A DNA stretch of 64,000 nucleotides, taken from NCBI GenBank assembly GCA_017407705.1, contig JAFQWA010000007.1, positions 1-64,000 of the forward strand. The letters run 5' to 3'. This document shows positions 1 to 64,000 of this stretch, piece by piece; the first letter of the stretch is position 1; each line of letters opens with the position of its first letter. This stretch comes from Clostridia bacterium. GTDB taxonomy: Bacteria; Bacillota; Clostridia; Oscillospirales; Acutalibacteraceae. Position numbers and translations under genes: made by a program. The notes below the pieces were generated by a model. The model was not told the DNA's origin. It ran no database searches and saw only the letters and a program-made list of their open reading frames with translations.

Positions 1-187
1 CATTTAAAATTTCATTGCCGAATGCGTCACATAATCTGTCAAGACAAGGTGAGCCTTTTTCCACCACCAAACGTGCAACCTCATCGGCATTTATAACATC
101 AATGCCGCTTTTGTGCAGAATTTCGGCAAAGGCAGATTTACCCGAACCGGAAGGGCCGGTAAGACCTACAATGAATATTTTATCCAT
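1..187 (-). CDS. coaE: Dephospho-CoA kinase, N-terminal part (cut by window edge)
   Basis: The complement starts with ATG at 185-187 and stays open to the left edge, so only about 62 N-terminal residues are visible. They carry a P-loop, GPSGSGKS, at residues 11-18 directly after a hydrophobic strand, and INADEVAR at 32-39, as in dephospho-CoA kinases, which phosphorylate the ribose 3'-hydroxyl in the last step of coenzyme A synthesis. An AAGGAG ribosome site precedes the start, 18 bases after the tsaC stop, so it is the last visible gene of a DUF951-prfA-tsaC-coaE operon. The lid and CoA-binding parts lie outside the window, so another small P-loop kinase is not fully excluded. Confidence 0.85.
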   Translation of the reverse strand, partial: MDKIFIVGLTGPSGSGKSAFAEILHKSGIDVINADEVARLVVEKGSPCLDRLCDAFGNEILN

Positions 188-205
188 AAATTCTGCACTC
201 CTTTT

Positions 206-1222
206 TTATAAATTTATAACTTGAAACGCCGCCGCACGAAGCAGTCGGTTAACCACCGCAAGACCAACTCCGTCAGCTTTAGGCATTCTTGCAAAAACAA
301 GCTTTGCACCCTTTTCGTCCATACTCCTCAAAGCTGAGAAAAGCTTTGCTGCCTGAGTTTTTTCATCCTTATGCTCACCGTAGCAGATGCAGGGAACTTT
401 AAGCTGCTTTGCATCCTCATCAAAGCAAAGGGCAAACACACCTTCATCAGCGTGTTGGTTTACATAATCACAATAGGCTTTGTCGTCACCCTCTAAAATA
501 ACTACCTTTGCATTAGGGGAATAGTGCTTATATTTCATACCCGGTGATGAGGGCTTAACGCCATCCTTTAACGGGTTTAAAATAGCATCGTCCACATCAA
601 TTTTACCGATAACACTTTCTATCTGCTCTTTGGTAATAAATCCCGGACGCAGTAAACGTGGGGTAGGGTTGCACATAAGTATAACAGTGGATTCCAGACC
701 CACATCACAGCTGCCGCCATCCACAATAGCATCCACTCTGCCGGTTAGGTCATCAATGCAGTGCTGTGCAGTGGTGGGACTTACTCCGCCGGATATATTG
801 GCGCTGGGTGCCGCCAAAGGCAGACCGCTGCGACTTATAATATCTCTTGCAACTTTATGTGAGGGGACTCTTATAGCCACCGTATCCATACCGCAAGTGA
901 CTTCACCGGGCACAAGGTCGCTCTTTTTCATTATCATGGTCAAAGGTCCCGGCCAGAACTTTTCTGCCAACATATAAACCTTTTCGGGTATTTCGGTAAC
1001 CAATGGCTTTATTTCATCAATGCTTGTAACGTGGACTATCAAAGGATTGTCCTGAGCACGACCTTTGGCAACAAAAATGTTTTTCACAGCCTGTGCATTA
1101 AGTGCGTTGGCTGCAAGGCCATACACCGTTTCGGTGGGAATGGCAACCAAACCGCCGCTTTTTAAGATTTCAGCGGCAGTGTCTATATGCTGTGCAGTTG
1201 TGTTTAAAACTTTAGTTTCCAT
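206..1222 (-). CDS. tsaC: Threonylcarbamoyl-AMP synthase (Sua5 type, two domains)
   Basis: Makes threonylcarbamoyl-AMP from threonine, bicarbonate and ATP for the t6A modification of ANN-decoding tRNAs. The YrdC domain (about residues 10-200) shows PTETVYGL at 29-36, the KxR pair KGR at 53-55 and PSAN at 139-142, the SxN triad of the family. The remaining residues to 338 match the Sua5 C-terminal domain, so this is the long form. Its ATG overlaps the prfA stop codon by one base (TAATG), which points to translational coupling. In many Firmicutes prmC, the release-factor methyltransferase, lies between prfA and tsaC; here it is absent from that position. Confidence 0.95.
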   Translation of the reverse strand: METKVLNTTAQHIDTAAEILKSGGLVAIPTETVYGLAANALNAQAVKNIFVAKGRAQDNPLIVHVTSIDEIKPLVTEIPEKVYMLAEKFWPGPLTMIMKKSDLVPGEVTCGMDTVAIRVPSHKVARDIISRSGLPLAAPSANISGGVSPTTAQHCIDDLTGRVDAIVDGGSCDVGLESTVILMCNPTPRLLRPGFITKEQIESVIGKIDVDDAILNPLKDGVKPSSPGMKYKHYSPNAKVVILEGDDKAYCDYVNQHADEGVFALCFDEDAKQLKVPCICYGEHKDEKTQAAKLFSALRSMDEKGAKLVFARMPKADGVGLAVVNRLLRAAAFQVINL

Positions 1223-2298
1223 TATTCCTCATCACTCAGCTTTAACTTTTCTGCTCTGTCAGCAGTAATAAGTGCGTCGATGACTTCGTCCATATCGCCG
1301 TTAAGGATCTGCTCTAACTTGTAAAGGGTAAGTCCTATTCTGTGGTCAGACACACGGCTCTGGGGATAGTTATATGTTCGAATACGCTCGGAGCGGTCAC
1401 CTGAGCCAACCTGAGATTTACGGTTACTTGCAATCTCATCCTGCTGTTCCTGCATCATTTTATCGTAGATTCGGGAACGCAGTATCTTCATAGCCTTATC
1501 CTTGTTTTTGTGCTGTGAACGCTCATCCTGACACTCAACGATAGTGCCGGTGGGGATATGGGTAATACGGATAGCCGACTCAGTCTTGTTAACGTGCTGA
1601 CCACCTGCACCGCCTGAACGGTAGGTATCTATCTGCAAGTCGGCGGGGTTTATTTCAATTTCCACCTCTTCAGCTTCGGGAAGCACTGCAACGGTTACGG
1701 TAGAGGTGTGAATTCTGCCTTGTGACTCAGTTTCGGGCACACGCTGAACACGGTGAACACCGCTTTCAAATTTAAGACGGGAATAAGCACCGTCACCCTC
1801 TATCATAAAGCTGACTTCCTTGTAGCCGCCAAGCTCAGTCTCATTAGCAGAAAGGATTTCGAATTTCCAACGCTTTGACTCGCTGTACATAGAGTACATA
1901 CGGGTAAGAACACCCGCAAACAATGATGCCTCTTCACCGCCTGCGCCGCCTCTTATCTCAACGATAACGTTTTTATCATCGTTAGGGTCACGGGGCAACA
2001 GCAGTATTTTAAGCTCCTCGGCACACTGCTCGATTTTCTCTTTGGAGCTTTCAAACTCCTCTTCCACCATTTCCTTAAAATCCTTATCCATACCGCCTGC
2101 ATCCAACAGCTCTCTTGCTTCATCCATAGATGCCTTTGCAGCGGCATACTCACGGTATTTCTCAACGATAGGGGTAAGGGTTTTGGTTTCTTTCATCAGC
2201 TTAGTAAACTGCTCCTGATTGGTTACAATATCAGGCTCCATCAGTTTCTGCTGAATTTCTTCATATCTTGCCTCAACTTCTTTTAATTTATCAAACAT
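1222..2298 (-). CDS. prfA: Peptide chain release factor 1
   Basis: Recognises UAA and UAG in the ribosomal A site and triggers peptidyl-tRNA hydrolysis. The 358-residue length is typical. The catalytic GGQ lies at residues 232-234, in a conserved block ending in NKTESA, and the codon-reading PxT tripeptide appears as PET at 188-190, which marks RF1 rather than RF2 (SPF). The N-terminal 110 residues are a charged helical domain as expected. A GGAGGA site stands 10 bases before ATG. It sits between the DUF951 gene and tsaC on the minus strand, with a one-base overlap into tsaC. Confidence 0.97.
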
Positions 2299-2352
2299 AA
2301 AAATGAATTCCTCCGAAAAAATATAGTATATGGATCAAAGTTTCAAGCGTAG

Positions 2353-2541
2353 CTACAACTCATCTGCCCGAATGATCTTTTTGATGTTTTTTTCACACTT
2401 GGAACGGGGCAGCATAACCTCGTGAGAACACTGCTGACAGCGGATCTTAAAATCCATACCGATACGCAGCACAACAAACTGTTTGCAGCCGCAGGGATGC
2501 TGTTTTTTCATTTCAAGTATATCGCCTACACGAACATCCAT
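2353..2541 (-). CDS. DUF951 small zinc-ribbon-like protein
   Basis: A 62-residue protein of the DUF951 family (B. subtilis YyzM type), common in Firmicutes and of unknown function. Visible features are an N-terminal MDVRVGDILEMKK, a CGC pair at residues 17-19 and a CQQC pair at 35-38, which together could hold a zinc ion, and a basic C-terminus. It is the first gene of the minus-strand operon, 54 bases ahead of prfA, and a good sigma-A type promoter lies upstream at 2580-2608. An AAGGA ribosome site is present but distant (about 14 bases). The assignment rests on the overall pattern and length, not on a search. Confidence 0.85.
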   Translation of the reverse strand: MDVRVGDILEMKKQHPCGCKQFVVLRIGMDFKIRCQQCSHEVMLPRSKCEKNIKKIIRADEL

Positions 2542-2579
2542 ATTTCACACAAGATCCTTTCAATACTATTCCATTTTCT

Positions 2580-2608
2580 ATTATAAAGCATAATAATGCA
2601 ATATTCAA
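2580..2608 (-). promoter_or_regulatory. Sigma-A type promoter for DUF951-prfA-tsaC-coaE
   Basis: On the complement, TTGAAT (2608-2603) and TATAAT (2585-2580) are separated by 17 bases, about 40 bases ahead of the DUF951 start. Confidence 0.65.
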
Positions 2609-2647
2609 ATAAAATTTAAAATTATTTAAAAAATACTAAAAAAACAG

Positions 2648-2676
2648 TTGATAGTTTGACAATTTTCTGCGATAAT
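2648..2676 (+). promoter_or_regulatory. Sigma-A type promoter for gltX operon
   Basis: TTGATA at 2648-2653 and GATAAT at 2671-2676 with a 17-base spacer. A second TTGACA at 2656-2661 overlaps. The 5' leader is too short for a T-box. Confidence 0.5.
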
Positions 2677-2713
2677 GTAAGTTAACATATTATGCTTTGT
2701 GGAGAGATTTGAT

Positions 2714-4363
2714 TTGGATTACAACAAATTAGCGGATTTATTATTACCAAATATAACAAAAACCCCTGATGACTATGCATCAGCTTATCCTGCAAGAGAG
2801 CTTAAAGAGGGTGCGGTGGTAACACGTTTTGCTCCCAGCCCCACAGGCTTTTTGCATATCGGAGCAATATATGCTTCCATGGTAGGTCAGCGTGCTGCAA
2901 AATCTACTGAGGGTGTGTTTTTCTTAAGAATTGAGGACACAGATAAGCTCCGTGAGATAGACGACGGTGTGACCGAAATAGTTAAAGGCTTATCGGCTTT
3001 CGGTATCGTTGCTGATGAGGGCTTCCAGCCTGACGGCGGTGAAAAGGGAAATTACGGTCCTTACAAACAGAGTGAACGTGCTGAGATCTATCAGTGCTAC
3101 GTTAAAGAGCTGATTAAAAAAGGACTTGCTTATCCTTGCTTCTGTGAGGAAGATGAGATGGCAAGAATCCGTGAGCAGCAGGAGAAAAATAAGCAAACTA
3201 CCGGTTATTACGGTGAGTTTGCAAAGTGCCGTAATTTAAGTCTTGAGGAAATTGAGCAGAACATCAAAGAGGGTAAGCCCTTTGTTGTAAGACTCAAATC
3301 CCCCGGAGATGAAAATAAGCGTATCAGTTTTGTGGATGCTATAAAGGGCAAGATCGAAATGCCCGAAAACAATCAGGATATCGTTTTGCTCAAGCGTGAC
3401 GGTATTCCCACCTACCACTTTGCCCACGCTATAGACGATCATTTAATGGGCACCACCCACGTTATCCGTGGTGATGAGTGGATATCCTCTACACCCACTC
3501 ATCTGCAGCTTTTCTGGGTGTTGGGCTTCAAACCCCCGAAATACGCTCATATTGCTCCCATTATGAAAGAGGATAACGGCGGTAAGCGTAAGCTTTCTAA
3601 ACGCAAGGATCCCGAAGCGGCAGTTATGTTCTACCATTCAGAGGGTTATCCCAAAGAGGCGGTAATGGAGTATCTTACCACCATTTCCAACTCCAATTTC
3701 GAGGATTGGCGTAAGGCAAATAAATTTGAGAGTATCGACAAATTCCCCTTTACATTTAAGAAGATGAGTGTGTCGGGCGCTTTGTTTGATATGAATAAGC
3801 TGATAGACGTCAGCAAAAACGTAATATCACTTTTTGATGCAGATTACGTTTATGAATGTGTATCAAATTGGGCAAAACAGTATGATGAGGATTTCTATAA
3901 CATCATATCCCGTGATGCTGAGTACACTGCATCTTTGTTCCAAATAGACCGTGGCGGTAAAAATCCCCGTAAGGATATTGCTAAATGGTCTGATGCTAAG
4001 GCTTACTGTGAGTTTTTCTTTGATGAGCTGTTTACTCCCAATGACTGTTATCCTGAGCAGCTTAGCAAAGAGGATATAAAGGCAGTTTTGACAGAGTATG
4101 TTAAAGCTTATAATGAGGATGATGATAAGGATGCTTGGTTTGCCAACATCCGCAGTTTGTGTGAGCCTTTAGGCTTTTCACCTGATGTGAAGGCTTATAA
4201 GCAGTCACCCGAAAGCTTTAAGGGTCACGTGGGTGACGTCAGCACCATTATCCGTGTGGCAACAACAGGTAGGGTAAACACACCTGACCTTTGGTCTATA
4301 ATGAAGCTTTTAGGCAAACAACGTGTTTTGCAAAGACTAAATGATGCTATTAACAGAATATAA
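2714..4363 (+). CDS. gltX: Glutamyl-tRNA synthetase
   Basis: Class I aminoacyl-tRNA synthetase charging tRNA-Glu. The Rossmann catalytic core shows PSPTGFLHIGA near the N-terminus (HIGH motif) and KRKLSKRKD (KMSKS-like) near residue 300, followed by a helical anticodon-binding region; about 549 residues. The frame is open from GTG at 2699, but that codon has no ribosome site, whereas GGAGAG at 2701-2706 stands 7 bases before an in-frame TTG at 2714, so TTG 2714 is chosen as start. glnS follows after 17 bases in the same operon. Having both gltX and glnS side by side means Gln-tRNA can be made directly, without relying only on GatCAB. Confidence 0.92.
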   Translation: MDYNKLADLLLPNITKTPDDYASAYPARELKEGAVVTRFAPSPTGFLHIGAIYASMVGQRAAKSTEGVFFLRIEDTDKLREIDDGVTEIVKGLSAFGIVADEGFQPDGGEKGNYGPYKQSERAEIYQCYVKELIKKGLAYPCFCEEDEMARIREQQEKNKQTTGYYGEFAKCRNLSLEEIEQNIKEGKPFVVRLKSPGDENKRISFVDAIKGKIEMPENNQDIVLLKRDGIPTYHFAHAIDDHLMGTTHVIRGDEWISSTPTHLQLFWVLGFKPPKYAHIAPIMKEDNGGKRKLSKRKDPEAAVMFYHSEGYPKEAVMEYLTTISNSNFEDWRKANKFESIDKFPFTFKKMSVSGALFDMNKLIDVSKNVISLFDADYVYECVSNWAKQYDEDFYNIISRDAEYTASLFQIDRGGKNPRKDIAKWSDAKAYCEFFFDELFTPNDCYPEQLSKEDIKAVLTEYVKAYNEDDDKDAWFANIRSLCEPLGFSPDVKAYKQSPESFKGHVGDVSTIIRVATTGRVNTPDLWSIMKLLGKQRVLQRLNDAINRI

Positions 4364-4380
4364 GTTTAGGAGATTTTTAA

Positions 4381-6045
4381 ATGGACGTTTCTAACATTAC
4401 TCCCACAAATTTTATCGAGGAGTTTATAAATCAGGACCTGCAGGAGGGCGTATATTCCCGTGTGCAGACCCGTTTTCCTCCCGAGCCTAACGGATATCTG
4501 CACGTTGGCCACGCCAAGGCTATCTGCATAGACTTCGGTACTGCCGAAAAATACGGCGGTGTATGTAATCTGCGTCTGGATGATACCAACCCCACTAAAG
4601 AGGATGTTGAGTATGTTGACGCTATAATCGAGGATATTAAATGGTTGGGCTTTGATATTGCCAATATATACTATGCTTCCGACTACTTTGATATTATCTA
4701 CGACTGCGCTATAAAGCTTATTAAAGCAGGTAAGGCTTATGTTGACGATCTGTCTGCCGACGAGATACGTGAGTATCGTGGAACACTTACCGAGCCGGGT
4801 AAAAACAGCCCCTACCGTGAGCGTAGTATTGAAGAAAACCTTGACCTGTTTACCCGTATGACCAACGGTGAGTTTGAAACTGGTGCAAAGGTGCTTCGAG
4901 CAAAGATAGATATGGCATCACCTAATATAAATATGCGTGATCCCATTATTTACAGAATTTTGAAGGCTACTCACCACAGAACAGGGGATAAATGGTGTGT
5001 TTATCCTATGTATGACTTTGCACATCCCATTTCCGATGCGGCAGAAAAGGTAACCTTCTCACTTTGCACTCTTGAATTTGAGGATCACAGACCTCTGTAT
5101 GATTGGCCCTTAAAAGAGCTTAACTGGCCTGAGGCACCCCGTCAGATCGAGTTTGCAAGAATGAATTTGAGCTACACTATAACAAGTAAACGCCGTTGCT
5201 TGGCTTTGGTAAACAAGGGTCTTGTCAGCGGATGGGACGATCCCCGTATGGCAACCCTGTGCGGTATGAGAAGGCGTGGATATCCTGCAGTGGCTTTACG
5301 TAACTTTGTTGAAAAGATAGGCGTTTCCAAGGCAAACAGTGTTATCGACTATTCATTGCTTGAGTCTTGTGTTCGTGATGAGCTGAATATCAGCGCTAAA
5401 CGTGCTATGGCTGTGTTGAACCCCCTTAAAGTGGTGGTGGATAACTATCCCGAGGGAAAAACCGAGGAGATAGAGGTGCCTATTAACCCCAATCAGCCTG
5501 AGCTTGGTACACAGAAAGTGGTATTTTCAAAGGAGCTTTACATTGAAAAAGAGGATTTCTGTGAAGAGCCGCCCAAAGGCTATTTCAGACTGTGCCCCGA
5601 AAAAGAGGTACGCTTAAAGGGTGCTTATTTTGTTAAATTTGCGTCTTTAGAGAAGGATGAAAACGGCGAGATAACCACTGTTCACGTAACCTACGACCCC
5701 GCATCCTACGGCGGTGAGAGTCCTGACGGCAGAAAGGTTAAGGGTACACTTCACTGGGTATCTGCAGATCATTGCTATGACGCTCAGGTAAGACTGTACG
5801 ACCGTCTGTTCAAGGTGGAAAATCCTTCCGACGAGAGCGGAGTTTCGGATTTCACCGAGCATCTTAATCCCAATTCTATGGTAATTCTTGATAACTGCAA
5901 AATTTCATCCGACGTTCAGTCTGCAAAAGTTGGAGAGACCTTCCAGTTTATGCGTCAGGGATATTTCTGCATTGACAAGGATTCCACCGATGAAAAGAAA
6001 ATTATCAACCGAGTTGTAGCCCTTAAGGATTCTTGGGGCAAATAA
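4381..6045 (+). CDS. glnS: Glutaminyl-tRNA synthetase
   Basis: Class I synthetase charging tRNA-Gln. PPEPNGYLHVGHAK near residue 35 is the GlnRS-type HIGH block, where Glu in PPEP distinguishes it from GluRS (PSPT). ITSKRR near residue 260 stands for the KMSKS loop. The C-terminal half has the two beta-barrel anticodon-binding domains typical of GlnRS; 554 residues match the usual 550-560. It follows gltX by 17 bases and is followed after 19 bases by an SGNH hydrolase gene, apparently in the same operon. GlnRS is less common in Firmicutes than the transamidation route but is known in some clostridia. Confidence 0.95.
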   Translation: MDVSNITPTNFIEEFINQDLQEGVYSRVQTRFPPEPNGYLHVGHAKAICIDFGTAEKYGGVCNLRLDDTNPTKEDVEYVDAIIEDIKWLGFDIANIYYASDYFDIIYDCAIKLIKAGKAYVDDLSADEIREYRGTLTEPGKNSPYRERSIEENLDLFTRMTNGEFETGAKVLRAKIDMASPNINMRDPIIYRILKATHHRTGDKWCVYPMYDFAHPISDAAEKVTFSLCTLEFEDHRPLYDWPLKELNWPEAPRQIEFARMNLSYTITSKRRCLALVNKGLVSGWDDPRMATLCGMRRRGYPAVALRNFVEKIGVSKANSVIDYSLLESCVRDELNISAKRAMAVLNPLKVVVDNYPEGKTEEIEVPINPNQPELGTQKVVFSKELYIEKEDFCEEPPKGYFRLCPEKEVRLKGAYFVKFASLEKDENGEITTVHVTYDPASYGGESPDGRKVKGTLHWVSADHCYDAQVRLYDRLFKVENPSDESGVSDFTEHLNPNSMVILDNCKISSDVQSAKVGETFQFMRQGYFCIDKDSTDEKKIINRVVALKDSWGK

Positions 6046-6064
6046 ATAAAAAGAGGTAATTGAT

Positions 6065-6709
6065 ATGTTCTTAAAGGAAAACGATGTTGTATTGTTTCAG
6101 GGCGATAGCATAACCGATTGCGGACGTGACCGCAGCAACCCCAACAGTATGGGCTACGGTTATCCTATCAGAGTTGCAGGTGAGTTTAATATGCTCTATC
6201 CTGAGCTCAACGTTAGATTTTACAACCGTGGCGTGTCAGGTAACCGTACTTGGGACCTGCTTGATCGTTGGGATGCAGAATGTACCGGTTTTGATCCTAA
6301 ACCCACTGTTGTCAGCGTTTATATCGGTGTAAACGATACCTGGAGAAGATTTGACAATAACCAGATCACTACTGCTCAGCAGTATGAGGAAAATTACCGC
6401 AAACTGCTGGATGATATTAAGAATAAGCTTTCTGCAAGAATTATTATGATCGAGCCTTATGTTCTTCCTAACATCGCTACTGATGAGGAAAACTGGAATG
6501 AGTGGAGAAACGATCTTGACGCAAAGATCCGTGTTTGCAGAAAACTGGCGGTTGAATACAACGCCCTTTATTTACCTCTTGATGGAATTTTTGCACAGGC
6601 TTATACTAAAAAGCAGGGAACACATTGGTCTGCTGACGGTGTGCATCCTACCGACGCAGGTCATGCGCTGATCACAGAAAACTTTATGAAGCTGATAGGT
6701 GCTAAATAA
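6065..6709 (+). CDS. SGNH/GDSL-family hydrolase (cytoplasmic)
   Basis: A 214-residue SGNH hydrolase. Block I is FQGDSITDCG with nucleophile Ser15; block II includes RGVSGNRTWD around residues 55-64 with Gly; block III is IGVND with Asn90; block V is DGVHPTDAGH with Asp191 and His194. All four catalytic positions are intact. There is no signal peptide, so it probably acts inside the cell, for instance on deacetylation of imported oligosaccharides; the acyl substrate cannot be told from sequence. AAGAGGT lies 9 bases before the ATG. It sits between glnS and a creatininase-family gene with gaps of 19 and 12 bases. Confidence 0.9.
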   Translation: MFLKENDVVLFQGDSITDCGRDRSNPNSMGYGYPIRVAGEFNMLYPELNVRFYNRGVSGNRTWDLLDRWDAECTGFDPKPTVVSVYIGVNDTWRRFDNNQITTAQQYEENYRKLLDDIKNKLSARIIMIEPYVLPNIATDEENWNEWRNDLDAKIRVCRKLAVEYNALYLPLDGIFAQAYTKKQGTHWSADGVHPTDAGHALITENFMKLIGAK

Positions 6710-6721
6710 GGAGCGTTTGTT

Positions 6722-7528
6722 ATGAGATGGGAACTGCTTAATTCAAACGACTTTGCAAAGGCTGTTAAGGAAACAAAAGTATGTGTTTTGCCTATCGGTG
6801 TGTTGGAGCGTCACGCTGACCATGCACCTTTGGGTACTGACGTGCTGATAGCCCACAGTACTTGTGTTGAAGCGGCAGAGCTTGAACCTTGTGTGGTTTT
6901 CCCCGGATACATATTTGGTCAGATCAACGAAGCAAAGTGTTTTCCCGGTGCTGTTACCATAGAGCCAAAGCTTGCTTTGGAGCTGTTGGAAAACGTGGTA
7001 AGTGAGATCGCACGAAACGGCTTTAAGAAGATAGTTTTTTACAACTGTCACGGCGGAAACTGGAACATGCTGAACTATTTTATTCAGTATCAGCTTTATG
7101 AGAAAAGAGACTATACCATATATATGTTCAATGACAGTTTTCCGCTTGACGGCGATAAAAGTCTTGGTGATGAAGCCAGAAAGATAGTTTCCAAATACCC
7201 TTGCCACGCAGGTGAGTGGGAGACCTCATATATAATGTCGGTGGAGCCCGGCTGCGTTGACTTAAGCAACGTGGACAAAGAGCCAGGACTGCCTTTAGGC
7301 AGACTGTCACATATAAAAGGTGCCACCACTGCGGTTGACTGGTATGCTGATTTTCCCCGTCATTATGACGGCGATGCTTTAGAAGCATCTAAAGAAAAAG
7401 GTGACGCTTTAAGAGCGTTACATATAAGACACTTAGCGCAGTTTATTAAAGCGGTAAAGCAAGACACCGTAGCTCCCGCACTTATGCAGGAGATCTTTGA
7501 TAAACAGCAAAAACTCACAGAAATGTAA
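6722..7528 (+). CDS. Creatininase-family amidohydrolase
   Basis: A 268-residue protein of the creatininase/FAPy deformylase/MftE family of metal-dependent amidases. Metal ligands are visible in LPIGVLERHADHAPLGTD (Glu29, His31, Asp40), NCHGGN near residue 120 and the later HAGEWETS glutamate. Members act on creatinine, formamidopyrimidines or peptides; nothing here indicates which. It is the last gene of the gltX operon, 12 bases after the SGNH gene with AAGGAGCG before ATG. The linkage of two tRNA synthetases with two small hydrolases is unexplained. No clear terminator follows before the ABC operon promoter region at 7568. Confidence 0.88.
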   Translation: MRWELLNSNDFAKAVKETKVCVLPIGVLERHADHAPLGTDVLIAHSTCVEAAELEPCVVFPGYIFGQINEAKCFPGAVTIEPKLALELLENVVSEIARNGFKKIVFYNCHGGNWNMLNYFIQYQLYEKRDYTIYMFNDSFPLDGDKSLGDEARKIVSKYPCHAGEWETSYIMSVEPGCVDLSNVDKEPGLPLGRLSHIKGATTAVDWYADFPRHYDGDALEASKEKGDALRALHIRHLAQFIKAVKQDTVAPALMQEIFDKQQKLTEM

Positions 7529-7567
7529 AATATTACTTTAAGGATTATTTATATTCTGTTTACAATT

Positions 7568-7593
7568 AACCGAGTTCGGTTTGTTATTATAAT
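7568..7593 (+). promoter_or_regulatory. Palindrome and -10 box ahead of the ABC operon
   Basis: A perfect inverted repeat, AACCGA-GT-TCGGTT, lies at 7568-7581, with TATAAT at 7588-7593, 30 bases before the first ABC gene start. No good -35 is seen: the palindrome occupies that region, so it looks like an operator or activator site. Confidence 0.45.
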
Positions 7594-7623
7594 AAAAATG
7601 ACTTTCAATATGGAGGGATATCA

Positions 7624-8655
7624 ATGATCGAGGTAAAAAACCTCACTAAAAAGTATGGCTCCCATAAGGCTGTTGACGATATATCTTTTGTTGTTAACGA
7701 CGGAGAGATACTTGGTTTTTTGGGACCTAACGGTGCCGGAAAATCCACCACAATGAATATTTTAACAGGATATCTTTCCGCCACAAGCGGAAAAGCCGTT
7801 GTTAACGGATTTGATGTTCTGGAGCATCCTAACCAGGCTAAAAAGCAGCTGGGTTATTTGCCTGAGTTGCCGCCGCTTTATCTGGATATGACTGTTAAGG
7901 AGTATCTCAACTTTGTTTACGACCTTAAAAAGGTGTCTATGCCCAGAGGACCTCATATTGAGGAGATCTGCAAGCTGGTTAAGATCAAGGACGTTTATCA
8001 CCGCCTTATTAAAAACCTGTCAAAGGGTTACCGTCAGCGTGTAGGTATTGCTCAGGCACTTATCGGCAACCCCAGAGTACTTATTTTGGACGAGCCTACC
8101 GTTGGTCTCGACCCCAAACAGATCATTGAGATCCGAAACTTAGTCAGAATGCTTGGTAAGACTCATACCGTTATTTTGAGCTCACATATTTTGTCAGAGG
8201 TTCAGGCGGTTTGTGATAGAGTTATCGTTATCAACAAGGGCAGAGTTATTGCCGACGATACTCCCGACAACCTTTCCAGAAACCTTTCTGATGACCATTC
8301 AATGTCAGTTATTATCGACGGTGAGCGTAAAGCCGTTGAGTCAGCACTGAAAAACGTTAAGGGCGTAAAGAGTGTTAGCTACGTACGTCCCCACGATAAG
8401 GCAAACGAATTTGTTGTGGAGCCTATTATGGGTTACGACATCCGCCGTCCCTTGTTCCAGCTGGTTACTGAAAACAACTGGCCTATATTACAGCTTAAGA
8501 GCAACGAGCTTACCTTGGAAGATATATTCCTTCGTCTTACTGATGAAACCATTGATACTTCCAATCTGGAGCGGTCACTCAAAGCCCGTAAAGAGGTTAG
8601 TGTAAAGGCTGAGGATATAATATTCGAAACCGAAGAGAAGGAGGATGCAGAATAA
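7624..8655 (+). CDS. ABC-2 type transporter ATPase (GldA-like)
   Basis: A 343-residue ATP-binding subunit. Walker A GPNGAGKST is at residues 34-42, the signature LSKGYRQR near 134, Walker B VLILDEPT near 155, and the H-loop in LSSHILSE near 190. A C-terminal extension after residue 220 resembles those of GldA/NatA-like exporters. It heads a four-gene set with an ABC-2 permease, a GldG-like ABC_transp_aux protein and a DUF4340 protein, the same order as in the Bacteroidetes gliding gldA-gldFG system; in Firmicutes the substrate is unknown and gliding is not implied. TGGAGGG precedes ATG; the stop codon overlaps the next start (TAATG). Confidence 0.93.
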   Translation: MIEVKNLTKKYGSHKAVDDISFVVNDGEILGFLGPNGAGKSTTMNILTGYLSATSGKAVVNGFDVLEHPNQAKKQLGYLPELPPLYLDMTVKEYLNFVYDLKKVSMPRGPHIEEICKLVKIKDVYHRLIKNLSKGYRQRVGIAQALIGNPRVLILDEPTVGLDPKQIIEIRNLVRMLGKTHTVILSSHILSEVQAVCDRVIVINKGRVIADDTPDNLSRNLSDDHSMSVIIDGERKAVESALKNVKGVKSVSYVRPHDKANEFVVEPIMGYDIRRPLFQLVTENNWPILQLKSNELTLEDIFLRLTDETIDTSNLERSLKARKEVSVKAEDIIFETEEKEDAE

Positions 8656-9356
8656 TGTCAGCTGTTATTAAAAGAGAATTAAAAGCATATTTTACATCTC
8701 CTTTAGGTTATGTAATTTTAGCAGTACTTTTGCTGTTCGGCGGTATGAACTTTTCACTTGTTTTTGCCAACGGATATGCAGATATGACCTATGTTTTAGG
8801 CAGTATGGTAACCATTATATTCTTCGTTATCCCCATCTTAACCATGAGATTGTTCAGCGAAGAGAAAAAGCAGAAAACCGATCAGCTGTTACTTACTTCA
8901 CCTATCAGCATCAGAGCAATGGTAATGGGTAAGTTTATTGCTGCGGTAACATTCTTCTCAATATTCATCGGTGTTTGTGTTATTTTCAATCTGGTATTCC
9001 AGGTTTTTGCACAGCCCGACTGGATAGTATTCTTAGGCAACGTAGTGGGTATGCTGCTGTTTGCATCATCCCTTATCGCTATCGGCGTGTTTATCAGCGC
9101 ACTTACTGAAAGTCAGGTGGTTGCTGCGGTTGGTAGCTTTGCAGTTTCATTTTTCTTGATGTCACTGAACAACATCGCAAGTCTTGTTAACCTGGATTTT
9201 GTTACAAAGATTTGTGACTGGATATCCTTCAGTGCACGTTACCAGACCTTTACACAGGGTACTTTTGATATAACCAACACAGTGTTCTTTTTAAGTGTAA
9301 TTGCTATATTCCTGTTCTTGACCATTCGTGTCATTGACAGAAAACGTTGGGCATAA
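8655..9356 (+). CDS. ABC-2 type permease (GldF-like)
   Basis: A 233-residue integral membrane protein with about six hydrophobic segments (near residues 14-34, 48-72, 96-122, 135-160, 165-190 and 212-228). MRLFSEEKKQKTDQLLLTSPIS in the first cytoplasmic loop is the coupling-helix pattern of GldF/NosY-like ABC-2 permeases. It is translated with a one-base overlap after the ATPase gene, with AAGGAGG ahead of its ATG. It should form the membrane channel with the ATPase and the two following extracytoplasmic proteins. The substrate is unknown. Confidence 0.9.
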   Translation: MSAVIKRELKAYFTSPLGYVILAVLLLFGGMNFSLVFANGYADMTYVLGSMVTIIFFVIPILTMRLFSEEKKQKTDQLLLTSPISIRAMVMGKFIAAVTFFSIFIGVCVIFNLVFQVFAQPDWIVFLGNVVGMLLFASSLIAIGVFISALTESQVVAAVGSFAVSFFLMSLNNIASLVNLDFVTKICDWISFSARYQTFTQGTFDITNTVFFLSVIAIFLFLTIRVIDRKRWA

Positions 9357-9370
9357 AGGAGGGGAGAGCT

Positions 9371-10957
9371 ATGGATAAAAAAGAAAAAGTCGTAAAGACC
9401 AAAAAACAAAAGGGCACTCCCTTTTACAAAAAGCAAGGCTTTAAATACAGCGGACTTGCTACCGTGCTTATTGTAGTATTTATTGCTTGTATCGTTGGCG
9501 TTAACGTTTTGGCTTCGGTTGTTGCCAGCAGAATGACTTTTAATATCGACCTTACTTCTTCTAAAGACTATTCTATTTCTAAGGATAACGCAGGTTTTAT
9601 TAAAAGCATTGATAAAGAGATCAACATTATCGTAGCCGCAACAGAGGACTATTACAGAAACGGATACGCTCAGGCATTAGCCCAAGAGGGATATATCGTT
9701 GATAACACAGGCGGTAAGTATTTTGTTCAGACCGTTGAGCTGTTGAAAAACTACGTAAAGACCAATTCAAAGCTTAACTTGCAGTTTATTGATGCACAAA
9801 CTCCTGCTTTTGAAAAATATGCAGAGAAATATCAAAACTCACAGATCTATATCGGTGATATTATTGTTGAGTGCAGCTTTAAAAACTCTGAGGGTCAGAC
9901 ACAGAACAGATATAAGATTTTGTCTATCAGCGACCTTTATTCTATTGAATCCTCAGGTGGATACTCAGGCAGCAGCATTACAGGTTCAAACGTTGAAAGC
10001 GCATTGACCTCTGCTTTGATGTTTGTTTCAGCAGAGCAGACCGATAACGTTACTATTATTACCGGTTACGGATGCGATAAGGTGGAAGGTCTTCAGAGCT
10101 TACTGGAGAATAACAACTACGTATTCGACGAGCTTGAAAATCTTACTACTACCGATATTCCCGAGAGAACCGACGTTCTTGTTTTAGCAGCTCCCACAAG
10201 AGATATGACCGATGATGAGATCAAGAAGATCGATGAATTTTTGCTTGGCGATAAGCTGGGCAAGAGTCTGGTTTACTTTGGCTCCAGTCCTCAGGTAAAG
10301 CTTCCTAATCTGGAAACAGCACTTAAAGAGTGGGGAATTGAGTTTGAGATCGGTACTCTTTATGAAACCGACGCTGACTATCATTCATCCAGAACTAATA
10401 ACGCAATGTTCTTAGTAGATGCAGGTAGTGATTATACCAAGGGCATCAGCGAAGGACTGTTCTATTTCTGCGGAGGCTTGCGTCCTATGAAAACCACCTT
10501 CTCTGATTACGATAAATTCCATACCACCGAGATATTGAAGTCTTCTAACGGTACTGTTATTATGCCTAAGGGTGCCGAAGATGACTGGGCTCCCGCTGAG
10601 GATGCTAAAAAGCAGTCTTATTCTTCAATGGTGTTCAGCACCTACGCTACCGGCGATACCGACGGTGAAACCAGCTTGACATCCAATATTTTGGCTGTAG
10701 CTGCTTTGGACTTTGTTGACAGCGGTTATCTGTCAGCACCCTATTACGCTAATGACGACATTATGGTAGAGATGTTCAATAAATTGGTTAAGCGTGATGA
10801 CGGCGTTTATAAATTCACCAACAAGGTTATAGACGTTGCTATTTTCACACCCAACCAGACAGAGTCTAATGTGATTACTATTGTTTGCACTTGGGGAATT
10901 CCTGTTATTACACTTGTTACAGGTATTGTAGTATTTGTAAGGAGGAAACGTAGATAA
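9371..10957 (+). CDS. GldG-like ABC transporter auxiliary protein
   Basis: About 528 residues: a short basic N-terminus, a membrane segment near residues 25-50, a large extracytoplasmic region and a second membrane segment near residues 500-522 followed by RRKRR. The extracytoplasmic part resembles the ABC_transp_aux (DUF4350/GldG) domain. The frame is open from 9347, but AAAGGAGGGG at 9355-9364 places the start at ATG 9371; the upstream ATG would overlap the permease gene and has no ribosome site. The stop overlaps the start of the DUF4340 gene by one base. Serine- and glycine-rich stretch near residues 195-210 looks like a loop. Confidence 0.85.
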   Translation: MDKKEKVVKTKKQKGTPFYKKQGFKYSGLATVLIVVFIACIVGVNVLASVVASRMTFNIDLTSSKDYSISKDNAGFIKSIDKEINIIVAATEDYYRNGYAQALAQEGYIVDNTGGKYFVQTVELLKNYVKTNSKLNLQFIDAQTPAFEKYAEKYQNSQIYIGDIIVECSFKNSEGQTQNRYKILSISDLYSIESSGGYSGSSITGSNVESALTSALMFVSAEQTDNVTIITGYGCDKVEGLQSLLENNNYVFDELENLTTTDIPERTDVLVLAAPTRDMTDDEIKKIDEFLLGDKLGKSLVYFGSSPQVKLPNLETALKEWGIEFEIGTLYETDADYHSSRTNNAMFLVDAGSDYTKGISEGLFYFCGGLRPMKTTFSDYDKFHTTEILKSSNGTVIMPKGAEDDWAPAEDAKKQSYSSMVFSTYATGDTDGETSLTSNILAVAALDFVDSGYLSAPYYANDDIMVEMFNKLVKRDDGVYKFTNKVIDVAIFTPNQTESNVITIVCTWGIPVITLVTGIVVFVRRKRR

Positions 10958-12612
10958 TGGACAACAAGGACTTTGATAAAGCTAATGTTTCGGAACAAAA
11001 CACTGATTTTGTTCCGGAGCAGGACGTTGCAACTGATGAGGCTAAAAAGTCTGAGCCGTTGATTATTGAAAACTCAACTATCTTTACCGCTCCCACTGAG
11101 CAAAAAAAAGAAAAAGTTAAAAAGGGTAAATACGTAAAGCTTATTGCTCTTTTGTTGGCTTTTGTCATTATTCTTACAGGCGGCATTTTTGCAGCAATAC
11201 ATTTTCTGCCTGAAAAAACAGAGGGTGAGGGTTCATCCGATACCGGCACTCAGACTATCGACCTTACAAGCTCGGCTGAGGCTGCCTTTGAGTCTATCAC
11301 CATAAAAAATGAAAGCGGTGAATATACCGTAGTTCCTTATGTGGTGGAAGAGGAAGGCGAGAAGGTCGCTTATCTGAAGCTTAAGGGCTATGACAATATT
11401 CCCCAGTATGCTGATATGGTAACCAGTATCGGAGATTACGTTTTCTCCGTTACCGCTACCAAAAAGCTGGAGTCTAACTGGACAGAAGAGGATTGCGGTC
11501 TTGATAAGCCCACTGTTTTGGTAACAGTAAAAATATCCGACAAGGAAAGCTTTACCATTACTATCGGTAAAAAGACTCCCGAGGGCACCGGCTATTACTG
11601 CAAAACCTCGTTAAAAGAGGGTATATACGTTGTTAGCGATGATCAGTATACCCGTTTCTCATATCCCCTTACCAGCTATATCGACACAGTTATTATAGAT
11701 GTACTGGAAGCCAGTGGTGATGAGGACGTTTACTTCTCAGCAGGTGAGCTGGTTAGATACGATACCATAACCTTCTCAGGCACAAGATTTGAGCAGCCTA
11801 TCAAGCTTGAGTACCTTACCGATGCAAAAGAGTTCTTGACCAGTGCTATCACATCACCGGTAAGAACCTATGCCAACGATGAGAAGATTTATGCACTGCT
11901 CAGCCCCTTCAGAGAGGGTATGACAGCGGCAGACGCTTATGTTTTCAACCCCACATCTGAGGATCTGAAAGCATACGGTCTGGATAAGCCTGAAACAGTA
12001 ATAACATACGTTATTAAGGAAAAGGCATATACCATAAGGCTGTCAAAAGCAGGAGTTAAGGATGCAGGATATTATGCTTGCACCATTAACGATGATCCGG
12101 TTATTTACAAAATGACTGAGGATCTTTATGAGTTCTTCAAATGGGAGCTTAAAGATTTCAGAAACACTATCTTGTTTGCAAGAGAACTGAAAAAGCTTAA
12201 ATCCCTTACTTTGGAGTACGGTGGAGAGTCTATTAAATATGATGTCAGCGTTACCACCGAAACAGACGAGGCCGGCAACGAGATCAATACCTATGTAATT
12301 ACCCACAACGCTAAGTCGGTAAGCACTGAGGATTTCCAGAAGATGTACAGTACTATCACACTGGTTAAGGCTTCGGATTATCTGAAGATAGGTGAGAAGC
12401 AGCCCAGCGGCACACCTTACATCAAGCTGACTTACGAATATACCGAAGGCTATGAGTCTGACGTTGTAACCTTTGTAAAGTACAACGAAAGATATTATAA
12501 CTATAACGTTAACGGTATAGGCGATGAGCTGGTAAATTACAGAACAGTTGATAATCTTGTAAAGGTATTTGATGATTTCAGAGCGGGTAAAACCGTGGCA
12601 TCTCCCACATAA
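10957..12612 (+). CDS. DUF4340 domain-containing membrane-anchored protein
   Basis: A 551-residue protein with a cytoplasmic tail of about 60 residues, one transmembrane helix near residues 60-83 and a long extracytoplasmic part containing repeated DUF4340-type beta modules (for example DCGLDKPTVLVTVK and AYGLDKPETVITYV, both with the GLDKP signature). DUF4340 proteins regularly accompany GldG-like proteins. AAGGAGG precedes the start, which overlaps the previous stop (TAATG). Codons 12-20 contain a perfect 10-bp inverted repeat (10991-11016) that would fold near the start of the mRNA reading frame. The operon ends in a terminator at 12631. Confidence 0.88.
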   Translation: MDNKDFDKANVSEQNTDFVPEQDVATDEAKKSEPLIIENSTIFTAPTEQKKEKVKKGKYVKLIALLLAFVIILTGGIFAAIHFLPEKTEGEGSSDTGTQTIDLTSSAEAAFESITIKNESGEYTVVPYVVEEEGEKVAYLKLKGYDNIPQYADMVTSIGDYVFSVTATKKLESNWTEEDCGLDKPTVLVTVKISDKESFTITIGKKTPEGTGYYCKTSLKEGIYVVSDDQYTRFSYPLTSYIDTVIIDVLEASGDEDVYFSAGELVRYDTITFSGTRFEQPIKLEYLTDAKEFLTSAITSPVRTYANDEKIYALLSPFREGMTAADAYVFNPTSEDLKAYGLDKPETVITYVIKEKAYTIRLSKAGVKDAGYYACTINDDPVIYKMTEDLYEFFKWELKDFRNTILFARELKKLKSLTLEYGGESIKYDVSVTTETDEAGNEINTYVITHNAKSVSTEDFQKMYSTITLVKASDYLKIGEKQPSGTPYIKLTYEYTEGYESDVVTFVKYNERYYNYNVNGIGDELVNYRTVDNLVKVFDDFRAGKTVASPT

Positions 12613-12630
12613 TATTTTGTTTATAAATTC

Positions 12631-12670
12631 AAAATACAGCAGTCAGACAAGCTGATTGCTGTATTTTTTA
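12631..12670 (+). terminator. Rho-independent terminator of the ABC operon
   Basis: Stem AAATACAGCA / TGCTGTATTT with an inner GTCAG/CTGAT pairing, followed by TTTTTTA. Confidence 0.85.
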
Positions 12671-12734
12671 TATCCATTTTTGGTAATATTGCACAATAAA
12701 TATAAAAGGTTTTGAATATTTTGGTATATTTTCC

Positions 12735-12763
12735 TTGACAATATAAAATTAGAGGAGTATTAT
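12735..12763 (+). promoter_or_regulatory. Sigma-A promoter of the GH16 gene
   Basis: TTGACA at 12735-12740, 17-base spacer, TATTAT at 12758-12763; the start codon is 55 bases further on. Confidence 0.75.
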
Positions 12764-12817
12764 AGTCATATAACTTGTCGAGTATGGTATTTACTTGGCA
12801 GCACAAGGAGAGTATTT

Positions 12818-14740
12818 ATGAAAAAAGTAATCAGCTTTATGTCCATCGCACTTTCCATCGCAATGTTATTCACTTTCATCAACGTAACAACCACCCCAAT
12901 AGCAGCAGAAGCCGAGGTAACAGTTATCGAGAGTTTTTCAGGCAGCACAGTGCCTTCCGACATTACCTCCCTTTACAACCCCAAACTGCAGATAGTTTCT
13001 TCACCCTCTGCAAGCGGTAACGCTATTGCTATGACCATAGGTCAGCGTTATTCCAGCTTGGTGGTTAAAGATTTCACCTTACCTGAAGATGCTACACAGC
13101 TCAAATTCTGGGCAAAAGGTAACACTAAGGATTACGCTATGACAGTTAAACTCCGTAGTCAGGCAAACGGCAGCGGAGATACTTACAAAAACGTAGCTCT
13201 TACCATTTTGAAAAACGGCGGTTATTTCACTATCGATCTCACAACTCTTACCGTAGCACAGATAAAGTCTATAAAGAGTATCGTGCTTACTGCTCAAAAC
13301 GATTTAAGCGGCACAATTTATTTCGATGAGTTTTCTTACGTAGCACCCAGCCACAAATCACCCACACTTATTGAGGATTTCAAAACCGCCACATCAGTAC
13401 CTGCAAACGTTGCAGCTTACAGCGGTTCAACCTTGCAGATAGTATCATCACCTTCCTTTGCTGATAATGCTGTTTGTATGAACATTACACGTCTTTATTC
13501 CAGCCTTATTATTAAAGACATTAAAGTGCCCGCAAACGCTACAGGTATTAAATTCTGGGCAAAGGGCGACAGCAGATATTACAATCTTTCGGTTAAATAC
13601 CGTCCTAATGCTGATGGTACCGGCTCAAACATCAAGTTTATAAACAAAGGCGTATCTGCATCAGGCTCTGAGATAATATTGGATTTCAACGGACTCAGTG
13701 CAGCGCAGATCGCAAACATCAAGAGTATTATGATTACTGCTCAAAACGATTCAAGCGGTAAAGTTTATTTTGACGAATTCCATTGGATTCTTTCAGGAGA
13801 TACTACCACAGAGACCAAACCCGTAGTGATTGATAAGCTTGCAAAAGACGTGAAAAACGTTGGCTCAACTATGGTTTCTCCCATCACAAACTCCACCTAT
13901 AAACTGAACTTTATTGATGACTTTGGCGGAACCTCACTTAACACATCTAATTGGACTGTATTTACAAGAAACTATAATTCATCTGAGCAGTCAGTTAACT
14001 GTGCTAAGAATATTGTTGTAGAGAACAATATGCTGAACATTCTCGGTCTTAAGGAAACCACTCAGTACACCGGCTCTGCCGAAAGCTGGGAAACTCCCAA
14101 AACCTCTTACTTCACCGGCGGCGCTATCAATTCTAACGGTAAGAAGACCTTTAAGTACGGCAGAATGGAAATCTACTGCAAGATCCCGTATTCCTACGGT
14201 ATGTGGCCTGCTTTCTGGACTCAGGGCGTAAACCGTGGATGGCCCTGGTGCGGTGAGATCGATATTATGGAATTTGTAGGCGGTACCGATCAGTGGGGCA
14301 ACTACCGTGACGATGAGTATAACAGCGGCTTGCATTGGTGCGATCCCACATTGGGCTCAGACAAGGCTTGGAGCACAAATCTCACAGTTACTTCCTCCAG
14401 CTCTAACGATCTTTGGAACTCCACCACATCTAAGCTTTCCACCGGCGGCGGAAAGTTCGAGATTCCCAACGGCCCTTCAAAGGGTGCAAAGCTTAACGAC
14501 GCTTGGCGTGTATGCGGAATTGAGTGGACTCCCGAAAAGATGTACTTCTACTGCGATAACACTGTTTATTTCACAGTTGATATTACCAAAACTTCTATGA
14601 GAGAAGCTTTCCATCAGAATCATTACATAATTTTGAATCTGGTTATGGGCGGCTCTTGGGCAGGTACTCCCGACGTAGCAAAGGGAACAGTATTCCCCCA
14701 GAAGTTTATGATTGATTGGGTAAAGGTTTGGCAGAAATAA
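12818..14740 (+). CDS. Secreted GH16 family endo-beta-glucanase with duplicated N-terminal domain
   Basis: A 640-residue secreted glycoside hydrolase. Residues 1-31 form a signal peptide (MKK, hydrophobic core, AEA). Two homologous modules of about 140 residues follow (about 36-180 and 186-328); both contain a VIESF/LIEDF start, LQIVSSPS, YSSL, KFWAKG and YFDEF, like carbohydrate-binding beta-sandwich modules. The catalytic domain (about 360-640) has GEIDIMEF with nucleophile Glu480, Asp482 and acid/base Glu485, the GH16 signature; beta-1,3- or beta-1,3-1,4-glucans are likely substrates. No dockerin or anchor is present, so release into the medium is expected. It is a single-gene unit with its own promoter and terminator. 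Confidence 0.92.
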   Translation: MKKVISFMSIALSIAMLFTFINVTTTPIAAEAEVTVIESFSGSTVPSDITSLYNPKLQIVSSPSASGNAIAMTIGQRYSSLVVKDFTLPEDATQLKFWAKGNTKDYAMTVKLRSQANGSGDTYKNVALTILKNGGYFTIDLTTLTVAQIKSIKSIVLTAQNDLSGTIYFDEFSYVAPSHKSPTLIEDFKTATSVPANVAAYSGSTLQIVSSPSFADNAVCMNITRLYSSLIIKDIKVPANATGIKFWAKGDSRYYNLSVKYRPNADGTGSNIKFINKGVSASGSEIILDFNGLSAAQIANIKSIMITAQNDSSGKVYFDEFHWILSGDTTTETKPVVIDKLAKDVKNVGSTMVSPITNSTYKLNFIDDFGGTSLNTSNWTVFTRNYNSSEQSVNCAKNIVVENNMLNILGLKETTQYTGSAESWETPKTSYFTGGAINSNGKKTFKYGRMEIYCKIPYSYGMWPAFWTQGVNRGWPWCGEIDIMEFVGGTDQWGNYRDDEYNSGLHWCDPTLGSDKAWSTNLTVTSSSSNDLWNSTTSKLSTGGGKFEIPNGPSKGAKLNDAWRVCGIEWTPEKMYFYCDNTVYFTVDITKTSMREAFHQNHYIILNLVMGGSWAGTPDVAKGTVFPQKFMIDWVKVWQK

Positions 14741-14750
14741 ATATATAAGC

Positions 14751-14790
14751 AAACATCCACCTGCGTTGATATGCAGGTGGATGTTTTTTT
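14751..14790 (+). terminator. Terminator of the GH16 gene
   Basis: AACATCCACCTGC / GCAGGTGGATGTT stem with a 7-base loop and a T7 tail. Confidence 0.9.
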
Positions 14791-14810
14791 GTTTTTGCGG
14801 AGCAATCTGT

Positions 14811-14846
14811 TGTTCCCCACCGTAGGGGACGGCGCCTCGACGTCCC
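14811..14846. repeat. Short GC-rich palindromic element
   Basis: A GC-rich island in A/T-rich noncoding DNA: GGGACG at 14826-14831 pairs with CGTCCC at 14841-14846. It resembles the short dispersed palindromes often seen between genes in gut clostridia. The rest of the 304-base gap holds the GH16 terminator and the hpf promoter. Confidence 0.4.
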
Positions 14847-14927
14847 ACGCTTGCCTTCCACTCACACCGCTTTGGCACTCTTTTTTTCATTTTTATAAAA
14901 AAATTATATATTTTTCACAAAAAAATA

Positions 14928-14956
14928 TGGAAATCTTAAAGATAATATGTTATAAT
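14928..14956 (+). promoter_or_regulatory. Promoter of hpf with structured leader
   Basis: TGGAAA at 14928-14933, 17 bases, TATAAT at 14951-14956. In the leader, ATTCCG (14997-15002) can pair with CGGAAT (15017-15022) just before TTTTT, a weak terminator-like hairpin that could act as an attenuator. Confidence 0.5.
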
Positions 14957-15044
14957 ACATATAGCAAGAGGGGTAATCGGTACAAATACCGCAATTATTC
15001 CGTTGCTACCGCTTGGCGGAATTTTTACTCAAAGGGGTATCGTT

Positions 15045-15569
15045 ATGAAAGTTAACTACACAGCAAAAAAGATCACATTAAGAGAAACCTCGAAACAACA
15101 CATTGAGAAAAAATTAAGTAAGCTTGAGCGCTTCTTCTCAGATGACGCAACTGCTCAGGTTATGTTCAGATTGGATAGTAACCGTGTAATTGCAGAGCTT
15201 ACAGTACGTGACAGCGGAGTAGTATTCAGAGCAGAGGATGCTCAAACCGATCTTATGGATGCTTTTGACAATGCTTATGATAATATCATTCGTCGCATAA
15301 GAAAGCAAAAGACTAAACTTGAAAGACGTTTGCGTCCTGCTGCATTTGAAGTGGAGCTGTTTAATGAGCCTGTTGCAGAGCCTGCCGGTGAGTTCAACGT
15401 GGTTAAAACAAAACAGTTCAACCTAAAACCGCTTTCGGTACAAGAGGCTATTTTGCAGATGGAGCTGGTAGGACATAAGTTCTATATGTTCAAAAACGAG
15501 CAAAACGGTCAGATTAACGTGGTGTATGCCAGAAATGACGGTGCTTACGGCTTGATTGAAGCTGAATAA
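15045..15569 (+). CDS. hpf: Ribosome hibernation-promoting factor, long form
   Basis: A 174-residue protein. Residues 1-100 are the S30AE domain (VNYTAKKITLRETSKQHIEKKLSKLERF start, then RRIRKQKTKLERR) that occupies the decoding region of idle ribosomes; residues 115-174 are the C-terminal dimerisation domain (VVKTKQFNLKPLSVQEAILQM), so it is the long form that makes 100S dimers. The frame is open from 15003, but AAAGGGG stands before ATG 15045 and the S30AE domain begins there. It has its own promoter with a possible attenuator in the leader. Confidence 0.93.
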   Translation: MKVNYTAKKITLRETSKQHIEKKLSKLERFFSDDATAQVMFRLDSNRVIAELTVRDSGVVFRAEDAQTDLMDAFDNAYDNIIRRIRKQKTKLERRLRPAAFEVELFNEPVAEPAGEFNVVKTKQFNLKPLSVQEAILQMELVGHKFYMFKNEQNGQINVVYARNDGAYGLIEAE

Positions 15570-15599
15570 ATGAGAAATTTTAATTTTTTCAAATAACTG

Positions 15600-15628
15600 T
15601 TGCTATTAAAAACAAAATTTGTTAAAAT
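15600..15628 (+). promoter_or_regulatory. Promoter of the beta-propeller-like gene and ppa
   Basis: TTGCTA at 15600-15605, 17 bases, TAAAAT at 15623-15628. Confidence 0.5.
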
Positions 15629-15668
15629 AGATATAATAAAGTTTTGTTTTTGAAGGGCATGGAGTTAA

Positions 15669-16340
15669 ATGAAAAAAATTTATGCAAAGGGCGCTGTTTC
15701 TATGATGGTCTCAGGCAAGGGATTCATCTTTACAGCTTTGCAGAATAAAACAGAAGAGAATTACGTTGTTTCTTACAAGCTTCATAACCTTGAAGACGGA
15801 ACAACAAACTTAATTACAAGAAACGTTTTCTTGCTTAATAAGTTCGGAAATCACTTTCAGTTTTTCGAGCAGCATTTAGATGACTATATAAATTGCAAGA
15901 CCGCTCTGCTTCCAAATATGCAGGTTTTTATCGCTTACCCGGATGGACGTGCTATGATCTTTAACGGCAAGGATAAGCTAAGATGGGAAGGAAACATAAA
16001 ATATAAGGGCTTTGGCCCCGCAGATGTTGTGGCAGACGGTAATTTCGTGTGGTGCACCTATCCTGAAAATAACGCTGTTATTAAATATAACACTAACTCT
16101 ATGCGTCAGGACTTCAGGATAGGCGGCTCCGCCGCAGGTGGACTCAATGAGCCTCACGGCATTTTCCTAAATGATAACAAGCTTATCGTAACCTCGTCTG
16201 CAACAGGCGAGGTTATTGGGGTTGATCTGGAAAATTTCTATATTGAACAGATTGCGTCTTTTAATGAGCCGGTCTATCAGTATTTTAAAATAGATTCCAA
16301 TGAAATTATTCTTACCGAATCAGGTATATACAGATTATAA
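15669..16340 (+). CDS. Uncharacterised protein with beta-propeller-like repeats
   Basis: Family not recognised. The 223-residue sequence has no signal peptide or membrane segment. Several strands repeat with the spacing of NHL/SMP-30-like propellers: FGPADVVADGNFVWCTYPENNAVIKYN (about residues 117-143) and LNEPHGIFLNDNKLIVTSSATGEVIGVD (about 158-185) are the clearest two blades. The length allows only about four blades, so it may be a partial or open propeller. GGAG precedes ATG. It is 14 bases ahead of ppa, so co-transcribed with inorganic pyrophosphatase. No catalytic residues can be named. Confidence 0.75.
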   Translation: MKKIYAKGAVSMMVSGKGFIFTALQNKTEENYVVSYKLHNLEDGTTNLITRNVFLLNKFGNHFQFFEQHLDDYINCKTALLPNMQVFIAYPDGRAMIFNGKDKLRWEGNIKYKGFGPADVVADGNFVWCTYPENNAVIKYNTNSMRQDFRIGGSAAGGLNEPHGIFLNDNKLIVTSSATGEVIGVDLENFYIEQIASFNEPVYQYFKIDSNEIILTESGIYRL

Positions 16341-16354
16341 GAAGGAGAAGATCT

Positions 16355-16891
16355 ATGAATATATGGCACGATATAAGTCCTGAAAGAATCAAGGCTGACG
16401 ATTTTTCAGCAGTTATTGAGATTTCAAAGGGCGGAAAAAATAAATATGAATTAGATAAAGAAACAGGTCTTTTACGATTAGACCGTGTTTTGTACACCTC
16501 CACTCACTATCCCGCAAACTACGGTTTTATTCCTCGTACATACGCCGAGGATAACGACCCCTTAGACGTGCTGGTTTTGTGTCAGGAGGCTATCAGTCCC
16601 ATGACTTTGGTTGAGTGTAAGCCCATTGGCATTTTGTATATGAGCGACGGTGAGTCATCTGATGAGAAGGTTTTGGCAGTGCCTGTAAGGGATCCTTCTT
16701 ATAATTGCTATGACGACATCAGTCAGTTGCCTATGCATATTTTCGATGAGGTTTCAAACTTTTTCGAGGTTTATAAAATACTGGAAAACGTAAAAACCGA
16801 TGTACGTAACGTTGAGGGCAGGGAGTCTGCTATCAAAACTATCAACGAGTGCATCGCAAGATATGACAAATTTTTTGGTAATGAGAAATAA
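16355..16891 (+). CDS. ppa: Inorganic pyrophosphatase, family I
   Basis: A 178-residue soluble family I pyrophosphatase, splitting PPi to two phosphates and pulling biosynthetic reactions forward. The signature DNDPLDVLV at residues 66-74 holds the metal-binding aspartates 66, 68 and 71; KYELDKETG near 30-38 and HYPANYGFIP at 51-60 are further active-site blocks. GAAGGAGA precedes ATG. It follows the propeller-like gene by 14 bases and ends at a strong terminator. Many clostridia use family II or membrane pyrophosphatases instead, so this is the soluble bacterial type. Confidence 0.95.
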   Translation: MNIWHDISPERIKADDFSAVIEISKGGKNKYELDKETGLLRLDRVLYTSTHYPANYGFIPRTYAEDNDPLDVLVLCQEAISPMTLVECKPIGILYMSDGESSDEKVLAVPVRDPSYNCYDDISQLPMHIFDEVSNFFEVYKILENVKTDVRNVEGRESAIKTINECIARYDKFFGNEK

Positions 16892-16918
16892 AATGCAGTT
16901 TTCAAACTGCATTTTATT
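16889..16918 (+). terminator. Terminator after ppa
   Basis: AAATGCAGTTT / AAACTGCATTT stem with a two-base loop followed by TATTCTGTTTT; it begins at the ppa stop codon. Confidence 0.8.
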
Positions 16919-16943
16919 CTGTTTTATAGAAAGGATAAATTAA

Positions 16944-18830
16944 ATGAAAAAAGTACTTACATCTCTTTTATGTGTTTTACTGGTAGTTTCCATATTCGTG
17001 ACTCACGCTATGGCAACCACCAAACCCTCTACTGATGAAAGTCAGTTTATGCCCATTAACGGTGCAAGACTTGCCGCTTTCGGTGATAGTATTACAGAGT
17101 ACGGAAGCTATTGGCAGGGCATAGTAGCTGAAGAAACCGGCGCTACTGTTGTTAACTGCGGTAAAGGCGGCAGTAATACAGGCTATGCCAATAACCACGC
17201 TCTTGAAAGATTTGACCGCGTGGTAGCACCGCAATTCCCTGATTTTGTTACCATCATGTTTGGTGTTAACGATGCGGTTAAACGTACAGGTATGAATTCA
17301 GCTGTTCCTCTGGATGAATTTGAAGAGAATATTAAAACCATTATCTCCAAGGTAAAAGCCATCGGTGCTATTCCGATTTTGATCACAGAGCACCACGTTG
17401 AAGAAACTGCCTGGTATTCAAGATACGATGAGGAGAGATTTGCTGCTGACGGTGGCATCAATGCTTATCTTGATAAGTATTATGATGTTGAACGTACCAT
17501 TGCACAAGAGCAGAATATACATATCATAGATTTCACCGAAGAGCTTGATAAATACGCACAGGCTGATGTACTGCAGGCTGACGGCGTTCACTTCACAAAA
17601 GCAGGTCAGGACGTTTTGGCAAACTGCATTTCCACATTCCTTAAAGAGAATTTCCCCGGTGTTGCACCCGAAACATCTACCAAATACACCGTAACCTCTG
17701 CAACCACCACTGTTGCAGGTCAGACTACTACTGCACCTGTGGTTGATCCCGGTAACGGTCCTAAGCAGTACACCACTGTTTGCAATTTCACAGTGCTTCC
17801 CGGCGGTGTAAATAAAACCAACATCTCATCTGTTTCCATTGTGGATGAAAAGGGACTGTGCGCTCCTGATTCCACCGATACAAAACTGCTTGCACTTATT
17901 CCCGGTGCCGGGGCAGACGCTACAACTGCTGCCGCCACATACACCTTCGGCTTTGGAGGAAGCGGTAGTTCAAAAACCGAGAAGCCCAACGTGGTTATGG
18001 CAGGTGACGGTCTTAGAATCTGGATCAATTTCACCTGTGATGAATACCAGACCTTAAGCTTTAACTTCACACTCCACACTTATGGTGACTCTGAAAACGT
18101 TACCGGTGCGGCTTTTACTGTTAAAGGCGTTACTGTTGAAGATCAGGGTCAGTGGGTGATGATTCCTTACTCTGCATTTACTAACTCCACAGGCAGTCTG
18201 GAAGATTCAACCAACGGCACCAGAGAACAGAGAATTGCGGCTATCAATCGTATTGGTATTTCTGCAACAGTTCCCACTGCCAGTGATGTTAACTATATTT
18301 ACAGCATTTATGTTGATAGCTTAGGCTACTATACAAACGTTGAGGAAACAACTGAGACCACTGCTTCAACTACCGCAGAGGTCACTACTGCAGCAACCAC
18401 CACAGCGCCTGAAAATTATGAAAATCCCTATACCGTTAGCGGCGGATTTATTTCGGGTGTGGCTGATAACAGCATTGATAACTTTGTAGCTTCATTTAAT
18501 TGCACCAACGGTGCGTCGGTGGTTATCAAAAGCGGAGAAGATACCGTTACATCAGGTAAGCTTGCTACAGGTATGATAGTGCAGATTTTGCAGGACGGTA
18601 ATGTGGTTGACCAGTTTACTGTGGTAATCTACGGCGATATTGACGGTGACGGAAATATTAACGCATCGGATATGCTTTCCTTAAAACGTGTGCTTTTGCT
18701 GGTAAGCGATCTTGATGGTGCATACAAAATTGCGGCTAACGTTACCCACAAAGAAACTGTGGATGCCACCGCTACCGATATGCTTAAATTAAAACGAGTA
18801 TTATTGATGGTGGATACCATAACTCAATAA
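16944..18830 (+). CDS. Secreted SGNH esterase with C-terminal dockerin
   Basis: A 628-residue modular exported enzyme. A signal peptide (1-24) precedes an SGNH esterase domain (about 40-235) with FGDSIT (Ser49), FGVND (Asn109) and DGVHFT (Asp213, His216). A Thr-rich linker (236-275) leads to a beta-sandwich module (about 276-465), a second Thr/Ala linker, a small beta module (about 490-555) and a type I dockerin. The first dockerin repeat, GDIDGDGNINASDMLSLKR, has a complete calcium loop; the second, from about 600, keeps DMLKLKRVLL but has lost most calcium ligands. Likely deacetylates plant polysaccharides. Whether a cohesin scaffold exists cannot be judged here. Confidence 0.9.
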   Translation: MKKVLTSLLCVLLVVSIFVTHAMATTKPSTDESQFMPINGARLAAFGDSITEYGSYWQGIVAEETGATVVNCGKGGSNTGYANNHALERFDRVVAPQFPDFVTIMFGVNDAVKRTGMNSAVPLDEFEENIKTIISKVKAIGAIPILITEHHVEETAWYSRYDEERFAADGGINAYLDKYYDVERTIAQEQNIHIIDFTEELDKYAQADVLQADGVHFTKAGQDVLANCISTFLKENFPGVAPETSTKYTVTSATTTVAGQTTTAPVVDPGNGPKQYTTVCNFTVLPGGVNKTNISSVSIVDEKGLCAPDSTDTKLLALIPGAGADATTAAATYTFGFGGSGSSKTEKPNVVMAGDGLRIWINFTCDEYQTLSFNFTLHTYGDSENVTGAAFTVKGVTVEDQGQWVMIPYSAFTNSTGSLEDSTNGTREQRIAAINRIGISATVPTASDVNYIYSIYVDSLGYYTNVEETTETTASTTAEVTTAATTTAPENYENPYTVSGGFISGVADNSIDNFVASFNCTNGASVVIKSGEDTVTSGKLATGMIVQILQDGNVVDQFTVVIYGDIDGDGNINASDMLSLKRVLLLVSDLDGAYKIAANVTHKETVDATATDMLKLKRVLLMVDTITQ

Positions 18831-18842
18831 TATAAAAAGTGC

Positions 18843-18902
18843 GATAGAGAACTATAATGTAGTGTCCATTTGGGGCATCACATCATAGCTCTCTATCTTT
18901 TT
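18843..18902 (+). terminator. Terminator after the dockerin esterase gene
   Basis: Long stem GATAGAGAACTATAATGT (18843-18860) with its near complement at 18880-18897 (two A-C mismatches), followed by TTTTT. Confidence 0.75.
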
Positions 18903-18958
18903 AATTTTGTGCAAAATAGATTTTTTGTTTTCTAATTTCCAGATACTTGTTGGGGATT

Positions 18959-19343
18959 CTTAAGGGCGAGCCCTTAAGCCATTTAGGAAAGGGATTGCAA
19001 AGGGAAATAGGGAGTTGTGATTAGGGAGAATTAGGTTTTTCAGATAAATTTGTATTCTTTCTTGTCGAGAAAATTTGAAAGACACAAAGTATTTCTGCAT
19101 TTTCTCGACTTCGAAATCATAACAAATTTATTCTTACAAAACTGCTTTGCACCTTAAAAGGTAAAATTTTTGATGGAATAAAAGGCAAAAAGCCGTGGTA
19201 ATGCTGACGCATACCACGGTTTTTTAACACATTAGGCCGCAAAAATTTACCTTTTAAGGCAATTTATCCCTAACCGCAACTCCCTTTGGAAGGGTTTTCC
19301 CTTGCTGCGTCTTTTCCCCTTTTCTTCGCATAAAGAAAAGGGG
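18959..19343. repeat. Nested inverted-repeat element without genes
   Basis: The 741-base gap between the dockerin gene and nifS has no plausible ORF. It contains: a 9-bp palindrome CTTAAGGGC-GA-GCCCTTAAG (18959-18978); outer arms 19009-19026 and 19268-19285 (16 of 18 complementary); a hairpin with GTCGAGAAAAT / ATTTTCTCGAC inside AGATAAATTTGT / ACAAATTTAT arms (19041-19133); inner arms 19152-19171 and 19241-19259 enclosing a terminator-like stem; and CCCCTTTTCTT / AAGAAAAGGGG at 19316-19343. The symmetry suggests a MITE-like element or a large structured RNA. 19344-19500 shows nothing clear. Confidence 0.6.
19193..19225 (+). terminator. Terminator-like hairpin inside the repeat element
   Basis: CCGTGGTAATGC / GCATACCACGG with a TGAC loop and one bulged A, followed by TTTTTT; it lies about 290 bases beyond the preceding gene's own terminator, so it may end a separate RNA. 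Confidence 0.55.
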
Positions 19344-19507
19344 TGCCACCCGCGGCATGAGCGGAAAAACATAGTTAAGTGCTTTTGTATGGTTGGTAAT
19401 TGTTATTTAAAAATTGCACTTGTAATTGCGGTTATAACAGATAAATGAAATGTTATTGGTGTGGCAGAGTGGGTATTTGTTTCATTTATTAATTTTTCAT
19501 TAAGTTG

Positions 19508-19536
19508 TTGCGAAAAGTCGACATATATAGTATAAT
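19508..19536 (+). promoter_or_regulatory. Promoter of nifS-thiI-cinA operon
   Basis: TTGCGA at 19508-19513, 17 bases, TATAAT at 19531-19536; transcription would start about 30 bases before the nifS start, leaving a very short leader. Confidence 0.65.
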
Positions 19537-19571
19537 AATCTATGTATAATGTTTAAAATGAGAAAAGTGCT

Positions 19572-20708
19572 TTGCTGAAGGGTTATCTTGACAATGCGGC
19601 AACTACACAGTTGTGTGATGAATCGAAAAATGCCATAATATCAGCGCTGGATTGTTTTGGAAATCCCTCGTCGTTACATAAGCTGGGGCAAATAAGCTCT
19701 GCTCAGTTGGAAAGTGCCCGTGCCAACGTTGCTAATGAGATAAAAGCAGATAAGAGTGAGATATATTTCACCTCAGGCGGTACTGAGTCGGACAACCTGG
19801 CTATAAGAGGTGCTGCTATGGCACTGAAACGTAGGGGTAATAAAATAGTCACCACTGCTTTTGAACACGCCGCAGTGCTTTCCGCTATGGCTGATTTGCA
19901 AAAGCAAGGCTTTGAGGTGGTTTATTTAAACCCTGATGAAAGCGGCACTGTGCCGGTATCGGCATTTGAAAATGCCATTGATGATAAGACTATACTGGTA
20001 AGCTGTATGTATATTAACAACGAAACCGGTGCAGTGTTGCCTGTACAGTCTTTAAAGGCGATTATCAAGCGCAAAAAGTCTCCTGCAGTTTTACATTGTG
20101 ATGCCACTCAGGCTTTCGGAAAATACACGTTAAACCCCGAAAAAGAGGGGATAGACTTAATGACGCTGAGTGCCCATAAAATTCACGGGCCAAAGGGCGT
20201 GGGTGCGCTTTACATCAAAAAGGGTGTAAGAGTATTGCCCATAACCTTCGGCGGCGGTCAGGAGAAGACTATTCGTCCCGGCACTGAGCCGTTACCACTG
20301 ATTTTGGGATTTGCTGTTGCGGTGGAAAGTCTTGGTGATAAAAAGGCAAACGAGCAAAACGCTTTGCAGATAAAAGAGTATCTTAAAAACAAGCTCAGTG
20401 AGTTTGATGACGTTGTAATAAATTCTCCCGAAAATTCAACTGCTTATATTTTGAATTTTTCGGTTATGGGTATCAGAAGCGAAACCATGCTTCATTTTTT
20501 GGAGCAAAAAGGAGTTTACGTTTCCTCAGGCAGTGCTTGTTCAAAGGGTAAAGCCAGTCACGTGCTTAGTGCCCTTAATTTTAACAGAGATAGGATAGAC
20601 AGTGCTGTCAGAGTAAGCTTTTCAAGGTATTCTACCGTTGAAGACGCAGATATGCTGTATGATGCCATAAAAGAGGCAAGGACAAGCCTTATAAGGTCAA
20701 AAAGATAA
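19572..20708 (+). CDS. nifS: Cysteine desulfurase
   Basis: PLP enzyme releasing sulfur from cysteine as an enzyme persulfide. YLDNAATT lies at the N-terminus, the PLP lysine is Lys203 in SAHKIHGPKG, and the sulfur-carrying Cys323 is in SSGSACSKGK. 378 residues match the NifS/IscS group. The start is taken as TTG 19572 because no in-frame ATG or GTG lies upstream and family members start just before YLDNAATT; the ribosome site is poor. thiI follows after 15 bases, so the sulfur is probably passed to ThiI for 4-thiouridine in tRNA, the arrangement known from B. subtilis nifZ-thiI. Confidence 0.93.
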   Translation: MLKGYLDNAATTQLCDESKNAIISALDCFGNPSSLHKLGQISSAQLESARANVANEIKADKSEIYFTSGGTESDNLAIRGAAMALKRRGNKIVTTAFEHAAVLSAMADLQKQGFEVVYLNPDESGTVPVSAFENAIDDKTILVSCMYINNETGAVLPVQSLKAIIKRKKSPAVLHCDATQAFGKYTLNPEKEGIDLMTLSAHKIHGPKGVGALYIKKGVRVLPITFGGGQEKTIRPGTEPLPLILGFAVAVESLGDKKANEQNALQIKEYLKNKLSEFDDVVINSPENSTAYILNFSVMGIRSETMLHFLEQKGVYVSSGSACSKGKASHVLSALNFNRDRIDSAVRVSFSRYSTVEDADMLYDAIKEARTSLIRSKR

Positions 20709-20723
20709 ATTTAAGGGGAATAT

Positions 20724-21893
20724 ATGAGAGAAATTATATTGATAAAAAACGGAGAGTTGGCGCTTAAGGGTCTTAACCGTCACACCTTCGAGGATGTAAT
20801 GATAAAAAACATCAAAATGTCTATAAAAAGCCTGGGTCAGGTGAAAATAACCAAAGCTCAGTCCACTATTATGGTAGAGCCTCAGTGTGAGGACTATGAT
20901 ATGGACGAAGCGGCAAAGAGGATAGGCAAGGTGTTTGGCATTGCGGCGTTTTCACGTGCTTGCGTTGCCGAGAAAAATATGGATGATATTTTAGCCAAAG
21001 CCCCTGATTATCTTAAGGAGCAGCTGGAGTCTGCCAATACCTTCAAGGTGGTGGCAAAACGCTCTGACAAGGCTTTTGAGTACAAATCACCTGATATTTG
21101 CTGTATGACAGGTGAGGCACTGCTTAACGCTTACCCTCATCTTACGGTAGATGTTCATAACCCCGAAGTTACCGTTATGGTTGAAATAAGAGATTACGGT
21201 GCATATATCCACGCTGATCAGTTGCCCGGTGCAGGTGGTATGCCTGTAGGTACCGGCGGTAAAGCAGCTATACTGATTTCAGGCGGAATTGACAGTCCCG
21301 TTGCCGCTTATATGATGGCAAAACGTGGTGTAGAGCTTACTGCAATTCACTTTGCAAGTCCGCCTTATACCAGCGAGAGGGCAGAGCAGAAGGTAAAGGA
21401 TCTTTTATCTATCGTTGCTCAGTATGCAGGGCCTATAAACTTTATTTACGTGCCCTTTACCGAGATTCAGGAGCAGATCGCAAGAAACTGTCCTGATGAC
21501 CTTACAACCTTGGTAATGCGTAGATATATGATGAAGCTGGCAACTGCCATTGCTAAAAATAAAGGCTGTGATGCTCTTATTACAGGTGAGAGTATAGGTC
21601 AGGTAGCAAGTCAGACTATGAAGGCGTTAGCCGTTACCGATGCCGCTACCGATATGCCGGTGTTCCGTCCTTTGATCGGTATGGATAAGGATGAAATCAT
21701 TGCCATAGCAAGAAAGATCGGCACCTTCGAAACGTCAGTACTTCCCTTTGAGGATTGCTGCACAGTATTTACTCCTAAGCACCCGAGAACACGTCCTAAG
21801 CTTGAAGCAGTTGAGACTGCCGAAAATATGATCGACGGTGTGGCACTTAGTGAGGTTGCTATACAGAACGTTAAATACGAAAGAATAATCTGA
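20724..21893 (+). CDS. thiI: tRNA 4-thiouridine sulfurtransferase
   Basis: A 389-residue ThiI. The N-terminal ferredoxin-like and THUMP regions (1-165) bind tRNA; the PP-loop SGGIDSP at 186-192 adenylates U8; EDCCTVFTPKHP near 343-354 is the conserved Cys block. The C-terminal rhodanese domain of the E. coli protein is absent, as in most Firmicutes, which fits a dedicated NifS partner. AAGGGGA stands before the ATG. It lies 15 bases after nifS and 19 bases before the cinA fusion gene. Confidence 0.95.
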   Translation: MREIILIKNGELALKGLNRHTFEDVMIKNIKMSIKSLGQVKITKAQSTIMVEPQCEDYDMDEAAKRIGKVFGIAAFSRACVAEKNMDDILAKAPDYLKEQLESANTFKVVAKRSDKAFEYKSPDICCMTGEALLNAYPHLTVDVHNPEVTVMVEIRDYGAYIHADQLPGAGGMPVGTGGKAAILISGGIDSPVAAYMMAKRGVELTAIHFASPPYTSERAEQKVKDLLSIVAQYAGPINFIYVPFTEIQEQIARNCPDDLTTLVMRRYMMKLATAIAKNKGCDALITGESIGQVASQTMKALAVTDAATDMPVFRPLIGMDKDEIIAIARKIGTFETSVLPFEDCCTVFTPKHPRTRPKLEAVETAENMIDGVALSEVAIQNVKYERII

Positions 21894-21912
21894 GCTTAGA
21901 AAGGAAATCGTT

Positions 21913-24900
21913 ATGAACGCAGAAATAATTTCTGTTGGAACAGAACTTATACTTGGAGATATAGTTAATACTGATGCACAGTATCTGTCACAAAAGTTGG
22001 CATCTATGGGTATTGACGTGTTTTATCAGTCCTCTGTTGGTGATAATCCTCAGCGACTCAGAAGAGTGCTGTCTATTGCGGTATCAAGAAGCAATATCAT
22101 CATTTTAACCGGCGGCCTTGGTCCCACTCAGGACGATCTTACCGTTAAAACCGTTTGTGATGCAGTGGGCATTGAAATGGTGCAGGACGAGGCTGCGTTG
22201 GAAAATATAAAGCAGTGCTTTGCAAAGTCGGGCAGAGAGCTTACTGAGAATAATCTCAAGCAGGCTATGGTTCCTAAGGGTGCAACTGTGTTCCAGAACA
22301 CCTGCGGTACTGCCCCCGGATGTGCTATTTCTCAGGGTGAGCAGTGCATAATTTTACTGCCCGGTCCGCCCAGCGAAATGAAAGCAATGTTTGAAAACGG
22401 CGTTGCACAGTATCTTATGAAATATTCCGACGGTGTAACTCTGTCTAAATTTGTTAATATCTATGGCTTAGGCGAGTCTAAAGTGGCTGAGATGGTGGGC
22501 GATCTGCTCAATGGCAGCAACCCCACTGTGGCACCTTACGCTAAAGACGGTGAAGTGGCACTGCGTGTTACCGCTAAAGCACAAAACCAGACCGCCGCTG
22601 ATGCTATGTGCAGAGAAATGGTGAGAGAACTTAAAAACCGTTTGGGCACTGCAGTTTACGGTGTGGATAAGGATAGTATTCAGCAGGTTGTTGTTGAGAT
22701 GCTCCAATCTAAGAGAATGACCGTTTCTACTGCTGAATCCTGCACTGCAGGACTTATCTCTAAGCGCATAACAGAAATCTCAGGCTCATCTGAGGTGTTC
22801 AATATGGGCGCTGTTACTTACTCAAATGAGAGTAAAAACAAGATGCTTGATGTTCCTATGGAAGCTATCGAGAAATACGGTGCCGTATCTCCTCAGGTGG
22901 CTGCGTTAATGGCAAAGGGTGTGCGTGAGGCATCTGGCTCTGATATTGGTATCAGCATTACAGGTATAGCTGGTCCTAAGAGCGATGACAGCAACAAGCC
23001 TGTTGGACTTAGTTATATCGCCCTTTCCGATAAAAACGGCGAGTATGTTATAGAAAGTATGAAGGGTGAGCACCACGGCAGAGAGTATATCCGTTATGCG
23101 TCATCCTCTGAGGCTTTAAATCTCATCAGACTTTATCTTGAAGCCTATCCTTCACAAATCAAGGGTGTAACCTTACTTACTGATTATGAACCCTATAAGC
23201 CTGAGGTGACAAAAGCTCAGCCTGAATTTACAGAAACTGTGCCCGTTGCAGAAAAGCCTCAGATTAATATTGCGGATTTTCAAATTCCCGTTACAGAGTT
23301 TACCGGCAGCACTGAAAAGGAAGACGTTTTAGCATCTATTGCAAAAATTTTCGGTGAGACCGTTATTACTCCTGCACCCCAGTCTCAGCCCATAACAGAG
23401 CCTGTACTGCCTTTTGAACCTAACGTGCAAGAGGAAGTAACTGAGGATAGCGTTGAGGAGACTGTAGAGGAGATTGCTGAAGAAACTGTGGAAGAAACAG
23501 TTGTACAAGAGGTTGCTGAAGAAACAGTTGAACAGCCCGTTGAAGAGGTTGTTGAGCCGGCACCTGTGCAGGTGGAGGAAAAACAGCCCGTTAACGAGAT
23601 AGAGGATATTTTCAACAGCATCAGCCAGAAATTAGCCGCTGAAACTACTCCCGATATAATCGAGGAAGAGTCTGTTGAGAATGTGGCTGATGAACAACCG
23701 GAGCAGCAAAAGCAAGACTCTGTTCTTATAAGAATACTGAAATATTTTATTCCTTGGAAAGGCGATCCTAAGGGAGAAATCGTAAGAAAGATAGTGTTTG
23801 TGGTTGCTCTTGTTACATTCATTGCAGTGGGCATCCACCTTATCGGCTACTATATGGCGCCGGTGCAGACAGAGAATCTGCAAAAGGAACTGGTGTCTAT
23901 ATACAAAGCTCCCGAAAAAGAGGAGATACCCTATGCCAGTGAGATCTCCAACCCCGACTTTAAGGATCTTTTGATCCGTAACAAGGATACTATCGGCTGG
24001 ATCAAGATAGGTGATACCAATATCAACTATCCCGTTGTTCAGCACCAGAAGGACGATTACTATCTCCGATTGGATTTTGACGGTAAATACAACCGTTGCG
24101 GTACTATTTACGCTAACACTGTAAGCAATATGGAATATAACAAGGAAAGCAAAAACCTTGTTTTATATGGCCATAATATGAGAGACGATAAGTCCATGTT
24201 CAGCCAGTTGCTCAGATACCGTAATCTGGAGTTTTATAAGGAAAATCCCGTTATTACCTTTAACACCATTCATAAAGACGGTCAGTGGAAAATATTTGCC
24301 GTAATGACCACCAACTCCAAAAAGGCTCACGATAACGGTAAGGTGTTTAATTACAGAAGAAGTGACTTTACTTCCGAGCAGGATTTTATGGAGTGGATTG
24401 AGCAGTGCAGAATACGTTCTGAGATAAACACTCCCGTTGATATAGTTGCTTCCGATGAAATACTCACCCTGCAGACCTGCGCTTATGAGTTTGACGAGGC
24501 AAGATATATAGTTATGGCACGTCGTGTACGTCCCGGAGAGTCAGCTGACGTTGAGGTCGGTATTGCTTCTAAAAATCCCAACACAGTATATCCCCAGATC
24601 TGGTACGATAAAAAGGGGATAAAGAATCCCCACGCATCTGTGGCTGCTACAACTTCACCCACAGAGCCGATTACCAGACCTTCTATTCCTACCCGTCCTA
24701 TGGGTACTGACGAGAGCACAAGTGCTACCTCTACTACCAATCAGAGCGGCACTACCGGCACTGCAAATTCCACTACAAAAGCGCCTACTCAGGCTCCGTC
24801 GGGCTCCACTACCACAGTGGCTCCCACAGCGGCACCTACCACAGCGGCGCTTACAACTGCCGCACCCACTACCGCTGCACCTACTACTGCAGCGCCCACT

Positions 24901-24987
24901 GAGGCTCCTACAGATGCGCCTACCGATGCACCTACAGAAGCTCCCACAGATGCGCCGACAGACGCACCTACCGAAGCCACAACTTAA
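21913..24987 (+). CDS. CinA-transmembrane-class B sortase fusion protein
   Basis: One uninterrupted 1024-residue frame. Residues 1-417 are a complete CinA: the MoaB-like COG1058 domain (ISVGTELILGD, TGGLGPTQDD, LPGPPSEM) and the C-terminal PncC deamidase domain (STAESCTAGLISKRIT, ISITGIAGP), enzymes of pyridine nucleotide salvage. Residues 418-605 are an acidic, repetitive E/V/P-rich linker. A single helix at about 625-647 crosses the membrane. Residues 670-875 form a class B sortase with LYGHNM (His754), TLQTC (Cys856) and Arg864 intact. The tail from about 915 is Thr/Ala/Pro-rich. AAGGAAA precedes ATG. CinA would be cytosolic and the sortase outside. No ribosome site or stop separates the parts. 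Confidence 0.88.
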   Translation: MNAEIISVGTELILGDIVNTDAQYLSQKLASMGIDVFYQSSVGDNPQRLRRVLSIAVSRSNIIILTGGLGPTQDDLTVKTVCDAVGIEMVQDEAALENIKQCFAKSGRELTENNLKQAMVPKGATVFQNTCGTAPGCAISQGEQCIILLPGPPSEMKAMFENGVAQYLMKYSDGVTLSKFVNIYGLGESKVAEMVGDLLNGSNPTVAPYAKDGEVALRVTAKAQNQTAADAMCREMVRELKNRLGTAVYGVDKDSIQQVVVEMLQSKRMTVSTAESCTAGLISKRITEISGSSEVFNMGAVTYSNESKNKMLDVPMEAIEKYGAVSPQVAALMAKGVREASGSDIGISITGIAGPKSDDSNKPVGLSYIALSDKNGEYVIESMKGEHHGREYIRYASSSEALNLIRLYLEAYPSQIKGVTLLTDYEPYKPEVTKAQPEFTETVPVAEKPQINIADFQIPVTEFTGSTEKEDVLASIAKIFGETVITPAPQSQPITEPVLPFEPNVQEEVTEDSVEETVEEIAEETVEETVVQEVAEETVEQPVEEVVEPAPVQVEEKQPVNEIEDIFNSISQKLAAETTPDIIEEESVENVADEQPEQQKQDSVLIRILKYFIPWKGDPKGEIVRKIVFVVALVTFIAVGIHLIGYYMAPVQTENLQKELVSIYKAPEKEEIPYASEISNPDFKDLLIRNKDTIGWIKIGDTNINYPVVQHQKDDYYLRLDFDGKYNRCGTIYANTVSNMEYNKESKNLVLYGHNMRDDKSMFSQLLRYRNLEFYKENPVITFNTIHKDGQWKIFAVMTTNSKKAHDNGKVFNYRRSDFTSEQDFMEWIEQCRIRSEINTPVDIVASDEILTLQTCAYEFDEARYIVMARRVRPGESADVEVGIASKNPNTVYPQIWYDKKGIKNPHASVAATTSPTEPITRPSIPTRPMGTDESTSATSTTNQSGTTGTANSTTKAPTQAPSGSTTTVAPTAAPTTAALTTAAPTTAAPTTAAPTEAPTDAPTDAPTEAPTDAPTDAPTEATT

Positions 24988-25005
24988 GCCCAAGAATAAC
25001 ATTTT

Positions 25006-25044
25006 ACAGCCGAACAATAACATAAAGGTTGTTCGGCTGTTTTA
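25006..25044 (+). terminator. Terminator or attenuator between the two sortase-type genes
   Basis: ACAGCCGAACAA (25006-25017) and TTGTTCGGCTGT (25029-25040) with TTT after. A second hairpin, AATGTC-GATTTTT-GACATT (25054-25072), ends just before the GGAGGTG of the next gene. No promoter fits between this stem and the next start. Confidence 0.75.
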
Positions 25045-25085
25045 CTACTGTTAAATGTCGATTTTTGACATTTGGAGGTGAAAAT

Positions 25086-27149
25086 ATGGATAAACAGCCT
25101 GAATTTCAGGAGGAAAATGTAAATCAGCAGCCTACCAGTACCGATGAACAGATTTCGTTGATGCTGGATGAGCTTTTTGGCAAGGAAACTGATGAGGAAA
25201 TATCAGAGCAGCCTGAACCCGTTGCTGTTGAGGATACAGTGAAAAAACCGAAAAAACTGTTAAAACCGCTGTTAGCGTTGCTTTTGGTAGTGTGTATTAT
25301 CATTGGCTCAGTGACGGCAGTATCATATTATAAAAAGGCCACGGTGCCTGATGCTTATGATAAGTCAGTAGCTTACAGCAGAGAGCTTTATTCATCGGAT
25401 AAACAGTATGATATGCCCGAACAGTATTTGCCGGAGTTTGGTGGGTTGTATAACGCCAATCGTGATATTTTCGGCTGGATAGACATTGAGGGAACTGATA
25501 TAAATCATCCTGTTATGTCCTATAAAAACAACGACTATTACAAGGATCATTTATTTAACAACCGCTCCAATAAATACGGTACCTTTTATTTTGCTTCCAA
25601 TTACAAGCAGCTTGAGTATAATTACAACACTGTAATTTACGGCAACAATTTCTCCGACTCCCGTGCTTTTGGTGAGCTTGTGAAATACACAGATGCTGAC
25701 TTTGTAGAAGAAAACCCCATTATAAATATGGATACTTTAATGGAGAAGGTATCCTGGAAGATATTTGCCGTAGTGCTGTATGACAGTGATAAATACAACC
25801 CTGCCAAAAACAGCTTTTACGACGACGTTGAGTTCAGTGAGTTTATTTTGGATATTGAAAAATATACCCTTATTAAAACCTCGGTGGACGTTAGTGAGGA
25901 GGATGTTTTGCTCACACTGATCACCGATCATAACAGTAAAAACGGTGATAAATTGGCTGTTTTTGCCCGTGCTATGAGGTTTTATGAGAGTGAAGAGGAT
26001 GAGGTGTTTGCTCATTTTAACGATGCAGCACAAACCCCGTCTAATCAGCACAGCACCACTGATGAGCAAAAGATAACTGCTAACGCTACTGTTTTGCAGT
26101 CAACCTTAACTCAGGGCACAACCCAGAGTCCGGACACTACTCAAACATCGGTTGAAGCCACAACTGCTACAACCACTAAAACCACCGCTACAACCACCAA
26201 AGTCACTACTAAACCCACCACAACCAAACCTACTACCGCTAAACCAACTACAACCACCAAACCCACTACTAAGCCCACTACTAAGCCTACCACCACCAAA
26301 AAACCTACTACCACCAAGCCTACCACCACTCAAAAGCCATCAGGCACAGCAAAAAAGATACGTGTAAAGGATTCCTCAACAGGTAAGATATATTATGAGG
26401 AAGCACCTGCTATAATTGCAAAAATAATTGAAGCTGAAATGGGCTCAAGCTATGAACTTGAGGCATTAAAGGCTCAGGCAGTTGCTGCATATACTTATAT
26501 GCTTTACAGCGGTGCGGCAGACGGTAAAGCCCCGTCGGCACCTATGAAAACTGCAGGAAGCCGTGCTATACAAGCCGCTAACGCTGTTGCAGGACAAACC
26601 ATAACCTATAACGGTCAGCTGTGTAATGCGGTGTATTCTGCAACCTCTGCAGGAAAAACCGCTAACTGCAACGAGGTCTGGACTGCAGACCTGCCGTATC
26701 TCCGCTCAGTGGACTCAGCGGTGGATGAAAGCGTTTCTAACTTTAAGACCACCCGTGTTTACACTGCAAGTAACATAGCGAAATGGGTGAAATCCGAGTA
26801 CGGTGTGGACCTTACCACCGTTAAGGATAAAACCAAGTGGTTTAGCTGCACTTACGACGCCAATAAGCTTTATGTGAAAACAGTTTCCTTAGGCGGACTT
26901 AAGTCGGTTAAAGGCATCAATTTACGTTATGATCTGTTTACTTCATCCCGAACAGGCTCGTCTAACACCCTTCGTTCCCACGCTTTTACCGTGTCTTACA
27001 GCTCATCAAACGATAGCTTCACCTTTACCGTTAAGGGCTACGGTCACGGCGTTGGACTGAGTCAGACCGGCGCTAATCAGTATGCTAAAAAGGGCTGGAG
27101 CTACGCTGAGATATTAAAGCATTATTATAAAGGCGTTACTTTATCATAA
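25086..27149 (+). CDS. Membrane-anchored pseudo-sortase fused to SpoIID/LytB domain
   Basis: A 687-residue protein. A cytoplasmic tail (1-58, acidic then KKPKK) leads to a membrane helix (about 61-82). Residues 110-300 have the class B sortase fold pattern (NRDIFGWIDIEGTDINHPVM, NRSNKYGTFYF), but the catalytic His is Asn187 (YGNNF) and the Cys is Asp281 (TLITD); Arg295 remains, so transpeptidase activity is not expected. After a TTKPTT-rich linker (about 345-420) comes a SpoIID domain (about 425-687) with AEMGSSYELEALKAQAVAAY, catalytic-type Glu451, and GYGHGVGLSQTGA; SpoIID cleaves denuded glycan strands in engulfment. Start ATG 25086 is set by GGAGGTG; the frame is open from 25029. Confidence 0.87.
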   Translation: MDKQPEFQEENVNQQPTSTDEQISLMLDELFGKETDEEISEQPEPVAVEDTVKKPKKLLKPLLALLLVVCIIIGSVTAVSYYKKATVPDAYDKSVAYSRELYSSDKQYDMPEQYLPEFGGLYNANRDIFGWIDIEGTDINHPVMSYKNNDYYKDHLFNNRSNKYGTFYFASNYKQLEYNYNTVIYGNNFSDSRAFGELVKYTDADFVEENPIINMDTLMEKVSWKIFAVVLYDSDKYNPAKNSFYDDVEFSEFILDIEKYTLIKTSVDVSEEDVLLTLITDHNSKNGDKLAVFARAMRFYESEEDEVFAHFNDAAQTPSNQHSTTDEQKITANATVLQSTLTQGTTQSPDTTQTSVEATTATTTKTTATTTKVTTKPTTTKPTTAKPTTTTKPTTKPTTKPTTTKKPTTTKPTTTQKPSGTAKKIRVKDSSTGKIYYEEAPAIIAKIIEAEMGSSYELEALKAQAVAAYTYMLYSGAADGKAPSAPMKTAGSRAIQAANAVAGQTITYNGQLCNAVYSATSAGKTANCNEVWTADLPYLRSVDSAVDESVSNFKTTRVYTASNIAKWVKSEYGVDLTTVKDKTKWFSCTYDANKLYVKTVSLGGLKSVKGINLRYDLFTSSRTGSSNTLRSHAFTVSYSSSNDSFTFTVKGYGHGVGLSQTGANQYAKKGWSYAEILKHYYKGVTLS

Positions 27150-27171
27150 ATTTTCAAGGAATGTGATCAAC

Positions 27172-27957
27172 ATGACAGACAAGATCAAACAGATTTTTGT
27201 TAATAACAATATTGACAGTGTTGGATTTTGTCCTTTTGCAGAGGTTGAAGATAAGCTGCTGGAGTGTAGAGCAAAGCAGCATATCGTACCTGACTGCAAA
27301 ACTGTTATCACATTCCTTTTGCCTTATTATTTCGGTGAATTTAAGGGAAACTTGTGCAGATATTCCTCAGTGCCCGACTATCATATAGTGGCAGGGGAGT
27401 ATATACAGCGCATTATTGGTGATTTAAAACAGCTTTTCCCTGAGCATTCCTTTTATGGATTTTGTGATAATTCACCCATTCCCGAGGTATATGCTGCGGC
27501 AGTCAGCGGACTTGGTGTTATTGGCAAAAACGGACTCTTGATAAACGAAAAATACGGCTCCTTTGTGTTTATTGCCGATATAGTTACCGACCTTGATATA
27601 GGAGATTATAATATACAAAAGCCGAAGGACTGTGAAAACTGCGGTGCTTGTGAGAAGGCTTGTGCTGCCGGAGATATTTTTGATAAAAGCAAGTGCCTGT
27701 CAAAAATAACTCAGCAAAAAGCAGAGCTTACGTCGGAGCAAAAGGAACTTATAAAAAAGAGCGGCGTTATTTGGGGCTGTGATGCTTGTCAAAACGTTTG
27801 CCCTCATAATAAAAATCTGCCCATATCTGCCTTGCCCGAATTTATGGACATAAAGCCTTCATTCTGTGCAGGAGACAGCATCGAGGGTAGGGCATTTGCC
27901 TATCGTGGCAGAAAGGTTATTGAACGTAATTTTAACTTAATAATGGAGGAAAACTAA
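27172..27957 (+). CDS. Epoxyqueuosine reductase QueG-like iron-sulfur protein
   Basis: About 261 residues. Two 4Fe-4S motifs are visible, CENCGACEKAC near residue 158 and GCDACQNVCPHN near 207, with IPEVYAAAVSGLGVIGKNGLLI before them, the pattern of QueG, which reduces epoxyqueuosine to queuosine in tRNA using a cobalamin and iron-sulfur clusters. It lacks the C-terminal HEAT-repeat region of the longer E. coli protein, as do many clostridial versions. Both GTG 27163 and ATG 27172 are in frame; AAGGA at 27156-27160 is too close to the GTG, so ATG 27172 is preferred. It lies 22 bases after the SpoIID-type gene. Confidence 0.82.
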   Translation: MTDKIKQIFVNNNIDSVGFCPFAEVEDKLLECRAKQHIVPDCKTVITFLLPYYFGEFKGNLCRYSSVPDYHIVAGEYIQRIIGDLKQLFPEHSFYGFCDNSPIPEVYAAAVSGLGVIGKNGLLINEKYGSFVFIADIVTDLDIGDYNIQKPKDCENCGACEKACAAGDIFDKSKCLSKITQQKAELTSEQKELIKKSGVIWGCDACQNVCPHNKNLPISALPEFMDIKPSFCAGDSIEGRAFAYRGRKVIERNFNLIMEEN

Positions 27958-27967
27958 TTTTTTCCTC

Positions 27968-27997
27968 TTGACACGAACATTTGTTCTGTTGTATAAT
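27968..27997 (+). promoter_or_regulatory. SOS-regulated promoter with LexA box
   Basis: TTGACA (27968-27973) and TATAAT (27992-27997) with an 18-base spacer. Inside the spacer is CGAACATTTGTTC, whose GAAC-N4-GTTC core (27975-27986) matches the Gram-positive LexA box CGAACRNRYGTTC at all but one position. LexA bound here would block RNA polymerase. Confidence 0.8.
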
Positions 27998-28017
27998 CGT
28001 GTCAGGAGGTGAGCCTT

Positions 28018-29340
28018 GTGGATGTGTTTGAGAAGCTGAAAATTTTGACCGGTGCCGCTAAATATGACGTGGCGTGTACGTCCAGTGGGGTGGACCGTTC
28101 ATCAGGCGGTGTGGGTGTTGGAAATTCTACTGCCTGCGGTATATGTCATTCTTTTTCGGCAGACGGCAGATGTATCTCACTGCTTAAAATTTTAATGACC
28201 AACTACTGCATTTATAATTGCAGTTACTGTGTAAACCGTCGGACTAACGATATTCAGCGTGCCGCTTTCACACCCCGTGAGCTTGCCGACCTTACAATGA
28301 ATTTTTACAAGCGAAATTATATTGAAGGTCTGTTTTTAAGCTCGGGAATAATACGAAATCCCGATTATACCTGTGAGCAGATCATCGCAACCCTTGAAAT
28401 TCTGCGTAATGAGTATGGCTTTAAGGGGTATATCCACGCTAAAGCAATTCCCGGTGCGTCGGCTGAGCTGTTGCACAAATTGGGTGTGCTGGCTGATCGA
28501 ATGAGCGTGAATATCGAACTGCCGTCACAAAAAAGTCTGCAACTGTTAGCACCTGATAAGTCAAAGGAAAATATTCTGGCGCCTATGGGGGTCATACGGG
28601 ATAAGATCAGGGAAAACACCACCGATTTAGTAAGGTATAACCACGCACCTAAGTTTGCACCGGCAGGGCAGAGCACTCAGATGATAGTGGGTGCCACCCC
28701 TGATACAGACTATCAGATTCTGAATCTTACCGAGTCGCTTTATAATAAATACAAATTAAAACGGGTGTTTTTCTCTGCTTATATGCCTATAGGCGATAAC
28801 CCCTTGCTGCCCTCAAAAGACACAAAACCGCCGTTACTTCGTGAGCATCGGCTATATCAGGCGGATTGGCTACTTAGATTTTACGGTTTTAAGGCAAGTG
28901 AGTTATTAGATGAGAAGCATCAGAATTTCAACCCTCTTGTAGACCCCAAATGCTCTTGGGCGCTATCTCATCTTGACCAATTTCCCGTGGATGTGAATAC
29001 CGCAGAATACGAAACCTTGTTGCGTGTACCGGGGATTGGGGTAAACAGTGCAAGACGCATTATAATCGCACGTAGGAGCTGCTTACTTAGATTTGAGCAT
29101 TTAAAGAAACTGGGCGTGGTGCTTAAAAGGGCACAGTATTTTATAACCTGTTCGGGAAAAATCACAGAGGGGCTGAAAATAACCGAGGATATTATTATAA
29201 GAAATATGATAACTCAAAGCGGTATGAGGTTTGCTGATGAACTGATACAAAGCGGAGGATACAGTCAGTTGTCGCTGTTTAATGACAACACAAAAGTCAC
29301 AGCAGGAGATGTAATGAAATGCTTGAGCGGTCAAATGTAG
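28018..29340 (+). CDS. Putative DNA modification/repair radical SAM protein (TIGR03916 type)
   Basis: About 440 residues. The radical SAM cluster motif is in TNYCIYNCSYCVNR (CxxxCxxC) near residue 65, after an unusual Cys-containing N-terminus (NSTACGICHSF). A helix-hairpin-helix lies at the C-terminal side (VNTAEYETLLRVPGIGVNSA, about 325-345), suggesting DNA binding. This matches the family named putative DNA modification/repair radical SAM protein, found next to TIGR03915. AGGAGGT at 28004-28010 sets the start at GTG 28018; the longer frame from 28009 begins inside that site. It overlaps the next gene by 22 bases and sits behind an SOS box. The substrate is unknown. Confidence 0.88.
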   Translation: MDVFEKLKILTGAAKYDVACTSSGVDRSSGGVGVGNSTACGICHSFSADGRCISLLKILMTNYCIYNCSYCVNRRTNDIQRAAFTPRELADLTMNFYKRNYIEGLFLSSGIIRNPDYTCEQIIATLEILRNEYGFKGYIHAKAIPGASAELLHKLGVLADRMSVNIELPSQKSLQLLAPDKSKENILAPMGVIRDKIRENTTDLVRYNHAPKFAPAGQSTQMIVGATPDTDYQILNLTESLYNKYKLKRVFFSAYMPIGDNPLLPSKDTKPPLLREHRLYQADWLLRFYGFKASELLDEKHQNFNPLVDPKCSWALSHLDQFPVDVNTAEYETLLRVPGIGVNSARRIIIARRSCLLRFEHLKKLGVVLKRAQYFITCSGKITEGLKITEDIIIRNMITQSGMRFADELIQSGGYSQLSLFNDNTKVTAGDVMKCLSGQM

Positions 29341-30104
29341 TTTATGTTTACGACGGTACCTATTACGGCCTGATGTGTTGCGTGTTTGAAAGCTTTTACA
29401 GTCACGAGATCCCCTGTGCCATAGTTGCCGACAGTGCTCAGCAGCTCTCTATGCTACCGCCTAAATTCATTGAGACCGATACCGACAAAGCCCATCGGGT
29501 GATGAGGTCGATACCCAATAAAATATCTGCAAAAGCAGAGGAACTGGTGAAGCTGTGCTTTTTATCTCAGCTTGATGACAAGGAATTGCTGATTTTGGAT
29601 TTTCTCAAAAAGGGGTACAAGTACGGCGCCAGGGTGGTGTATATGTTGGCAGACGATACGGTGAATAAGATTTCCAAGGCAGTGAAAAACCTTACTAACG
29701 AGGCACATCACTTTAAGGGCTTTGTGCGGTTTAAGGTGTATGATGATATGATGTTTTCTCAAATCGAGCCGAAAAATTACGTCTTGCCGCTGATAAAGCA
29801 CCATTTTTGTGACAGATTTCCCAACGAATCTTTTGTGATTTACGACAAAACTCACTGCCAGGCGTTGGTTTACAAGCCTTACAGCTCAGCTATCATACAG
29901 GTGGATAAGGTGGATCTGGATGAGCCGGACGAAACCGAAATGAAGTATCAACAGCTATGGCGTGATTATTACAATGCCATTGCCATTGAGCAAAGGTATA
30001 ATCCAAGGTGCAGAATGACACATCTGCCAAAACGTTTTTGGGGTGATATGACAGAGTTTCAGTCACCCTCAAAATTGATTTCTAAACAAAAAGCAGAGAG
30101 TTAG
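29319..30104 (+). CDS. TIGR03915/DUF4130 putative DNA repair protein
   Basis: A 261-residue protein, partner of the preceding radical SAM gene. VVYVYDGTYYGLMCCVFESFY at the N-terminus, the central YMLADDTVNKISKAVKNLTNEAHHFKGFVRF and the C-terminal QQLWRDYYNAIAIEQRYNPRCRMTHLPKRFW are the recognisable blocks of the TIGR03915/DUF4130 family. In some bacteria the same family is fused to uracil-DNA glycosylase domains; here it stands alone. It starts at ATG 29319 inside the end of the upstream gene with AGGAGA before it, so translation is coupled. SOS control of the operon fits a repair role, but no reaction has been assigned. Confidence 0.88.
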   Translation: MLERSNVVYVYDGTYYGLMCCVFESFYSHEIPCAIVADSAQQLSMLPPKFIETDTDKAHRVMRSIPNKISAKAEELVKLCFLSQLDDKELLILDFLKKGYKYGARVVYMLADDTVNKISKAVKNLTNEAHHFKGFVRFKVYDDMMFSQIEPKNYVLPLIKHHFCDRFPNESFVIYDKTHCQALVYKPYSSAIIQVDKVDLDEPDETEMKYQQLWRDYYNAIAIEQRYNPRCRMTHLPKRFWGDMTEFQSPSKLISKQKAES

Positions 30105-30117
30105 TTCTCTGCTTTTT
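30087..30117 (+). terminator. Terminator of the SOS repair pair
   Basis: AAAAAGCAGAGA / TCTCTGCTTTTT with a GTTAGT loop; the stop codon lies in the loop. Confidence 0.88.
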
Positions 30118-30169
30118 GCTTTGGCAATGTTCACCAAACTCATAATAATGTTTTTGTGCGATATGTTAA

Positions 30170-30198
30170 TGGAAATAAGGCAGGAGATTATATATAAT
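30170..30198 (+). promoter_or_regulatory. Promoter of small membrane-protein operon
   Basis: TGGAAA at 30170-30175, 17 bases, TATAAT at 30193-30198. Confidence 0.5.
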
Positions 30199-30240
30199 TA
30201 AATTAGAAATATACCATTTCGAAAAAAAGGTGGGATTTGT

Positions 30241-30873
30241 ATGTCAAGAAAGGTAAAAGTTATCATTTCGTCAATAGCGGCGGTTATTGTTGTAACTTTG
30301 TTGGCGGTTCAATATACCGTTTCCTACGGCATACCCAAGTATCAGGCTGAACAAAAATATGCTGAGTATTTAAAACGCTTTTACGGTGACATATCCTTTT
30401 CTGTTGGATACAACTTCAAAACCGAAGATTTTTCAGCACACTGTGTAAATAAAACAACTAAAGAGAAGTTTTCGGTATCTGAGCATGGCGACGGTGACTT
30501 TAGTGTTACTTATCATAGCAGTTATATGAAATGGATAGAGAAAAAGAGTAAATTTGTAGGTTATGAAATTACCGATAAAAATACTGTTCAGCTTCGTTAT
30601 TCCCTCTGCTTTGAGAACAATGAAGACTGGGATTTGTCAGTTTCTTATATTTCCGCTGAGTTTGATGAAGAAAAGCTTAACGGTTGGATGGATTACAGAG
30701 AGGCCTTTGTGGGTTATATTGAAGGTGCAGAAGATAAAAACATTATTGTCAAATCAGGGGAGAAGAAGATGGTTGATGTCATCTTTGAGGGCACATATTT
30801 AGGCGGTAAGGTTAATGCGGATATGTCACTGCTCGATTGGACTAGAGCCGAAGTGGTTCCGGTAGATAAGTAG
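30241..30873 (+). CDS. Unknown membrane-anchored protein
   Basis: Family not recognised. 210 residues: MSRKVK followed by a hydrophobic helix (about 7-29) and an extracytoplasmic domain rich in beta-type sequence (SFSVGYNFKTEDFSAHCVNK, DFSVTYHSSY). The layout resembles YfjL-like or DUF4179-type small anchored proteins, but no signature is convincing. AAGGTGGG lies before ATG. It is followed after 11 bases by a multi-pass protein and then another, all on one transcript with a promoter at 30170 and a terminator at 31823. Confidence 0.7.
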   Translation: MSRKVKVIISSIAAVIVVTLLAVQYTVSYGIPKYQAEQKYAEYLKRFYGDISFSVGYNFKTEDFSAHCVNKTTKEKFSVSEHGDGDFSVTYHSSYMKWIEKKSKFVGYEITDKNTVQLRYSLCFENNEDWDLSVSYISAEFDEEKLNGWMDYREAFVGYIEGAEDKNIIVKSGEKKMVDVIFEGTYLGGKVNADMSLLDWTRAEVVPVDK

Positions 30874-30884
30874 GAGGAGATATA

Positions 30885-31457
30885 ATGAAAAAACTTAGCC
30901 AAGTATCTTTTTATTTGTTTATAACAACATTGTTTTTACAAGGAATAGTTTTTATAAAAGCCTGTTTTCCGCCATATAGTCTTGACTTTAAAAAGATAGC
31001 CGTTGCGACTGAACGGTTGCCGATGGGCGATGTTTTTGGCATAGTTACCGTAATATGTTTAGTTGCAGCAGCTTTAGTGGTTTTAAATTTAATTGTGTTT
31101 GTTTTGGCAAGACTTTTAAGCAGAGGCAAGTTTGCAGAACAATATTTGCTGATAATTCAGGTTTTGGCGTTTTTGGTGTATTTTTTATTGGTTAGTTCGC
31201 TGTGTGTTCACGGAATTTCATTTTTACTTATAGTAGAATTATTGGCTTTAGCAGGAGCATCATTTGTGATCTCTGCAGTAATACTCGTTATTTGCTATAT
31301 TAAAAAAATAACATCTATGAATTTCTGGATAATCTTATTTATTGCCATAACAGTTTTTCAGGTAATATTCTATCAGGGAAATTTGATTATAAATTTCATT
31401 GCAATATTGTTAGGCGCTATAACGCTGGCGTTGAATTATTTTGCAAAAAGGGCATAA
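30885..31457 (+). CDS. Unknown multi-pass membrane protein
   Basis: Family not recognised. 190 residues with about six hydrophobic helices (near residues 7-26, 48-72, 82-104, 108-132, 139-158, 161-185) separated by short charged loops such as RLLSRGKFAEQ. No catalytic motif is visible. AGGAGGAG stands before ATG, and the gene follows the anchored protein by 11 bases, so the two products may interact in the membrane. Composition is more A/T-rich than the metabolic genes around it, as usual for membrane proteins. Confidence 0.7.
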   Translation: MKKLSQVSFYLFITTLFLQGIVFIKACFPPYSLDFKKIAVATERLPMGDVFGIVTVICLVAAALVVLNLIVFVLARLLSRGKFAEQYLLIIQVLAFLVYFLLVSSLCVHGISFLLIVELLALAGASFVISAVILVICYIKKITSMNFWIILFIAITVFQVIFYQGNLIINFIAILLGAITLALNYFAKRA

Positions 31458-31474
31458 AGTAACAGGTGATTTGT

Positions 31475-31801
31475 ATGAATATAATTCCTTTAATTATTTT
31501 ATTGTTGCAATTAGCGTTAGGCTTTTTTATCCCAGATACTCATTTATTGCTGCTTCTGTCAGTGGTTGCTATATCAGCAGTATATATAATCCAAAAAATC
31601 AGAAAAAAGAAATTCAAAGGATATTTAAGTTTTATTTATTGCAACATTGCACTTGCAGTTGATACTATATCACTTTATTTTAAGGGTGTTTATGTTGAAG
31701 ATTTAACAAGTCTACAAGCTTTTTTGTTTATAACATTAATTATTTACGCATTATGGTATATTGCTTATTGTATTGGTAATGCCATAGAGGATAGTAGATG
31801 A
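31475..31801 (+). CDS. Small multi-pass membrane protein of unknown function
   Basis: 108 residues with four likely membrane helices (about 3-18, 22-40, 48-65, 78-100) and a basic loop IQKIRKKKFKG between the second and third. The frame is open from GTG 31466, but AGGTGA at 31464-31469 overlaps that codon and serves ATG 31475. It lies 17 bases after the six-helix gene and ends before a bidirectional terminator. Family not recognised. Confidence 0.65.
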   Translation: MNIIPLIILLLQLALGFFIPDTHLLLLLSVVAISAVYIIQKIRKKKFKGYLSFIYCNIALAVDTISLYFKGVYVEDLTSLQAFLFITLIIYALWYIAYCIGNAIEDSR

Positions 31802-31822
31802 TATTTCTGCGTCTTATCAATT

Positions 31823-31852
31823 AAAAAACCACCCGTATATCGGGTGGTTTTT
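31823..31852. terminator. Bidirectional terminator
   Basis: AAAACCACCCG / CGGGTGGTTTT with loop TATAT; A-run upstream and T-run downstream, between converging genes. Confidence 0.88.
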
Positions 31853-31853
31853 G

Positions 31854-33278
31854 TTATTGCATAATAAGATCGTTTATAAACTTTGCGGTTTTTGTTCTGT
31901 CTGCCTTTTGCAGCAGATATGCCATATTGGAAGGCTTTGTGGGATCCCAGTCAAAGGAGCAGTCATCGTTTAAAGTCATAGTTCCGCTTTGCACTTCAAA
32001 CAGCTCATCCAACCCAAACACTGCATACAGCACTGTGCAGGGGTCTGCGGTGTGATGATCCCAGTTGTCACCCCATCTGCCTCTGTGAAGCTCATAGGCA
32101 CGTTTTACGGGGTTATCGTCGGGCATATTGTGAAAATCGTTGCCTACAAAAATGTTATGTCCGATCTCTCTGCCAGCAAAGGTTATCCTTTTTGGAAAGT
32201 TGCGTATGGCATAAACAGCGGGAATGGGATCTCTTGTAAAATTAACGTTATCGGCGGCGGTGTCTTTGGGGAAATTGCCGCCCATACATACCCACTCACG
32301 GACCTTACGTTGTATCAACTCCATACCCGAAAGGGGAGAAATATCATCTGCACCGCTTTGCATAAGGGTTTTCACATTAGACATATACCCGATAGTAACC
32401 AAGGTTACCGACTCGTCACGGGCCTCAGCAAGGGCTTTTCTCATAACACTTACAGCATCTTCGGCCTCATCATTTGTGGCGGTTTTATGAGGAAACTCTG
32501 CGGCAACCTTGTCCAAAAAGCAGGAATCCTCTCTACGGTAGCCGGTGCCGTTTTTGGGAGCACCCAAGGGAATATCGCCTCTGCCGTAATAGGTGTTGAT
32601 AGAATCCACCACCGGCGCCGACATAGGATAAGAGCCCGACACAGTAACGCCTAAAATGTTTGCCTTGCCCATTTTTTCAAGTTTAATAAGTAATGCCAAT
32701 GCGGCAGTGTCGTCGCAATCGGTCATCATATCTGTATCCAGCAAAATATTTGCAGGATTGGGGCGTGGGAGAGCGTAAAAATCCTCTCTGAAGCCCGACT
32801 TTTCGGCGTCGTACTCATTCCACATACTGTCAGAAAAATTACAGTCTTCAATTTTTTCTATCAGTCCCACAGATATGCTGTGTCTATCACCCAAAAACTG
32901 AGTTTCTAAAAATATATCAACCAATTTTATAGCAGTGGCTTCATCAAGATGCTTGCCGCCAAGACAGATAACGTTTGCATCATTATGCTGTCGGGTGAGC
33001 ATAGCCGACTCCTCGTCGGTGACTAAAGCTGCACGAACACCGCAAAACTTGTTGGCAACCATACTCATACCAATTCCCGAGTTGCATATCAGTATGCCGA
33101 AATCAGCCTTTTTAGTTGCCACCGCAGTAGATACCTTAGCGGCGTAATAGGGGTAGCGGACAATGTCACAGCTGTCAGACCCTTCGTTTACTACCTTGAT
33201 CTTTTTGCTGCGTAAATGCACCGTTATGGCTTTTTTCAGGGCATATCCACCGTGATCGTTGGCGATATAAACGGTCAT
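31854..33278 (-). CDS. RpiB/LacAB isomerase - nucleoside hydrolase fusion
   Basis: A 474-residue two-enzyme fusion. Residues 1-145 are a complete RpiB: ANDHGG at 6-11, catalytic Cys65 in ILICNSGIGMS (usual form ICGTG), and RQHNDANV at 96-103. Residues 175-474 are an inosine-uridine-type nucleoside hydrolase with the calcium-binding DTDMMTDCDD at 181-190, GYMSNVKTL and the C-terminal HHTADPCTVLYA block. The hydrolase would free ribose from nucleosides and RpiB interconverts ribose 5-phosphate and ribulose 5-phosphate, so a kinase is needed between them. GAGGTAA precedes ATG. It follows the amidohydrolase gene by 11 bases. Confidence 0.88.
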   Translation of the reverse strand: MTVYIANDHGGYALKKAITVHLRSKKIKVVNEGSDSCDIVRYPYYAAKVSTAVATKKADFGILICNSGIGMSMVANKFCGVRAALVTDEESAMLTRQHNDANVICLGGKHLDEATAIKLVDIFLETQFLGDRHSISVGLIEKIEDCNFSDSMWNEYDAEKSGFREDFYALPRPNPANILLDTDMMTDCDDTAALALLIKLEKMGKANILGVTVSGSYPMSAPVVDSINTYYGRGDIPLGAPKNGTGYRREDSCFLDKVAAEFPHKTATNDEAEDAVSVMRKALAEARDESVTLVTIGYMSNVKTLMQSGADDISPLSGMELIQRKVREWVCMGGNFPKDTAADNVNFTRDPIPAVYAIRNFPKRITFAGREIGHNIFVGNDFHNMPDDNPVKRAYELHRGRWGDNWDHHTADPCTVLYAVFGLDELFEVQSGTMTLNDDCSFDWDPTKPSNMAYLLQKADRTKTAKFINDLIMQ

Positions 33279-33289
33279 ATCAAGTTACC

Positions 33290-34084
33290 TCACTCGTTGA
33301 TATTATAAACCTTAACAGCATTTCTGCTGAATATTTTTTGCTTTGCAGTATCGCTTAAATTCAACTGTTCTATGTAATTAAGTTCATCGGGGGCGTTCCA
33401 CATAGGATAGTCAGTGCCGAACATAATATGGTCCTCACCGTAAATATCCACCAGCTTTCTCACTGTGTCAATAGGGCACTCGAAAAAGGTGGAGCAGGTA
33501 TCTACGTAAACGCCCGTATCCCACAGCCATTTTGCAGATTCTTCCCACTCGGAATATCCACCAAAGTGAGCGGCAACCACTGTAAGCTTGGGGAACATCT
33601 TCATAATGTTTTTAACTCGGTATGCTTTGGAATACTCATATCTTTTATCGCCGGTATGGAACAAAACGGGAATTCTGCCCTCAATACATTCGTATATCTT
33701 ACAAGCGTTTTTATCATCAATATTAAACTTCTGAAAATCGGGGTGCAGCTTGATGCCGGTAAGTCCCAGTGAGATCAAACGGTCGATCTCGTCGGCAATA
33801 TTTTCATAATCAGGGTGCATAGTGCCCAGACCTGTGAACCACTGAGGGTACTTTTGCACCTGAGAAGCAATAAAATTGTTAATGCTTTCTACCTGAGCGG
33901 GTACAGTGGCGGCTGAATGGACTACAAAATGGTCCACACCGCTTGAAGCTGCTGATTTTATCAGTCCCTCGGCAGTTCCGCCACCCCACATCTCGATGTT
34001 GTAAAATGCACCGATGCCTTTGGTGGCTTTTTCAGCCACCTTGTCGGGGTAAATGTGGGTATGGGTATCAATAAGTTTATACAT
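33290..34084 (-). CDS. Amidohydrolase-2 family metal-dependent hydrolase
   Basis: A 264-residue TIM-barrel hydrolase. DTHTHIYP at residues 7-14 supplies the HxH metal pair; GIKLHPDFQ near 109, LFHTGDK near 139, AAHFGGY near 170 and FGTDYPMW near 222 (metal-binding Asp) follow in the order of the amidohydrolase-2 (gamma-resorcylate decarboxylase/TatD-like) group. The substrate is not evident. It lies between polA (23 bases upstream) and the RpiB-nucleoside hydrolase fusion (11 bases downstream) on the minus strand, so it may take part in nucleoside or sugar salvage. Confidence 0.87.
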   Translation of the reverse strand: MYKLIDTHTHIYPDKVAEKATKGIGAFYNIEMWGGGTAEGLIKSAASSGVDHFVVHSAATVPAQVESINNFIASQVQKYPQWFTGLGTMHPDYENIADEIDRLISLGLTGIKLHPDFQKFNIDDKNACKIYECIEGRIPVLFHTGDKRYEYSKAYRVKNIMKMFPKLTVVAAHFGGYSEWEESAKWLWDTGVYVDTCSTFFECPIDTVRKLVDIYGEDHIMFGTDYPMWNAPDELNYIEQLNLSDTAKQKIFSRNAVKVYNINE

Positions 34085-34107
34085 AAATAAGACTCCGTAA
34101 TATAGAT

Positions 34108-36645
34108 TTATTTGGTTTCAAACCAGGTTTTGCCACACTTGACCTCTGAGGTCATGGGCACCTTCATTTTGACAGCGGCTTCCATTTCCTCTTTGAGTAT
34201 GGCAGCAACCTTTTCCTGCTCTGAAATGGGTGCTTCGCAGATAAGCTCGTCGTGTACCTGCAATATAAGCTTGGCATTGAGGTTTTCCGCTTTTAGTCGG
34301 TTGAACACCTTAACCATTGCGATCTTGATTATATCCGCAGCGGTGCCCTGAATAGGCATATTTCTTGCAACACGCTCACCAAAAGCACGCATATTGAAAT
34401 TGCTTGATGCAAGCTCGGGCAAATATCTGCGACGGCCAAATGAAGTGGTTACATAACCGTCCTGCTTTGCTTTTTCAACGGTATTGTCCATATACTCACG
34501 AACACCTTTGTAGGTGTTCATATATCCTTCAATATACTTTTTAGCCTGAGCAACGCTTACGCCAATATCCTTAGACAGTGAAAATGCACCGATACCGTAA
34601 ACGATACCGAAGTTAACAGCCTTTGCACGGCTTCGCATTTCAGACGTTACCATATCCACAGGCATATTAAACACCTGAGATGCAGTAAGTGTGTGAATAT
34701 CCACGTTATTTAAAAAGGCGTTGCACATAGTTTCATCGTCGGCAATATGGGCAAGTACTCGAAGCTCGATCTGAGAATAGTCTGCATCAACCAGCACGTA
34801 ACCCTCTTTAGCAGTGAAGAATTTACGCAACTCTCTGCCAAGCTTAGTACGTACGGGAATGTTCTGCAGGTTGGGTTCTAACGAACTTATTCTGCCGGTT
34901 CTGGTTTCGGTTTGGTTAAAGGTAGAGTGTATTCTGCCGTCATCACCGATAACCTTGATAAGTCCGTCACAATAGGTGGACTTCAGCTTGGTAACGCTTC
35001 TGTATTCCAGCAAAAGCTCCACTGCGTCTGACTCGTATCGCAGATTTTCCAAAACCTCTGCACTGGTGGAATATCCGGTTTTAGTCTTTTTGCCGTGGGG
35101 CAGACCTAACTTTTCAAACAACGCCTCACCCAGTTGTTTGGGTGAATTGAGATTAAACTCATATCCGATAATATCAAATATCTCCTGCTGAAGCTGATAG
35201 GCTCTGTGGGCAAGAAATTCACCGTAGGCCTTGATGCCGTTGGCATCCACTAAAAAGCCTTCCTTTTCCATTTGGTAAAGAGTGTAGGATAGGGGAATCT
35301 CAATATCACGCAAAAGGGATAACTGTCCGTTATCCTCGATTTCTTTTGAAAGCAGCTTATATATCTCACTTAAAAGCTTAAGCTCGGATATACAACCTGC
35401 AAATTCACCCTCAAAGGTTTCTGCTGCAACGGATTTAATATCTGCTATTCGGCTTATAGAATAGTCCTTGGAATCGGGAATAAGCAGGTAAGCCGCCAAC
35501 ATAGTATCAAAGGCGATAGAAGGCTCGAACTCAAGGTCTAAGCTGTGATACAGTCCCTTGCAGTTGTGAGTTATGATGTTTTTAGCCATTAAGGGATAGG
35601 TAAGGTTTTTATTAAATAAATAAACAGTATCGTTGAGTAATGCTAAAACAACCTTTTTATCAGCGTCGAAAAGCATTACTGCATTATCCAGGCAAACGTT
35701 AAAATCATTTTCGATAATTTTAATTTCGGTGGCTGTAATGGGAGTTGCCGTAATATCGGTGTTTACATCAGCAACTGAATTAAGCTGCAGCTTGTCTATG
35801 GTTTTGAACATTTCAAGCTTAATAAGCAAGGCTTTAAGAGCAGACTTATCCATACCGCCCAAAGCATAGCTTGTAATGTCGTTATCAATGGGAACAGTGC
35901 GGCAGATAGTGCCCAGTTCTCGGCTCAAAAAGGCGTTGTCTTTATCGTTTATCAGCTTATTTCGAAGGTTATCCTTAATATCAAGGGTGTCGATCTCGCT
36001 GTATATTTTATCAATGGAACCGTATTTTGAAATAAGATCTCCTGCAGTTTTAGGACCCACTCCTGCAACACCGGGGATATTATCGGAGCTATCCCCTTGC
36101 AAAGCCTTGATCTCTATCATCTGCAACGGGGTAACGCCGTAATCCTCTTTGATTTTAGCAGTGTCGTAAACCGTTACAACGGGAGCACCTGCTTTAGTAG
36201 CGGCAAGCATAACCTGAACACTGTCACTGACCAGCTGCAGAGAGTCACGGTCACCGGTGGCAATAACACACTGATTGCCGCTGTTTTGGGACATTTCTGC
36301 AAGAGTACCTAAAATGTCATCAGCCTCAAAGCCTTCTTTTTCCAACACCTTGCAGCCGTAATAGGTTAAAACCTCTTTCAAAACGGGAAGCTGCATGGCA
36401 AGTTCATCGGGCATCGGCTTTCTGCCTGCCTTATACTCACTGTACTGCTTATGACGGAAGGTGGGTGCTTTAAGGTCAAAGGCAACGGCAATACCGTCAG
36501 GCTTGACTTCACTTTCCAGCTTGAAAAGAATATTCATAAAACCGTAAATTCCGTTGGTAAACATACCGTCCTTAGTGGATAGGGGACGAATACCGTAAAA
36601 GGCACGGTTTATTATGGAATTACCGTCTATAGCAAGCAGCTTCAT
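34108..36645 (-). CDS. polA: DNA polymerase I
   Basis: An 845-residue family A polymerase for Okazaki fragment processing and repair. Residues 1-290 are the 5'-3' exonuclease (DGNSIINRAFYG, FEADDILGT, GDSSDNIPGVAGVGPKTA). Residues 310-460 replace the proofreading domain; the DxE metal motif is not seen (FDADKK where it is expected), so proofreading is probably lost, as in Bacillus. The polymerase domain has DYSQIELRVLAHIADD (motif A), RAKAVNFGIVYG (motif B) and VHDELICE (motif C). Start ATG has AGGAGA before it and a good promoter upstream. Two hydrolase genes follow in the operon. Confidence 0.97.
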   Translation of the reverse strand: MKLLAIDGNSIINRAFYGIRPLSTKDGMFTNGIYGFMNILFKLESEVKPDGIAVAFDLKAPTFRHKQYSEYKAGRKPMPDELAMQLPVLKEVLTYYGCKVLEKEGFEADDILGTLAEMSQNSGNQCVIATGDRDSLQLVSDSVQVMLAATKAGAPVVTVYDTAKIKEDYGVTPLQMIEIKALQGDSSDNIPGVAGVGPKTAGDLISKYGSIDKIYSEIDTLDIKDNLRNKLINDKDNAFLSRELGTICRTVPIDNDITSYALGGMDKSALKALLIKLEMFKTIDKLQLNSVADVNTDITATPITATEIKIIENDFNVCLDNAVMLFDADKKVVLALLNDTVYLFNKNLTYPLMAKNIITHNCKGLYHSLDLEFEPSIAFDTMLAAYLLIPDSKDYSISRIADIKSVAAETFEGEFAGCISELKLLSEIYKLLSKEIEDNGQLSLLRDIEIPLSYTLYQMEKEGFLVDANGIKAYGEFLAHRAYQLQQEIFDIIGYEFNLNSPKQLGEALFEKLGLPHGKKTKTGYSTSAEVLENLRYESDAVELLLEYRSVTKLKSTYCDGLIKVIGDDGRIHSTFNQTETRTGRISSLEPNLQNIPVRTKLGRELRKFFTAKEGYVLVDADYSQIELRVLAHIADDETMCNAFLNNVDIHTLTASQVFNMPVDMVTSEMRSRAKAVNFGIVYGIGAFSLSKDIGVSVAQAKKYIEGYMNTYKGVREYMDNTVEKAKQDGYVTTSFGRRRYLPELASSNFNMRAFGERVARNMPIQGTAADIIKIAMVKVFNRLKAENLNAKLILQVHDELICEAPISEQEKVAAILKEEMEAAVKMKVPMTSEVKCGKTWFETK

Positions 36646-36676
36646 ACTGATTCTCCTAAAATTTATTTATTGAAAT

Positions 36677-36705
36677 ATTATACCCCAATTTTAAGCTCAG
36701 TTCAA
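36677..36705 (-). promoter_or_regulatory. Promoter of polA operon
   Basis: On the complement TTGAAC (36705-36700) and TATAAT (36682-36677) with 17 bases between. Confidence 0.7.
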
Positions 36706-36816
36706 GGTTTATGACAATTTTTAGTGGGTAATATAAAAATATTCGACATTTTTATACATATTGATAAGGAAATTATAAAAAGGGATAAATTATTTATACA
36801 ATTTATCAAAAATTTC

Positions 36817-36845
36817 TTGACTTTACAGGGGCTATGATGTAATAT
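36817..36845 (+). promoter_or_regulatory. Promoter of the sigma factor gene
   Basis: TTGACT at 36817-36822, 17 bases, TAATAT at 36840-36845, 50 bases before the start codon. Confidence 0.6.
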
Positions 36846-36895
36846 TAAGGTAGTTTCATACAACTATTAAGATTGCGGTATTTGTGGAGTAATTT

Positions 36896-37471
36896 ATGTC
36901 CGATTTTTCAGAAAAAGATTTGCGTCAGGCAACCGATGAAGAGCTGTGTGCTCTGTCTAAAAAGGGTAATGATGATGCGTTTTCAGCCTTGGTCGGACGA
37001 TATATTTTCACTGTGCATGACCGTGCTTCAGGGTATTACGGTAGCGGCATTGATTCAGACGATCTTACCCAAGAGGGTATGATAGGGCTGATGAGTGCAG
37101 TCCGTTGTTACGATAAGGATTGCGGTGCAAGTTTTAGAACCTTTGCCTGGCTGTGTATTGACAGAAGTATTATTTCAGCCGTCCGTTCTACTTTGAGAAA
37201 AAAGCAGATTCCCAGCTCGTCCATAGTGTCTATCGACGATTGGGACGAACCCGATCTTAATAACGGCAGTGATCCTGAAGCGGTGCTTATCGCAAAGGAA
37301 GATATGAACCTTCTGAATGAAAAGATATTTAATCGACTAACCGATTTTGAACTCAGTGTTCTGAAAATGTACCTTGGTGGCTATTCTTATAGCAGTATTG
37401 CATCCTCGCTTGCATGCCCGGTGAAAGCCGTTGACAACGCACTGCAACGCTTGAGGCGTAAGCTAAAATAA
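36896..37471 (+). CDS. RNA polymerase sigma factor, SigH-like
   Basis: A 191-residue sigma-70 family protein with regions 2 and 4. Region 2 shows DSDDLTQEGMIGLMSAVRCYDKDCGASFRTFAWLCI (about 50-85), close to SigH (Spo0H) of sporulating Firmicutes; region 4 is RLTDFELSVLKMYLGGYSYSSIASSLACPVKAVDNALQRLRRKLK (about 146-190), a helix-turn-helix reading the -35. SigH drives the start of sporulation and competence in Bacillus. The usual upstream partner (rlmB/NYN domain gene) is not here; polA is divergent. GGAG precedes ATG at 10 bases. A specific ECF role cannot be excluded. Confidence 0.82.
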   Translation: MSDFSEKDLRQATDEELCALSKKGNDDAFSALVGRYIFTVHDRASGYYGSGIDSDDLTQEGMIGLMSAVRCYDKDCGASFRTFAWLCIDRSIISAVRSTLRKKQIPSSSIVSIDDWDEPDLNNGSDPEAVLIAKEDMNLLNEKIFNRLTDFELSVLKMYLGGYSYSSIASSLACPVKAVDNALQRLRRKLK

Positions 37472-37473
37472 AA

Positions 37474-37503
37474 TAGACAGTGTGTACGTCTGATTGGTAT
37501 AAT
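37474..37503 (+). promoter_or_regulatory. Extended -10 promoter of the zinc-ribbon gene
   Basis: TAGACA at 37474-37479, 18 bases, TATAAT at 37498-37503 preceded by TGG (TGn extension). Confidence 0.55.
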
Positions 37504-37617
37504 GGCTTTAAGCCTTTATATATGGCCCGATAGCTTAAGTGTAGCGTTGGCAATTTTAAAAGGTGCCGGTGCCATTCCGGTGAGGGCAAAAAATACAATT
37601 TCAAGCGAGGTAACGAC
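37504..37617 (+). other. Possible structured 5' leader
   Basis: About 105 transcribed bases precede the zinc-ribbon gene. TGCCGG...CCGG...GGCA around 37563-37588 can form a nested stem and GGCTTTAAGCC (37505-37515) is palindromic. No known riboswitch is recognised. Confidence 0.3.
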
Positions 37618-37893
37618 ATGTTCCAAGACAAAACCCTTATCTGCAAAGAGTGCGGAAACGAATTCATTTTTACTGCCGGTGAGCAGGAGTTTTACGAGGC
37701 TAAAGGCTTCGTGAACGAACCCCAGCGTTGCAAGCCCTGCCGTGATGCACGCAAAAACGCTTCCAGAACAGAGCGCGAAATGTTTACAGCTGTTTGCGCT
37801 GAGTGCGGAAAAGAAGCAAAGGTTCCTTTTAAACCCCGCGAGGACCGTCCTGTATATTGCAGCGAGTGCTTTGAAAAATCAAAAGAGACCTAA
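37618..37893 (+). CDS. Zinc-ribbon domain protein (zf-trcl/CxxC type)
   Basis: A 91-residue protein with two zinc-binding halves. The first has CKECG (residues 9-13) and CKPC (about 38-41); the second has CAEC (about 60-63) and CSEC (about 80-83). LICKECGNEFIFTAGEQEFYEAKGF is the signature of the probable zinc-binding domain family PF13451 of Firmicutes. Function is unknown; a nucleic-acid or ribosome-associated role is common for such ribbons. GAGGT stands before ATG. It is transcribed alone from the promoter at 37474 to the terminator at 37913. Confidence 0.88.
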   Translation: MFQDKTLICKECGNEFIFTAGEQEFYEAKGFVNEPQRCKPCRDARKNASRTEREMFTAVCAECGKEAKVPFKPREDRPVYCSECFEKSKET

Positions 37894-37912
37894 TTAAAAA
37901 ATAAAAACTGCG

Positions 37913-37938
37913 ATGGAGAAATCCGTCGCAGTTTTTTT
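37913..37938 (+). terminator. Terminator of the zinc-ribbon gene
   Basis: AAAACTGCGATGGA / TCCGTCGCAGTTTT with loop GAAA and a T7 tail. Confidence 0.88.
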
Positions 37939-37961
37939 GTAGCTTAATCGACATAAAAATG

Positions 37962-37990
37962 TTGACAATTACAGTTTTCCGTGATAAAAT
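37962..37990 (+). promoter_or_regulatory. Promoter of degV-HAD operon
   Basis: TTGACA at 37962-37967, 17 bases, TAAAAT at 37985-37990. Confidence 0.72.
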
Positions 37991-38022
37991 CCAACGACTG
38001 AAGATATACCAAGGAGAATTTT

Positions 38023-38862
38023 ATGAGCGTAAAAATTATCATTGACTCAACAGCCGATCTGATACCCGCTATAAAAAGCAGACTTACCGTAGTGCCGTTA
38101 ACAGTGCATTTCGGTAATGATGAATATATCGACGGCGTTACCATAACCCACAAACAGTTTTACGAAAAGCTGATCGAAACCGATGTAATGCCCACCACAA
38201 GTCAGGCAACCCCCAATGACTTTTCAAAGGTGTTTGATGAGGTGAAAAACGCAGGGGAGAGTGCAGTGGTGATAACTGTTTCGTCCAAGCTCTCAGGCAC
38301 CTATCAGAGTGCTATGATAGCCGCCGCTGACTATGATAACATATATGTGGTTGACAGTGATTCTGTGGCTATCGGTTCGGGAGTACTTGCTCAGCTGGCG
38401 CTTAAGCTCTCAGATGAGGGTGTGGATGCAAAGGCTATTGCCGATACATTGGAAACAGAGAAGAAAAACGTGCGTATAATCGCTATGGTGGATACCTTGG
38501 AGTATTTAAAGCGCGGTGGCAGAGTTTCTAAGGCAGCAGCGTTTGCAGGTGGCCTTTTGAACATCAAGCCGGTAATTTCGGTGGCAGAAGGCGAGATAAA
38601 TATACTGGGTAAAGCAAGAGGCTCAAAGCAGGGTAATAATCTGCTGGTAACTGAGATAGAAAAAGCAGGCGGCGTTGATTTTGACAAACCGATTCTGTTA
38701 GGTTATACTGGACTCAGTGACGTGTTGCTGCAAAAGTATATTGAGGATAGCGCTGAGCTGTGGAAAGACAGTAAAACAGAGCTAAGCTATACAGTTGTGG
38801 GCAGTGTTATCGGAACTCACGCAGGTCCCGGTGCTATTGCAGTGGCTTTCTTTAAGAAGTAA
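38023..38862 (+). CDS. DegV family fatty acid-binding protein
   Basis: A 279-residue DegV protein. The N-terminal IIDSTADLIP, the VPLTVHFGNDEYIDG block, TSQATPNDF near 60, SSKLSGTYQSA near 88 and the C-terminal GSVIGTHAGPGAIAVAF are diagnostic. In staphylococci related FakB proteins bind a fatty acid and present it to the kinase FakA; no fakA-like (DAK) gene is in this window, so its partner would be elsewhere. AAGGAGA precedes ATG. A HAD phosphatase gene follows after 18 bases in the same unit. Confidence 0.93.
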   Translation: MSVKIIIDSTADLIPAIKSRLTVVPLTVHFGNDEYIDGVTITHKQFYEKLIETDVMPTTSQATPNDFSKVFDEVKNAGESAVVITVSSKLSGTYQSAMIAAADYDNIYVVDSDSVAIGSGVLAQLALKLSDEGVDAKAIADTLETEKKNVRIIAMVDTLEYLKRGGRVSKAAAFAGGLLNIKPVISVAEGEINILGKARGSKQGNNLLVTEIEKAGGVDFDKPILLGYTGLSDVLLQKYIEDSAELWKDSKTELSYTVVGSVIGTHAGPGAIAVAFFKK

Positions 38863-38880
38863 AAATTACAGGGTGATGAA

Positions 38881-39597
38881 ATGAGTATAAAGGCAGTTTT
38901 GTTTGATTTAGACGGAACCTTGCTTCCAATGGATCAGGATATATTTATAAAGGCGTATTTTAAGGGTATCAGCACCAAACTGGCACCTTTGGGATATGAC
39001 CCAAAACAGCTTATAGGCGCTATCTGGACAGGCACTGAGGCTATGATAAGAAACAACGGTGAAAAAAGCAACGAAGCTGTGTTTTGGGATGAGTTTTCCA
39101 AAATATTCGGTGAAAAGTGCAGGGAAGACGAGCCTCATTTTGATGAGTTTTACAGAACTGATTTTCAGAACGTTAGATCCGTTTGCGGCTTTGATAAAAA
39201 CGCCGCCAAAACGGTACATAAACTAAAGGCTGCAGGTGTTCGTGTGGTATTGGCAACCAACCCCATATTTCCTGCGGTTGCAACCCAAAGCCGTATTGCC
39301 TGGGCAGGTCTTACCCCTGAGGATTTCGAGCTTTATACCACTTATGAAAACTCAAGATACAGCAAACCTAATCCCAAGTACTACACCGACATTATTGATA
39401 AGCTTGGCGTGGATGCCACTGAGTGCTTAATGGTAGGTAACGACGTGGGTGATGATATGGTGGCAAAAGACCTTGGTATGCAGGTGTTTTTGCTGACTGA
39501 TAACCTTATTAACAAGGATAATGTTGATGTATCAGCATTTCCAAACGGTGATTTTTCACAGCTGTCAGCGTTTATTGATAACTTACTTAACAAATAA
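38881..39597 (+). CDS. HAD-family hydrolase
   Basis: A 238-residue phosphatase of the haloacid dehalogenase superfamily. Motif I is LFDLDGTLL with nucleophile Asp9 and Asp11; motif II is VLATNP near 123; motif III/IV is SKPNPKYY (Lys) then VGNDVGDD near 185. The helical C1 cap between residues 15 and 100 is of the phosphoglycolate/pyrimidine nucleotidase type, but the substrate is not evident. It follows degV by 18 bases. Its last four codons overlap the left 19-bp inverted repeat of the accessory island, so its C-terminus may have been reshaped by the insertion. Confidence 0.88.
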   Translation: MSIKAVLFDLDGTLLPMDQDIFIKAYFKGISTKLAPLGYDPKQLIGAIWTGTEAMIRNNGEKSNEAVFWDEFSKIFGEKCREDEPHFDEFYRTDFQNVRSVCGFDKNAAKTVHKLKAAGVRVVLATNPIFPAVATQSRIAWAGLTPEDFELYTTYENSRYSKPNPKYYTDIIDKLGVDATECLMVGNDVGDDMVAKDLGMQVFLLTDNLINKDNVDVSAFPNGDFSQLSAFIDNLLNK

Positions 39598-39605
39598 AAG
39601 ACAGG
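39587..39605 (+). repeat. Left terminal inverted repeat of accessory island
   Basis: TTAACAAATAAAAGACAGG is the exact reverse complement of 42168-42186; with one mismatch the match continues through ACTT (24 bases). It includes the stop codon of the HAD gene. Confidence 0.75.
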
Positions 39606-39652
39606 CACTTTAAAAGGGAGACACTTCGTAAAGAAGTTTTGCTTATTAAATC

Positions 39653-39690
39653 AAATAAACCTTCCGATAATTGTCGGAAGGTTTATTTTT
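39653..39690. terminator. Bidirectional terminator between HAD and XRE genes
   Basis: AATAAACCTTCCGA / TCGGAAGGTTTATT with loop TAATTG and TTTTT beyond; it contains the XRE stop codon. Confidence 0.88.
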
Positions 39691-39886
39691 TCTCAAATTC
39701 TTCACCTGTTATCAAAAAATTTATAGAAACATTAAAATATTTTGACATTGCTACTAATAACGAAAGTGAGGGTTCTCTTTTGCCATTTTCATAATACGAT
39801 AAAGATTCACGCGAAATGTGTAAATCCATCGCAACCTTTTGTTGGTTTAGATTGCGTTGCTTTCTTATAAGTTTTAATCCAAGCAT
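39683..39886 (-). CDS. XRE-family transcriptional regulator
   Basis: A 67-residue helix-turn-helix protein: LIRKQRNLNQQKVAMDLHISRESLSYYENGKREPSLSLLVAMSKYFNVSINFLITG is a Cro/cI-type domain. The start is ATG at 39884-39886; the longer frame to 39970 would run through the operator and into the divergent methyltransferase gene. It is divergent from the methyltransferase gene, and the 77 bases between the two starts contain a symmetric double operator (39907-39947), so it most likely represses both itself and the methyltransferase, like the C proteins of restriction-modification systems. It is the first gene of the island. Confidence 0.88.
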   Translation of the reverse strand: MLGLKLIRKQRNLNQQKVAMDLHISRESLSYYENGKREPSLSLLVAMSKYFNVSINFLITGEEFEKK

Positions 39887-39906
39887 GAAATCACCCTTGA
39901 TTTTAT

Positions 39907-39947
39907 TGTAACACAATGTTACAATAAAAATGTAACATTGTGTTACA
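39907..39947. promoter_or_regulatory. Symmetric double operator of the XRE regulator
   Basis: TGTAACACAATGTTACA (39907-39923) and its exact reverse complement (39931-39947) are separated by ATAAAAA. Each 17-base arm is itself a near palindrome (TGTAACA/TGTTACA), giving two dimer sites between the divergent starts. Confidence 0.8.
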
Positions 39948-39963
39948 TTTGGAGGGTGGTCAC

Positions 39964-40665
39964 ATGGCAATCAACAGAGATTTAAGTTCTGCGAAAAAAA
40001 ATAAAAAAGATGAGTTTTATACCCAACTTGCTGATATTGAAATTGAAATGAAACATTACAGAAAGCACTTTAAGGATAAAGTGGTTTTCTGTAATTGCGA
40101 CGACCCATACGAAAGCAACTTTTTCAAATACTTTGCGATGAACTTTAATTATTTAGGTCTTAAAAAGTTGGTTGCTACTTGCTATATGGGGTCTCCCGTT
40201 GTGGGCGAACAATTTGAACAACTGTCTTTGTTTGACATTTTACCGAGTGAAGAAAACACACCGAAAAGATTTCCGTATAAAATTCAGATAACCGAAGTTA
40301 TTGACATTAACGGGGACGGTGCAGTTGATTTAACTGATGTTGAATATCTATTGCGAAACAAGAAAAATTCTCTTACACTTTTGGACGTGGACGGAGATTT
40401 TCGTTCTCCCGAATGTGTTGAGATTTTGAAACAAGCAGATGTTGTTGTTACCAATCCACCATTTTCGTTGTTCCGTGAGTACGTTGCCCAATTAGTTGAA
40501 TATGACAAGAAATTCATCATTATAGGTAATATAAATGCAATTACATACAAAGAAATTTTCCCTTTACCTATTTTAACAACGGCAACATTAGACGAAAAAG
40601 ATTTTGTATGTACTTGCATAGGAATAAAAAACAACCTCTTAAATGAATTGGTGGGTGATAAATAA
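39964..40665 (+). CDS. EcoRI-type adenine-specific DNA methyltransferase, aberrant C-terminus
   Basis: A 233-residue N6-adenine methyltransferase of the EcoRI-type family (PF13651 style). KKDEFYTQLADIE (15-27), VVFCNCDDPYESNFFKYF (40-57), GLKKLVATCY (65-74) and DGDFRSPE...ADVVVTNPPFSLF (143-170, with NPPF at 164-167) are its blocks. After IGNINAITYKEIF (188-199) the family normally continues for about 100 residues, but here a 34-residue tail of different character ends the frame, so it looks truncated or rearranged and may lack the target-recognition part. GGAGGG sets ATG 39964 over the upstream frame start. No restriction enzyme gene is adjacent. Confidence 0.8.
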   Translation: MAINRDLSSAKKNKKDEFYTQLADIEIEMKHYRKHFKDKVVFCNCDDPYESNFFKYFAMNFNYLGLKKLVATCYMGSPVVGEQFEQLSLFDILPSEENTPKRFPYKIQITEVIDINGDGAVDLTDVEYLLRNKKNSLTLLDVDGDFRSPECVEILKQADVVVTNPPFSLFREYVAQLVEYDKKFIIIGNINAITYKEIFPLPILTTATLDEKDFVCTCIGIKNNLLNELVGDK

Positions 40666-40686
40666 AAAATCGTATAAAACGAGCAT

Positions 40687-40715
40687 TTGATTTAAGATTA
40701 ACAAAATGATATAAT
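40687..40715 (+). promoter_or_regulatory. Promoter of the small coiled-coil gene
   Basis: TTGATT at 40687-40692, 17 bases, TATAAT at 40710-40715. Confidence 0.6.
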
Positions 40716-40735
40716 GATAATAAGAGGCGAGAAAG

Positions 40736-40927
40736 ATGAATGCTAAGCAGCGAACAAAATTAGAAAGTATCATTTCAGAGCTTGAGGATATCATTTCTGA
40801 CGAACAAGATAAACTTGACAACTTAGAAGAAAACTTTAGTGGTACTGAGAGATACGAAAGAATTGAAGAAGGAATTACGTGTTTAGAGGGCGCAGTTGAG
40901 AACATACAGTCGGCAATAGAAAATTAG
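40736..40927 (+). CDS. Small acidic coiled-coil protein
   Basis: A 63-residue protein with its own promoter and a GAGGCGAG ribosome site. The sequence is almost wholly helical and heptad-like (KLESIISELEDIISDEQDKLDNLEENF, then ERIEEGITCLEGAVENIQSAIEN), strongly acidic, with a short break at GTERYE. Such small two-helix proteins are frequent in phages and integrated elements; no function is known. It lies between the methyltransferase gene and the SOS-box gene within the accessory island. Confidence 0.7.
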   Translation: MNAKQRTKLESIISELEDIISDEQDKLDNLEENFSGTERYERIEEGITCLEGAVENIQSAIEN

Positions 40928-40953
40928 AAATTTATAAAATATATAAAACTTCA

Positions 40954-41005
40954 TTGACATTTTAAACAAAAAGGTGTAGAATTAAATTTGTCGAACAAGT
41001 GTTCG
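40954..41005 (+). promoter_or_regulatory. Promoter with consensus LexA (SOS) box
   Basis: TTGACA (40954-40959) and TAGAAT (40977-40982) with 17 bases between; CGAACAAGTGTTCG at 40992-41005 is a perfect palindromic Gram-positive LexA site over the expected transcription start. Confidence 0.85.
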
Positions 41006-41087
41006 GTAAACTTTGCAAAGTCCACAATATAGGACAGTAAAGTGTAGTATAATTATAAAAACAAAATTATTTAAAGGAGATTTTGCT

Positions 41088-41816
41088 ATGGGGGCATTTT
41101 TTGGATTATTGATAGGTCTAGGGCTACTATGTTATACAAGCTATAAGAGCAATCAGCAAATTGCTAAAATGCAAAACAATTTTCAAAATAATTATGGCGA
41201 AAGAGGTAAATCATATTCTTCACAAGAAGTTCCGTTAGCCAATAAATATTTTAAAATAGTATTAAATTATTTCAATGATAGATTTCATTATTATATGTCA
41301 AACCCAGAATTTGTAATGAACAAAATGGAATTCACTACTGATGAAAGAAATCAATCACAAGAAGCATTAGAATTTGCGTTGCGATGGAATGCTGGGTATT
41401 TGGCTTTTAAAGATGTAAATACTAAATATGCACCTCAATATGAATATTATTATGATACACCAGATAATTTTATGCAGGGGTCATTGAGATTACAATGTCC
41501 AAAAGTTGGTGGTATATCTAATATATGTAATGTTGCATTAGCGTTAGCGAGAAAAGAGCTATATGACCAAGGATGGACTCCAACTCATATGCTTACTCGT
41601 CAGTCGCCCTTTTACTCCAGAGCTTTATATTTTTATAGTGCCAAATGTAGTGCAACAGAATTGGGGGAATGGAGAGAGAGTATGGAAGACCCTAAATGGT
41701 TTGGATTAAGTAATGGAAAATACTATTACGAGTTAAAAAAACCTGCAAAAATGATAACTGATAAAGTTATGATGGAAAAATATTCGAAATTAAAACAAGA
41801 AGGTAAAATCAAATAA
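41088..41816 (+). CDS. SOS-controlled membrane-anchored protein of unknown family
   Basis: Family not recognised. About 242 residues: a hydrophobic helix at residues 2-19 with little before it, a polar stretch, then a Tyr/Phe/Asn-rich domain (about 45-225) with NYFNDRFHYYMSNPEF, LRWNAGYLAFKD, a CPKVGGISNICNVALALARKELYD segment and FYSRALYFYSAKCSATELGEW. The tail is Lys-rich. AAAGGAGA precedes ATG 41088; the frame is open from 41013 but that reaches back towards the SOS box. Codon use is markedly A/T-rich. Damage-induced single-pass proteins such as YneA stop cell division; that role is only a guess here. Confidence 0.75.
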   Translation: MGAFFGLLIGLGLLCYTSYKSNQQIAKMQNNFQNNYGERGKSYSSQEVPLANKYFKIVLNYFNDRFHYYMSNPEFVMNKMEFTTDERNQSQEALEFALRWNAGYLAFKDVNTKYAPQYEYYYDTPDNFMQGSLRLQCPKVGGISNICNVALALARKELYDQGWTPTHMLTRQSPFYSRALYFYSAKCSATELGEWRESMEDPKWFGLSNGKYYYELKKPAKMITDKVMMEKYSKLKQEGKIK

Positions 41817-41841
41817 TAAAAAGGAATGATAAAATTAAACG

Positions 41842-41952
41842 ATGATTCAGCGTGGTGAAATATACTTAGTGAATTTAACAAAAAATGTCGGCTCTGAACA
41901 AGGTGGCATTAGACCTGCGGTTATAATACAAAATGACAAGTCAGATATGTAG
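41842..41952 (+). pseudogene. Truncated MazF/PemK toxin
   Basis: The frame from ATG 41842 encodes 36 residues beginning [12 protein letters not shown], then [17 protein letters not shown], the conserved N-terminal strands of MazF/NdoA-type mRNA interferases (usual length about 115), and stops at TAG 41950-41952. The rest of the toxin is missing: the terminator follows 14 bases later. No antitoxin gene is upstream. Catalytic residues beyond the first Arg (in GGIRP) are lost, so it should be inactive. It marks a deletion or recombination point inside the island. Confidence 0.8.
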
Positions 41953-41965
41953 AATTATATATTAT

Positions 41966-41995
41966 AGAAGGCTCTTTACAAAGAGCCTTCTTTTT
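41966..41995 (+). terminator. Terminator after the mazF remnant
   Basis: AGAAGGCTCTT / AAGAGCCTTCT with loop TACA and a T-run. Confidence 0.88.
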
Positions 41996-42002
41996 ATGAA
42001 AT

Positions 42003-42166
42003 ACACTTTCAATTATTGAAAGTGTCATAGTGGGTTACGCACTTTGAAAAGGTGTGTAACAAAAAACGGCATAGTCAATGGCTACACCGCTTAAAGAAAT
42101 CAATTATTCTGTTTAGATACAAGAGTTACCACTTGTGGCACCTTCCTTACGGAGGGTGCCACAAGT
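42003..42166. repeat. Three successive strong hairpins
   Basis: 42003-42025 is an 11-bp perfect stem (ACACTTTCAAT and complement) around one T; 42034-42060 pairs GTTACGCAC with GTGTGTAAC; 42131-42166 is a 16-bp stem (ACTTGTGGCACCTTCC with GGAGGGTGCCACAAGT) on a TTAC loop. No ORF. The last stem adjoins the right terminal repeat and resembles dispersed palindromes of clostridia; it could also be the spoIIR 3' end structure. Confidence 0.6.
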
Positions 42167-42167
42167 A

Positions 42168-42186
42168 CCTGTCTTTTATTTGTTAA
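42168..42186 (-). repeat. Right terminal inverted repeat of accessory island
   Basis: CCTGTCTTTTATTTGTTAA, exact reverse complement of 39587-39605; it covers the spoIIR stop codon. Confidence 0.75.
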
Positions 42187-42791
42187 AACATATCAGATAC
42201 AGCTTGTTTTAGTTGCTGAAATATTTCAACGCTTTTGAATTTTATCTCGTATTTAGGCTTGTTGGTAACGATATCCACCTGCTGCTCATTGAGTATGTCG
42301 TCTATCTCTTGCTCAGGCACAGCGGCAGGTACACACATAGGTGGAAACATAACGCACCACCAGTTTTTGCCACCGGCCTTGCCGATAAGCACCCTGACTG
42401 CCTCGTATTCCCCAGCAGGCAGCGTTACGTTATCATAGGTTCTGGTGTTGAAATAGGTCTTTGCCACCTCAACTTTAACGGGATAATCATACCCCTGTTC
42501 ACTGATTTCCTGCTGTGCAATGCTTTGGAGCTGAGAAATTCTTTCTCTGGCTTTGTTTGCTGCATCCGTCTCGGTTTTGGCACCTTTAAATAAGTCTGCC
42601 GCTTCTGATAAAAGACGGTCCCTTACCTTTAGCTTTAACGCCTGATCCTCACTACTGTCTGAGTTAGCAAGAATATGCAGTCTTAACACCTGCTGACGTA
42701 TGTCACTACACTGGGCAGAAAAACTAAAGCAACTGAGTGATATTGTGATTATCAGTGCGATTACAACACTGAGCTCCCATTTTTTAATCAT
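42183..42791 (-). CDS. spoIIR: Stage II sporulation protein R
   Basis: A 202-residue exported signalling protein. A hydrophobic segment (about 7-27) acts as signal or anchor; then LRLHILANSDSSEDQALKLKVRD (about 36-58) and the GKNWWCVMFPPMC block near 145-157 are SpoIIR hallmarks. In the forespore it is made under SigF and activates SpoIIGA, hence SigE, in the mother cell. The presence of the gene supports a spore-forming organism. Its 3' end runs into the right repeat of the island. nth lies upstream on the same strand after 64 bases. Confidence 0.93.
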   Translation of the reverse strand: MIKKWELSVVIALIITISLSCFSFSAQCSDIRQQVLRLHILANSDSSEDQALKLKVRDRLLSEAADLFKGAKTETDAANKARERISQLQSIAQQEISEQGYDYPVKVEVAKTYFNTRTYDNVTLPAGEYEAVRVLIGKAGGKNWWCVMFPPMCVPAAVPEQEIDDILNEQQVDIVTNKPKYEIKFKSVEIFQQLKQAVSDMF

Positions 42792-42855
42792 AACTTTTTT
42801 CCCTTTCTGTTTATGTATTTACACAAGCAGTATTGTCAGGGAAAAAGTTACTTAA

Positions 42856-43479
42856 TCATTTATTTTTGCAAATTTCATTTAACAAACACTGATCGCATTT
42901 TGGGTTTTGAGCCTTGCACACGTCTCTGCCAAACAAAACTATTCTGTGACAAAAATCACTGCTCTCATGGGGTGGAAGCAGCTTTTTCAACTCCATTTCC
43001 ACTTTATAAGGATCTTTGACCGATACTAATCCAATGCGGTTGGTAATACGTATCAGGTGGGTGTCGCAAACCACAGCAGGCTGATGATAAACGTCACCCA
43101 TAATAAGGTTAGCGGTCTTTCTTCCAACACCTGCAAGAGTGGTAAGCTTTTCAATAGTGTCGGGGACCTGCCCGTCAAAATCGGCAATTATCTGCTGACA
43201 CATAGTAACTATATCCTTAGCCTTGGTTTTGTATAAGCCGCAGGAACGGATAATATTTGCAACGTCATCTACGTCTGCCTTGGCAAAGTCCTCGGCGGTT
43301 TTATATTTTTTGAACAAATCCTTGGTTACAACGTTTACACGTTTGTCGGTACACTGTGCTGATAAGCGAGTGGCAATAAGTAAGTGCAGTGGGTTGTCCG
43401 CTTCAAGGGAACACACCGCATCGGGATATAACTGTTTTAACAGCATAACTGCTTTTAACGCACGTTCTTTTTTAGTCAT
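42856..43479 (-). CDS. nth: Endonuclease III
   Basis: A 207-residue base-excision repair glycosylase/AP lyase for oxidised pyrimidines. The helix-hairpin-helix LAGVGRKTAN holds catalytic Lys121; Asp139 follows in VCDTH. The C-terminal C-x6-C-x2-C-x5-C pattern (CKAQNPKCDQCLLNEIC) binds the 4Fe-4S cluster. The frame is open to 43539, but AGAAGGA before ATG 43477-43479 and the family's start at TKKERA support 43479. It is followed downstream by spoIIR. Confidence 0.95.
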   Translation of the reverse strand: MTKKERALKAVMLLKQLYPDAVCSLEADNPLHLLIATRLSAQCTDKRVNVVTKDLFKKYKTAEDFAKADVDDVANIIRSCGLYKTKAKDIVTMCQQIIADFDGQVPDTIEKLTTLAGVGRKTANLIMGDVYHQPAVVCDTHLIRITNRIGLVSVKDPYKVEMELKKLLPPHESSDFCHRIVLFGRDVCKAQNPKCDQCLLNEICKNK

Positions 43480-43763
43480 ATTTAAATATATCCTTCTTTG
43501 TTTTTTAATAATAATAACACGGATTTTTACTATTTTCAACTAATACAGTTTGTATAATTGTTTACATAAAACCGATATTATTGAAATACAGATTGAAATA
43601 ATTTTCAACAGTTTATTTACATAATAACTTAACCTTTAAAGTTATTAAGGCGAAAAAAGGCTTAAAATCAAGGTTTTGTATGTGGAAAACTATGTGGAAG
43701 TTGTTAATACAGAGTGTAAATTACCAAGAATTACATTAAAAAATGTCAAAAAATTTTTTATTA
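43480..43763. other. A/T-rich intergenic region with DnaA-box-like repeats
   Basis: The 354-base gap between nth and the DUF4358 gene has no ORF. TGTGGAAAA (43681-43689) and TGTGGAAG (43693-43700) resemble DnaA boxes, and AATAACTT / AAGTTATT (43623-43646) form a hairpin. Most of the remainder is poly-A/T-like. Confidence 0.35.
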
Positions 43764-43792
43764 TAGACAATTTGTAAACTTTGTGGTAAAAT
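43764..43792 (+). promoter_or_regulatory. Extended -10 promoter of the glycan cluster
   Basis: TAGACA at 43764-43769, 17 bases, TAAAAT at 43787-43792 preceded by TGG. Confidence 0.6.
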
Positions 43793-43833
43793 ACTCATGA
43801 TAATGATTTTGTATTGTCCCCGTGGAGGTTAGT

Positions 43834-44340
43834 ATGGTAAAGCCCGACCTAAGAGTATCGGTGCTGTGTGTAATATGCGCTTTGGCAGTTTTGCTTGCAA
43901 GCGGATGTTCCGCATCAAAGGGTGCGCGTCAGTTTTCTTCAACTGATGAGTTGTCACAGACACTGGTTGAAAAAATAAATATGGATAATGTGGTAAAGGT
44001 AAGCGGTGACAAGCTTATCAAGCATTACAACCTATCCTCGGATATTTTTGAAGACGCTACGGCGTATATCAGCCAAAACGAGGATGTTACCGATCAGGTA
44101 GCGGTGTTTCGCTTAAAAAACGATTCCGACTACAATCAGGTGTATGACCAGATAGGTTCTCGGTTAAATCAACTTGCTAACAGCTACAAGGATCATTCAC
44201 CGGTGGAGTACAAAAAAATATCCGGTGCAATAATCAAAGTGCTTAACGATGATCTTATTTTTATAATTTGTGATAAACCGTCGCTTGCATTGGAAGCAGT
44301 TTCCGAAATGGGAGCAGAGGATTATATTAAAGGAGAGTAA
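43834..44340 (+). CDS. DUF4358 lipoprotein
   Basis: 168 residues. An N-terminal signal (VLCVICALAVLLASGC) ends in a lipobox with Cys near residue 25, so it should be a membrane-bound lipoprotein outside the cell. The domain (about 35-165) with SQTLVEKINMDNVVKVSGDKLIKHYNL and AVFRLKNDSDYNQVYDQIGSRL fits DUF4358. GGAGG sets ATG 43834; the open frame from GTG 43822 begins in that site. It is two bases ahead of a sugar transferase gene, so it is probably part of the cell-surface glycan operon. Function unknown. Confidence 0.85.
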   Translation: MVKPDLRVSVLCVICALAVLLASGCSASKGARQFSSTDELSQTLVEKINMDNVVKVSGDKLIKHYNLSSDIFEDATAYISQNEDVTDQVAVFRLKNDSDYNQVYDQIGSRLNQLANSYKDHSPVEYKKISGAIIKVLNDDLIFIICDKPSLALEAVSEMGAEDYIKGE

Positions 44341-44342
44341 GT

Positions 44343-44951
44343 ATGTATAAATATATAAAAAGAGCTATAGACGTGGTTTGCTCTTTTTTTGCACTTGTGG
44401 TGTTATCTCCGTTACTGCTGATTACCGCTATTGCCATTAAATTAGATTCCAAAGGTCCTGTGTTATTTAACCAGCTCAGAACCGGTAAAGGCGGTAAGCC
44501 TTTTCTGGTACATAAGTTCAGATCTATGACGGTTGATGAAAAAAATCAGGAAATTACCAAAGTGGGAAAGGTTATAAGAAAGCTCAGTATTGACGAGCTG
44601 CCTCAGCTTATCAACATTTTAAAAGGTGAAATGAGCATTATCGGTCCGAGACCCTGGGTTGCTATTTATTACGATCTGTTTACCGATGAGCAAAAAAGAC
44701 GAAACAGTATTGCTCCCGGCTTGTCAGGTTGGGCACAGGTTAACGGTAGAGCGGATCTTAATATCCTTGATAGAATTGAGTTGGATCTGTGGTATATAGA
44801 CCATATGTGTTTTTGGTTGGATTTGAAAATATTGTTTAAAACAATATATTCCGTAATATTTAGAAAAGGCATAAATATCACAACTACCATTGTGGATGTG
44901 GAACTTGAAGTGCTTCAAAACATGAATAGATTAAATAACAAAAACAACTGA
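44343..44951 (+). CDS. Undecaprenyl-phosphate sugar-1-phosphate transferase (PglC-like)
   Basis: A 202-residue monotopic phosphoglycosyl transferase (PF02397). The re-entrant hydrophobic helix (about 8-33), KSKGPVLFNQLRTG-like SKGPVLFNQLRTGKGGKPF, HKFRSMT (57-63), IDELPQL with the catalytic Asp-Glu pair near 80, and IIGPRPW near 98 are all present. It transfers a sugar phosphate from a UDP-sugar to undecaprenyl phosphate, starting a glycan. AAGGAGAG precedes ATG. It is shorter than WbaP types, lacking N-terminal helices, as for PglC. A second copy lies at 48064. Confidence 0.92.
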   Translation: MYKYIKRAIDVVCSFFALVVLSPLLLITAIAIKLDSKGPVLFNQLRTGKGGKPFLVHKFRSMTVDEKNQEITKVGKVIRKLSIDELPQLINILKGEMSIIGPRPWVAIYYDLFTDEQKRRNSIAPGLSGWAQVNGRADLNILDRIELDLWYIDHMCFWLDLKILFKTIYSVIFRKGINITTTIVDVELEVLQNMNRLNNKNN

Positions 44952-45009
44952 TAACGTCATAATATTATTTAATACTAATATTACGATACTTCTTTAAGAG
45001 GTGAAAAAA

Positions 45010-46881
45010 TTGCAACGAGCAAAAAGAATAATTGCCCTTGCGGCATTGATGATATGGGATGTTATATCAATAGTAGTATCTGCACTGGTTACACCGAAAA
45101 TCCTTTATCCGTCTAACGGTAACTGGATGTCGGGTTATCCTGAGGGATATATTTTATCCTTTGTAGCAATATCATCGTTGATTCTTATTATCCTTAATAT
45201 AACCTGCGGTAACTATTCCAGTTCATTGCGTCATTTTGGATTAGGCGAGATCACAAGAGTTTTGCTTTCCTGCGCAATTTACGGTGTGGGATTTTACTGC
45301 GGCGCTCAATTCTTACCTGAGTCAGTGCTGTTCCAATCCAAATTTGTTATTCTTATGGCACTGTTGCTTACCTTGATGCAGCTGGGCGGACGTTCTTCAG
45401 TGCGTCTTATAAACGAGATTCAGGCTATTGCTACCACTAAAGCAAGAATTAAAGAGGGTAAGATCAGACGTGCGTTGATTTACGGTGCAGGTGAAGCAGG
45501 TGCATATCTTTGCTCCAAGTGCCGTGCTGATAAAAACACCGATATTATCCCCGTTACATTTATTGACGATAACCCCGGTCTGCAGGGCAGAAAGATTCAC
45601 GGTGTTAAGGTTTACGGCGGTGCTGATAAATTAGAAGAGGCTATCAAAAAGTTTGATATTGATGAGGTGGTTGTGGCTATCCCTTCTGCAAGTAAACAGC
45701 TGCTTAAAGCCACAATGGAGATCTGCCGTGAGAACAGATGCAAAATAACCAGCTTCGGAAGTATTGACGACGTTGAGTTATCCACAGCCCGTGTTACAAA
45801 CATCAATATTGAAGAACTGCTTCGTCGTGACAGCGTTCACCTGAATATGAATGTTGTTCGTAAGTTTGTTGAAAATAAAACTGTTATCGTTACCGGCGGT
45901 GCAGGTTCTATTGGTTCAGAGATCTGCCGTCAGGTACTGAAATTCGGATGTAAGCATCTGGTTATTTTTGATATCCACGAAAACGGCTTGTTCTTTATTG
46001 AGCAGGAGCTTAAACCCATTTACGGGGATAAAATCAGTATGCGTCTTGGTTCTATCCGTGATCAGGCAAGACTTGATGAGGTGTTTACCGAGTTTTCACC
46101 CGAGCTGGTGTTCCACGCTGCTGCCCACAAACACGTTCCTATGATGGAATACAGCCCCAAAGAGGCTATTAAAAACAACGTTAAGGGTACTATTAACGTT
46201 GCTATGGCGTCTATTATGCATAAGGTGGACAAGTTTATTCTTATCTCCACCGATAAGGCAGTTAACCCCACTAATATAATGGGTGCATCTAAGCGTATTG
46301 CTGAGAAGGCTATTCAGCTGCTCGACAATATGTCGGATACTGAGTTTTCCGCTGTTCGTTTCGGCAACGTTTTAGGCTCAAACGGTAGTGTTGTGCCTTT
46401 CTTCAGAAAGCAGATCGAGGCAGGCGGCCCCGTTACTGTTACTCACCCCGATATGCGTCGTTACTTTATGACTATCCCTGAGGCTGTACAGCTGGTGCTT
46501 GAAGCAGGTGCTATGGCTGACGGCGGTGAGATTTTCGTGCTTAATATGGGTGAACCCGTTAAGATTTACGATCTTGCCTGTGACCTTATCAAGCTTTCGG
46601 GATACGAGCCTAACGTTGATATCGAGATCGTGTTTACAGGTCTTCGTCCCGGTGAAAAGCTGTTCGAGGAGATCAGTATGAAGGACGAGGATATGACCAA
46701 AACTCCTAACGACAAGATATTTATTATGAAGCCTATCGAGACTGATGAAAGTCTGTTGGCTGAACAGATAAAGCGTTTGGAAGAAACCGTTAAGAATGAA
46801 AATACCGATGAAATGTTTGAAATGGTAAAGGTTTTGGTTCCTACCTTTAATCACAATCCCGGAGCACCGGATAAAAAATAA
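45010..46881 (+). CDS. UDP-GlcNAc 4,6-dehydratase, PglF/CapD type
   Basis: About 623 residues. Four membrane helices (about 7-30, 45-68, 80-103, 110-130) precede a Rossmann CoA-binding-like domain (LIYGAGEAGA near 158) and an extended SDR domain from about 290 (VIVTGGAGSIGSEICRQ, HAAAHKHVPMMEYSP, STDKAVNPTNIMGASKR). This is the PglF/CapD/WbjB group that makes 4-keto-6-deoxy sugars for bacillosamine or fucosamine. The start is ambiguous: GTG 45001 is open but AGAGGTG (44998-45004) overlaps it and serves TTG 45010. It shares an operon with the two sugar transferases. Confidence 0.9.
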   Translation: MQRAKRIIALAALMIWDVISIVVSALVTPKILYPSNGNWMSGYPEGYILSFVAISSLILIILNITCGNYSSSLRHFGLGEITRVLLSCAIYGVGFYCGAQFLPESVLFQSKFVILMALLLTLMQLGGRSSVRLINEIQAIATTKARIKEGKIRRALIYGAGEAGAYLCSKCRADKNTDIIPVTFIDDNPGLQGRKIHGVKVYGGADKLEEAIKKFDIDEVVVAIPSASKQLLKATMEICRENRCKITSFGSIDDVELSTARVTNINIEELLRRDSVHLNMNVVRKFVENKTVIVTGGAGSIGSEICRQVLKFGCKHLVIFDIHENGLFFIEQELKPIYGDKISMRLGSIRDQARLDEVFTEFSPELVFHAAAHKHVPMMEYSPKEAIKNNVKGTINVAMASIMHKVDKFILISTDKAVNPTNIMGASKRIAEKAIQLLDNMSDTEFSAVRFGNVLGSNGSVVPFFRKQIEAGGPVTVTHPDMRRYFMTIPEAVQLVLEAGAMADGGEIFVLNMGEPVKIYDLACDLIKLSGYEPNVDIEIVFTGLRPGEKLFEEISMKDEDMTKTPNDKIFIMKPIETDESLLAEQIKRLEETVKNENTDEMFEMVKVLVPTFNHNPGAPDKK

Positions 46882-46893
46882 ATTCTAAGAATG

Positions 46894-46930
46894 TGAGTTA
46901 TGTCCATAAAATAAAATGGGCATAACTCAT
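46894..46930 (+). terminator. Hairpin after the dehydratase gene
   Basis: TGAGTTATGTCC (46894-46905) and GGGCATAACTCA (46918-46929) pair, followed by TTATATTAT; the weak U-tract makes partial read-through likely. A TATAAT at 46936-46941 may restart transcription. Confidence 0.5.
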
Positions 46931-46961
46931 TATATTATAATGATAATCGGAGGTCGTTGAT

Positions 46962-48044
46962 ATGCAAAAGCTCAAATATGCTTTGGTGGGCTGCGGTAGA
47001 GTATCACCCAATCATAAAAATGCATATCTTGCTAACAGTGATGCATTGGAGCTGGTGGGTATCTGCGATCTGGACTATGATAAGGCTAAAGCATTATTTT
47101 GTGATATACAAGCTGAGATCTACACCGATTATAAGAAAATGATAAGTGAGCAAAAGCCTCAGGTGGTGGCAGTGGCTACTGACAGCGGCTCTCACTTTGA
47201 GGTGGCTATGTACGCCATATTAAACGGCTGTCACGTTATTGTGGAAAAACCCATAACCCTGTCGGTCAAAGAGGCCCTGGAGTTAAATGAGACGGCAAAA
47301 AAGCAAGGCGTTATTATTGTTATGTGCCATCAAAACCGCTTTAATAAGCCGATTCAGTTAATGAGAAAAGCCTTAGAAGAGGGAAGATTCGGCAAGCTGC
47401 TTCACGGTACTATTCAGGTCCGTTGGCACAGAGATAAAAACTATTACAGTCAGGCAGATTGGCGTGGCACCTGGGATAAAGACGGCGGTACCTTGATGAA
47501 TCAGTGCATTCACGGTATTGACCTGCTTCGTTGGATGATGGGTGACGAAATTGATGAAATTTTCGCCTTTACCGACCGCTTGAACCACGATTATATTGAG
47601 GCAGAGGACTTAGGTCTTGCCCTTATTCGCTTTAAAAACGGCGCTTACGGTGTGGTTGAGGGAACTGTTAACTGCTATGAACGTGATATGGAAGAAACTC
47701 TCTGCGTTTTCGGTGAGAAGGGCATGGCAAAGGTGGGTGGCAGATCAGTCAATCTATTGCAGGACTGGTGCTTTGCCGATAAAAATGAGGATACCGATAG
47801 CCTGAAAACTCAGGTGGATGAAAGTCCTGAAAACGTTTACGGAAACGGTCATAAGGCGGTTTATAGAGATGCAGTGTCGGCAATAATAAACGGTACTCAG
47901 CCGTATATTGACGGTATGGCAGGACTGAGAGCACTGGAAACAGTACTTGCCATATATAGATCCGCTGCAACGGGAAAGCCTGTGAAGTTACCTCTTGATA
48001 GCTGCGATTGCAGTGAGTTTAAGGGTAGATTTGATAACAAGTAA
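46962..48044 (+). CDS. Gfo/Idh/MocA family oxidoreductase (WlbA-like)
   Basis: A 360-residue NAD(P)-dependent sugar oxidoreductase. The nucleotide-binding VGCGRVSPNHKNAY lies at about 9-22; HVIVEKPITLS near 90 has the catalytic EKP lysine; GGTLMNQCIHGIDLLRWMMG near 175 supplies the conserved Asp/His of the C-terminal domain. In glycan clusters such enzymes (WlbA, WbpB) oxidise UDP-GlcNAc(A) at C3. CGGAGGTC precedes ATG. Next to a 4,6-dehydratase and two phosphoglycosyl transferases it probably modifies the nucleotide sugar to be transferred, although an aminotransferase partner is not in the window. Confidence 0.88.
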   Translation: MQKLKYALVGCGRVSPNHKNAYLANSDALELVGICDLDYDKAKALFCDIQAEIYTDYKKMISEQKPQVVAVATDSGSHFEVAMYAILNGCHVIVEKPITLSVKEALELNETAKKQGVIIVMCHQNRFNKPIQLMRKALEEGRFGKLLHGTIQVRWHRDKNYYSQADWRGTWDKDGGTLMNQCIHGIDLLRWMMGDEIDEIFAFTDRLNHDYIEAEDLGLALIRFKNGAYGVVEGTVNCYERDMEETLCVFGEKGMAKVGGRSVNLLQDWCFADKNEDTDSLKTQVDESPENVYGNGHKAVYRDAVSAIINGTQPYIDGMAGLRALETVLAIYRSAATGKPVKLPLDSCDCSEFKGRFDNK

Positions 48045-48063
48045 AGGGATGTGTGTTTAAGAT

Positions 48064-48753
48064 ATGTTGAGCTTTGATGCTTTGCCTAATGAGTTTAAAA
48101 ACGATGCTGTAAAAAAGTATTACGATATAATCAAAACCAAAAAACTAACCTGCTTTTTTAAGAGATTTTTTGATTTTGTAATAGCGCTGATGGTGTTTAT
48201 AGTGTTTTTGCCTATTTACATTGTTTGCGCCATACTTATTAAATGTACATCGGAAGGCCCCGTTTTTTATCGACAGGTGAGAGTGGGCAGATACGGTAAG
48301 GAGTTCAGAATTTTCAAATTCCGCACTATGGTGGTTAACGCCGATAAGATCGGTACACAGATCACAGTAGGCGACCGTGACCCCAGAATAACCAAGGTGG
48401 GTTATCTGCTTCGTAAGACTCGTTTAGATGAGTTTCCTCAGGTGCTGAACGTTTTGTGCGGTGATATGTGCCTTATCGGTGCAAGACCTGAGGTGCCCAA
48501 ATATGTTGACGCTTATACCGATGAAATGATGGCAACCTTGCTGCTTGCCCCCGGTATTTCAGGTATGGCAAGCTTGGAATTTAAAAACGAAAATGAAATG
48601 CTTGAGGGAAAAGAGGATCCCGAAAAGTGTTATATTGAAGAAATTCTGCCCATAAAAATGGGAATAAATTTAAAATATATTGAAAATATGTCGCTTTGGC
48701 TTGACATAAAGATACTTGTAAGAACATTTATTGCAGTATTTAAACATGACTAA
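48064..48753 (+). CDS. Second sugar-phosphate transferase (PF02397)
   Basis: 229 residues, homologous to the protein at 44343 but with an extra N-terminal segment of about 30 residues before KRFFDFVIALMVFIVFLPIYIVCAILI, the membrane-inserted helix. SEGPVFYRQVRVG, FKFRTM, RKTRLDEFPQVLNVL (Asp-Glu pair) and LIGARPEV are the family blocks; note GARPE where the first copy has GPRPW. The C-terminal part (ISGMASLEFKNENEMLEG) differs, indicating another sugar. It ends the operon before a strong terminator. Confidence 0.9.
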   Translation: MLSFDALPNEFKNDAVKKYYDIIKTKKLTCFFKRFFDFVIALMVFIVFLPIYIVCAILIKCTSEGPVFYRQVRVGRYGKEFRIFKFRTMVVNADKIGTQITVGDRDPRITKVGYLLRKTRLDEFPQVLNVLCGDMCLIGARPEVPKYVDAYTDEMMATLLLAPGISGMASLEFKNENEMLEGKEDPEKCYIEEILPIKMGINLKYIENMSLWLDIKILVRTFIAVFKHD

Positions 48754-48756
48754 TAA

Positions 48757-48797
48757 AAATCGGTGCGGAAAGATTGTTGTCCGCACCGATTTTTTGT
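48757..48797 (+). terminator. Terminator of the glycan cluster
   Basis: AAAATCGGTGCGGA / TCCGCACCGATTTT with a 10-base loop and further T residues. Confidence 0.9.
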
Positions 48798-48816
48798 GGT
48801 AAATTGCATTAAAAAG

Positions 48817-48846
48817 TTGACAAATACACTATATTTAGTGTAAAAT
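48817..48846 (+). promoter_or_regulatory. Topoisomerase operon promoter with internal palindrome
   Basis: TTGACA (48817-48822) and TAAAAT (48841-48846) with an 18-base spacer that contains ACACTA-TATT-TAGTGT (48826-48841), a possible repressor site between the boxes. Confidence 0.65.
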
Positions 48847-48903
48847 ATATACTGTATAAATATGTTTTTGACATATAATGTGGTAAAGGGATGATTTGTA
48901 AAA

Positions 48904-50886
48904 ATGGCTAAAAAAGCTGCCGCTTACGGTAATGACAGTATTACCGCCATAAAGGGTGCCGACAGAGTTAGAAAAAAACCTGCGGTTATTTTCGGTTCTG
49001 ACGGTATTGAAGGTTGTCAGCACTCGATTTTTGAGATTATTTCAAACTCTATCGACGAAGCCCGTGAGGGGTACGGCAACAAAATAATAATTACCCGTTA
49101 TGAGGATCATTCTATCGAGGTGCAGGACTTTGGTCGTGGCGCTCCCGTTGATTACAACAACAACGAGCAGTGTTACAACTGGGAACTGCTCTATTGCGAG
49201 ATGTACGCAGGTGGTAAGTATAATAACGATGAGGACGAGAGTTATCAGTTTTCACTGGGAACTAACGGTCTTGGCTTGTGCTCCACACAGTATGCCTCTG
49301 AGTATATGGACGTTGAAATTAAGCGTGACGGCTTTAAATACAATCTCCATTTTGAAAAGGGAGAGAATATCGGCGGATTACAGAAGGAGCCTTACACCGG
49401 CAGAGATACCGGCACAAAGACTCGTTGGAAGCCTGACTTGGAGGTTTTCACCGATATTAACGTTCCTCTGGCTTATTACGTTGATATTATCAAGCGTCAG
49501 GCTGTTGTTAACGACGGTCTGCTTTTCGTGCTCCGTGACCAGGTGAACGGCAAATTTGTAACCACTGAATATGTTTATAAAAACGGTATTACCGACTATG
49601 CTAACGAGATAGTAGGGGAAGAGGCTTTAACTCCCGTGCAGTTCTGGAACACTGAGCGTAAAGGTCGTGACCGTGATGACAAGCCTGAGTATAAAGTTAA
49701 GATCAACGCTGCACTCTGCTTTTCTAATAAGCATCAGCTTAAGGAATATTATCATAACTCCAGCTGGCTGGAGTATGGCGGTGCTCCTGAAAAGGCAGTA
49801 AGAAGTGCGTTTGTTTCTCAGTTTGATGCTTATATTAAGCAGAACAACAAATATCAGAAAAACGAAAGTAAGATCTCATTCGGTGATATTGAGGAATGCT
49901 TGGTTTTGGTAGTATCATCATTCTCTAACCAAACCTCATACGAGAACCAGACTAAAAAGGCTATAACCAACCGCTTTATTCAGGAAGCTATGACCGAGTT
50001 TTTCCGTCATCAGCTGGAGATATATTTTATCGAGAACAAGCAGGAAGCGGATAAGATAGTGGAGCAGGTGCTTATAAACAAGCGCTCCAGAGAACGTAGT
50101 GAAAAGGAAAGACTTAACCTTAAGAAAACGCTGCAAACCTCTAACGATATGGCAAACAGAGTGCAAAAGTTTGTTGATTGCCGTAGCCGTAAGGTGGAGG
50201 AACGAGAAGTTTATATCGTTGAGGGTGATTCGGCGCTGGGTTCTTGTAAGCTTGCCCGTGACCCTGATTTTCAGGCGATTATGCCGGTTAGAGGCAAGAT
50301 ACTTAACTGCTTAAAGGCTGAGTATGATAAGGTGTTCAAAAGCGAGATCATCACCGATCTGTTAAAGGTTTTGGGCTGTGGCGTTGAGGTAAAAAGCAAG
50401 GCTAATAAAGACTTATCCACCTTTAACATCAACAACCTTCGTTGGAACAAGATCATTATCTGTACCGATGCGGACGTTGACGGATTCCACATCAGAACCC
50501 TTATCTTAACAATGATCTACCGCATTATGCCAACTCTTATTAACGAGGGTAAGGTTTATATTGCGGAAACCCCTCTTTACGAGATCAACACTAAGGATAT
50601 GACCTATTTCGCTTATGACGAAAATGAAAAAGCGGAAATACTGGCTAAAATAGGGGATAAGAAATACACCTTACAGCGTTCAAAGGGACTTGGTGAAAAC
50701 CAGCCCGATATGATGAACCTTACCACAATGAACCCCGCAACACGCCGTCTTATTAAGGTTATGCCTGATGAAGCAGAGCGTACTGCAGATATGTTTGATA
50801 TGCTTATGGGCGATAATCTTGAGGGTAGAAAACAGTTTATCTCAGATTACGGATATATGTATATGGACGATGCTGATATAAGCTAA
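48904..50886 (+). CDS. Divergent type IIA topoisomerase subunit B (GyrB/ParE-like)
   Basis: A 660-residue ATPase subunit. The GHKL domain has SNSIDEA (Bergerat N box), VQDFGRGAP and SLGTNGLGLCS, which replaces the usual GLHGVG lid. The TOPRIM domain has EGDSALGSCKLARD near 440 (normally EGDSAGGSAKQGRD) and DADVDGFHIRTL near 522. RSKGLGEN replaces RYKGLGEM. The changes, with the partner gene just downstream, mark a paralogue distinct from canonical gyrase, seen in clostridia. It could be a topoisomerase IV substitute. It has its own promoter; there is no strong ribosome site before ATG (AAAGGGATG at 10 bases). Confidence 0.87.
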   Translation: MAKKAAAYGNDSITAIKGADRVRKKPAVIFGSDGIEGCQHSIFEIISNSIDEAREGYGNKIIITRYEDHSIEVQDFGRGAPVDYNNNEQCYNWELLYCEMYAGGKYNNDEDESYQFSLGTNGLGLCSTQYASEYMDVEIKRDGFKYNLHFEKGENIGGLQKEPYTGRDTGTKTRWKPDLEVFTDINVPLAYYVDIIKRQAVVNDGLLFVLRDQVNGKFVTTEYVYKNGITDYANEIVGEEALTPVQFWNTERKGRDRDDKPEYKVKINAALCFSNKHQLKEYYHNSSWLEYGGAPEKAVRSAFVSQFDAYIKQNNKYQKNESKISFGDIEECLVLVVSSFSNQTSYENQTKKAITNRFIQEAMTEFFRHQLEIYFIENKQEADKIVEQVLINKRSRERSEKERLNLKKTLQTSNDMANRVQKFVDCRSRKVEEREVYIVEGDSALGSCKLARDPDFQAIMPVRGKILNCLKAEYDKVFKSEIITDLLKVLGCGVEVKSKANKDLSTFNINNLRWNKIIICTDADVDGFHIRTLILTMIYRIMPTLINEGKVYIAETPLYEINTKDMTYFAYDENEKAEILAKIGDKKYTLQRSKGLGENQPDMMNLTTMNPATRRLIKVMPDEAERTADMFDMLMGDNLEGRKQFISDYGYMYMDDADIS

Positions 50887-50919
50887 CAGTGTAAAGGTAA
50901 AAAATTAAGGAAAGGAACA

Positions 50920-50952
50920 ATGGGGAAGAATATCCCTGTTGTGTGGCGATAA
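50920..50952 (+). CDS. Ten-codon upstream ORF coupled to the topoisomerase A gene
   Basis: ATG 50920 follows AAGGAAAGGA and encodes MGKNIPVVWR, stopping at TAA 50950-50952, two bases before the ATG of the topoisomerase A gene. The main gene has no ribosome site of its own, so re-initiation after this short frame is the simplest way to start it. GGGA/TCCC inside the frame could form a small hairpin. Confidence 0.45.
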   Translation: MGKNIPVVWR

Positions 50953-50954
50953 AA

Positions 50955-53195
50955 ATGGCACCGAGAAAGAAAACGGAAAGTGCTCCGAAAATGACACCTG
51001 AAAATGATAATACCTATATTGCAGGGGCAGGATTAACGGTTGAACAGCCTATCGTTCATACCATTGAGTCTAACTTTATGCCTTATGCTATGAGCGTTAT
51101 CGTGTCCCGTGCTATCCCTGAGATTGACGGCTTTAAGCCCTCTCACCGTAAATTGTTATACACAATGTACACCATGGGACTCTTAAACGGCAGCACTATT
51201 AAATCTGCTAACATTGTTGGTAGAACTATGCAGCTTAACCCCCACGGTGATGCGGCTATTTACGAAACTATGGTCAGACTGTCAGAGGGTTATCAGGCAC
51301 TGTTGCATCCTTATGTAAGGTCAAAGGGCTCATTTGGTAAGGCATACTCCCGTGATATGGCTTACGCCGCATCACGTTATACTGAGGCAAAGCTGGCTCC
51401 TATTGCTGCAGAGCTGTTTAACGATATTGATAAGGATACCGTTGATTTTGTTGATAACTACGACGCAACCTTAAAAGAGCCTACACTGTTTCCCGTAACC
51501 TTCCCGTCGGTTTTGGTGAATGCTAATACAGGTATTGCTGCAGGTATGGCAAGCTCTATTTGCCCCTTTAACCTGAAAGAAATTTGCGAAACCACAATCG
51601 CATATATTTACGATGATACCATTAACATCGCCGATACTTTAATAGCGCCCGATTTTCCCATAGGCGGCTATTTGCTGTATAACCGTGAGGAAATGGAGAA
51701 GATATACAGAACCGGTCGCGGCGGCTTTAAAGTAAGGGCTAAATATACCTATGATAAAAAGGCTAACTGCATTGATATTACCGAAATTCCGCCCACAACT
51801 ACTATTGAGGCTATTATTGAGAAGATAGTGGATCTGTGTAAGCAGAAAAAGATAACTGATATCAATGATGTCCGTGATGAGACCGGTTTGAAGGGACTCA
51901 AGATCACTATCGACTTAAAACGTGGTGTGGACCCTGATAAGCTGATGCAGAAGCTGTTTAAAATGACCACTCTGCAAGACACCTTCTCCTGCAACTTCAA
52001 CATTCTGATTGCAGGCTCACCCAGAGTTATGGGCGTTGGCGAAATACTGGACGAGTGGATCGCTTTCAGAACAGAATGTGTGAAACGCAGACTGTATTTT
52101 GCACTTACCAAGGCAAAGGATAAGCTGCATCTGTTGCAGGGCCTTGAGAAGATACTTTTGGATATTGATAAGGCGATCAAGATAGTAAGAGAAACCGAGG
52201 AAGAGGCAGAGGTTATCCCTAACCTTATGATTGGCTTCTCTATTGACGAGGTTCAGGCTGAGTATGTGGCTGAGATAAAGCTGCGTCATTTGAACCGTGA
52301 GTATATCTTAAAGCGCACTCAGGAGATTCAGAAGCTGATGGAAGAAATTGCTGATATTGAAGGCACATTGAAGTCCTCAGCAAAGATCAAGGGTGTTATT
52401 GTTAACGAGCTTAAACAGATCATCAAGAAATACGGTGAGGACAGAAAAACTCAGATCCTTTATGCTGATGACGAGCCTGAGGTGGAGATAGAGCAGGAGG
52501 TTCCTGACTATCCCGTAACCTATTTCTTTACCGAGCAGGGATATTTCAAGAAGATCACACCTCAGTCGCTGAGAATGAGCGGTGAGCACAAGCTTAAAGA
52601 CGGTGATAAAATCACTCAGACAGAGGCTTCCACCAGCTCTAAGCACCTGCTGTTCTTCAGTGATAAATGTCAGGTTTATAAGTCCCGTGGATTTGAATTT
52701 GACGATACCAAAACCAGTGTTTTGGGTGACTATGTACCTTCAAAACTGCAGTTTGACAGTGGTGAGAACGCTGTTTATATGGCGATCACAGAGGATTATT
52801 CGGGATATATGGTTTTCGTATTTGAAAACGGTAAGATTGCAAAAGTAGATATGAAATCTTACGAAACCAAAACTAACCGTAAAAAGCTGATCTCAGCATA
52901 TTCCGATAAATCACCCATTTGTCAGTGCTTATATATTAAAGAGGATTGCGAAATACTGCTTACTTCTACAAACGGCAGACGTTTGCTGGTAAATACCGGT
53001 GCTATTGCTTCTAAGACCACTAAAAACACGCAGGGTGTTGCAGTTATGACCCAACGTAAGGGACATAAGGTGATGTCGGCAGAGCTTTTCACCGATAATA
53101 TGCTCAGTAGCCCCCACCGTTACAGAACACGTAGTCTGCCTGCCGCAGGTAAGCTGCCTGTTGCGGAGGATGAGGGAGAACAAATGACACTTTAG
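50955..53195 (+). CDS. Divergent type IIA topoisomerase subunit A (GyrA/ParC-like)
   Basis: A 746-residue DNA cleavage subunit. SNFMPYAMSVIVSRAIPEIDGFKPSHRKLLYTMY is the conserved N-terminal helix block (usual form RRVLYAM), and the cleavage tyrosine is Tyr142 in AYAASRYTEAKL. The winged-helix, tower and coiled coil follow; a C-terminal beta-pinwheel is partly recognisable (VTYFFTEQGYFKKI, HLLFFSDKCQVYKSRG). The GyrA-box is not evident, so decatenation is more likely than supercoiling. GTG 50943 is an alternative start, but ATG 50955 sits right after a short upstream frame. Confidence 0.87.
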   Translation: MAPRKKTESAPKMTPENDNTYIAGAGLTVEQPIVHTIESNFMPYAMSVIVSRAIPEIDGFKPSHRKLLYTMYTMGLLNGSTIKSANIVGRTMQLNPHGDAAIYETMVRLSEGYQALLHPYVRSKGSFGKAYSRDMAYAASRYTEAKLAPIAAELFNDIDKDTVDFVDNYDATLKEPTLFPVTFPSVLVNANTGIAAGMASSICPFNLKEICETTIAYIYDDTINIADTLIAPDFPIGGYLLYNREEMEKIYRTGRGGFKVRAKYTYDKKANCIDITEIPPTTTIEAIIEKIVDLCKQKKITDINDVRDETGLKGLKITIDLKRGVDPDKLMQKLFKMTTLQDTFSCNFNILIAGSPRVMGVGEILDEWIAFRTECVKRRLYFALTKAKDKLHLLQGLEKILLDIDKAIKIVRETEEEAEVIPNLMIGFSIDEVQAEYVAEIKLRHLNREYILKRTQEIQKLMEEIADIEGTLKSSAKIKGVIVNELKQIIKKYGEDRKTQILYADDEPEVEIEQEVPDYPVTYFFTEQGYFKKITPQSLRMSGEHKLKDGDKITQTEASTSSKHLLFFSDKCQVYKSRGFEFDDTKTSVLGDYVPSKLQFDSGENAVYMAITEDYSGYMVFVFENGKIAKVDMKSYETKTNRKKLISAYSDKSPICQCLYIKEDCEILLTSTNGRRLLVNTGAIASKTTKNTQGVAVMTQRKGHKVMSAELFTDNMLSSPHRYRTRSLPAAGKLPVAEDEGEQMTL

Positions 53196-53234
53196 TATAA
53201 ATAACTTGCAAAAGTTTTTTATTAATATTTATTT

Positions 53235-53278
53235 AAAGGAGTGAAATGTCGTAACTTTAAGGTTATGACGAACAACAA
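53235..53278 (+). promoter_or_regulatory. Structured ribosome-binding region of the DUF4886 gene
   Basis: AAAGGAG (53235-53241) is 37 bases ahead of the start codon, too far unless the hairpin GTCGTAAC / GTTATGAC (53248-53269) folds and shortens the gap. A five-codon frame (ATG 53265, MTNNK) ends in a TGA overlapping the main ATG. Confidence 0.4.
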
Positions 53279-54544
53279 ATGAAAACAAAACTTTTAAAGA
53301 TCCTTTCCCTTATAAGCATTTTGTGCTTATGCCTTACACTGGTGACTGTGCCCACTACCGTTTCTGCCGCTGATGACGAGCTTCAGGTGCTCTTTGTTGG
53401 CAACAGCTTTACCCGTGATGCTAACAAGTATATCAGAGATTTTGCCGACAAAGCAGGCGTTAAGATCTCAACCGGTGCTTTGTGGCAGGGTGGTATAACC
53501 CTTAAGGACCACGCCAGTGAATATAATAACTACGGTTTGCGTTATTATAAATCAGGTCGTACAGGTGAGGACTATGAAGGTACATTCCCGTTGACCCTTG
53601 AAAAAGCTGTTAAAATGTACGATTGGGATGTTGTTATTTTTCAGCAGGCAAGTTTCCCCAGCTCTGATTACACCACATTCCAGCCCTATTTAACAGAAGT
53701 TTCAAATTACATAAAACAAAAGTTGCCCAATGCAAAACAGATGATGTATGAGACCTGGTCTTATGAATATAACTGCCCTAATGCAAATTTTGCATCTGTT
53801 TTCCAGAAGGATCAGGATAAAATGTATGCCGCTATTAAAGATGCTTACAGCAAGGCTGCTGCATCTATCGGCAACGTAGATATTATCCCTGCAGGCGCTG
53901 CTTTCCAGCTTGCCCGTGATAATAAATTGTTCGATGCTAAAAACGGCGGAAAGAGCCTCAATGTGTCTGACGGCTTCCACGCTAACGATGCAGGTATGTA
54001 CTTGCTTGGCGCTACTTTCTTCAGTGCTTTGACCGGAAAAGATGTAAGAGCAGTTAATTTCCAGGCGGGTAATTTGAGTGGTGCAGAGATGATCGCACTG
54101 AAAAATGCTGCATACAACGCTAACGTTAACTACGGTAATATCGAAGGCGTTAAACCTTCTGTAACTACTACCAAAAAGCCCGTTGCAACAACTACTAAAA
54201 AGCCTGTTGCAACTACCAAAAAACCTCAAAGTGGCACAACTGCTAAAAACACTCAGGCAGCTGTAAACGGCACTACTGCTGCAATCATTGGTTCCGATGA
54301 TGCCACACAGGCTCCTACTGATGCTCCCGTAGCAGACGTTACAACTCAGGCAGGTGAGCAGATTCAGGGAACATCTGGTGCTGAGTTGGTTACAGAGCCC
54401 ACCACAGCGGTTTCAGGAAATGATGAAGGCAAGGAGCTTATACCTGATGTAATGCCCATCATTTTTGCAATAGCAGGTGTGGCACTGGTTGCAGGTGCGG
54501 CAGTTGTTGTATTGCTGATAATAAAATCCAAAAAGTCTAAATAA
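53279..54544 (+). CDS. Surface-anchored DUF4886 SGNH-like protein
   Basis: 421 residues. A signal peptide (1-30, ending VSA) precedes a DUF4886/SGNH-fold domain (about 34-275) with LFVGNSFTR (Ser43), WDVVIFQQAS and DGFHANDAGMYL, where Asp and His of the last block are kept. A Thr/Lys/Pro-rich linker (TTTKKPVATTTKKP) of about 100 residues leads to a C-terminal membrane helix (about 390-415) and KSKKSK. There is no clear LPxTG-type motif before the helix, so anchoring by the helix itself is likely. Substrate unknown; an esterase on surface or plant polysaccharide is possible. Confidence 0.85.
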   Translation: MKTKLLKILSLISILCLCLTLVTVPTTVSAADDELQVLFVGNSFTRDANKYIRDFADKAGVKISTGALWQGGITLKDHASEYNNYGLRYYKSGRTGEDYEGTFPLTLEKAVKMYDWDVVIFQQASFPSSDYTTFQPYLTEVSNYIKQKLPNAKQMMYETWSYEYNCPNANFASVFQKDQDKMYAAIKDAYSKAAASIGNVDIIPAGAAFQLARDNKLFDAKNGGKSLNVSDGFHANDAGMYLLGATFFSALTGKDVRAVNFQAGNLSGAEMIALKNAAYNANVNYGNIEGVKPSVTTTKKPVATTTKKPVATTKKPQSGTTAKNTQAAVNGTTAAIIGSDDATQAPTDAPVADVTTQAGEQIQGTSGAELVTEPTTAVSGNDEGKELIPDVMPIIFAIAGVALVAGAAVVVLLIIKSKKSK

Positions 54545-54553
54545 ATAAAAAAC

Positions 54554-54593
54554 GCTGTTTTTATCGGTTTAGTTAAAAGCCGATAAAAACAGC
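54554..54593. terminator. Hairpin after the DUF4886 gene
   Basis: GCTGTTTTTATCGG / CCGATAAAAACAGC. There is no T-run on the plus side (an A-run precedes it), so plus-strand termination would be imperfect. Confidence 0.5.
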
Positions 54594-54684
54594 AGGCCTT
54601 TAGATTTACAAACGCATAAAATCTTTCAGCCAAAACTATTTTCACCTTTAAATTTCAAATTATACATTTATTTTAAAAAAATAC

Positions 54685-54713
54685 TTGTAATTTACGTTTC
54701 GGTGTGATATTAT
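54685..54713 (+). promoter_or_regulatory. Extended -10 promoter of secG
   Basis: TTGTAA at 54685-54690, 17 bases, TATTAT at 54708-54713 with TGA directly before it. Confidence 0.6.
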
Positions 54714-54758
54714 AGTAATTACTGATTTGATTGTAATTATGTTCGGAGGTTATTATAA

Positions 54759-55010
54759 ATGTTGACAGCTATTGATTACGTATTAGGCAGCCTTTTGATT
54801 TTGTTTGCACTGATCGTTATTGCAGTTATCCTTTTGCAGGAAGGCAGAAGAAAGGGTATTTCCGGTGCTATTGCCGGCGGTGCTGATACATTCTTGTCAA
54901 GAGGTAAAGCAAGAGCAGTTGATGCTGTGCTTTCAAGATGGACAAAGTTTATCGCTATCGGATTTTTTGTTCTCGTTTTGGCTGCAAATATTATAAACAT
55001 TCTTTTATAA
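54759..55010 (+). CDS. secG: Preprotein translocase subunit SecG
   Basis: An 83-residue membrane protein with two helices (about 5-27 and 60-82) and the conserved loop VILLQEGRRKGISGAIAGGADTFLSRGKARAVDAVLSR between them, typical of SecG, the accessory subunit of the SecYEG export channel. Length fits the family. CGGAGGT precedes ATG. The usual downstream neighbours rnr and smpB are absent; a terminator follows directly, so it is transcribed alone. Confidence 0.95.
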   Translation: MLTAIDYVLGSLLILFALIVIAVILLQEGRRKGISGAIAGGADTFLSRGKARAVDAVLSRWTKFIAIGFFVLVLAANIINILL

Positions 55011-55023
55011 TTAAAACAAAATT

Positions 55024-55059
55024 AAAACACCCGTATGCTTGTCATACGGGTGTTTTTTT
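55024..55059 (+). terminator. Terminator of secG
   Basis: AAAACACCCGTATG / CATACGGGTGTTTT with loop CTTGT and a T7 tail. Confidence 0.92.
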
Positions 55060-55115
55060 ATCATACAACCTATCTGCGTTGCATATATTTTAAAAGGCAG
55101 AGAGGTGGAGTGTGT

Positions 55116-55382
55116 ATGACTTTTTATGATTATTTGATGATGTCATTAGCAATAATAGCAACGGTTATAGTGCTGGTTTTCATGTTTAAAACTAAAATGC
55201 CCTTAAAAGCCTTTCTGTCGTCCGCAGGATGGGGCGTTTCTGCTTTGGTAGTGTTACATCTGCTTAGCTTTTTAACGGGCTTTAAACTGGAAATAACGCC
55301 CTTTACGCTATCGGCATCAGCCATATTTTCTTTACCCGGAGTGGTGTGTATGGTGCTGACAAAGATGCTGTGGGGTATATAA
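55116..55382 (+). CDS. BofA-like pro-sigmaK processing inhibitor family protein
   Basis: An 88-residue membrane protein with helices at about 6-25, 38-58 and 62-85. The C-terminal half, NxG-less but with ALVVLHLLSFLTGFKLEITPFTLSASAIFSLPGVVCMVL, resembles the BofA family (pattern ending GxPGVxxL). BofA holds the SpoIVFB protease inactive during sporulation in Bacillus; in clostridia homologues may have other roles. GAGGTGGAG sets ATG 55116; the longer frame from 55035 starts in the secG terminator. It converges with secF across a terminator. Confidence 0.72.
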   Translation: MTFYDYLMMSLAIIATVIVLVFMFKTKMPLKAFLSSAGWGVSALVVLHLLSFLTGFKLEITPFTLSASAIFSLPGVVCMVLTKMLWGI

Positions 55383-55412
55383 AAAAGCTCTCGTATTACA
55401 CGAGAGCTTTTT
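55383..55412. terminator. Bidirectional terminator between BofA-like gene and secF
   Basis: AAAAGCTCTCGT / ACGAGAGCTTTT with loop ATTAC; A-run before and T-run after. Confidence 0.9.
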
Positions 55413-55416
55413 ATAA

Positions 55417-56391
55417 TTATTTCTTTCTTGCGTATTCAGGAACCTTTTTCTTTTCAGCTTTTGCAAAGTGTTTGTCCTTAAACTCCAACCACTTAACATA
55501 CAGAGGACCTGCAATAAAGATAGAGGAGAAGCTACCTGCAATAACGCCGATAGACATGGGCAGTGAGAAGCTTAATATAGAATCAAGTCCTGCAAATATG
55601 GCAACTACTGTAACGCTCATAATAGATAAGAAGGTTGCCAATGAGGTAACGACAGAACGTCCGAATGACTGTGAAATAGACAGGTTAACCAGTTCCTTGT
55701 GGGATAATGACTTACCGTAAATCTTGTCGTTTTCACGAACACGGTCGTAAATAACGATAGTATCGTTAAGTGAGTAACCCAGGATAGTAAGCTGAACTGC
55801 GATAAAGTTGTCATCAAGAGGAATACGGAAGATAACGTTTACAAAGTATACGATAATAACATCGTGTATCAAAGCGATAAGAGCGGTGATAGCAGCCGAT
55901 GTACCGCCGATTCTTCTGAATCGAAGACCAACATAGATAACAACCAAAACGCTGGCTATAAGCAGTGCAAACAAGCTTTTTGCAAAGAACTCAGCACCGA
56001 TAGTTTTAGCAACTGAATCCATACCTGTCTGAGTGATTTTTGAATCCTTAAACTCCTTAGCCAAAGCGTCAGCCGCTTTCTGAGCCTGATCGTTTGAAAC
56101 AGCCTGCTCACCTACAACGGTGATAACCAAGGATTTAACGCCTGTGGTATAGTCCTGACTTTCAGAGGTTTTTGCTTTAAGACCTGTTGCAGTCTCAAAC
56201 ACACTTGCTGCCTTATCAAAATCAATGTCGCCGGTGTAAGAATAAGTAATCTTAGAACCGCCTTTAAAGTTGATATCCAACTTAGTTCCGAAGAAAATGT
56301 TGATCACAGCACCGATAAGGATGATTGCAAGGGAGATGCAAAGGGAAATCTTAAACTTTCCTACAAAATCGAATTGCTTTTTATTTTGCAT
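55417..56391 (-). CDS. secF: Protein translocase subunit SecF
   Basis: A 324-residue RND-type membrane protein with six helices. DFVGKFKISLCISLAIILIGA is the first, followed by the periplasmic-type P1 domain and the conserved NFKGGSKI near 45, then LIHDVIIVY and GYSLNDTIVIYDRVREN in the helical core. With SecD it uses the proton or sodium gradient to help complete Sec export. GGAGGTG sits 7 bases before ATG 56389-56391; an upstream in-frame GTG at 56400 lies in that site. The start overlaps the end of secD by 11 bases, so translation is coupled. Confidence 0.94.
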   Translation of the reverse strand: MQNKKQFDFVGKFKISLCISLAIILIGAVINIFFGTKLDINFKGGSKITYSYTGDIDFDKAASVFETATGLKAKTSESQDYTTGVKSLVITVVGEQAVSNDQAQKAADALAKEFKDSKITQTGMDSVAKTIGAEFFAKSLFALLIASVLVVIYVGLRFRRIGGTSAAITALIALIHDVIIVYFVNVIFRIPLDDNFIAVQLTILGYSLNDTIVIYDRVRENDKIYGKSLSHKELVNLSISQSFGRSVVTSLATFLSIMSVTVVAIFAGLDSILSFSLPMSIGVIAGSFSSIFIAGPLYVKWLEFKDKHFAKAEKKKVPEYARKK

Positions 56392-57760
56392 TTTTAACAC
56401 CTCCGTACAACCAGGGCTTTCTGAATGCCTTAAATCTTGAAAGGCTGGTAAGCATAAGACGGGTTAAGAACACACCGATGATAAGGTTGAATATAGAACC
56501 GATCAACAGAGTGTAACCGAATGAGTATATAGAACCTGTAATGGAGGATTTGAACATAAACATAATCAGGTTAACGGCTTGAGCCCAAATTGAGCTGGGC
56601 GGTCCGAAGGCACCCATAAGGATAACTGAAACAATAACAACAGTTACGTTACCGTCAAAAATAGCACTGAAGCCACGGTCAAAACCTGCCTGGATAGAAC
56701 CGTCGATAGTCTTACCGGAACGAATCTCTTCTTTAATACGCTCAGCGGTAATAACGTTAGCGTCAACACCCATACCGATAGAAAGGATAAGACCTGCAAT
56801 ACCGGGGATAGTAAGTGTGAAGCTGTCAAAAGCAGGGAAGAAGCCTGATACACAAGCGAAGATACCTGCGATCTGACCTGTAACCGAAATAGCAGCGATA
56901 ACGCCGGGTACACGGTAAAGGGCGATCATAAGTATAACGATTATAGCGTAGGCAATAATACCTGCAATAAGCATAACGTTAAGTGACTGCTTACCCAAAG
57001 TGGGGCTTATGATGCTGAGCTTAGAGTCATCAACTGAAAGCTTGAAGGGAAGTGAACCTGCGTTGATCTTTTCAGCTAAAGCCTGAACTTCATCTGCAGA
57101 GAAATCACCGGTGATAGATGCTTTTCCGCCGGTAATAACCTGATTAACAGTGGGACTTGAGATCATTTGATCATCCATCCAAATGGAGATAGTAGAATTC
57201 AATAAACGTTTTGTTGCTTCAGCAAACTTGGTTTTACCCTGTTCGGTAAGCTGCAATTCAACAAGGTAGTCAGTACCGGTTCTCTCATCAACCATAGGCT
57301 TAGCAGACATAATATCAGCAGAACCGCTGAGCACAACCTTTGTATTATCAGTACCTTCACAGAAGGTAAGCATAGCGGTTGCACCAAGCTCTTTAACAGC
57401 CTTGTTAGGATCAAAATCGGTATCACCGCTCTGCCAGGGGAAACGAACGATAACACGCTTATTAACGTTATCTCTGTCAACCTCAGCATCTGCGATGTTG
57501 TTGTTCATCAAACGGACCTTAATGATCTGTTCTGCCTTTTCCATATCGTCGTTGGTAATGTTTTCAATTTTGCCTTCCGGCATAAAAATTGCTTCGACAC
57601 CACCTTGAATGTCGATACCCCAACGAATATCATCGACGCCTTTAAAGTATGTAAGCTTGTTATCACCGTAATAAGTGCTCAATCCAAAGATTGAAAGGTA
57701 GGTGAAAGCAAGAATAAGGGCGGCGACAATGAAAAAGGTTGGTTTCTTTGCTTTTTTCAT
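56381..57760 (-). CDS. secD: Protein translocase subunit SecD
   Basis: A 459-residue SecD with an N-terminal helix (about 10-28), the D1 motif WGIDIQGGVEAIF near 46, a shorter P1 region than in E. coli, and five C-terminal helices including LILSIGMGVDANVITAERIKEE near 320, the D5 motif. It precedes secF with an 11-base overlap. AGGATTGACC before ATG is the ribosome site. Separate secD and secF genes are usual in clostridia, whereas Bacillus has a fused SecDF. A promoter lies at 57822-57850. Confidence 0.95.
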   Translation of the reverse strand: MKKAKKPTFFIVAALILAFTYLSIFGLSTYYGDNKLTYFKGVDDIRWGIDIQGGVEAIFMPEGKIENITNDDMEKAEQIIKVRLMNNNIADAEVDRDNVNKRVIVRFPWQSGDTDFDPNKAVKELGATAMLTFCEGTDNTKVVLSGSADIMSAKPMVDERTGTDYLVELQLTEQGKTKFAEATKRLLNSTISIWMDDQMISSPTVNQVITGGKASITGDFSADEVQALAEKINAGSLPFKLSVDDSKLSIISPTLGKQSLNVMLIAGIIAYAIIVILMIALYRVPGVIAAISVTGQIAGIFACVSGFFPAFDSFTLTIPGIAGLILSIGMGVDANVITAERIKEEIRSGKTIDGSIQAGFDRGFSAIFDGNVTVVIVSVILMGAFGPPSSIWAQAVNLIMFMFKSSITGSIYSFGYTLLIGSIFNLIIGVFLTRLMLTSLSRFKAFRKPWLYGGVKNAK

Positions 57761-57821
57761 TGGTCAATCCTCCATAGTGTGGTAAAAATCTTGCATTTTA
57801 AACGCAAATACCATATAAACA

Positions 57822-57850
57822 ATTATATATTGATACAGTATAAAAGTCAA
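57822..57850 (-). promoter_or_regulatory. Promoter of secDF
   Basis: On the complement TTGACT (57850-57845), 17 bases, TATAAT (57827-57822). Confidence 0.7.
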
Positions 57851-57886
57851 TCAAATATAATTGAACTTTTTGTAAAAACCGACAAA

Positions 57887-59161
57887 TTATTCTGCTAATA
57901 ATTTCTCAGCGTAAGCCAAGCGAGCTGCAACGCAGAAAAGGTTAATAGCAATCTGAAGCTCGTCGTTAGGCGGGAAGGTGGGAGCAATACGGATATTGCT
58001 GTCCATAGGGTCATTTCCGTAAGGATAAGCAGCGCCTGCGGGAGTTAAAACCAAACCTGCTTCCTTGCACAGTGCTTCAGTACGCTTTGCACAGCCCTTG
58101 GGTGCATAGTAGCTGATGAAGTAACCGCCGTTGGGATGCTTCCATCTGCCGATGCCCAAAGGAGCAAGTTCACTCTCTAAAGCATCTAAAACTATCTTGA
58201 ACTTCGGACGGATAATCTCAGCGTGTTTTTTCATATGCTCATCAATGTCAGCAAGGTTTTTGAACATTCTTGCGTGACGAAGCTGATTTACTTTATCAGG
58301 GCCGATAGTCTGGAAAGACAAACGCTTTTTGATCAAAGCAATGTTTCTGTCAGAAGCAGCCAAAGCACTTACACCACTGCCGGGATGAGTGATTTTGGAA
58401 GTAGATGCAAACATCAGCACCATATCCTGATTATCAAACTTCTTGCTTTCCTGATACAGGCAAAGCACCTCATCACGTCTGTCGTCATAAAGATGATGAA
58501 CAGCATAAGCGTTGTCCCACATAACTCTGAAATCCTTAGCAGCAGGCTTTAATGCAGCCATACGTCTTACAGTTTCATCGGAATATGAAACGCCGTCGGG
58601 GTTGGAATACTTAGGAACACACCAGATACCCTTAACGCTGGGATCCTTTACAAGCTCCTCAACCATATCCATATCAGGACCGTTTTCGGTCATGGGAACC
58701 ATAATGTTTTCAATGCCGAAATACTCGGTAACTGCAAAGTGACGGTCATATCCAGGTGAGGGGCAAAGGAATTTTACCTTACCCTGCATAACCCAGGGAG
58801 TTTCACCTGCAAGACCTGTTGACATAGCCTGAGCGATAATATCAAACATAATGTGCAGTGATGAGTTGTCGCAGATAATAACGTTTTTGCTGTCAACTCC
58901 GAAGATCTCACCAAACAGTGATTTCATCTCGGGAATACCGTCCACACCGCCGTAGTTTCTGGCTTCAGTACCGTCAGCAGTTTTGGTGTTATCAGCAGTG
59001 ACTGATGTGAGGATAGCGTCGGATATTGCCAACTGTGATGCAGAGGGTTTACCTCTTGACATATCCAGTTTCAACTGCATATCCTTGAACTCTTGATACT
59101 TTTTAGTCAGCAGCTGAAGTTCCTCTTTGAGCTGCTGTTTGGACATTTCTGTGTATTTCAA
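57887..59161 (-). CDS. PLP-dependent aminotransferase, aspartate aminotransferase Ic-like (PF12897)
   Basis: A 424-residue fold type I aminotransferase. LDMSRGKPSASQLAISD near 32 and EARNYGGVDGIPEMKSLFGEIF near 67 are the N-terminal signatures of the subgroup; WCVPKYSNPDGVSYSD near 185 has the Asn-Pro, MWDNAYAVHHL near 220 the Asp, and FASTSKITHPGSGVSA near 257 the PLP-binding lysine; RIAPTFPP near 395 includes the carboxylate-binding Arg. The subgroup contains aspartate aminotransferases of actinobacteria and many unstudied clostridial enzymes, so Asp/2-oxoglutarate is likely but not certain. It has its own promoter at 59200. Confidence 0.88.
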   Translation of the reverse strand: MKYTEMSKQQLKEELQLLTKKYQEFKDMQLKLDMSRGKPSASQLAISDAILTSVTADNTKTADGTEARNYGGVDGIPEMKSLFGEIFGVDSKNVIICDNSSLHIMFDIIAQAMSTGLAGETPWVMQGKVKFLCPSPGYDRHFAVTEYFGIENIMVPMTENGPDMDMVEELVKDPSVKGIWCVPKYSNPDGVSYSDETVRRMAALKPAAKDFRVMWDNAYAVHHLYDDRRDEVLCLYQESKKFDNQDMVLMFASTSKITHPGSGVSALAASDRNIALIKKRLSFQTIGPDKVNQLRHARMFKNLADIDEHMKKHAEIIRPKFKIVLDALESELAPLGIGRWKHPNGGYFISYYAPKGCAKRTEALCKEAGLVLTPAGAAYPYGNDPMDSNIRIAPTFPPNDELQIAINLFCVAARLAYAEKLLAE

Positions 59162-59199
59162 ATAAACCTTTCCTTTCAGATGAAATTACTAACCTATAT

Positions 59200-59228
59200 A
59201 TTTTAATATAAAATAATAAATATTTCAA
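59200..59228 (-). promoter_or_regulatory. Promoter of the aminotransferase gene
   Basis: On the complement TTGAAA (59228-59223), 17 bases, TAAAAT (59205-59200). Confidence 0.65.
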
Positions 59229-59239
59229 GTAAAAAAGCA

Positions 59240-59270
59240 GAAAAAAGCGGCATATTTTAAATATGCCGCT
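59240..59270 (-). terminator. Terminator of the GT2 gene
   Basis: AGCGGCATATTT / AAATATGCCGCT around one T, then a T-run on the complement; it overlaps the last codons of the glycosyltransferase gene. Confidence 0.85.
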
Positions 59271-60219
59271 CATCATCCAATATTTCGTCAATGATAAATC
59301 TCGGTCTGGCTTTAGTTTCCATATAAAGCTTGCCTATGTATTCGCCTACAATTCCGATAGAAAGCAGCATCAGTCCGCCGATAGCCCACACCGATGCCAC
59401 CATACTTGCCCAACCGGCAACAGCGTTTCCAGTAAAGTAGGAAATAAGTGCGTAGATCAGCATAATTATGCTGATGAAGAATACTCCAAAGCCCAAAGCG
59501 GTTATCATTCTTATGGGCTTAGTGCTGAAAGACGTAATGCCCTCAAATGCAAAGGAAAGCATTTTCTTTAAAGGATATTTGCTTTCACCTGCAATACGTT
59601 TGCCACGCTCGTAGTAAACTGAGTCGGTTCTGAAGCCGATCATAGTAACGATACCACGCAAAAACAGGTTAACCTCTTTAAACTCACCCAACGCACTTAC
59701 AGCACGTTTACTCATAAGTCGGTAATCAGCGTGGTTGAAAACAGTGTTGGCACCCATCCAGTTCATCAGTCGGTAAAATGCCTCTGCGGTGAAGCGTTTG
59801 AAAAATGAATCGGTGCTGCGGTCTTTACGGACACCGTAAACTATATCGCAGCCCTCTAAATATTTATCCACCATTTCATCCACTGCATTTATGTCATCCT
59901 GCAAATCAGCGTCCATAGACACGATCATATCTGCATACTTTTCAGCGGTAAGTAGACCTGCTAAAAGTGCGTTCTGATGTCCACGGTTACGGCTTAAATT
60001 TATACCGGTAAAATATTTACATTCCTTGTGATAATCTGCGATCAAATCCCAGGTTTTGTCCTTAGAACCGTCATTAACAAACATAATACGGCTATCCTTA
60101 GAAATCTTACCGCTTTTTATTAAAAACATAAGTTTTTCAAGTAGTTGTTTGGCAGTTTCGGGCAACGCATCCTCTTCGTTGTAGCAGGGAACTACGATAT
60201 AAAGACAATTGTCACGCAT
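59257..60219 (-). CDS. GT2 glycosyltransferase, DPM1/GtrB-like
   Basis: A 320-residue membrane glycosyltransferase. VVPCYNEEDALPE at the N-terminus, FVNDGSKDKTWD near 49, NRGHQNALLAGL near 79, and SMDADLQDD near 100 (DxD-type metal site) are the GT-A signatures of dolichol/undecaprenyl-phosphate mannose- or glucose-synthases. Two helices near 232-258 and 268-292 anchor it. It probably makes a polyprenyl-phosphate sugar for export to teichoic acid or glycan. Its promoter is at 60254 and its terminator overlaps its own 3' end. Confidence 0.93.
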   Translation of the reverse strand: MRDNCLYIVVPCYNEEDALPETAKQLLEKLMFLIKSGKISKDSRIMFVNDGSKDKTWDLIADYHKECKYFTGINLSRNRGHQNALLAGLLTAEKYADMIVSMDADLQDDINAVDEMVDKYLEGCDIVYGVRKDRSTDSFFKRFTAEAFYRLMNWMGANTVFNHADYRLMSKRAVSALGEFKEVNLFLRGIVTMIGFRTDSVYYERGKRIAGESKYPLKKMLSFAFEGITSFSTKPIRMITALGFGVFFISIIMLIYALISYFTGNAVAGWASMVASVWAIGGLMLLSIGIVGEYIGKLYMETKARPRFIIDEILDDERHI

Positions 60220-60253
60220 TTTGTCACATCCTATCGATTAAGTGGTATCTATT

Positions 60254-60282
60254 ATAATATCATATAAGCCATATAAAATCAA
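60254..60282 (-). promoter_or_regulatory. Promoter of the GT2 gene
   Basis: On the complement TTGATT (60282-60277), 17 bases, TATTAT (60259-60254). Confidence 0.6.
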
Positions 60283-60405
60283 GTTTAAGTGAGAGGGTAG
60301 TTGCAGGTATTTTATTGGTTAAAATAAAATTATACTTAATGGCTTTTTTGTTGTTATATTAATTTGTATATATTTAACTAAAATGAAAATATTAGAAAAT
60401 TTTGT

Positions 60406-60433
60406 TTGAAATTTAGGTAAATTATTATATAAT
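60406..60433 (+). promoter_or_regulatory. Promoter of the Na/Pi cotransporter gene
   Basis: TTGAAA at 60406-60411, 16 bases, TATAAT at 60428-60433. Confidence 0.6.
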
Positions 60434-60483
60434 AAGAGTGTACGAGAAAAAAGAAGAATAATGAAAGATTTTGGAGGACAAAA

Positions 60484-62094
60484 ATGCAACATTTATTTGA
60501 ATTCCTCAGCGGTCTCGGCTTGTTTTTACTTGGAATGAATATGATGAGCGAAGGATTGGAGCTCGCAGCCGGATCAACGCTTAAAAAGCTTGTAAGTGTC
60601 CTTACTACCAAGAAAATACTTGGTGTTTTGGTGGGCATAGTTGTAACAGGTGTTATTCAGAGTTCATCTGCCACCACAGTTATGGTAGTTGGTTTCGTTA
60701 ACGCCGGAATTATGACACTTGCACAGTCGGTAGGTGTTATAATGGGTGCCAATATCGGTACCACCGTTACCAGCGTTTTGGTAGCGTTTAACCCTGAATT
60801 TATCGGCCCCTTTGCCATATTCTTTGGCGTTGTGTTGGTAGCGTTTTTCAAGAAAAAGATGCTCAACCACATGGGCGGAGTGTTGGCAGGTTTTGGTATA
60901 TTGCTGCTTGGACTTGACTTGATGTCCAGCGGTATGAACCCGCTTCGTGACTTTAAGCCCTTTACCGATATGCTGGTAGAATTCAGTGAGAACCCCATTT
61001 TAGGACTTTTGGCAGGTATAATCTTTACCGCAGTTATTCAAAGCTCTTCTGCATCTATCGGTATTTTGCAGGGACTGGCTATGGCAGGAGCTATTGTGGA
61101 CGTAAGGGCCGCGCTGTTTGTTTTGTTCGGACAGAATATCGGTACTTGTGTGACTGCGTTGTTATCATCAGTAGGCACGTCAAAAACCGCAAAACGTACT
61201 GCTGTGGTTCACTTGCTGTTTAACGTTCTCGGTGCGTTGATATTTACTGTTATCTGTATGGTACTGCCGGTGGGCGACTGGCTCAGAGCGGCAACACCTA
61301 ACGTGGCTTGGCAGATAGCTATTGCTCACATTGTGTTTAACGTAGTATCAACACTTTTGTTGATGCCGTTCAGCAATCTTATTGTTAAGCTTGCATGCCT
61401 TATTGTTCGAGGTAAAGAGGGCAGTGAAGACGAGCTTAAGCTGCTTTATGTGGACGAGCGTATTCTTAAAACTCCGCCTATTGCTGTGGCTCAGATCATC
61501 AGAGAAACCGAGCGTATGGCAGAAATGGCAAAGAAAAACATTACTTTAGCGGTAAGTATGTTTGAAAAGGTTGACGATAACGTAGTTGAGGATATATATA
61601 AGCGTGAGAAATATATCAACTATCTTAACCACGAAATAACCTTGTATCTTGTGAAAATAAACGCATTGGATCTTGCCGAGTCTGACTCTAAGATGATCGG
61701 TAGCTTGTTCCACGTTGTAAACGACCTGGAGCGTATTGGTGACCATGCAGAAAACCTGTTGGAAGCTGCTTTGCAGAATAAAAACAACACCGTTGCCATA
61801 TCTAAGGCCGCTATTGACGAGCTTAACATTATGTTTAACGACGTTATTACCGTTTTCACCTTGGCTATGGATCAGTTTGACAAGGGTAAGTATGATGCTA
61901 ACGTTGTGCAGGAAATCAACCGTATTGAGGCTAACGTTGACAAAATGGCGGACGAGTTCCAGATAAACCACGTTGAGCGTCTTAATCAGCTTAAATGCAG
62001 TCCTGAATCCGGTATGGTATTTGCTAAGGCTGTGTCTAATCTGGAGCGTGTGTCTGACCACGCTACCAATATTGCTGATGCTTTGGATTTTTAA
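60484..62094 (+). CDS. Na/Pi-cotransporter family protein with PhoU-like domain
   Basis: A 536-residue transporter. The membrane half has two inverted repeats, each with the NptA signature: VTGVIQSSSATTVMVVGFVNAG (about 57-78) and FTAVIQSSSASIGILQGLAMAG (about 180-201), plus MGANIGTTVTS and GQNIGTCVTAL. Residues 340-536 form a PhoU-like helical bundle with DLERIGDHAENL and NLERVSDHATNI, repeats typical of PhoU. It takes up phosphate with sodium; the PhoU domain probably tunes it. TGGAGGAC precedes ATG and a terminator follows. Confidence 0.94.
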   Translation: MQHLFEFLSGLGLFLLGMNMMSEGLELAAGSTLKKLVSVLTTKKILGVLVGIVVTGVIQSSSATTVMVVGFVNAGIMTLAQSVGVIMGANIGTTVTSVLVAFNPEFIGPFAIFFGVVLVAFFKKKMLNHMGGVLAGFGILLLGLDLMSSGMNPLRDFKPFTDMLVEFSENPILGLLAGIIFTAVIQSSSASIGILQGLAMAGAIVDVRAALFVLFGQNIGTCVTALLSSVGTSKTAKRTAVVHLLFNVLGALIFTVICMVLPVGDWLRAATPNVAWQIAIAHIVFNVVSTLLLMPFSNLIVKLACLIVRGKEGSEDELKLLYVDERILKTPPIAVAQIIRETERMAEMAKKNITLAVSMFEKVDDNVVEDIYKREKYINYLNHEITLYLVKINALDLAESDSKMIGSLFHVVNDLERIGDHAENLLEAALQNKNNTVAISKAAIDELNIMFNDVITVFTLAMDQFDKGKYDANVVQEINRIEANVDKMADEFQINHVERLNQLKCSPESGMVFAKAVSNLERVSDHATNIADALDF

Positions 62095-62105
62095 TAGGAA
62101 AAAAC

Positions 62106-62138
62106 TAAAACCTCTGAATATATAATTCAGGGGTTTTG
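62106..62138 (+). terminator. Terminator of the Na/Pi gene
   Basis: AAAACCTCTGAAT / ATTCAGGGGTTTT with loop ATATA. Confidence 0.82.
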
Positions 62139-62156
62139 TGATTTGAGAGGTGCGCT

Positions 62157-63050
62157 ATGAGAGAGTATATTTTATCATTTTGCAATGAGTTTGAGTATCC
62201 CGACGGGGCTGCAGCTGCCCTTGTTGAGTGTTACGATAAAATTGCAGAGAATCAAAGTGCAAGGGATATATTTTTTGAAAATGTAGATAACTTTAATCAG
62301 GGCGTGTTTAAAGATAAAGGCGGAGAGTTAGACGCTTTAGAGCCTTTAAAGGAGCTTTGCAATATCTACACAGTGCATCTGCTGTTTTTAATTTGTTTAT
62401 CAAAGCAGTTAAGAGTACTGTATAAACAGCATAATATCGATTACGGTATTTTTTACGATTCGGTGTGCGATCTCAAATACAAGCTGCTTGAATGTCATAG
62501 TCTGCACAGTGTGTGGGGCGTGTTTGTGGCTTGGTGGCTTGTTGACTATTTCTACTTAAAACGCGTTGCTTTGGGACGTCTGCAGTTTGAACTGAGCACC
62601 TATAACGACACAGTGTTTGAGAAAAACGGTTACACTGTGAAAAACGGCGATACTGTTATAAATATGCACATTCCATCCAGCGGACCGTTAAAATCCGAGG
62701 ATTGTCTTAAATCATATATTGCTGCATCGGAATTTTTCAAAGATAAGTTTGAATCAGGTGTTACAGTGTTTGTGTGCGATTCCTGGCTTTTAAATCCTTA
62801 TCATAAAGACTTTTTACCCCAAAATTCCAATATACTCAAATTCCAGCAGGATTTTAATATAGTCAGAGTAGGCAAGGATGAAAGCTGTCACGATGCCTGG
62901 CGTGTGTTTAATCAGCCGTTTGAGGGAAACGCAGACATTCTGCCCGAAAACACCTCGTTGCAACGAGCATATAAGGGTTGGCTAAAGCAGGGAAATACCT
63001 TCTACACCGGTTACGGCGTATTTTTCTTTAAAGATAATAAGGTGATATAA
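62157..63050 (+). CDS. GNAT_C-type acyltransferase-associated protein
   Basis: 297 residues, probably the family often annotated as acyltransferase domain-containing protein (N-terminal DUF5596-like plus GNAT_C, PF18164). The first 140 residues are helical; then LGRLQFELSTYND (about 139-151), INMHIPSSGPLKSEDCLKSY (about 161-181), VFVCDSWLLNPYHKDFLP (about 199-216) and the C-terminal LQRAYKGWLKQGNTFYTGYGVFF follow. The substrate is unknown. GAGAGG precedes ATG. It converges with the glycyl radical enzyme gene across a hairpin. Confidence 0.75.
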   Translation: MREYILSFCNEFEYPDGAAAALVECYDKIAENQSARDIFFENVDNFNQGVFKDKGGELDALEPLKELCNIYTVHLLFLICLSKQLRVLYKQHNIDYGIFYDSVCDLKYKLLECHSLHSVWGVFVAWWLVDYFYLKRVALGRLQFELSTYNDTVFEKNGYTVKNGDTVINMHIPSSGPLKSEDCLKSYIAASEFFKDKFESGVTVFVCDSWLLNPYHKDFLPQNSNILKFQQDFNIVRVGKDESCHDAWRVFNQPFEGNADILPENTSLQRAYKGWLKQGNTFYTGYGVFFFKDNKVI

Positions 63051-63054
63051 AAAC

Positions 63055-63082
63055 ATCCCACACAGTTTTGTGTGGGATGTTT
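63055..63082. terminator. Hairpin between converging genes
   Basis: ACATCCCACACA / TGTGTGGGATGT with loop GTTT, short T-run on the plus side. Confidence 0.7.
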
Positions 63083-63090
63083 AATGTTTT

Positions 63091-64000
63091 CTATTCGTGC
63101 ATAGTACGGGTCAGTATTTCCTGCTGTACCAGCTTATCCAGTTCCACGAATCTTGCACTGAAGCCGCCTACACGTACAATAAGACTCTGGTGCTTTTCAG
63201 GATGTATCATTGCATCCTCTAAATCGCCACGGCTAAGACAAGTTATCATAAGCTGTGCACCGTTGTTGTTGAAATAGGATTTTATCAAAGCACAAGCCTT
63301 GTCACGGTACTCATTCATTAGGTTTTTGGAAAGCTTTAGGTTTTGAACAGCACCTGCGTGGATAGACGTGTCAAGCTTTACCAGTGAGTTGAGCATAGCG
63401 GTAACGCCGTTTTTATCCATACCGTTCATAGGGTTGTTGGCATTAGCCAAAGGCACACCAGCTTTTCTGCCGTCGGCAGTGGCACCGGTCAAACGGCCAA
63501 AGGTTGAGTTAGCGCTGTTGTTAATAACCACCACCAGGTAATTATCAAGTCCGACCTTCTCAGCTTGGGAAGCAGTATAGCAGCAAACGTGTTGATGCAC
63601 CATACTTGCCATTTCATCGGCTTGATCGTTGTCGTTGCCGTATTTCGAGGCGTTGAGCAGCAGCTGACGCTCACGCTCATATCCCACAAAATCAGCCTTT
63701 AAAGCATCTATAAGGGTTTGTTTGCTGATAAGTTTTTTATCAAACACACAGGTTTTTATAGCAGTTAAACTGTCGGCAGTGTTGGTATCGCCGTAGCTTT
63801 CCAAGGTGCCGCCTAAATAACGCACGCCGCCACCGAAAATGCCCTTATCCCGCTCTATGCAATCGTCGTGAAGCATGGATAAAAACAGATATTCAGCATT
63901 TTCACCTGCAACGTCATATTCAACCTTTTCCTGCAACGCCAGTGCGTCAATATACGCCTCCACCTGCTTTTTATATTCACAAAGCAGCTCATCAAAGGTG
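63091..64000 (-). CDS. Glycyl radical enzyme (pyruvate formate-lyase family), C-terminal part
   Basis: The complement is open from the right edge to TAG at 63091, giving about 302 C-terminal residues. RVGGFSARFVELDKLVQQEILTRTMH at the very end is the glycyl radical loop (RVxGYSxxF; the radical Gly is the second of GG), and ATADGRKAGVPLANANNPMNGMDKNGVTAML is the conserved block before it. The thiyl Cys motif lies in the missing N-terminal part, so the reaction (formate lyase, diol or choline lyase, decarboxylase) cannot be assigned. The activating radical SAM enzyme is not in view and may be beyond the edge. Confidence 0.9.
   Translation of the reverse strand, partial: TFDELLCEYKKQVEAYIDALALQEKVEYDVAGENAEYLFLSMLHDDCIERDKGIFGGGVRYLGGTLESYGDTNTADSLTAIKTCVFDKKLISKQTLIDALKADFVGYERERQLLLNASKYGNDNDQADEMASMVHQHVCCYTASQAEKVGLDNYLVVVINNSANSTFGRLTGATADGRKAGVPLANANNPMNGMDKNGVTAMLNSLVKLDTSIHAGAVQNLKLSKNLMNEYRDKACALIKSYFNNNGAQLMITCLSRGDLEDAMIHPEKHQSLIVRVGGFSARFVELDKLVQQEILTRTMHE

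Follow-up and report, generated by a model that had tools for sequence, protein, structure and literature searches.

A CinA–class B sortase fusion in a conserved gene neighbourhood of one clostridial order

The usual class B sortase is a protein of about 250 amino acids with a short N-terminal anchor, and the SrtB enzymes of S. aureus, B. anthracis and C. difficile share their fold, a His-Cys-Arg triad and one N-terminal transmembrane (TM) helix. Known CinA proteins, of which the T. thermophilus enzyme (TtCinA) is built of COG1058, KH and PncC domains, carry neither a membrane helix nor a sortase. The acid triad and the signatures of COG1058 are defined in the available text of PMC3680494, and that of PMC4246079 gives Lys-301 and Thr-340 as PncC residues of TtCinA. 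Occasional fusions of CinA to other domains are noted in PMC3855486 (available part), where such proteins were set aside. Gephyrin and Glp are MoeA-fold scaffolds that work with membrane receptors, and GlpR, the receptor of Glp, has charged disordered regions (available parts of PMC10522489 and PMC11733289). An archaeal MoeA-PBP fusion is described in the available part of PMC11733289 as likely cytoplasmic, without a TM helix or a sortase. In the open-access literature searched, we found nothing relevant on CinA, PncC or NMN deamidase together with a sortase, in agreement with the first-pass annotation, which had stated that no functional link between CinA and sortases is known. The same literature yielded nothing relevant on class B sortases with SpoIID (including in Oscillospirales and Ruminococcus) or on pseudosortases.

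The locus described here lies in a 64,000-nucleotide stretch of a Clostridia bacterium contig, called the window below. Its fusion protein shares with TtCinA the three domains and all the active-site residues checked, but it continues into a linker, a TM helix and a sortase. With the SrtB enzymes it shares the fold, the triad and the single N-terminal TM helix; it differs from them by the 600 residues of CinA and linker that precede this helix and by a Thr/Pro tail that follows the sortase. The next gene encodes a domain that matches the SpoIID/LytB enzymes (TIGR02669, over the cut-off) but is joined to a degenerate sortase. The likeness to gephyrin and to corynebacterial Glp/GlpR lies in an enzyme fold related to MoCF/MoeA that would act as a cytosolic scaffold with a membrane partner, whereas these proteins are of the MoeA lineage, lack a sortase or SpoIID and have unfused partners. 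The N-terminal half of the window protein is CinA and not of the MoeA lineage (NCBIfam, Foldseek), and the analogy is therefore one of working mode only. The archaeal fusion resembles the window protein in joining a MoCF-family enzyme to a second module.

The fusion gene and its neighbours

A single open frame joining a complete CinA, an acidic linker, one membrane helix, a sortase B domain and a Thr/Ala/Pro tail had been proposed from the letters of the window, and Pfam, NCBIfam and an AlphaFold model all agree with this architecture. The features of the locus are as follows.

19572..20708, + strand: nifS-type cysteine desulfurase, first gene of the conserved neighbourhood (Aminotran_5; gene order in relatives)
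20724..21893, + strand: thiI, ending 19 bases before the fusion gene (ThiI/THUMP; gene order in relatives)
21913..24987, + strand: CinA-TM-sortase B fusion gene, one open frame with an ATG start, 1024 aa (Pfam and NCBIfam domains)
21922..22416, + strand: MoCF/COG1058 domain, residues 4-168 (Pfam PF00994, over the cut-off)
22444..22662, + strand: CinA KH domain, residues 178-250 (Pfam PF18146, over the cut-off)
22672..23133, + strand: PncC NMN deamidase domain, residues 254-407 (Pfam PF02464, over the cut-off)
23143..23751, + strand: acidic low-complexity linker, predicted cytosolic, residues about 411-613, mostly predicted disordered
23752..23853, + strand: PWKGD juxtamembrane motif and predicted TM helix, about residues 614-647 (alignment)
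23950..24558, + strand: class B sortase domain, residues 680-882 with our own HMM (TIGR03064, Foldseek)
24643..24984, + strand: Thr/Ala/Pro-rich tail, predicted extracellular, residues 911-1024 (tandem repeats, predicted disordered)
25008..25038, + strand: terminator- or attenuator-like hairpin with TTTT behind it, downstream of the fusion gene (RNA fold, -15.5 kcal/mol)
25086..27149, + strand: next gene, with a short cytosolic tail, a TM helix, a degenerate class B sortase, a Thr/Pro linker and SpoIID/LytB (predicted)

The order MoCF, KH, PncC is that of known CinA proteins (Pfam, NCBIfam, Foldseek). The whole-length CinA model PRK00549 of NCBIfam scored 512.7 bits against a cut-off of 379, and with the N-terminal half of the AlphaFold model Foldseek retrieved T. 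thermophilus CinA (E 1e-35, 31% identity). Reading the catalytic residues by alignment, we found the MoCF acid triad (Glu11, Asp44, Asp75) and, in PncC, Lys308 and its companion residues Ser276, Tyr303 and Thr350; the COG1058 signatures GXEX3G and GGL/IGPX3D were also found in the translation. The CinA half is complete, and both of its predicted active sites keep their residues.

In the linker the pLDDT is below 50 across residues 426-599, and the DNA holds a tandem repeat at 23491-23542. Residues 400-640 contain no in-frame ATG, and no GTG there follows any of the ribosome-site motifs that we looked for; a separate start for the sortase is therefore not apparent, and we dropped the idea of an internal start yielding a free sortase. 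We also rejected a conserved short linker motif, whose pattern had been written after inspection of the linkers: it was found in 7 of 62 fused linkers (shuffle mean 0.3), in some lineages only and not in the window.

Basic residues flank the TM segment on its N-terminal side, and the model has a long helix at 620-664. The Pfam Sortase family matched residues 697-872 over its cut-off, the class B model TIGR03064 matched residues 624-867 with 158.2 bits (cut-off 153.75), and Foldseek with the C-terminal half found S. aureus sortase B (E 4e-19), 4lfd and 2oqw being among the matches. His754, Cys856 and Arg864 stand in the alignment at exactly the residues first claimed; the sortase is of class B, with an intact predicted triad. 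Across the tail, residues 911-1024, the pLDDT is below 50. Judging the topology from sequence, the single polypeptide has its CinA in the cytosol, crosses the membrane once and carries its class B sortase outside the cell.

The sortase part of the next gene scored 119.8 bits with TIGR03064, below the cut-off, and its triad positions are occupied by Asn, Asp and Lys, so that the triad is lost; the SpoIID/LytB part scored 165.7 bits with TIGR02669. The sequence GGAGGTG lies upstream of the ATG at 25086. This gene has no degenerate MoCF domain. A search of the window with Rfam gave zero matches.

The source genome (1.6 Mb, 38 contigs, 96% complete) has a single PncC, the fused one, and three sortases, namely the window fusion, a second class B enzyme and one of another type that adjoins a protein with a sorting-signal-like tail. 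The LPXTG model gave nothing above its cut-off over this genome; three candidate sorting tails of the form N[VA]STG were picked by eye and are not linked to the window sortase. The genome also encodes Spo0A and a second SpoIID, and the SpoIID domain of the window therefore appears to be an additional copy in an apparently spore-forming lineage.

Recurrence and gene order of the fusion

Whether the junction recurs in other genomes had been raised together with the original observation. PncC was matched in 180 of 200 genomes of the family, and all listed matches with an open frame of at least 660 aa were read; PncC and a sortase fold stand in one frame in at least 49 of the 200 genomes and in 34 of 135 genera, source genome included, a lower bound that comes from the PncC matches listed and leaves out one 572-aa frame (G072). 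Of the 49 fusions, 31 have an intact sortase triad and 14 a degenerate one, the other four being truncated or weak and unread (L187, L188, L191, L195); some relatives thus join CinA to a degenerate sortase instead of an active one. The same fusion turned up in examples taken from a search of the order, in five further families (f4, f9, f15, f23, f26). Two isolate species have it as well, with SpoIID in the same frame: Acetanaerobacterium elongatum (Oscillospiraceae at NCBI; 1192 aa as called) and Anaerotruncus colihominis (complete genome; 1403 aa as called). An assembly or frameshift artefact is ruled out, since different genera share the frame and isolates, one with a complete genome, have it too, and chance is excluded by the recurrence within the family. 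Among the matches listed from 291 genomes of the class, no sortase of another order stood in a frame longer than 545 aa, and class B sortases without a CinA fusion were common.

The gene order nifS-thiI-cinA (or pncC alone)-srtB-spoIID recurs in the relatives, and where the genes are separate they often stay adjacent. The parts are joined in several different fusion patterns. The fusion belongs to a conserved neighbourhood of one clostridial order, nifS-thiI-cinA/pncC-srtB-[degenerate CinA]-[degenerate sortase]-spoIID. The first-pass annotation had missed this operon, the neighbour that joins a degenerate sortase to SpoIID, and the degenerate copies of CinA described below. At 125 loci with distinct ThiI, counts that are not frequencies because the loci were picked partly for large frames, 63 are fused in some form: 37 with an active sortase, 5 with an active sortase and SpoIID, 9 with a degenerate sortase without SpoIID, 8 with a degenerate sortase and SpoIID, and 4 unread. 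As for the others, 43 are separate with a sortase within 400 bases and one has it further away; at 12 loci with CinA no sortase was found, and 6 lack PncC. The KGD juxtamembrane motif was present in 38 of 47 fused active sortases, in 41 of 102 active unfused sortases at cinA/pncC loci and in 4 of 46 at loci without cinA/pncC.

Adjacent co-transcribed genes fuse easily, and the fusion could be neutral, loss of a stop codon having joined two independent genes of one transcript and the CinA half being kept since CinA is needed. The gene order gives this explanation some ground. Where the genes are separate they overlap by 4 bases or sit within 100 bases of each other (L066, L068, L042), and parsimony on a quick ThiI tree, from which only this count was used because the search was short and many forks were open, gave at least 10 changes between the fused and separate states. 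The starred group of the tree that includes the window contains the fused loci L036 and L041 and the unfused L042, whose arrangement is found again in a second unfused MAG (L076). We nevertheless consider a purely neutral origin rather doubtful, since several partner arrangements exist, and for two further reasons that come from the state of the CinA half and of its degenerate copies in the relatives.

Residue loss and degenerate CinA copies

All four PncC residues (Ser/Tyr/Lys/Thr) are present in 62 of the 68 distinct fused frames. The six degenerate ones (L105, L113, L126, L127, L246, L252) include two from one species, and a second CinA is present in each of the six genomes concerned, whereas the fused PncC is the only one in 14 of 14 checked genomes where it is intact (Fisher 2.6e-5 over 20 genomes; G446, whose fused frame has no PncC, was excluded). 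Of 60 fused proteins, 22 have a degenerate MoCF acid triad, compared with 1 of 37 separate CinA proteins (p 6e-5), the fold being retained; both p-values are indicative only because the rows are related genomes. An altered active site with a kept fold is seen in these relatives, the window protein being intact. Residues are lost in genomes that have a second CinA, and the fold therefore persists where its chemistry is dispensable. We read this as pointing to a structural role of the fold within the fusion protein; catalysis would be kept where the cell has no other CinA. A neutral joining would not explain why a PncC-degenerate CinA stays fused in all six genomes that have a spare one.

In many relatives the counterpart of the next gene, or a neighbour, carries a degenerate MoCF domain of CinA type that is often membrane-tied. 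It was matched only weakly by the MoaB reference, and we used a profile of our own instead. Alignment with the CinA MoCF profile gave an hhalign probability of 98.8, and with an AlphaFold model of one example (pLDDT 80) Foldseek placed CinA first, followed by MoeA/gephyrin, including C. glutamicum MoeA2 with an FtsZ peptide. The iterated profile collected 76 frames, 26 with a sortase fold and SpoIID, 11 with SpoIID, 2 with a sortase fold and 37 without any other listed domain; hydropathy predicts a TM helix in 27 of these 37. A degenerate PncC-like part was detected in a set of 12 such sequences (hhalign 94.1, E 1e-7), and three degenerate-CinA examples had zero Pfam or NCBIfam matches over the cut-off. 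These membrane-tied copies form a separate conserved element, which also speaks against a fusion without consequence.

It had been suggested that the fusion could couple NAD salvage to surface transpeptidation, or that the PncC part could be a cytosolic anchor, and the interpretation is borne out in part. Coupling would mean that the CinA half changes its shape or oligomeric state on binding NMN or ADP-ribose and so controls the activity or clustering of the sortase, anchoring then following NAD turnover. The intact active sites of the window protein, the PncC residues kept in most fused frames and the moving domains of the asymmetric dimer of T. thermophilus CinA (available text of PMC4246079) are all compatible with it. 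This control is nonetheless unlikely: the absence of any other PncC accounts for the intact residues, the MoCF triad is often lost, 14 of the 49 family fusions carry a triad-less sortase, and a linker of about 200 mostly disordered residues lies between the two halves. That CinA is put near membrane processes for the sake of its own NMN deamidase/ADP-ribose pyrophosphatase, the sortase being a mere anchor, would suit the fusions to degenerate sortases and the TM anchors of degenerate MoCF copies but is very improbable, as 31 of the 45 family fusions that could be read keep the sortase triad and as it is the degenerate copies that have anchors of their own.

A proposed CinA-fold platform at the membrane

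The anchor side of the suggestion fared better, and the reading that we favour, at somewhat less than even probability, is that CinA folds in the cytosol form a platform which assembles a wall machine of sortase and SpoIID at the membrane, by analogy with gephyrin and Glp. We favour the platform because the fold outlives the loss of active-site residues, because its partners are active as well as degenerate sortases and because membrane-tied degenerate CinA copies are adjacent. The CinA fold would be an oligomerising platform in the cytosol, possibly pairing with the degenerate membrane-tied copies where these are present, and would hold together at the membrane the sortase, the degenerate sortase and the SpoIID-type glycan-cleaving enzyme. 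Their co-location would bring protein attachment and local wall opening to the same site, with reach on the two sides of the membrane supplied by the long acidic linker and by the Thr/Pro tails. CinA catalysis (NMN deamidation and ADP-ribose cleavage) would still be needed, and kept where the fused protein is the sole CinA, but would not be the reason why the fold persists in the fusion.

In the window the CinA residues are intact and the next gene has no degenerate MoCF domain, and a scaffold role there would therefore rest on the relatives. The counts in favour of the platform come from related, non-independent genomes, the degenerate-PncC class being six genomes with two of one species. The terminator-like hairpin, which lies between the fusion gene and the SpoIID gene, speaks against the platform. 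Since 12 of the 125 loci have CinA without a sortase and unfused sortase B is common, neither protein needs the other everywhere.

A broader form of the platform, possible if doubtful, would extend across the order and mix CinA folds that are enzymes with others that are pseudo-enzymes. Each fold would have its own membrane helix linking it to SpoIID, to a sortase or to a degenerate sortase, and a fold recruited from NAD recycling would thereby organise where surface proteins are attached and glycan is cleaved; it would be a second gephyrin-like case in bacteria, from a different enzyme family.

The recurrent fusion, the kept adjacency and the survival of the fold after the loss of active-site residues provide genomic evidence that links the NAD-recycling CinA to surface anchoring. 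They also define a set of proteins open to experiment, among them a degenerate-CinA family not described before, and at least two species of the Clostridia concerned are in culture. Should the platform be real, an enzyme family besides MoeA would also have become a membrane scaffold.

Neighbourhood of the fusion gene

Two features were recorded in the window near the gene that joins CinA to a class B sortase:

16944-18830, GDSL-type lipase/acylhydrolase with a type I dockerin domain at its C-terminus
25008-25038, strong hairpin with a short run of T, in the gap that separates the fusion gene from the SpoIID gene

The C-terminal dockerin suggests a cellulosome-like attachment of the first protein, and the hairpin could uncouple expression of the fusion gene from that of the SpoIID gene.

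Other sortases and candidate substrates of the genome

Three proteins of the window's genome (loci L268, L269 and L270; contigs C2, C29 and C28) have C-termini made up of N[VA]STG, a hydrophobic segment and a positively charged tail; as judged from these C-termini, they are possible class B sortase substrates. The two remaining sortase genes are:

L275, 593-1896, contig C19, third sortase
L277, contig C32, separate class B sortase

The gene directly ahead of the former encodes a protein whose C-terminus resembles a sorting signal, and the two likely form a dedicated pair. Next after the latter comes a protein that has abundant Asp/Cys repeats and motifs resembling zinc ribbons.

CinA variants in relatives

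In the genera of loci L049-L052, L074, L124, L193 and L198, the fusion partners of CinA are a degenerate sortase and SpoIID; most of these genera carry an extra class B sortase gene upstream of thiI. Degenerate, MoCF-like CinA copies were also found, among them:

L097, 8172-9314
L234, 1850-2911
L082, 8399-10969

Some members have a PncC-like part, a C-terminal membrane helix or fusion to SpoIID is frequent, and cinA/pncC and sortase genes adjoin these copies, which constitute a so far undescribed family.

Follow-up and report, generated by a model that had tools for sequence, protein, structure and literature searches.

A conserved sortase-like domain lacking the catalytic triad, fused to SpoIID/LytB beside a live class B sortase in Acutalibacteraceae

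Genes and features of the locus

The window analysed here is a stretch of 64,000 nucleotides from a Clostridia bacterium of the family Acutalibacteraceae (contig JAFQWA010000007.1). A sequence-only reading had proposed that it encodes a sortase-like domain devoid of the catalytic His and Cys, joined in one open reading frame to a SpoIID domain and lying directly downstream of a live CinA-sortase fusion. Both the gene order and the fusion were confirmed, the former with the live triad H754/C856/R864 intact, the latter by profile matches (TIGR03064 and TIGR02669) and structure models, and the residue numbers given at the time (N187, D281, R295, E451) all agreed with the translation. The features of the locus are listed below; related stretches from other genomes are cited by their L numbers.

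19572..20708, + strand: NifS-like cysteine desulfurase, upstream neighbour (Pfam; likewise in L063, L069 and L197, by eye)
20724..21893, + strand: thiI, conserved upstream neighbour of the array (Pfam; likewise upstream in L063, L065, L069 and L197, by eye)
21913..24987, + strand: fusion of CinA and a class B sortase (H754, C856, R864) with a Thr/Pro-rich C-terminal tail (Pfam, NCBIfam, alignment)
25006..25045, + strand: terminator-like stem-loop between the live and dead sortase genes (minimum free energy -20.5 kcal/mol over 24995-25055, z -5.1)
25086..27149, + strand: pseudosortase-SpoIID fusion protein, 687 aa (ORF list, NCBIfam matches)
25086..25256, + strand: acidic N-terminal segment, residues 1-57, probably cytoplasmic by inferred topology (16 D+E versus 6 K+R)
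25257..25325, + strand: single transmembrane helix, residues ~58-80 (hydropathy maximum 2.77)
25335..26030, + strand: class B sortase fold, catalytically dead (N187, D281, K289), residues 84-315 (profile, alignment, model)
26034..26393, + strand: Thr/Pro/Lys-rich linker, residues 317-436 (Thr at 48 of 120 residues)
26424..27146, + strand: SpoIID/LytB domain, residues 447-687, catalytic Glu451 kept (NCBIfam, model, alignment)

The open reading frame of the fusion protein starts with ATG, preceded by a GGAGG ribosome-binding site at 25074, and the motif KKPKK stands immediately N-terminal of the membrane helix. The class B sortase model of NCBIfam (TIGR03064) matched residues 57-286 (E 1.1e-34) with 119.8 bits, which is under the equivalog cut-off of 153.75, whereas the upstream live copy is over it (158.2). 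The Pfam Sortase model gave no match to the dead domain of the 687-aa protein, and profile comparison of this domain with SrtB structures gave an E value of 5e-51. The SpoIID_LytB model (TIGR02669) matched residues 447-687 (E 1.9e-48, 165.7 bits), passing the domain cut-off of 83.3.

The live CinA-SrtB frame, in which CinA is intact, ends 98 bp upstream of the pseudosortase frame. The fusion of CinA to a membrane-anchored live SrtB is common to many genera of the family and is therefore not a local artefact. It puts a nicotinamide-nucleotide amidase domain on the inner side of the sortase. The stem-loop between the two genes was missed by a consensus terminator scan, probably owing to its loop length. 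Similar intergenic hairpins are present in some arrays (L039, L044, L045 and L057); others have none, with gaps between the live and dead genes down to 23-75 nt. Where present, the hairpin may lead to unequal expression of the two genes.

The window also encodes a GDSL lipase with a dockerin (16944-18830). Together with a locus at G000:C19:12238-12606 it belongs to a minimal cellulosome-like set; the genome has 15 dockerin matches and one cohesin protein with a membrane helix at its end. On contig C19, the gene L211:7918-8478, directly upstream of another sortase gene of this genome, encodes a small, secreted protein bearing a membrane helix at its C-terminus, possibly a substrate of that adjoining sortase.

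Fold and active sites of the two domains

An AlphaFold2 model of the sortase domain of the window protein was built with 17 related rows. This model of the dead domain (mean pLDDT 88.4, pTM 0.87) had SrtB structures as its best matches; 2oqw was matched in Foldseek with an E value of 2.4e-19 and TM scores of 0.80/0.88, and structure alignment with the same B. anthracis SrtB entry gave a Z score of 26.4 at 2.3 A over 205 residues. The best 50 fold-search matches were all sortases. The predicted structure is thus that of SrtB, as the sequence-only reading had supposed, and not a dissimilar fold.

The catalytic residues of B. anthracis SrtB are H140, C233 and R243, and its beta7-beta8 loop has been described (PMC11987632); the catalytic Arg of C. 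difficile SrtB is R217 (PMC11987632; PDB 6kyd title). Residues were assigned by MAFFT alignments, which are in agreement with the structure match. They bear out the earlier claim that the catalytic His and Cys are replaced, by N187 and D281, respectively. A further claim, that Arg295 is the retained catalytic Arg, had to be dropped: Arg295 pairs with K249 of B. anthracis SrtB, which has no catalytic role, and R243 aligns with Lys289, an assignment that also agrees with the beta7-beta8 loops (PMC11987632). The entire His/Cys/Arg triad has therefore changed.

The same positions were compared across 35 dead domains, defined by the loss of both His and Cys. The catalytic-Arg position holds Arg in 26% of them, Lys in 23% and Ser in 17%, compared with Arg in 99% of 84 live domains. 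The His position is occupied by N (69%), K, S, R or Q, and the Cys position by D, P, S, Q, K, Y, H, N, R, E, T or V, with no shared residue and hence no substitute nucleophile. The pair Asn187/Asp281 is thus not universal, and Asp, found at the Cys position in only 23%, was ruled out as a catalytic replacement for Cys. Although the fold is intact, we consider it very improbable that the domain is still catalytic via other residues, since no active-site residue that could serve as nucleophile or base is conserved across the 35 sequences. On the basis of its residues, the domain is predicted to be inactive as a transpeptidase.

The peptide pocket is eroded as well, around a fold core that is retained. 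Most dead domains have V, I or T in place of Ser231 of B. anthracis SrtB, the P4 contact (Ile279 in the window protein), and K, E or A in place of the peptide contact Leu106 (Lys153). A third contact, Tyr191, corresponds to Pro239 in the window protein; 75% of dead domains have Tyr or Phe there. With its contacts replaced, a canonical sorting-signal pocket is unlikely in the window protein. This bears on the function first proposed for the dead domain, namely that it binds the sorting signal, or the peptidoglycan cross-bridge or lipid II, and positions the SpoIID domain there. The SrtB fold, kept across the whole domain, and the partly kept contacts, such as the aromatic residue at the Tyr191 position, speak for such binding. 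However, the substrate-binding Arg is gone in most members (Arg295 being a different Arg), neither the Ser231 nor the Leu106 position is preserved, and Tyr191 is replaced by Pro in the window protein. Recognition of a canonical sorting signal is therefore disfavoured by the residues present, and the reading as a whole appears improbable to us. The other half of the proposal, the positioning of SpoIID, stays plausible, given the invariant E451.

With class B sortases (TIGR03064; PDB 2oqw, 4lfd, 4ux7) the window protein has in common its fold, N-terminal helix, membrane anchoring and sequence relation. Unlike them, it is without the triad and the peptide-pocket residues, lies under the equivalog cut-off and is fused to SpoIID.

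The model of the SpoIID domain (pLDDT 94.1) matched the SpoIID structures of B. anthracis and C. difficile. A Glu at this site is essential in B. subtilis SpoIID (E88; PMC6635528) and in C. difficile SpoIID (E101; PMC6221140), and all 61 SpoIID domains of the clusters examined have it, as E451 in the window protein. By homology and this one residue, the domain probably cleaves glycan strands. It shares its fold and catalytic Glu with sporulation SpoIID (TIGR02870; PDB 4rwr, 5i1t), from which it differs by being carried on a pseudosortase stalk and by scoring under the cut-off of that equivalog model (158.4 versus 234.75 bits). A separate gene of the genome, G000:C33:86555-87388, passes with 258.8 bits, which rules out the window protein as the sporulation SpoIID. 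SpoIIP is also encoded. With its own sporulation SpoIID and SpoIIP, the genome probably uses the SpoIID domain described here for another job.

Distribution, descent and selection

Homologues were searched for in 200 genomes of the same family. Relatives were found in nearly all of them, and were full-length or near full-length in dozens. An initial contig scan using the window protein alone as query had returned no match. A combined model at E <= 1e-62, a cut-off that weaker relatives would escape, gave no match outside the order among 391 genomes of the class. Stretches around 40 relatives from the family and 20 from the order were then annotated for CinA, sortase and SpoIID domains.

The dead domains number 35 in total, 33 of them from 33 genomes and 25 genera of the family including the window (genus counts being lower bounds), and the other two from an Oscillospiraceae MAG (L074) and a sister family (L197). 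His and Cys are missing in all 35, so that no intact orthologue came to light, and a local sequencing error or recent mutation is ruled out by the consistent loss and the age of the clade. For 32 dead copies the upstream sequence reaches far enough to tell; 29 of these follow immediately after a live sortase on the same strand, the exceptions being L063, L069 and L197. The 29 include L047, in which the dead frame begins within the live gene, and L034, whose live sortase (L034:546-2200) is split over two frames, with His in one and Cys and Arg in the other, reflecting a frameshift or an assembly error.

Five architectures can be told apart:

(i) CinA-live SrtB followed by dead sortase-SpoIID, as in the window
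(ii) triple fusion CinA-dead sortase-SpoIID, with a separate live sortase ~1.2-2.4 kb upstream: L054, L055, L058, L059, L062, L064, L072
(iii) split genes: L060
(iv) in the sister family, between one and four live sortases together with a short CinA/PncC gene, and SpoIID in a gene of its own: L187-L194, L199, L200
(v) live sortase-SpoIID fusions: L068, L078, L184, L185

The triple-fusion proteins measure ~1150-1200 aa (for example L055:9904-13491, L058:983-4483 and L062:8099-11572), and as many as four live class B sortases stand in a row in L187-L194. In L197:6672-9344 and L069:7377-9965, a seemingly degenerate CinA-like domain accompanies a dead sortase without SpoIID; both genes still lie downstream of nifS- and thiI-like genes. 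The unfused clusters of the sister family, with their live sortases, and the live sortase-SpoIID fusions make the link between SrtB and SpoIID independent of catalytic loss. This repeated association, fused or unfused and with a live or a dead sortase, suggests a functional pair.

In a tree of 65 rows, one branch splits live from dead domains, with the exception of L069, which represents an independent loss. A tree of 101 rows, which left out three very long-branched dead ones and took B. anthracis SrtB as its root, grouped 30 dead rows in a single clade (SH-aLRT 98) and showed L069 and L197 to be separate losses. The suggestion that duplication was followed by loss of catalysis is supported by the SrtB fold, by this deep and supported split, and by the fact that no related dead domain has kept His or Cys. 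Nei-Gojobori dN/dS ratios were 0.12-0.24 for dead domains, among pairs with usable dS, and 0.09-0.19 for live ones; several pairs were saturated and gave no ratio. Dead domains are thus under purifying selection, with a constraint close to that of live domains. At several positions, conservation is higher among the dead domains than among the live ones: Tyr at 79 and 95, Pro88, Thr137, Arg at 180, Ser at 196 and Trp at 224. These residues lie outside the active site and may mark a new interface. Conservation shows that the fold is needed; it does not indicate for what purpose.

These data weigh on the reading that ranks next after docking, which is discussed below. The dead domain could be a mere folded, membrane-proximal spacer, and the protein a general LytB-like wall-remodelling enzyme whose place beside the sortase reflects the history of the locus rather than a functional link. 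The cluster did arise through fusion and duplication of neighbouring genes, the catalytic-site positions drift freely, and some dead members (L063, L052) are very divergent. Yet a passive spacer does not readily account for a dN/dS close to that of live sortases, for the heightened conservation of Tyr at 79 and 95, Ser at 196 and Thr137, with the new interface it suggests, or for the live partner adjoining almost every dead copy. We regard it as unlikely.

A possible docking role for the pseudosortase

Our preferred reading, to which we assign a probability of roughly 45%, is that the ancient pseudosortase is a membrane-proximal docking module that ties the glycan-cleaving domain to the site of SrtB. 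It is preferred since the dead domain is constrained and yet lacks the triad and most of the peptide pocket. A duplicate of SrtB within a cinA-srtB-SpoIID cluster would have been fused to the SpoIID protein, and its His and Cys would have disappeared, as would the substrate-binding Arg in the majority of lineages. The resulting single-pass membrane protein would be held by its dead domain where the live SrtB works, perhaps through pairing with this paralogue. The long Thr-rich stalk would present the SpoIID domain to peptidoglycan, where Glu451 would cleave glycan strands and so open or trim the wall at the place of anchoring. The terminator-like hairpin between the live and dead genes counts against docking. 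Neither the srtB_target nor the LPXTG anchor models produced a match above cut-off in the genome, and scanning C-termini in the window and neighbouring stretches for an SrtB substrate yielded no clear signal. With no substrate recognised, the link to anchoring rests on gene neighbourhood.

The same hairpin, as a possible attenuator, would suit a different relationship, in which the live sortase is under the control of the dead domain, be it through inhibition, as a decoy or by allostery, and SpoIID was recruited for that purpose. A pair of paralogues in adjacent genes and dead-specific conservation would be expected here too, although docking explains the maintenance of the pair and the fusion to an intact SpoIID at least as well. 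We consider regulation slightly less probable even than sorting-signal binding.

The docking reading can be taken further. The pseudosortase and the adjacent live SrtB might form a hetero-complex that brings SpoIID to the anchoring site, a sortase-coupled wall-cutting machine found across the family, which in some genomes would include a CinA-pseudosortase-SpoIID chain spanning cytoplasm, membrane and wall. This extended version is doubtful, if somewhat less so than the passive spacer. Among known systems, the S. aureus pair SpdC-SagB offers a precedent for docking, since there a glycan-cleaving enzyme is brought to nascent peptidoglycan by its membrane partner (PMC12272431). It resembles the pseudosortase-SpoIID protein at most in its way of working; unlike the window protein, it consists of two separate proteins from unrelated families and has no sortase fold. 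Chlamydial SpoIID (PMC6635528) is a non-sporulation SpoIID/LytB example with the same type of glycan-cleaving domain, for which, unlike the window protein, no sortase-like domain is described. A literature search, with most subscription journals outside its coverage, returned no description of a pseudosortase, or of a sortase with SpoIID or CinA.

A sortase fold conserved without its catalytic residues next to a live paralogue in at least 25 genera would constitute a class of sortase pseudoenzymes, in a family of proteins so far known as enzymes. The pseudosortase explains why automatic annotation finds two class B sortases where only one can work. It would also point to a glycan-cutting partner for SrtB anchoring in gut Clostridia.

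Follow-up and report, generated by a model that had tools for sequence, protein, structure and literature searches.

The window (the whole stretch of DNA analysed, 64,000 nucleotides) carries an open reading frame that joins an isomerase of the RpiB/LacAB type to a nucleoside hydrolase (Table 1). The frame runs from an ATG at 33278 to a stop at 31854, with no internal stop codon or frameshift over its 474 codons. Pfam LacAB_rpiB covers residues 3-137 with 160.9 bits (curated cut-off 24.7), which places the N-terminal half in that family, and IU_nuc_hydro (PF01156) covers residues 178-430 with 52.4 bits (curated cut-off 34.2). With both domains above their cut-offs, the frame uninterrupted and relatives fused too, the claim of the earlier note that the two enzymes form one protein is upheld. 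The motifs quoted there (ANDHGG, ICNSG with Cys65, RQHNDANV and DTDMMTDCDD) are all present. No frameshift or stop that would indicate two separate genes lies between 31854 and 33278, so the fusion stands, and the catalytic core of both halves is retained in every homologue seen. A structural model of the whole 474-residue protein, built from only three rows, was poor (pLDDT 62) and was set aside.

Table 1. Features of the fusion gene and its surroundings, with window coordinates.
Feature	Coordinates	Strand	Basis or remark
Whole fusion ORF, 474 aa	31854..33278	-	ATG start preceded by GAGTGAGGTAACTTGAT
RpiB/LacAB-type isomerase half, residues 1-150	32829..33278	-	Pfam/NCBIfam; comparison with 56 stand-alone RpiBs and a wider set; tree
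Linker, residues 151-170	32769..32828	-	Alignment; translation of L032 (split-gene locus)
Nucleoside-hydrolase half, residues 171-474	31857..32768	-	Pfam; hhalign; residue table; AF2 model; PDB matches
Amidohydrolase (PF04909)	33290..34084	-	Co-directional; stop 11 bp before fusion start
polA-type DNA polymerase I	34108..36645	-	Named from sequence; co-directional; 23 bp before amidohydrolase
Strong hairpin with U-run, just past the fusion stop codon	31826..31853	-	Fold -19.2 kcal/mol, z -6.2

The short gaps between the three genes, together with the hairpin and its U-run after the fusion stop codon, suggest that polA, the amidohydrolase and the fusion form a single transcription unit, of which the hairpin is probably the terminator. 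The position of the fusion behind polA and an amidohydrolase, as described earlier, is correct for the window (same strand, gaps of 23 and 11 bp), but this order is absent in the relatives. There the neighbours are an EamA transporter (genome G029), a DUF4380-like protein and a dockerin-GH5 protein (G073) and, by the look of its sequence, a ribonuclease Y (G231). With different neighbours in the relatives, the polA context was dropped as a functional clue; polA is probably unrelated in function to the fusion, and the amidohydrolase is a co-directional neighbour that may act in the same pathway. In G073 the genes beside the fusion (L035:7283-9466) encode a DUF4380-like protein of 309 aa, which scores below the family cut-off, and a dockerin-bearing GH5 cellulase. 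Elsewhere in the window (25029-27149, forward strand), a 706-aa protein combines a sortase-B-like N-terminal part, a Thr/Lys/Pro-rich linker and a SpoIID domain. By eye, this protein has TLITD in place of the sortase TLxTC, the catalytic Cys seemingly being lost; Pfam confirms the SpoIID domain only.

Full-length matches to the fusion are present in 4 of the 398 genomes of the bacterial family: the window genome, G073 (65% identity), G029 (63%) and G231 (57%). The search of related genomes proposed in the earlier note was thereby rewarded, since the proteins of G073 and G029, at 63-65% identity, are fused as well. G231 encodes the halves as neighbouring genes separated by 45 bp, of which the second has an AAGGGG ribosome-binding site. 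The linker carries a W...D.E pattern common to the other fusions, and the same pattern forms the C-terminal tail of the split RpiB gene in G231 (GDCWNPGDRE, compared with GECWESADRE in G029). The genomes are mostly metagenome-assembled, and the fusion could on that account be an artefact of assembly or gene calling; this explanation has a negligible chance of being right, for independent fused copies with the common linker pattern occur in three genomes at 61-65% identity. Assembly error and chance are practically excluded because the same fusion recurs at 63-65% identity in two other genomes. No RpiB-nucleoside hydrolase fusion was matched in a search of the open-access literature, and the plasmid and phage collections held no such fusion (no record above 80% coverage).

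The residues of the isomerase half were compared with those of 56 stand-alone RpiB proteins (C. thermocellum numbering) and with a wider, divergent set. The window protein has N7, I39, R41, N66, S67, K109, I135 and S136. It is one of five variant proteins that form one clade (support 100/98 in a tree of 78 RpiBs), in which R136 is changed to S, R109 to K or Q, D41 to R, S39 to I and G66 to N or S; N7 and I135 belong to this signature too. S136 and R41 are found in five of five variants, versus R136 and R109 in all 56 stand-alone RpiBs, which also have Asp (49 proteins), Asn or His at position 41. The wider divergent RpiBs retain R136 where alignable and vary at position 109; S136 with R41 is for this reason the better mark. 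D8, H9, Y42, C65, H98, N99 and R132 are unchanged in all five variants, as is H133 in the fused and paired set. From RpiB proper (PF02502, TIGR01120), with which it shares the fold family and Cys65, His98, Asn99 and Asp8, the isomerase half differs at residues 136, 109, 41, 39 and 66, in the attached hydrolase and in being accompanied, in each of the four Clostridia, by one further RpiB-family gene with standard residues.

The isomerase half scores above the rpiB equivalog cut-off (TIGR01120; 143.1 vs 138.65 bits) and below those of LacA and LacB (67-100 bits vs 164-325), and its best solved relatives are the C. thermocellum RpiB structures 3he8 and 3ph3. The phosphate-binding set of a ribose 5-phosphate (R5P) isomerase is incomplete: R132 and H9 are kept, and R109 is replaced by K or Q and R136 by S in five of five variants. 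Because of the loss of R109 and R136 the protein is filed as a member of the RpiB/LacAB family and not as an R5P isomerase; the automatic annotation 'ribose 5-phosphate isomerase B', which follows from the equivalog score, is probably functionally wrong here. The earlier note took ICNSG as a possible mark of changed specificity. The change of G66 to N or S does mark the clade, but that of T67 to S occurs in only two of the five proteins. The broader proposal of a changed isomerase specificity has gained from the R136, R109 and D41 replacements, which are more telling than ICNSG. Judged from the sequences, these changes point strongly to altered specificity and moderately, not decisively, to an unphosphorylated substrate.

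DHU is an unphosphorylated compound. The RpiB-family isomerase DhuI acts on DHU (PMC12838403), and LacAB, in which an Arg on the same loop takes the place of Leishmania Arg113, can bind D-ribose and D-allose and convert both sugars (PMC3755991). Both belong to the family of the present isomerase and offer precedent for phosphate-site changes that accompany other substrates, including free sugars and sugar acids. Where LacB has Arg39 the window protein has Ile, and its new Arg at 41 lies two positions further on; an identification of the two arginines was therefore rejected, and a similar role for R41 is only possible. R41 might also be a new phosphate ligand. The phosphate anchors of Leishmania RpiB are His11, Arg113, Arg137 and Arg141 (PMC4783025); of these, the variant proteins retain equivalents of His11 and Arg137 but have lost those of Arg113 and Arg141. 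The Leishmania D45N mutation (position 41 here) abolishes R5P activity and leaves D-arabinose activity, and the wild-type enzyme also isomerises D-ribose, roughly seven times more slowly than R5P (PMC4783025). A fungal RpiB-like protein, from C. immitis, has small polar residues in its phosphate site, for which another substrate was proposed, and still binds phosphate through Ser and Lys (PMC3212906). It shares the RpiB fold with the present protein, and most of its phosphate-binding positive residues are likewise replaced, but it lacks the ring-opening His that is kept here and it is not fused. Since serines and one lysine can bind phosphate (PMC3212906), R136S and R109K are no proof of an unphosphorylated substrate.

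RpiB also occurs inside ORFs of about 560-670 aa in Verrucomicrobiota, Kiritimatiellota and Lentisphaerae (L095, L096, L098-L102; e.g. L096:262-2010, minus strand). In the two tested (L096 and L102), it is fused to serine hydroxymethyltransferase (SHMT), and the other RpiB-family gene of the Kiritimatiellae genome G817 encodes an RpiB-SHMT protein as well. RpiB is N-terminal in these and in the present fusion; there, however, the partner is SHMT and RpiB residues 41 and 136 are standard. The RpiB-SHMT proteins show no apparent consecutive reaction, so fused enzymes do not necessarily catalyse consecutive steps.

The hydrolase half was modelled with AF2 (16 relatives, 17 rows; pLDDT 93.2). A fold search with this model matched nucleoside hydrolases across the whole length (Z 24-28, about 50 solved entries), with Z 27.6 and an rmsd of 2.9-3.0 over 275 residues to XopQ and to the C. 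fasciculata nucleoside hydrolase, which identifies a nucleoside-hydrolase fold and bears out the statement that this half is complete. Profile comparison (hhalign) with E. coli RihA/B/C gave 96.7% probability. A sequence search of solved structures gave marginal matches (best E 0.029), and it is the clear matches of the fold search that settle the fold. RihA, RihB, RihC and the C. fasciculata enzyme (PF01156) share with the hydrolase half the whole-domain fold (Z about 27), the metal-site aspartates and the Asn aligned with RihC N165, which is retained in close relatives; the DTDMxTDCDD loop is two residues longer here, and identity in the structural alignment is about 15-23%. The metal-site aspartates D181, D183, D189, D190 and D412 are retained, and the counterparts of the RihC Ca-site aspartates (D10, D15 and D234) and of D14 are conserved in 17 of 17 subfamily rows. 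T340 replaces RihC N157, N344 replaces E163 and A411 replaces H233; across the subfamily rows the three positions hold T/S/P/D, N and A, respectively, and RihC N39 is replaced too. The counterparts of N157 and E163 are taken, from the C. fasciculata enzyme, to contact the ribose 5'-OH, and H233 is the active-site His. Ordinary nucleoside hydrolases of the same bacterial family retain N157 and E163. The RihC equivalog gives 24.4 bits against a cut-off of 382, and the Rih-type residue set is absent.

Searched with the hydrolase half, about 85,000 species genomes yielded 21 loci, of which 8 reach at least 50% identity. Within the flanks examined, RpiB lies beside the hydrolase, or is fused to it, only in three Clostridia among these loci; one further hydrolase (L039, Verrucomicrobiota, about 61% identical) starts at a contig edge, beyond which a fused part might lie. 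G817, which belongs to another phylum, encodes a stand-alone variant RpiB of 150 aa and a 50%-identical hydrolase on different contigs. In a sample of 288 genomes of that phylum the variant RpiB is present in one and a hydrolase of at least 445 bits in three, G817 among them. The variant isomerase thus co-occurs with a close hydrolase in five genomes (three fused, one adjacent, one unlinked). Close hydrolases with the same altered residues are also found in Paenibacillus, Lentisphaerae and Cyclobacteriaceae, where no variant RpiB was found, so the change in the hydrolase is independent of that in the isomerase.

The fusion is real, conserved and rare; its two parts come from known families, and the active site of the isomerase has been rebuilt. 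The reading preferred here, with a probability of roughly 0.5, is that of a bifunctional enzyme in which hydrolysis frees an aldose that the isomerase half turns into a ketose, both unphosphorylated. It would be a cytoplasmic enzyme whose C-terminal half, a metal-dependent member of a divergent subfamily of the nucleoside-hydrolase fold, cleaves an N-glycosidic (nucleoside-like) bond. The aldose so released would be free and probably not ribose, and the N-terminal half, an RpiB paralogue with a rebuilt phosphate site, would convert it to the ketose by Cys65/His98 chemistry. Consecutive action, an unphosphorylated sugar and a sugar unlike ribose at C5 are each inferred, as are the substrate and the order of the steps. 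Both halves are altered where they would meet C5 of the sugar, with the chemistry residues intact. Because both lose the residues that hold this end in their relatives, the simplest account would be that they share a sugar whose C5 end differs and which is isomerised unphosphorylated once the hydrolase has released it. The pair would then skip a kinase step, as the earlier note supposed. This account is limited by the close hydrolases with the same replacements that lack a variant RpiB, and by the RpiB-SHMT proteins. More specifically, and only tentatively, the enzyme may serve the salvage of a nucleoside-like compound with a C5-modified sugar (5'-deoxy, 5'-thio, 5'-carboxy or hexofuranose), the free aldose being isomerised directly to the ketose without an intervening kinase. 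In that case the sites that recognise C5 would have been rebuilt in both halves for one sugar, and the route would depart from known 5-deoxyribose salvage, in which phosphorylation precedes isomerisation (PMC6079011). That two enzymes with changes at one and the same sugar end are paired suggests a salvage or catabolic step of anaerobic bacteria that has so far gone unrecognised.

A kinase would be equally unneeded if the hydrolase cleaved 5'-phosphorylated nucleotides to R5P, for conversion to ribulose 5-phosphate. The absence of the Asn/Glu pair at the 5'-OH site could leave room for a phosphate, R41 adds positive charge near the isomerase pocket, Ser/Lys phosphate sites are known (PMC3212906) and the isomerase half exceeds the rpiB equivalog cut-off. 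We nevertheless regard this route as unlikely: R136 and R109, which bind R5P and are present in 56 of 56 stand-alone RpiBs, are lost, the Leishmania enzyme requires position 41 for its R5P activity (PMC4783025), and the residue table has no basic replacement at the N157 and E163 positions of the hydrolase half. As to the choice in the earlier note between a nucleotide-using hydrolase and a free-sugar isomerase, the loss of the 5'-OH-aligned residues could fit either; that of the two phosphate-site arginines favours the free sugar. Ordinary ribonucleoside salvage would tether non-consecutive steps: ribose set free by the hydrolase would be phosphorylated by a separate ribokinase before the fused isomerase acted on R5P. 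A ribokinase-like gene is present in the genome (296.7 bits against a cut-off of 299.65), and the RpiB-SHMT proteins show that RpiB can be tethered without direct relay, but each of the four Clostridia already has a standard RpiB, the fused copy is non-standard and the hydrolase has other residues at the positions that align with the ribose 5'-OH site, which makes this scheme rather improbable. About as improbable is a conversion of the isomerase half into a module for binding or oligomerisation, with no pathway formed by the two halves. Several conserved pocket positions have changed together and RpiB enzymes form dimers and tetramers (PMC3212906); against this, D8, H9, Y42, C65, H98, N99 and R132 are kept in all five variants and a stand-alone copy exists in G817.

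A family search of the genome's kinases recognised no dedicated ribulokinase, and the single FGGY kinase above the cut-off is rhamnulokinase-like; these ribokinase-like and rhamnulokinase-like kinases do not decide between the routes. A rhamnulokinase-like gene (L115, contig C35 of G000) is followed directly downstream by a gene resembling rhamnose isomerase.

Members of the wider hydrolase subfamily are common among Verrucomicrobiota, with 44 of 288 genomes carrying them. In some proteins (L043, L044, L045 and L054) the domain is joined to LamG/Ig domains, is found twice in tandem within a single protein of 1140 aa or, in L054, is fused to a GH43 glycosidase. The LamG and GH43 fusions hint at substrates beyond the common nucleosides. 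In Paenibacillus piri (L038:6432-11928), two such hydrolases, the second without a Pfam match at E 0.001, follow one another straight after a sugar-type ABC transporter with its solute-binding protein.
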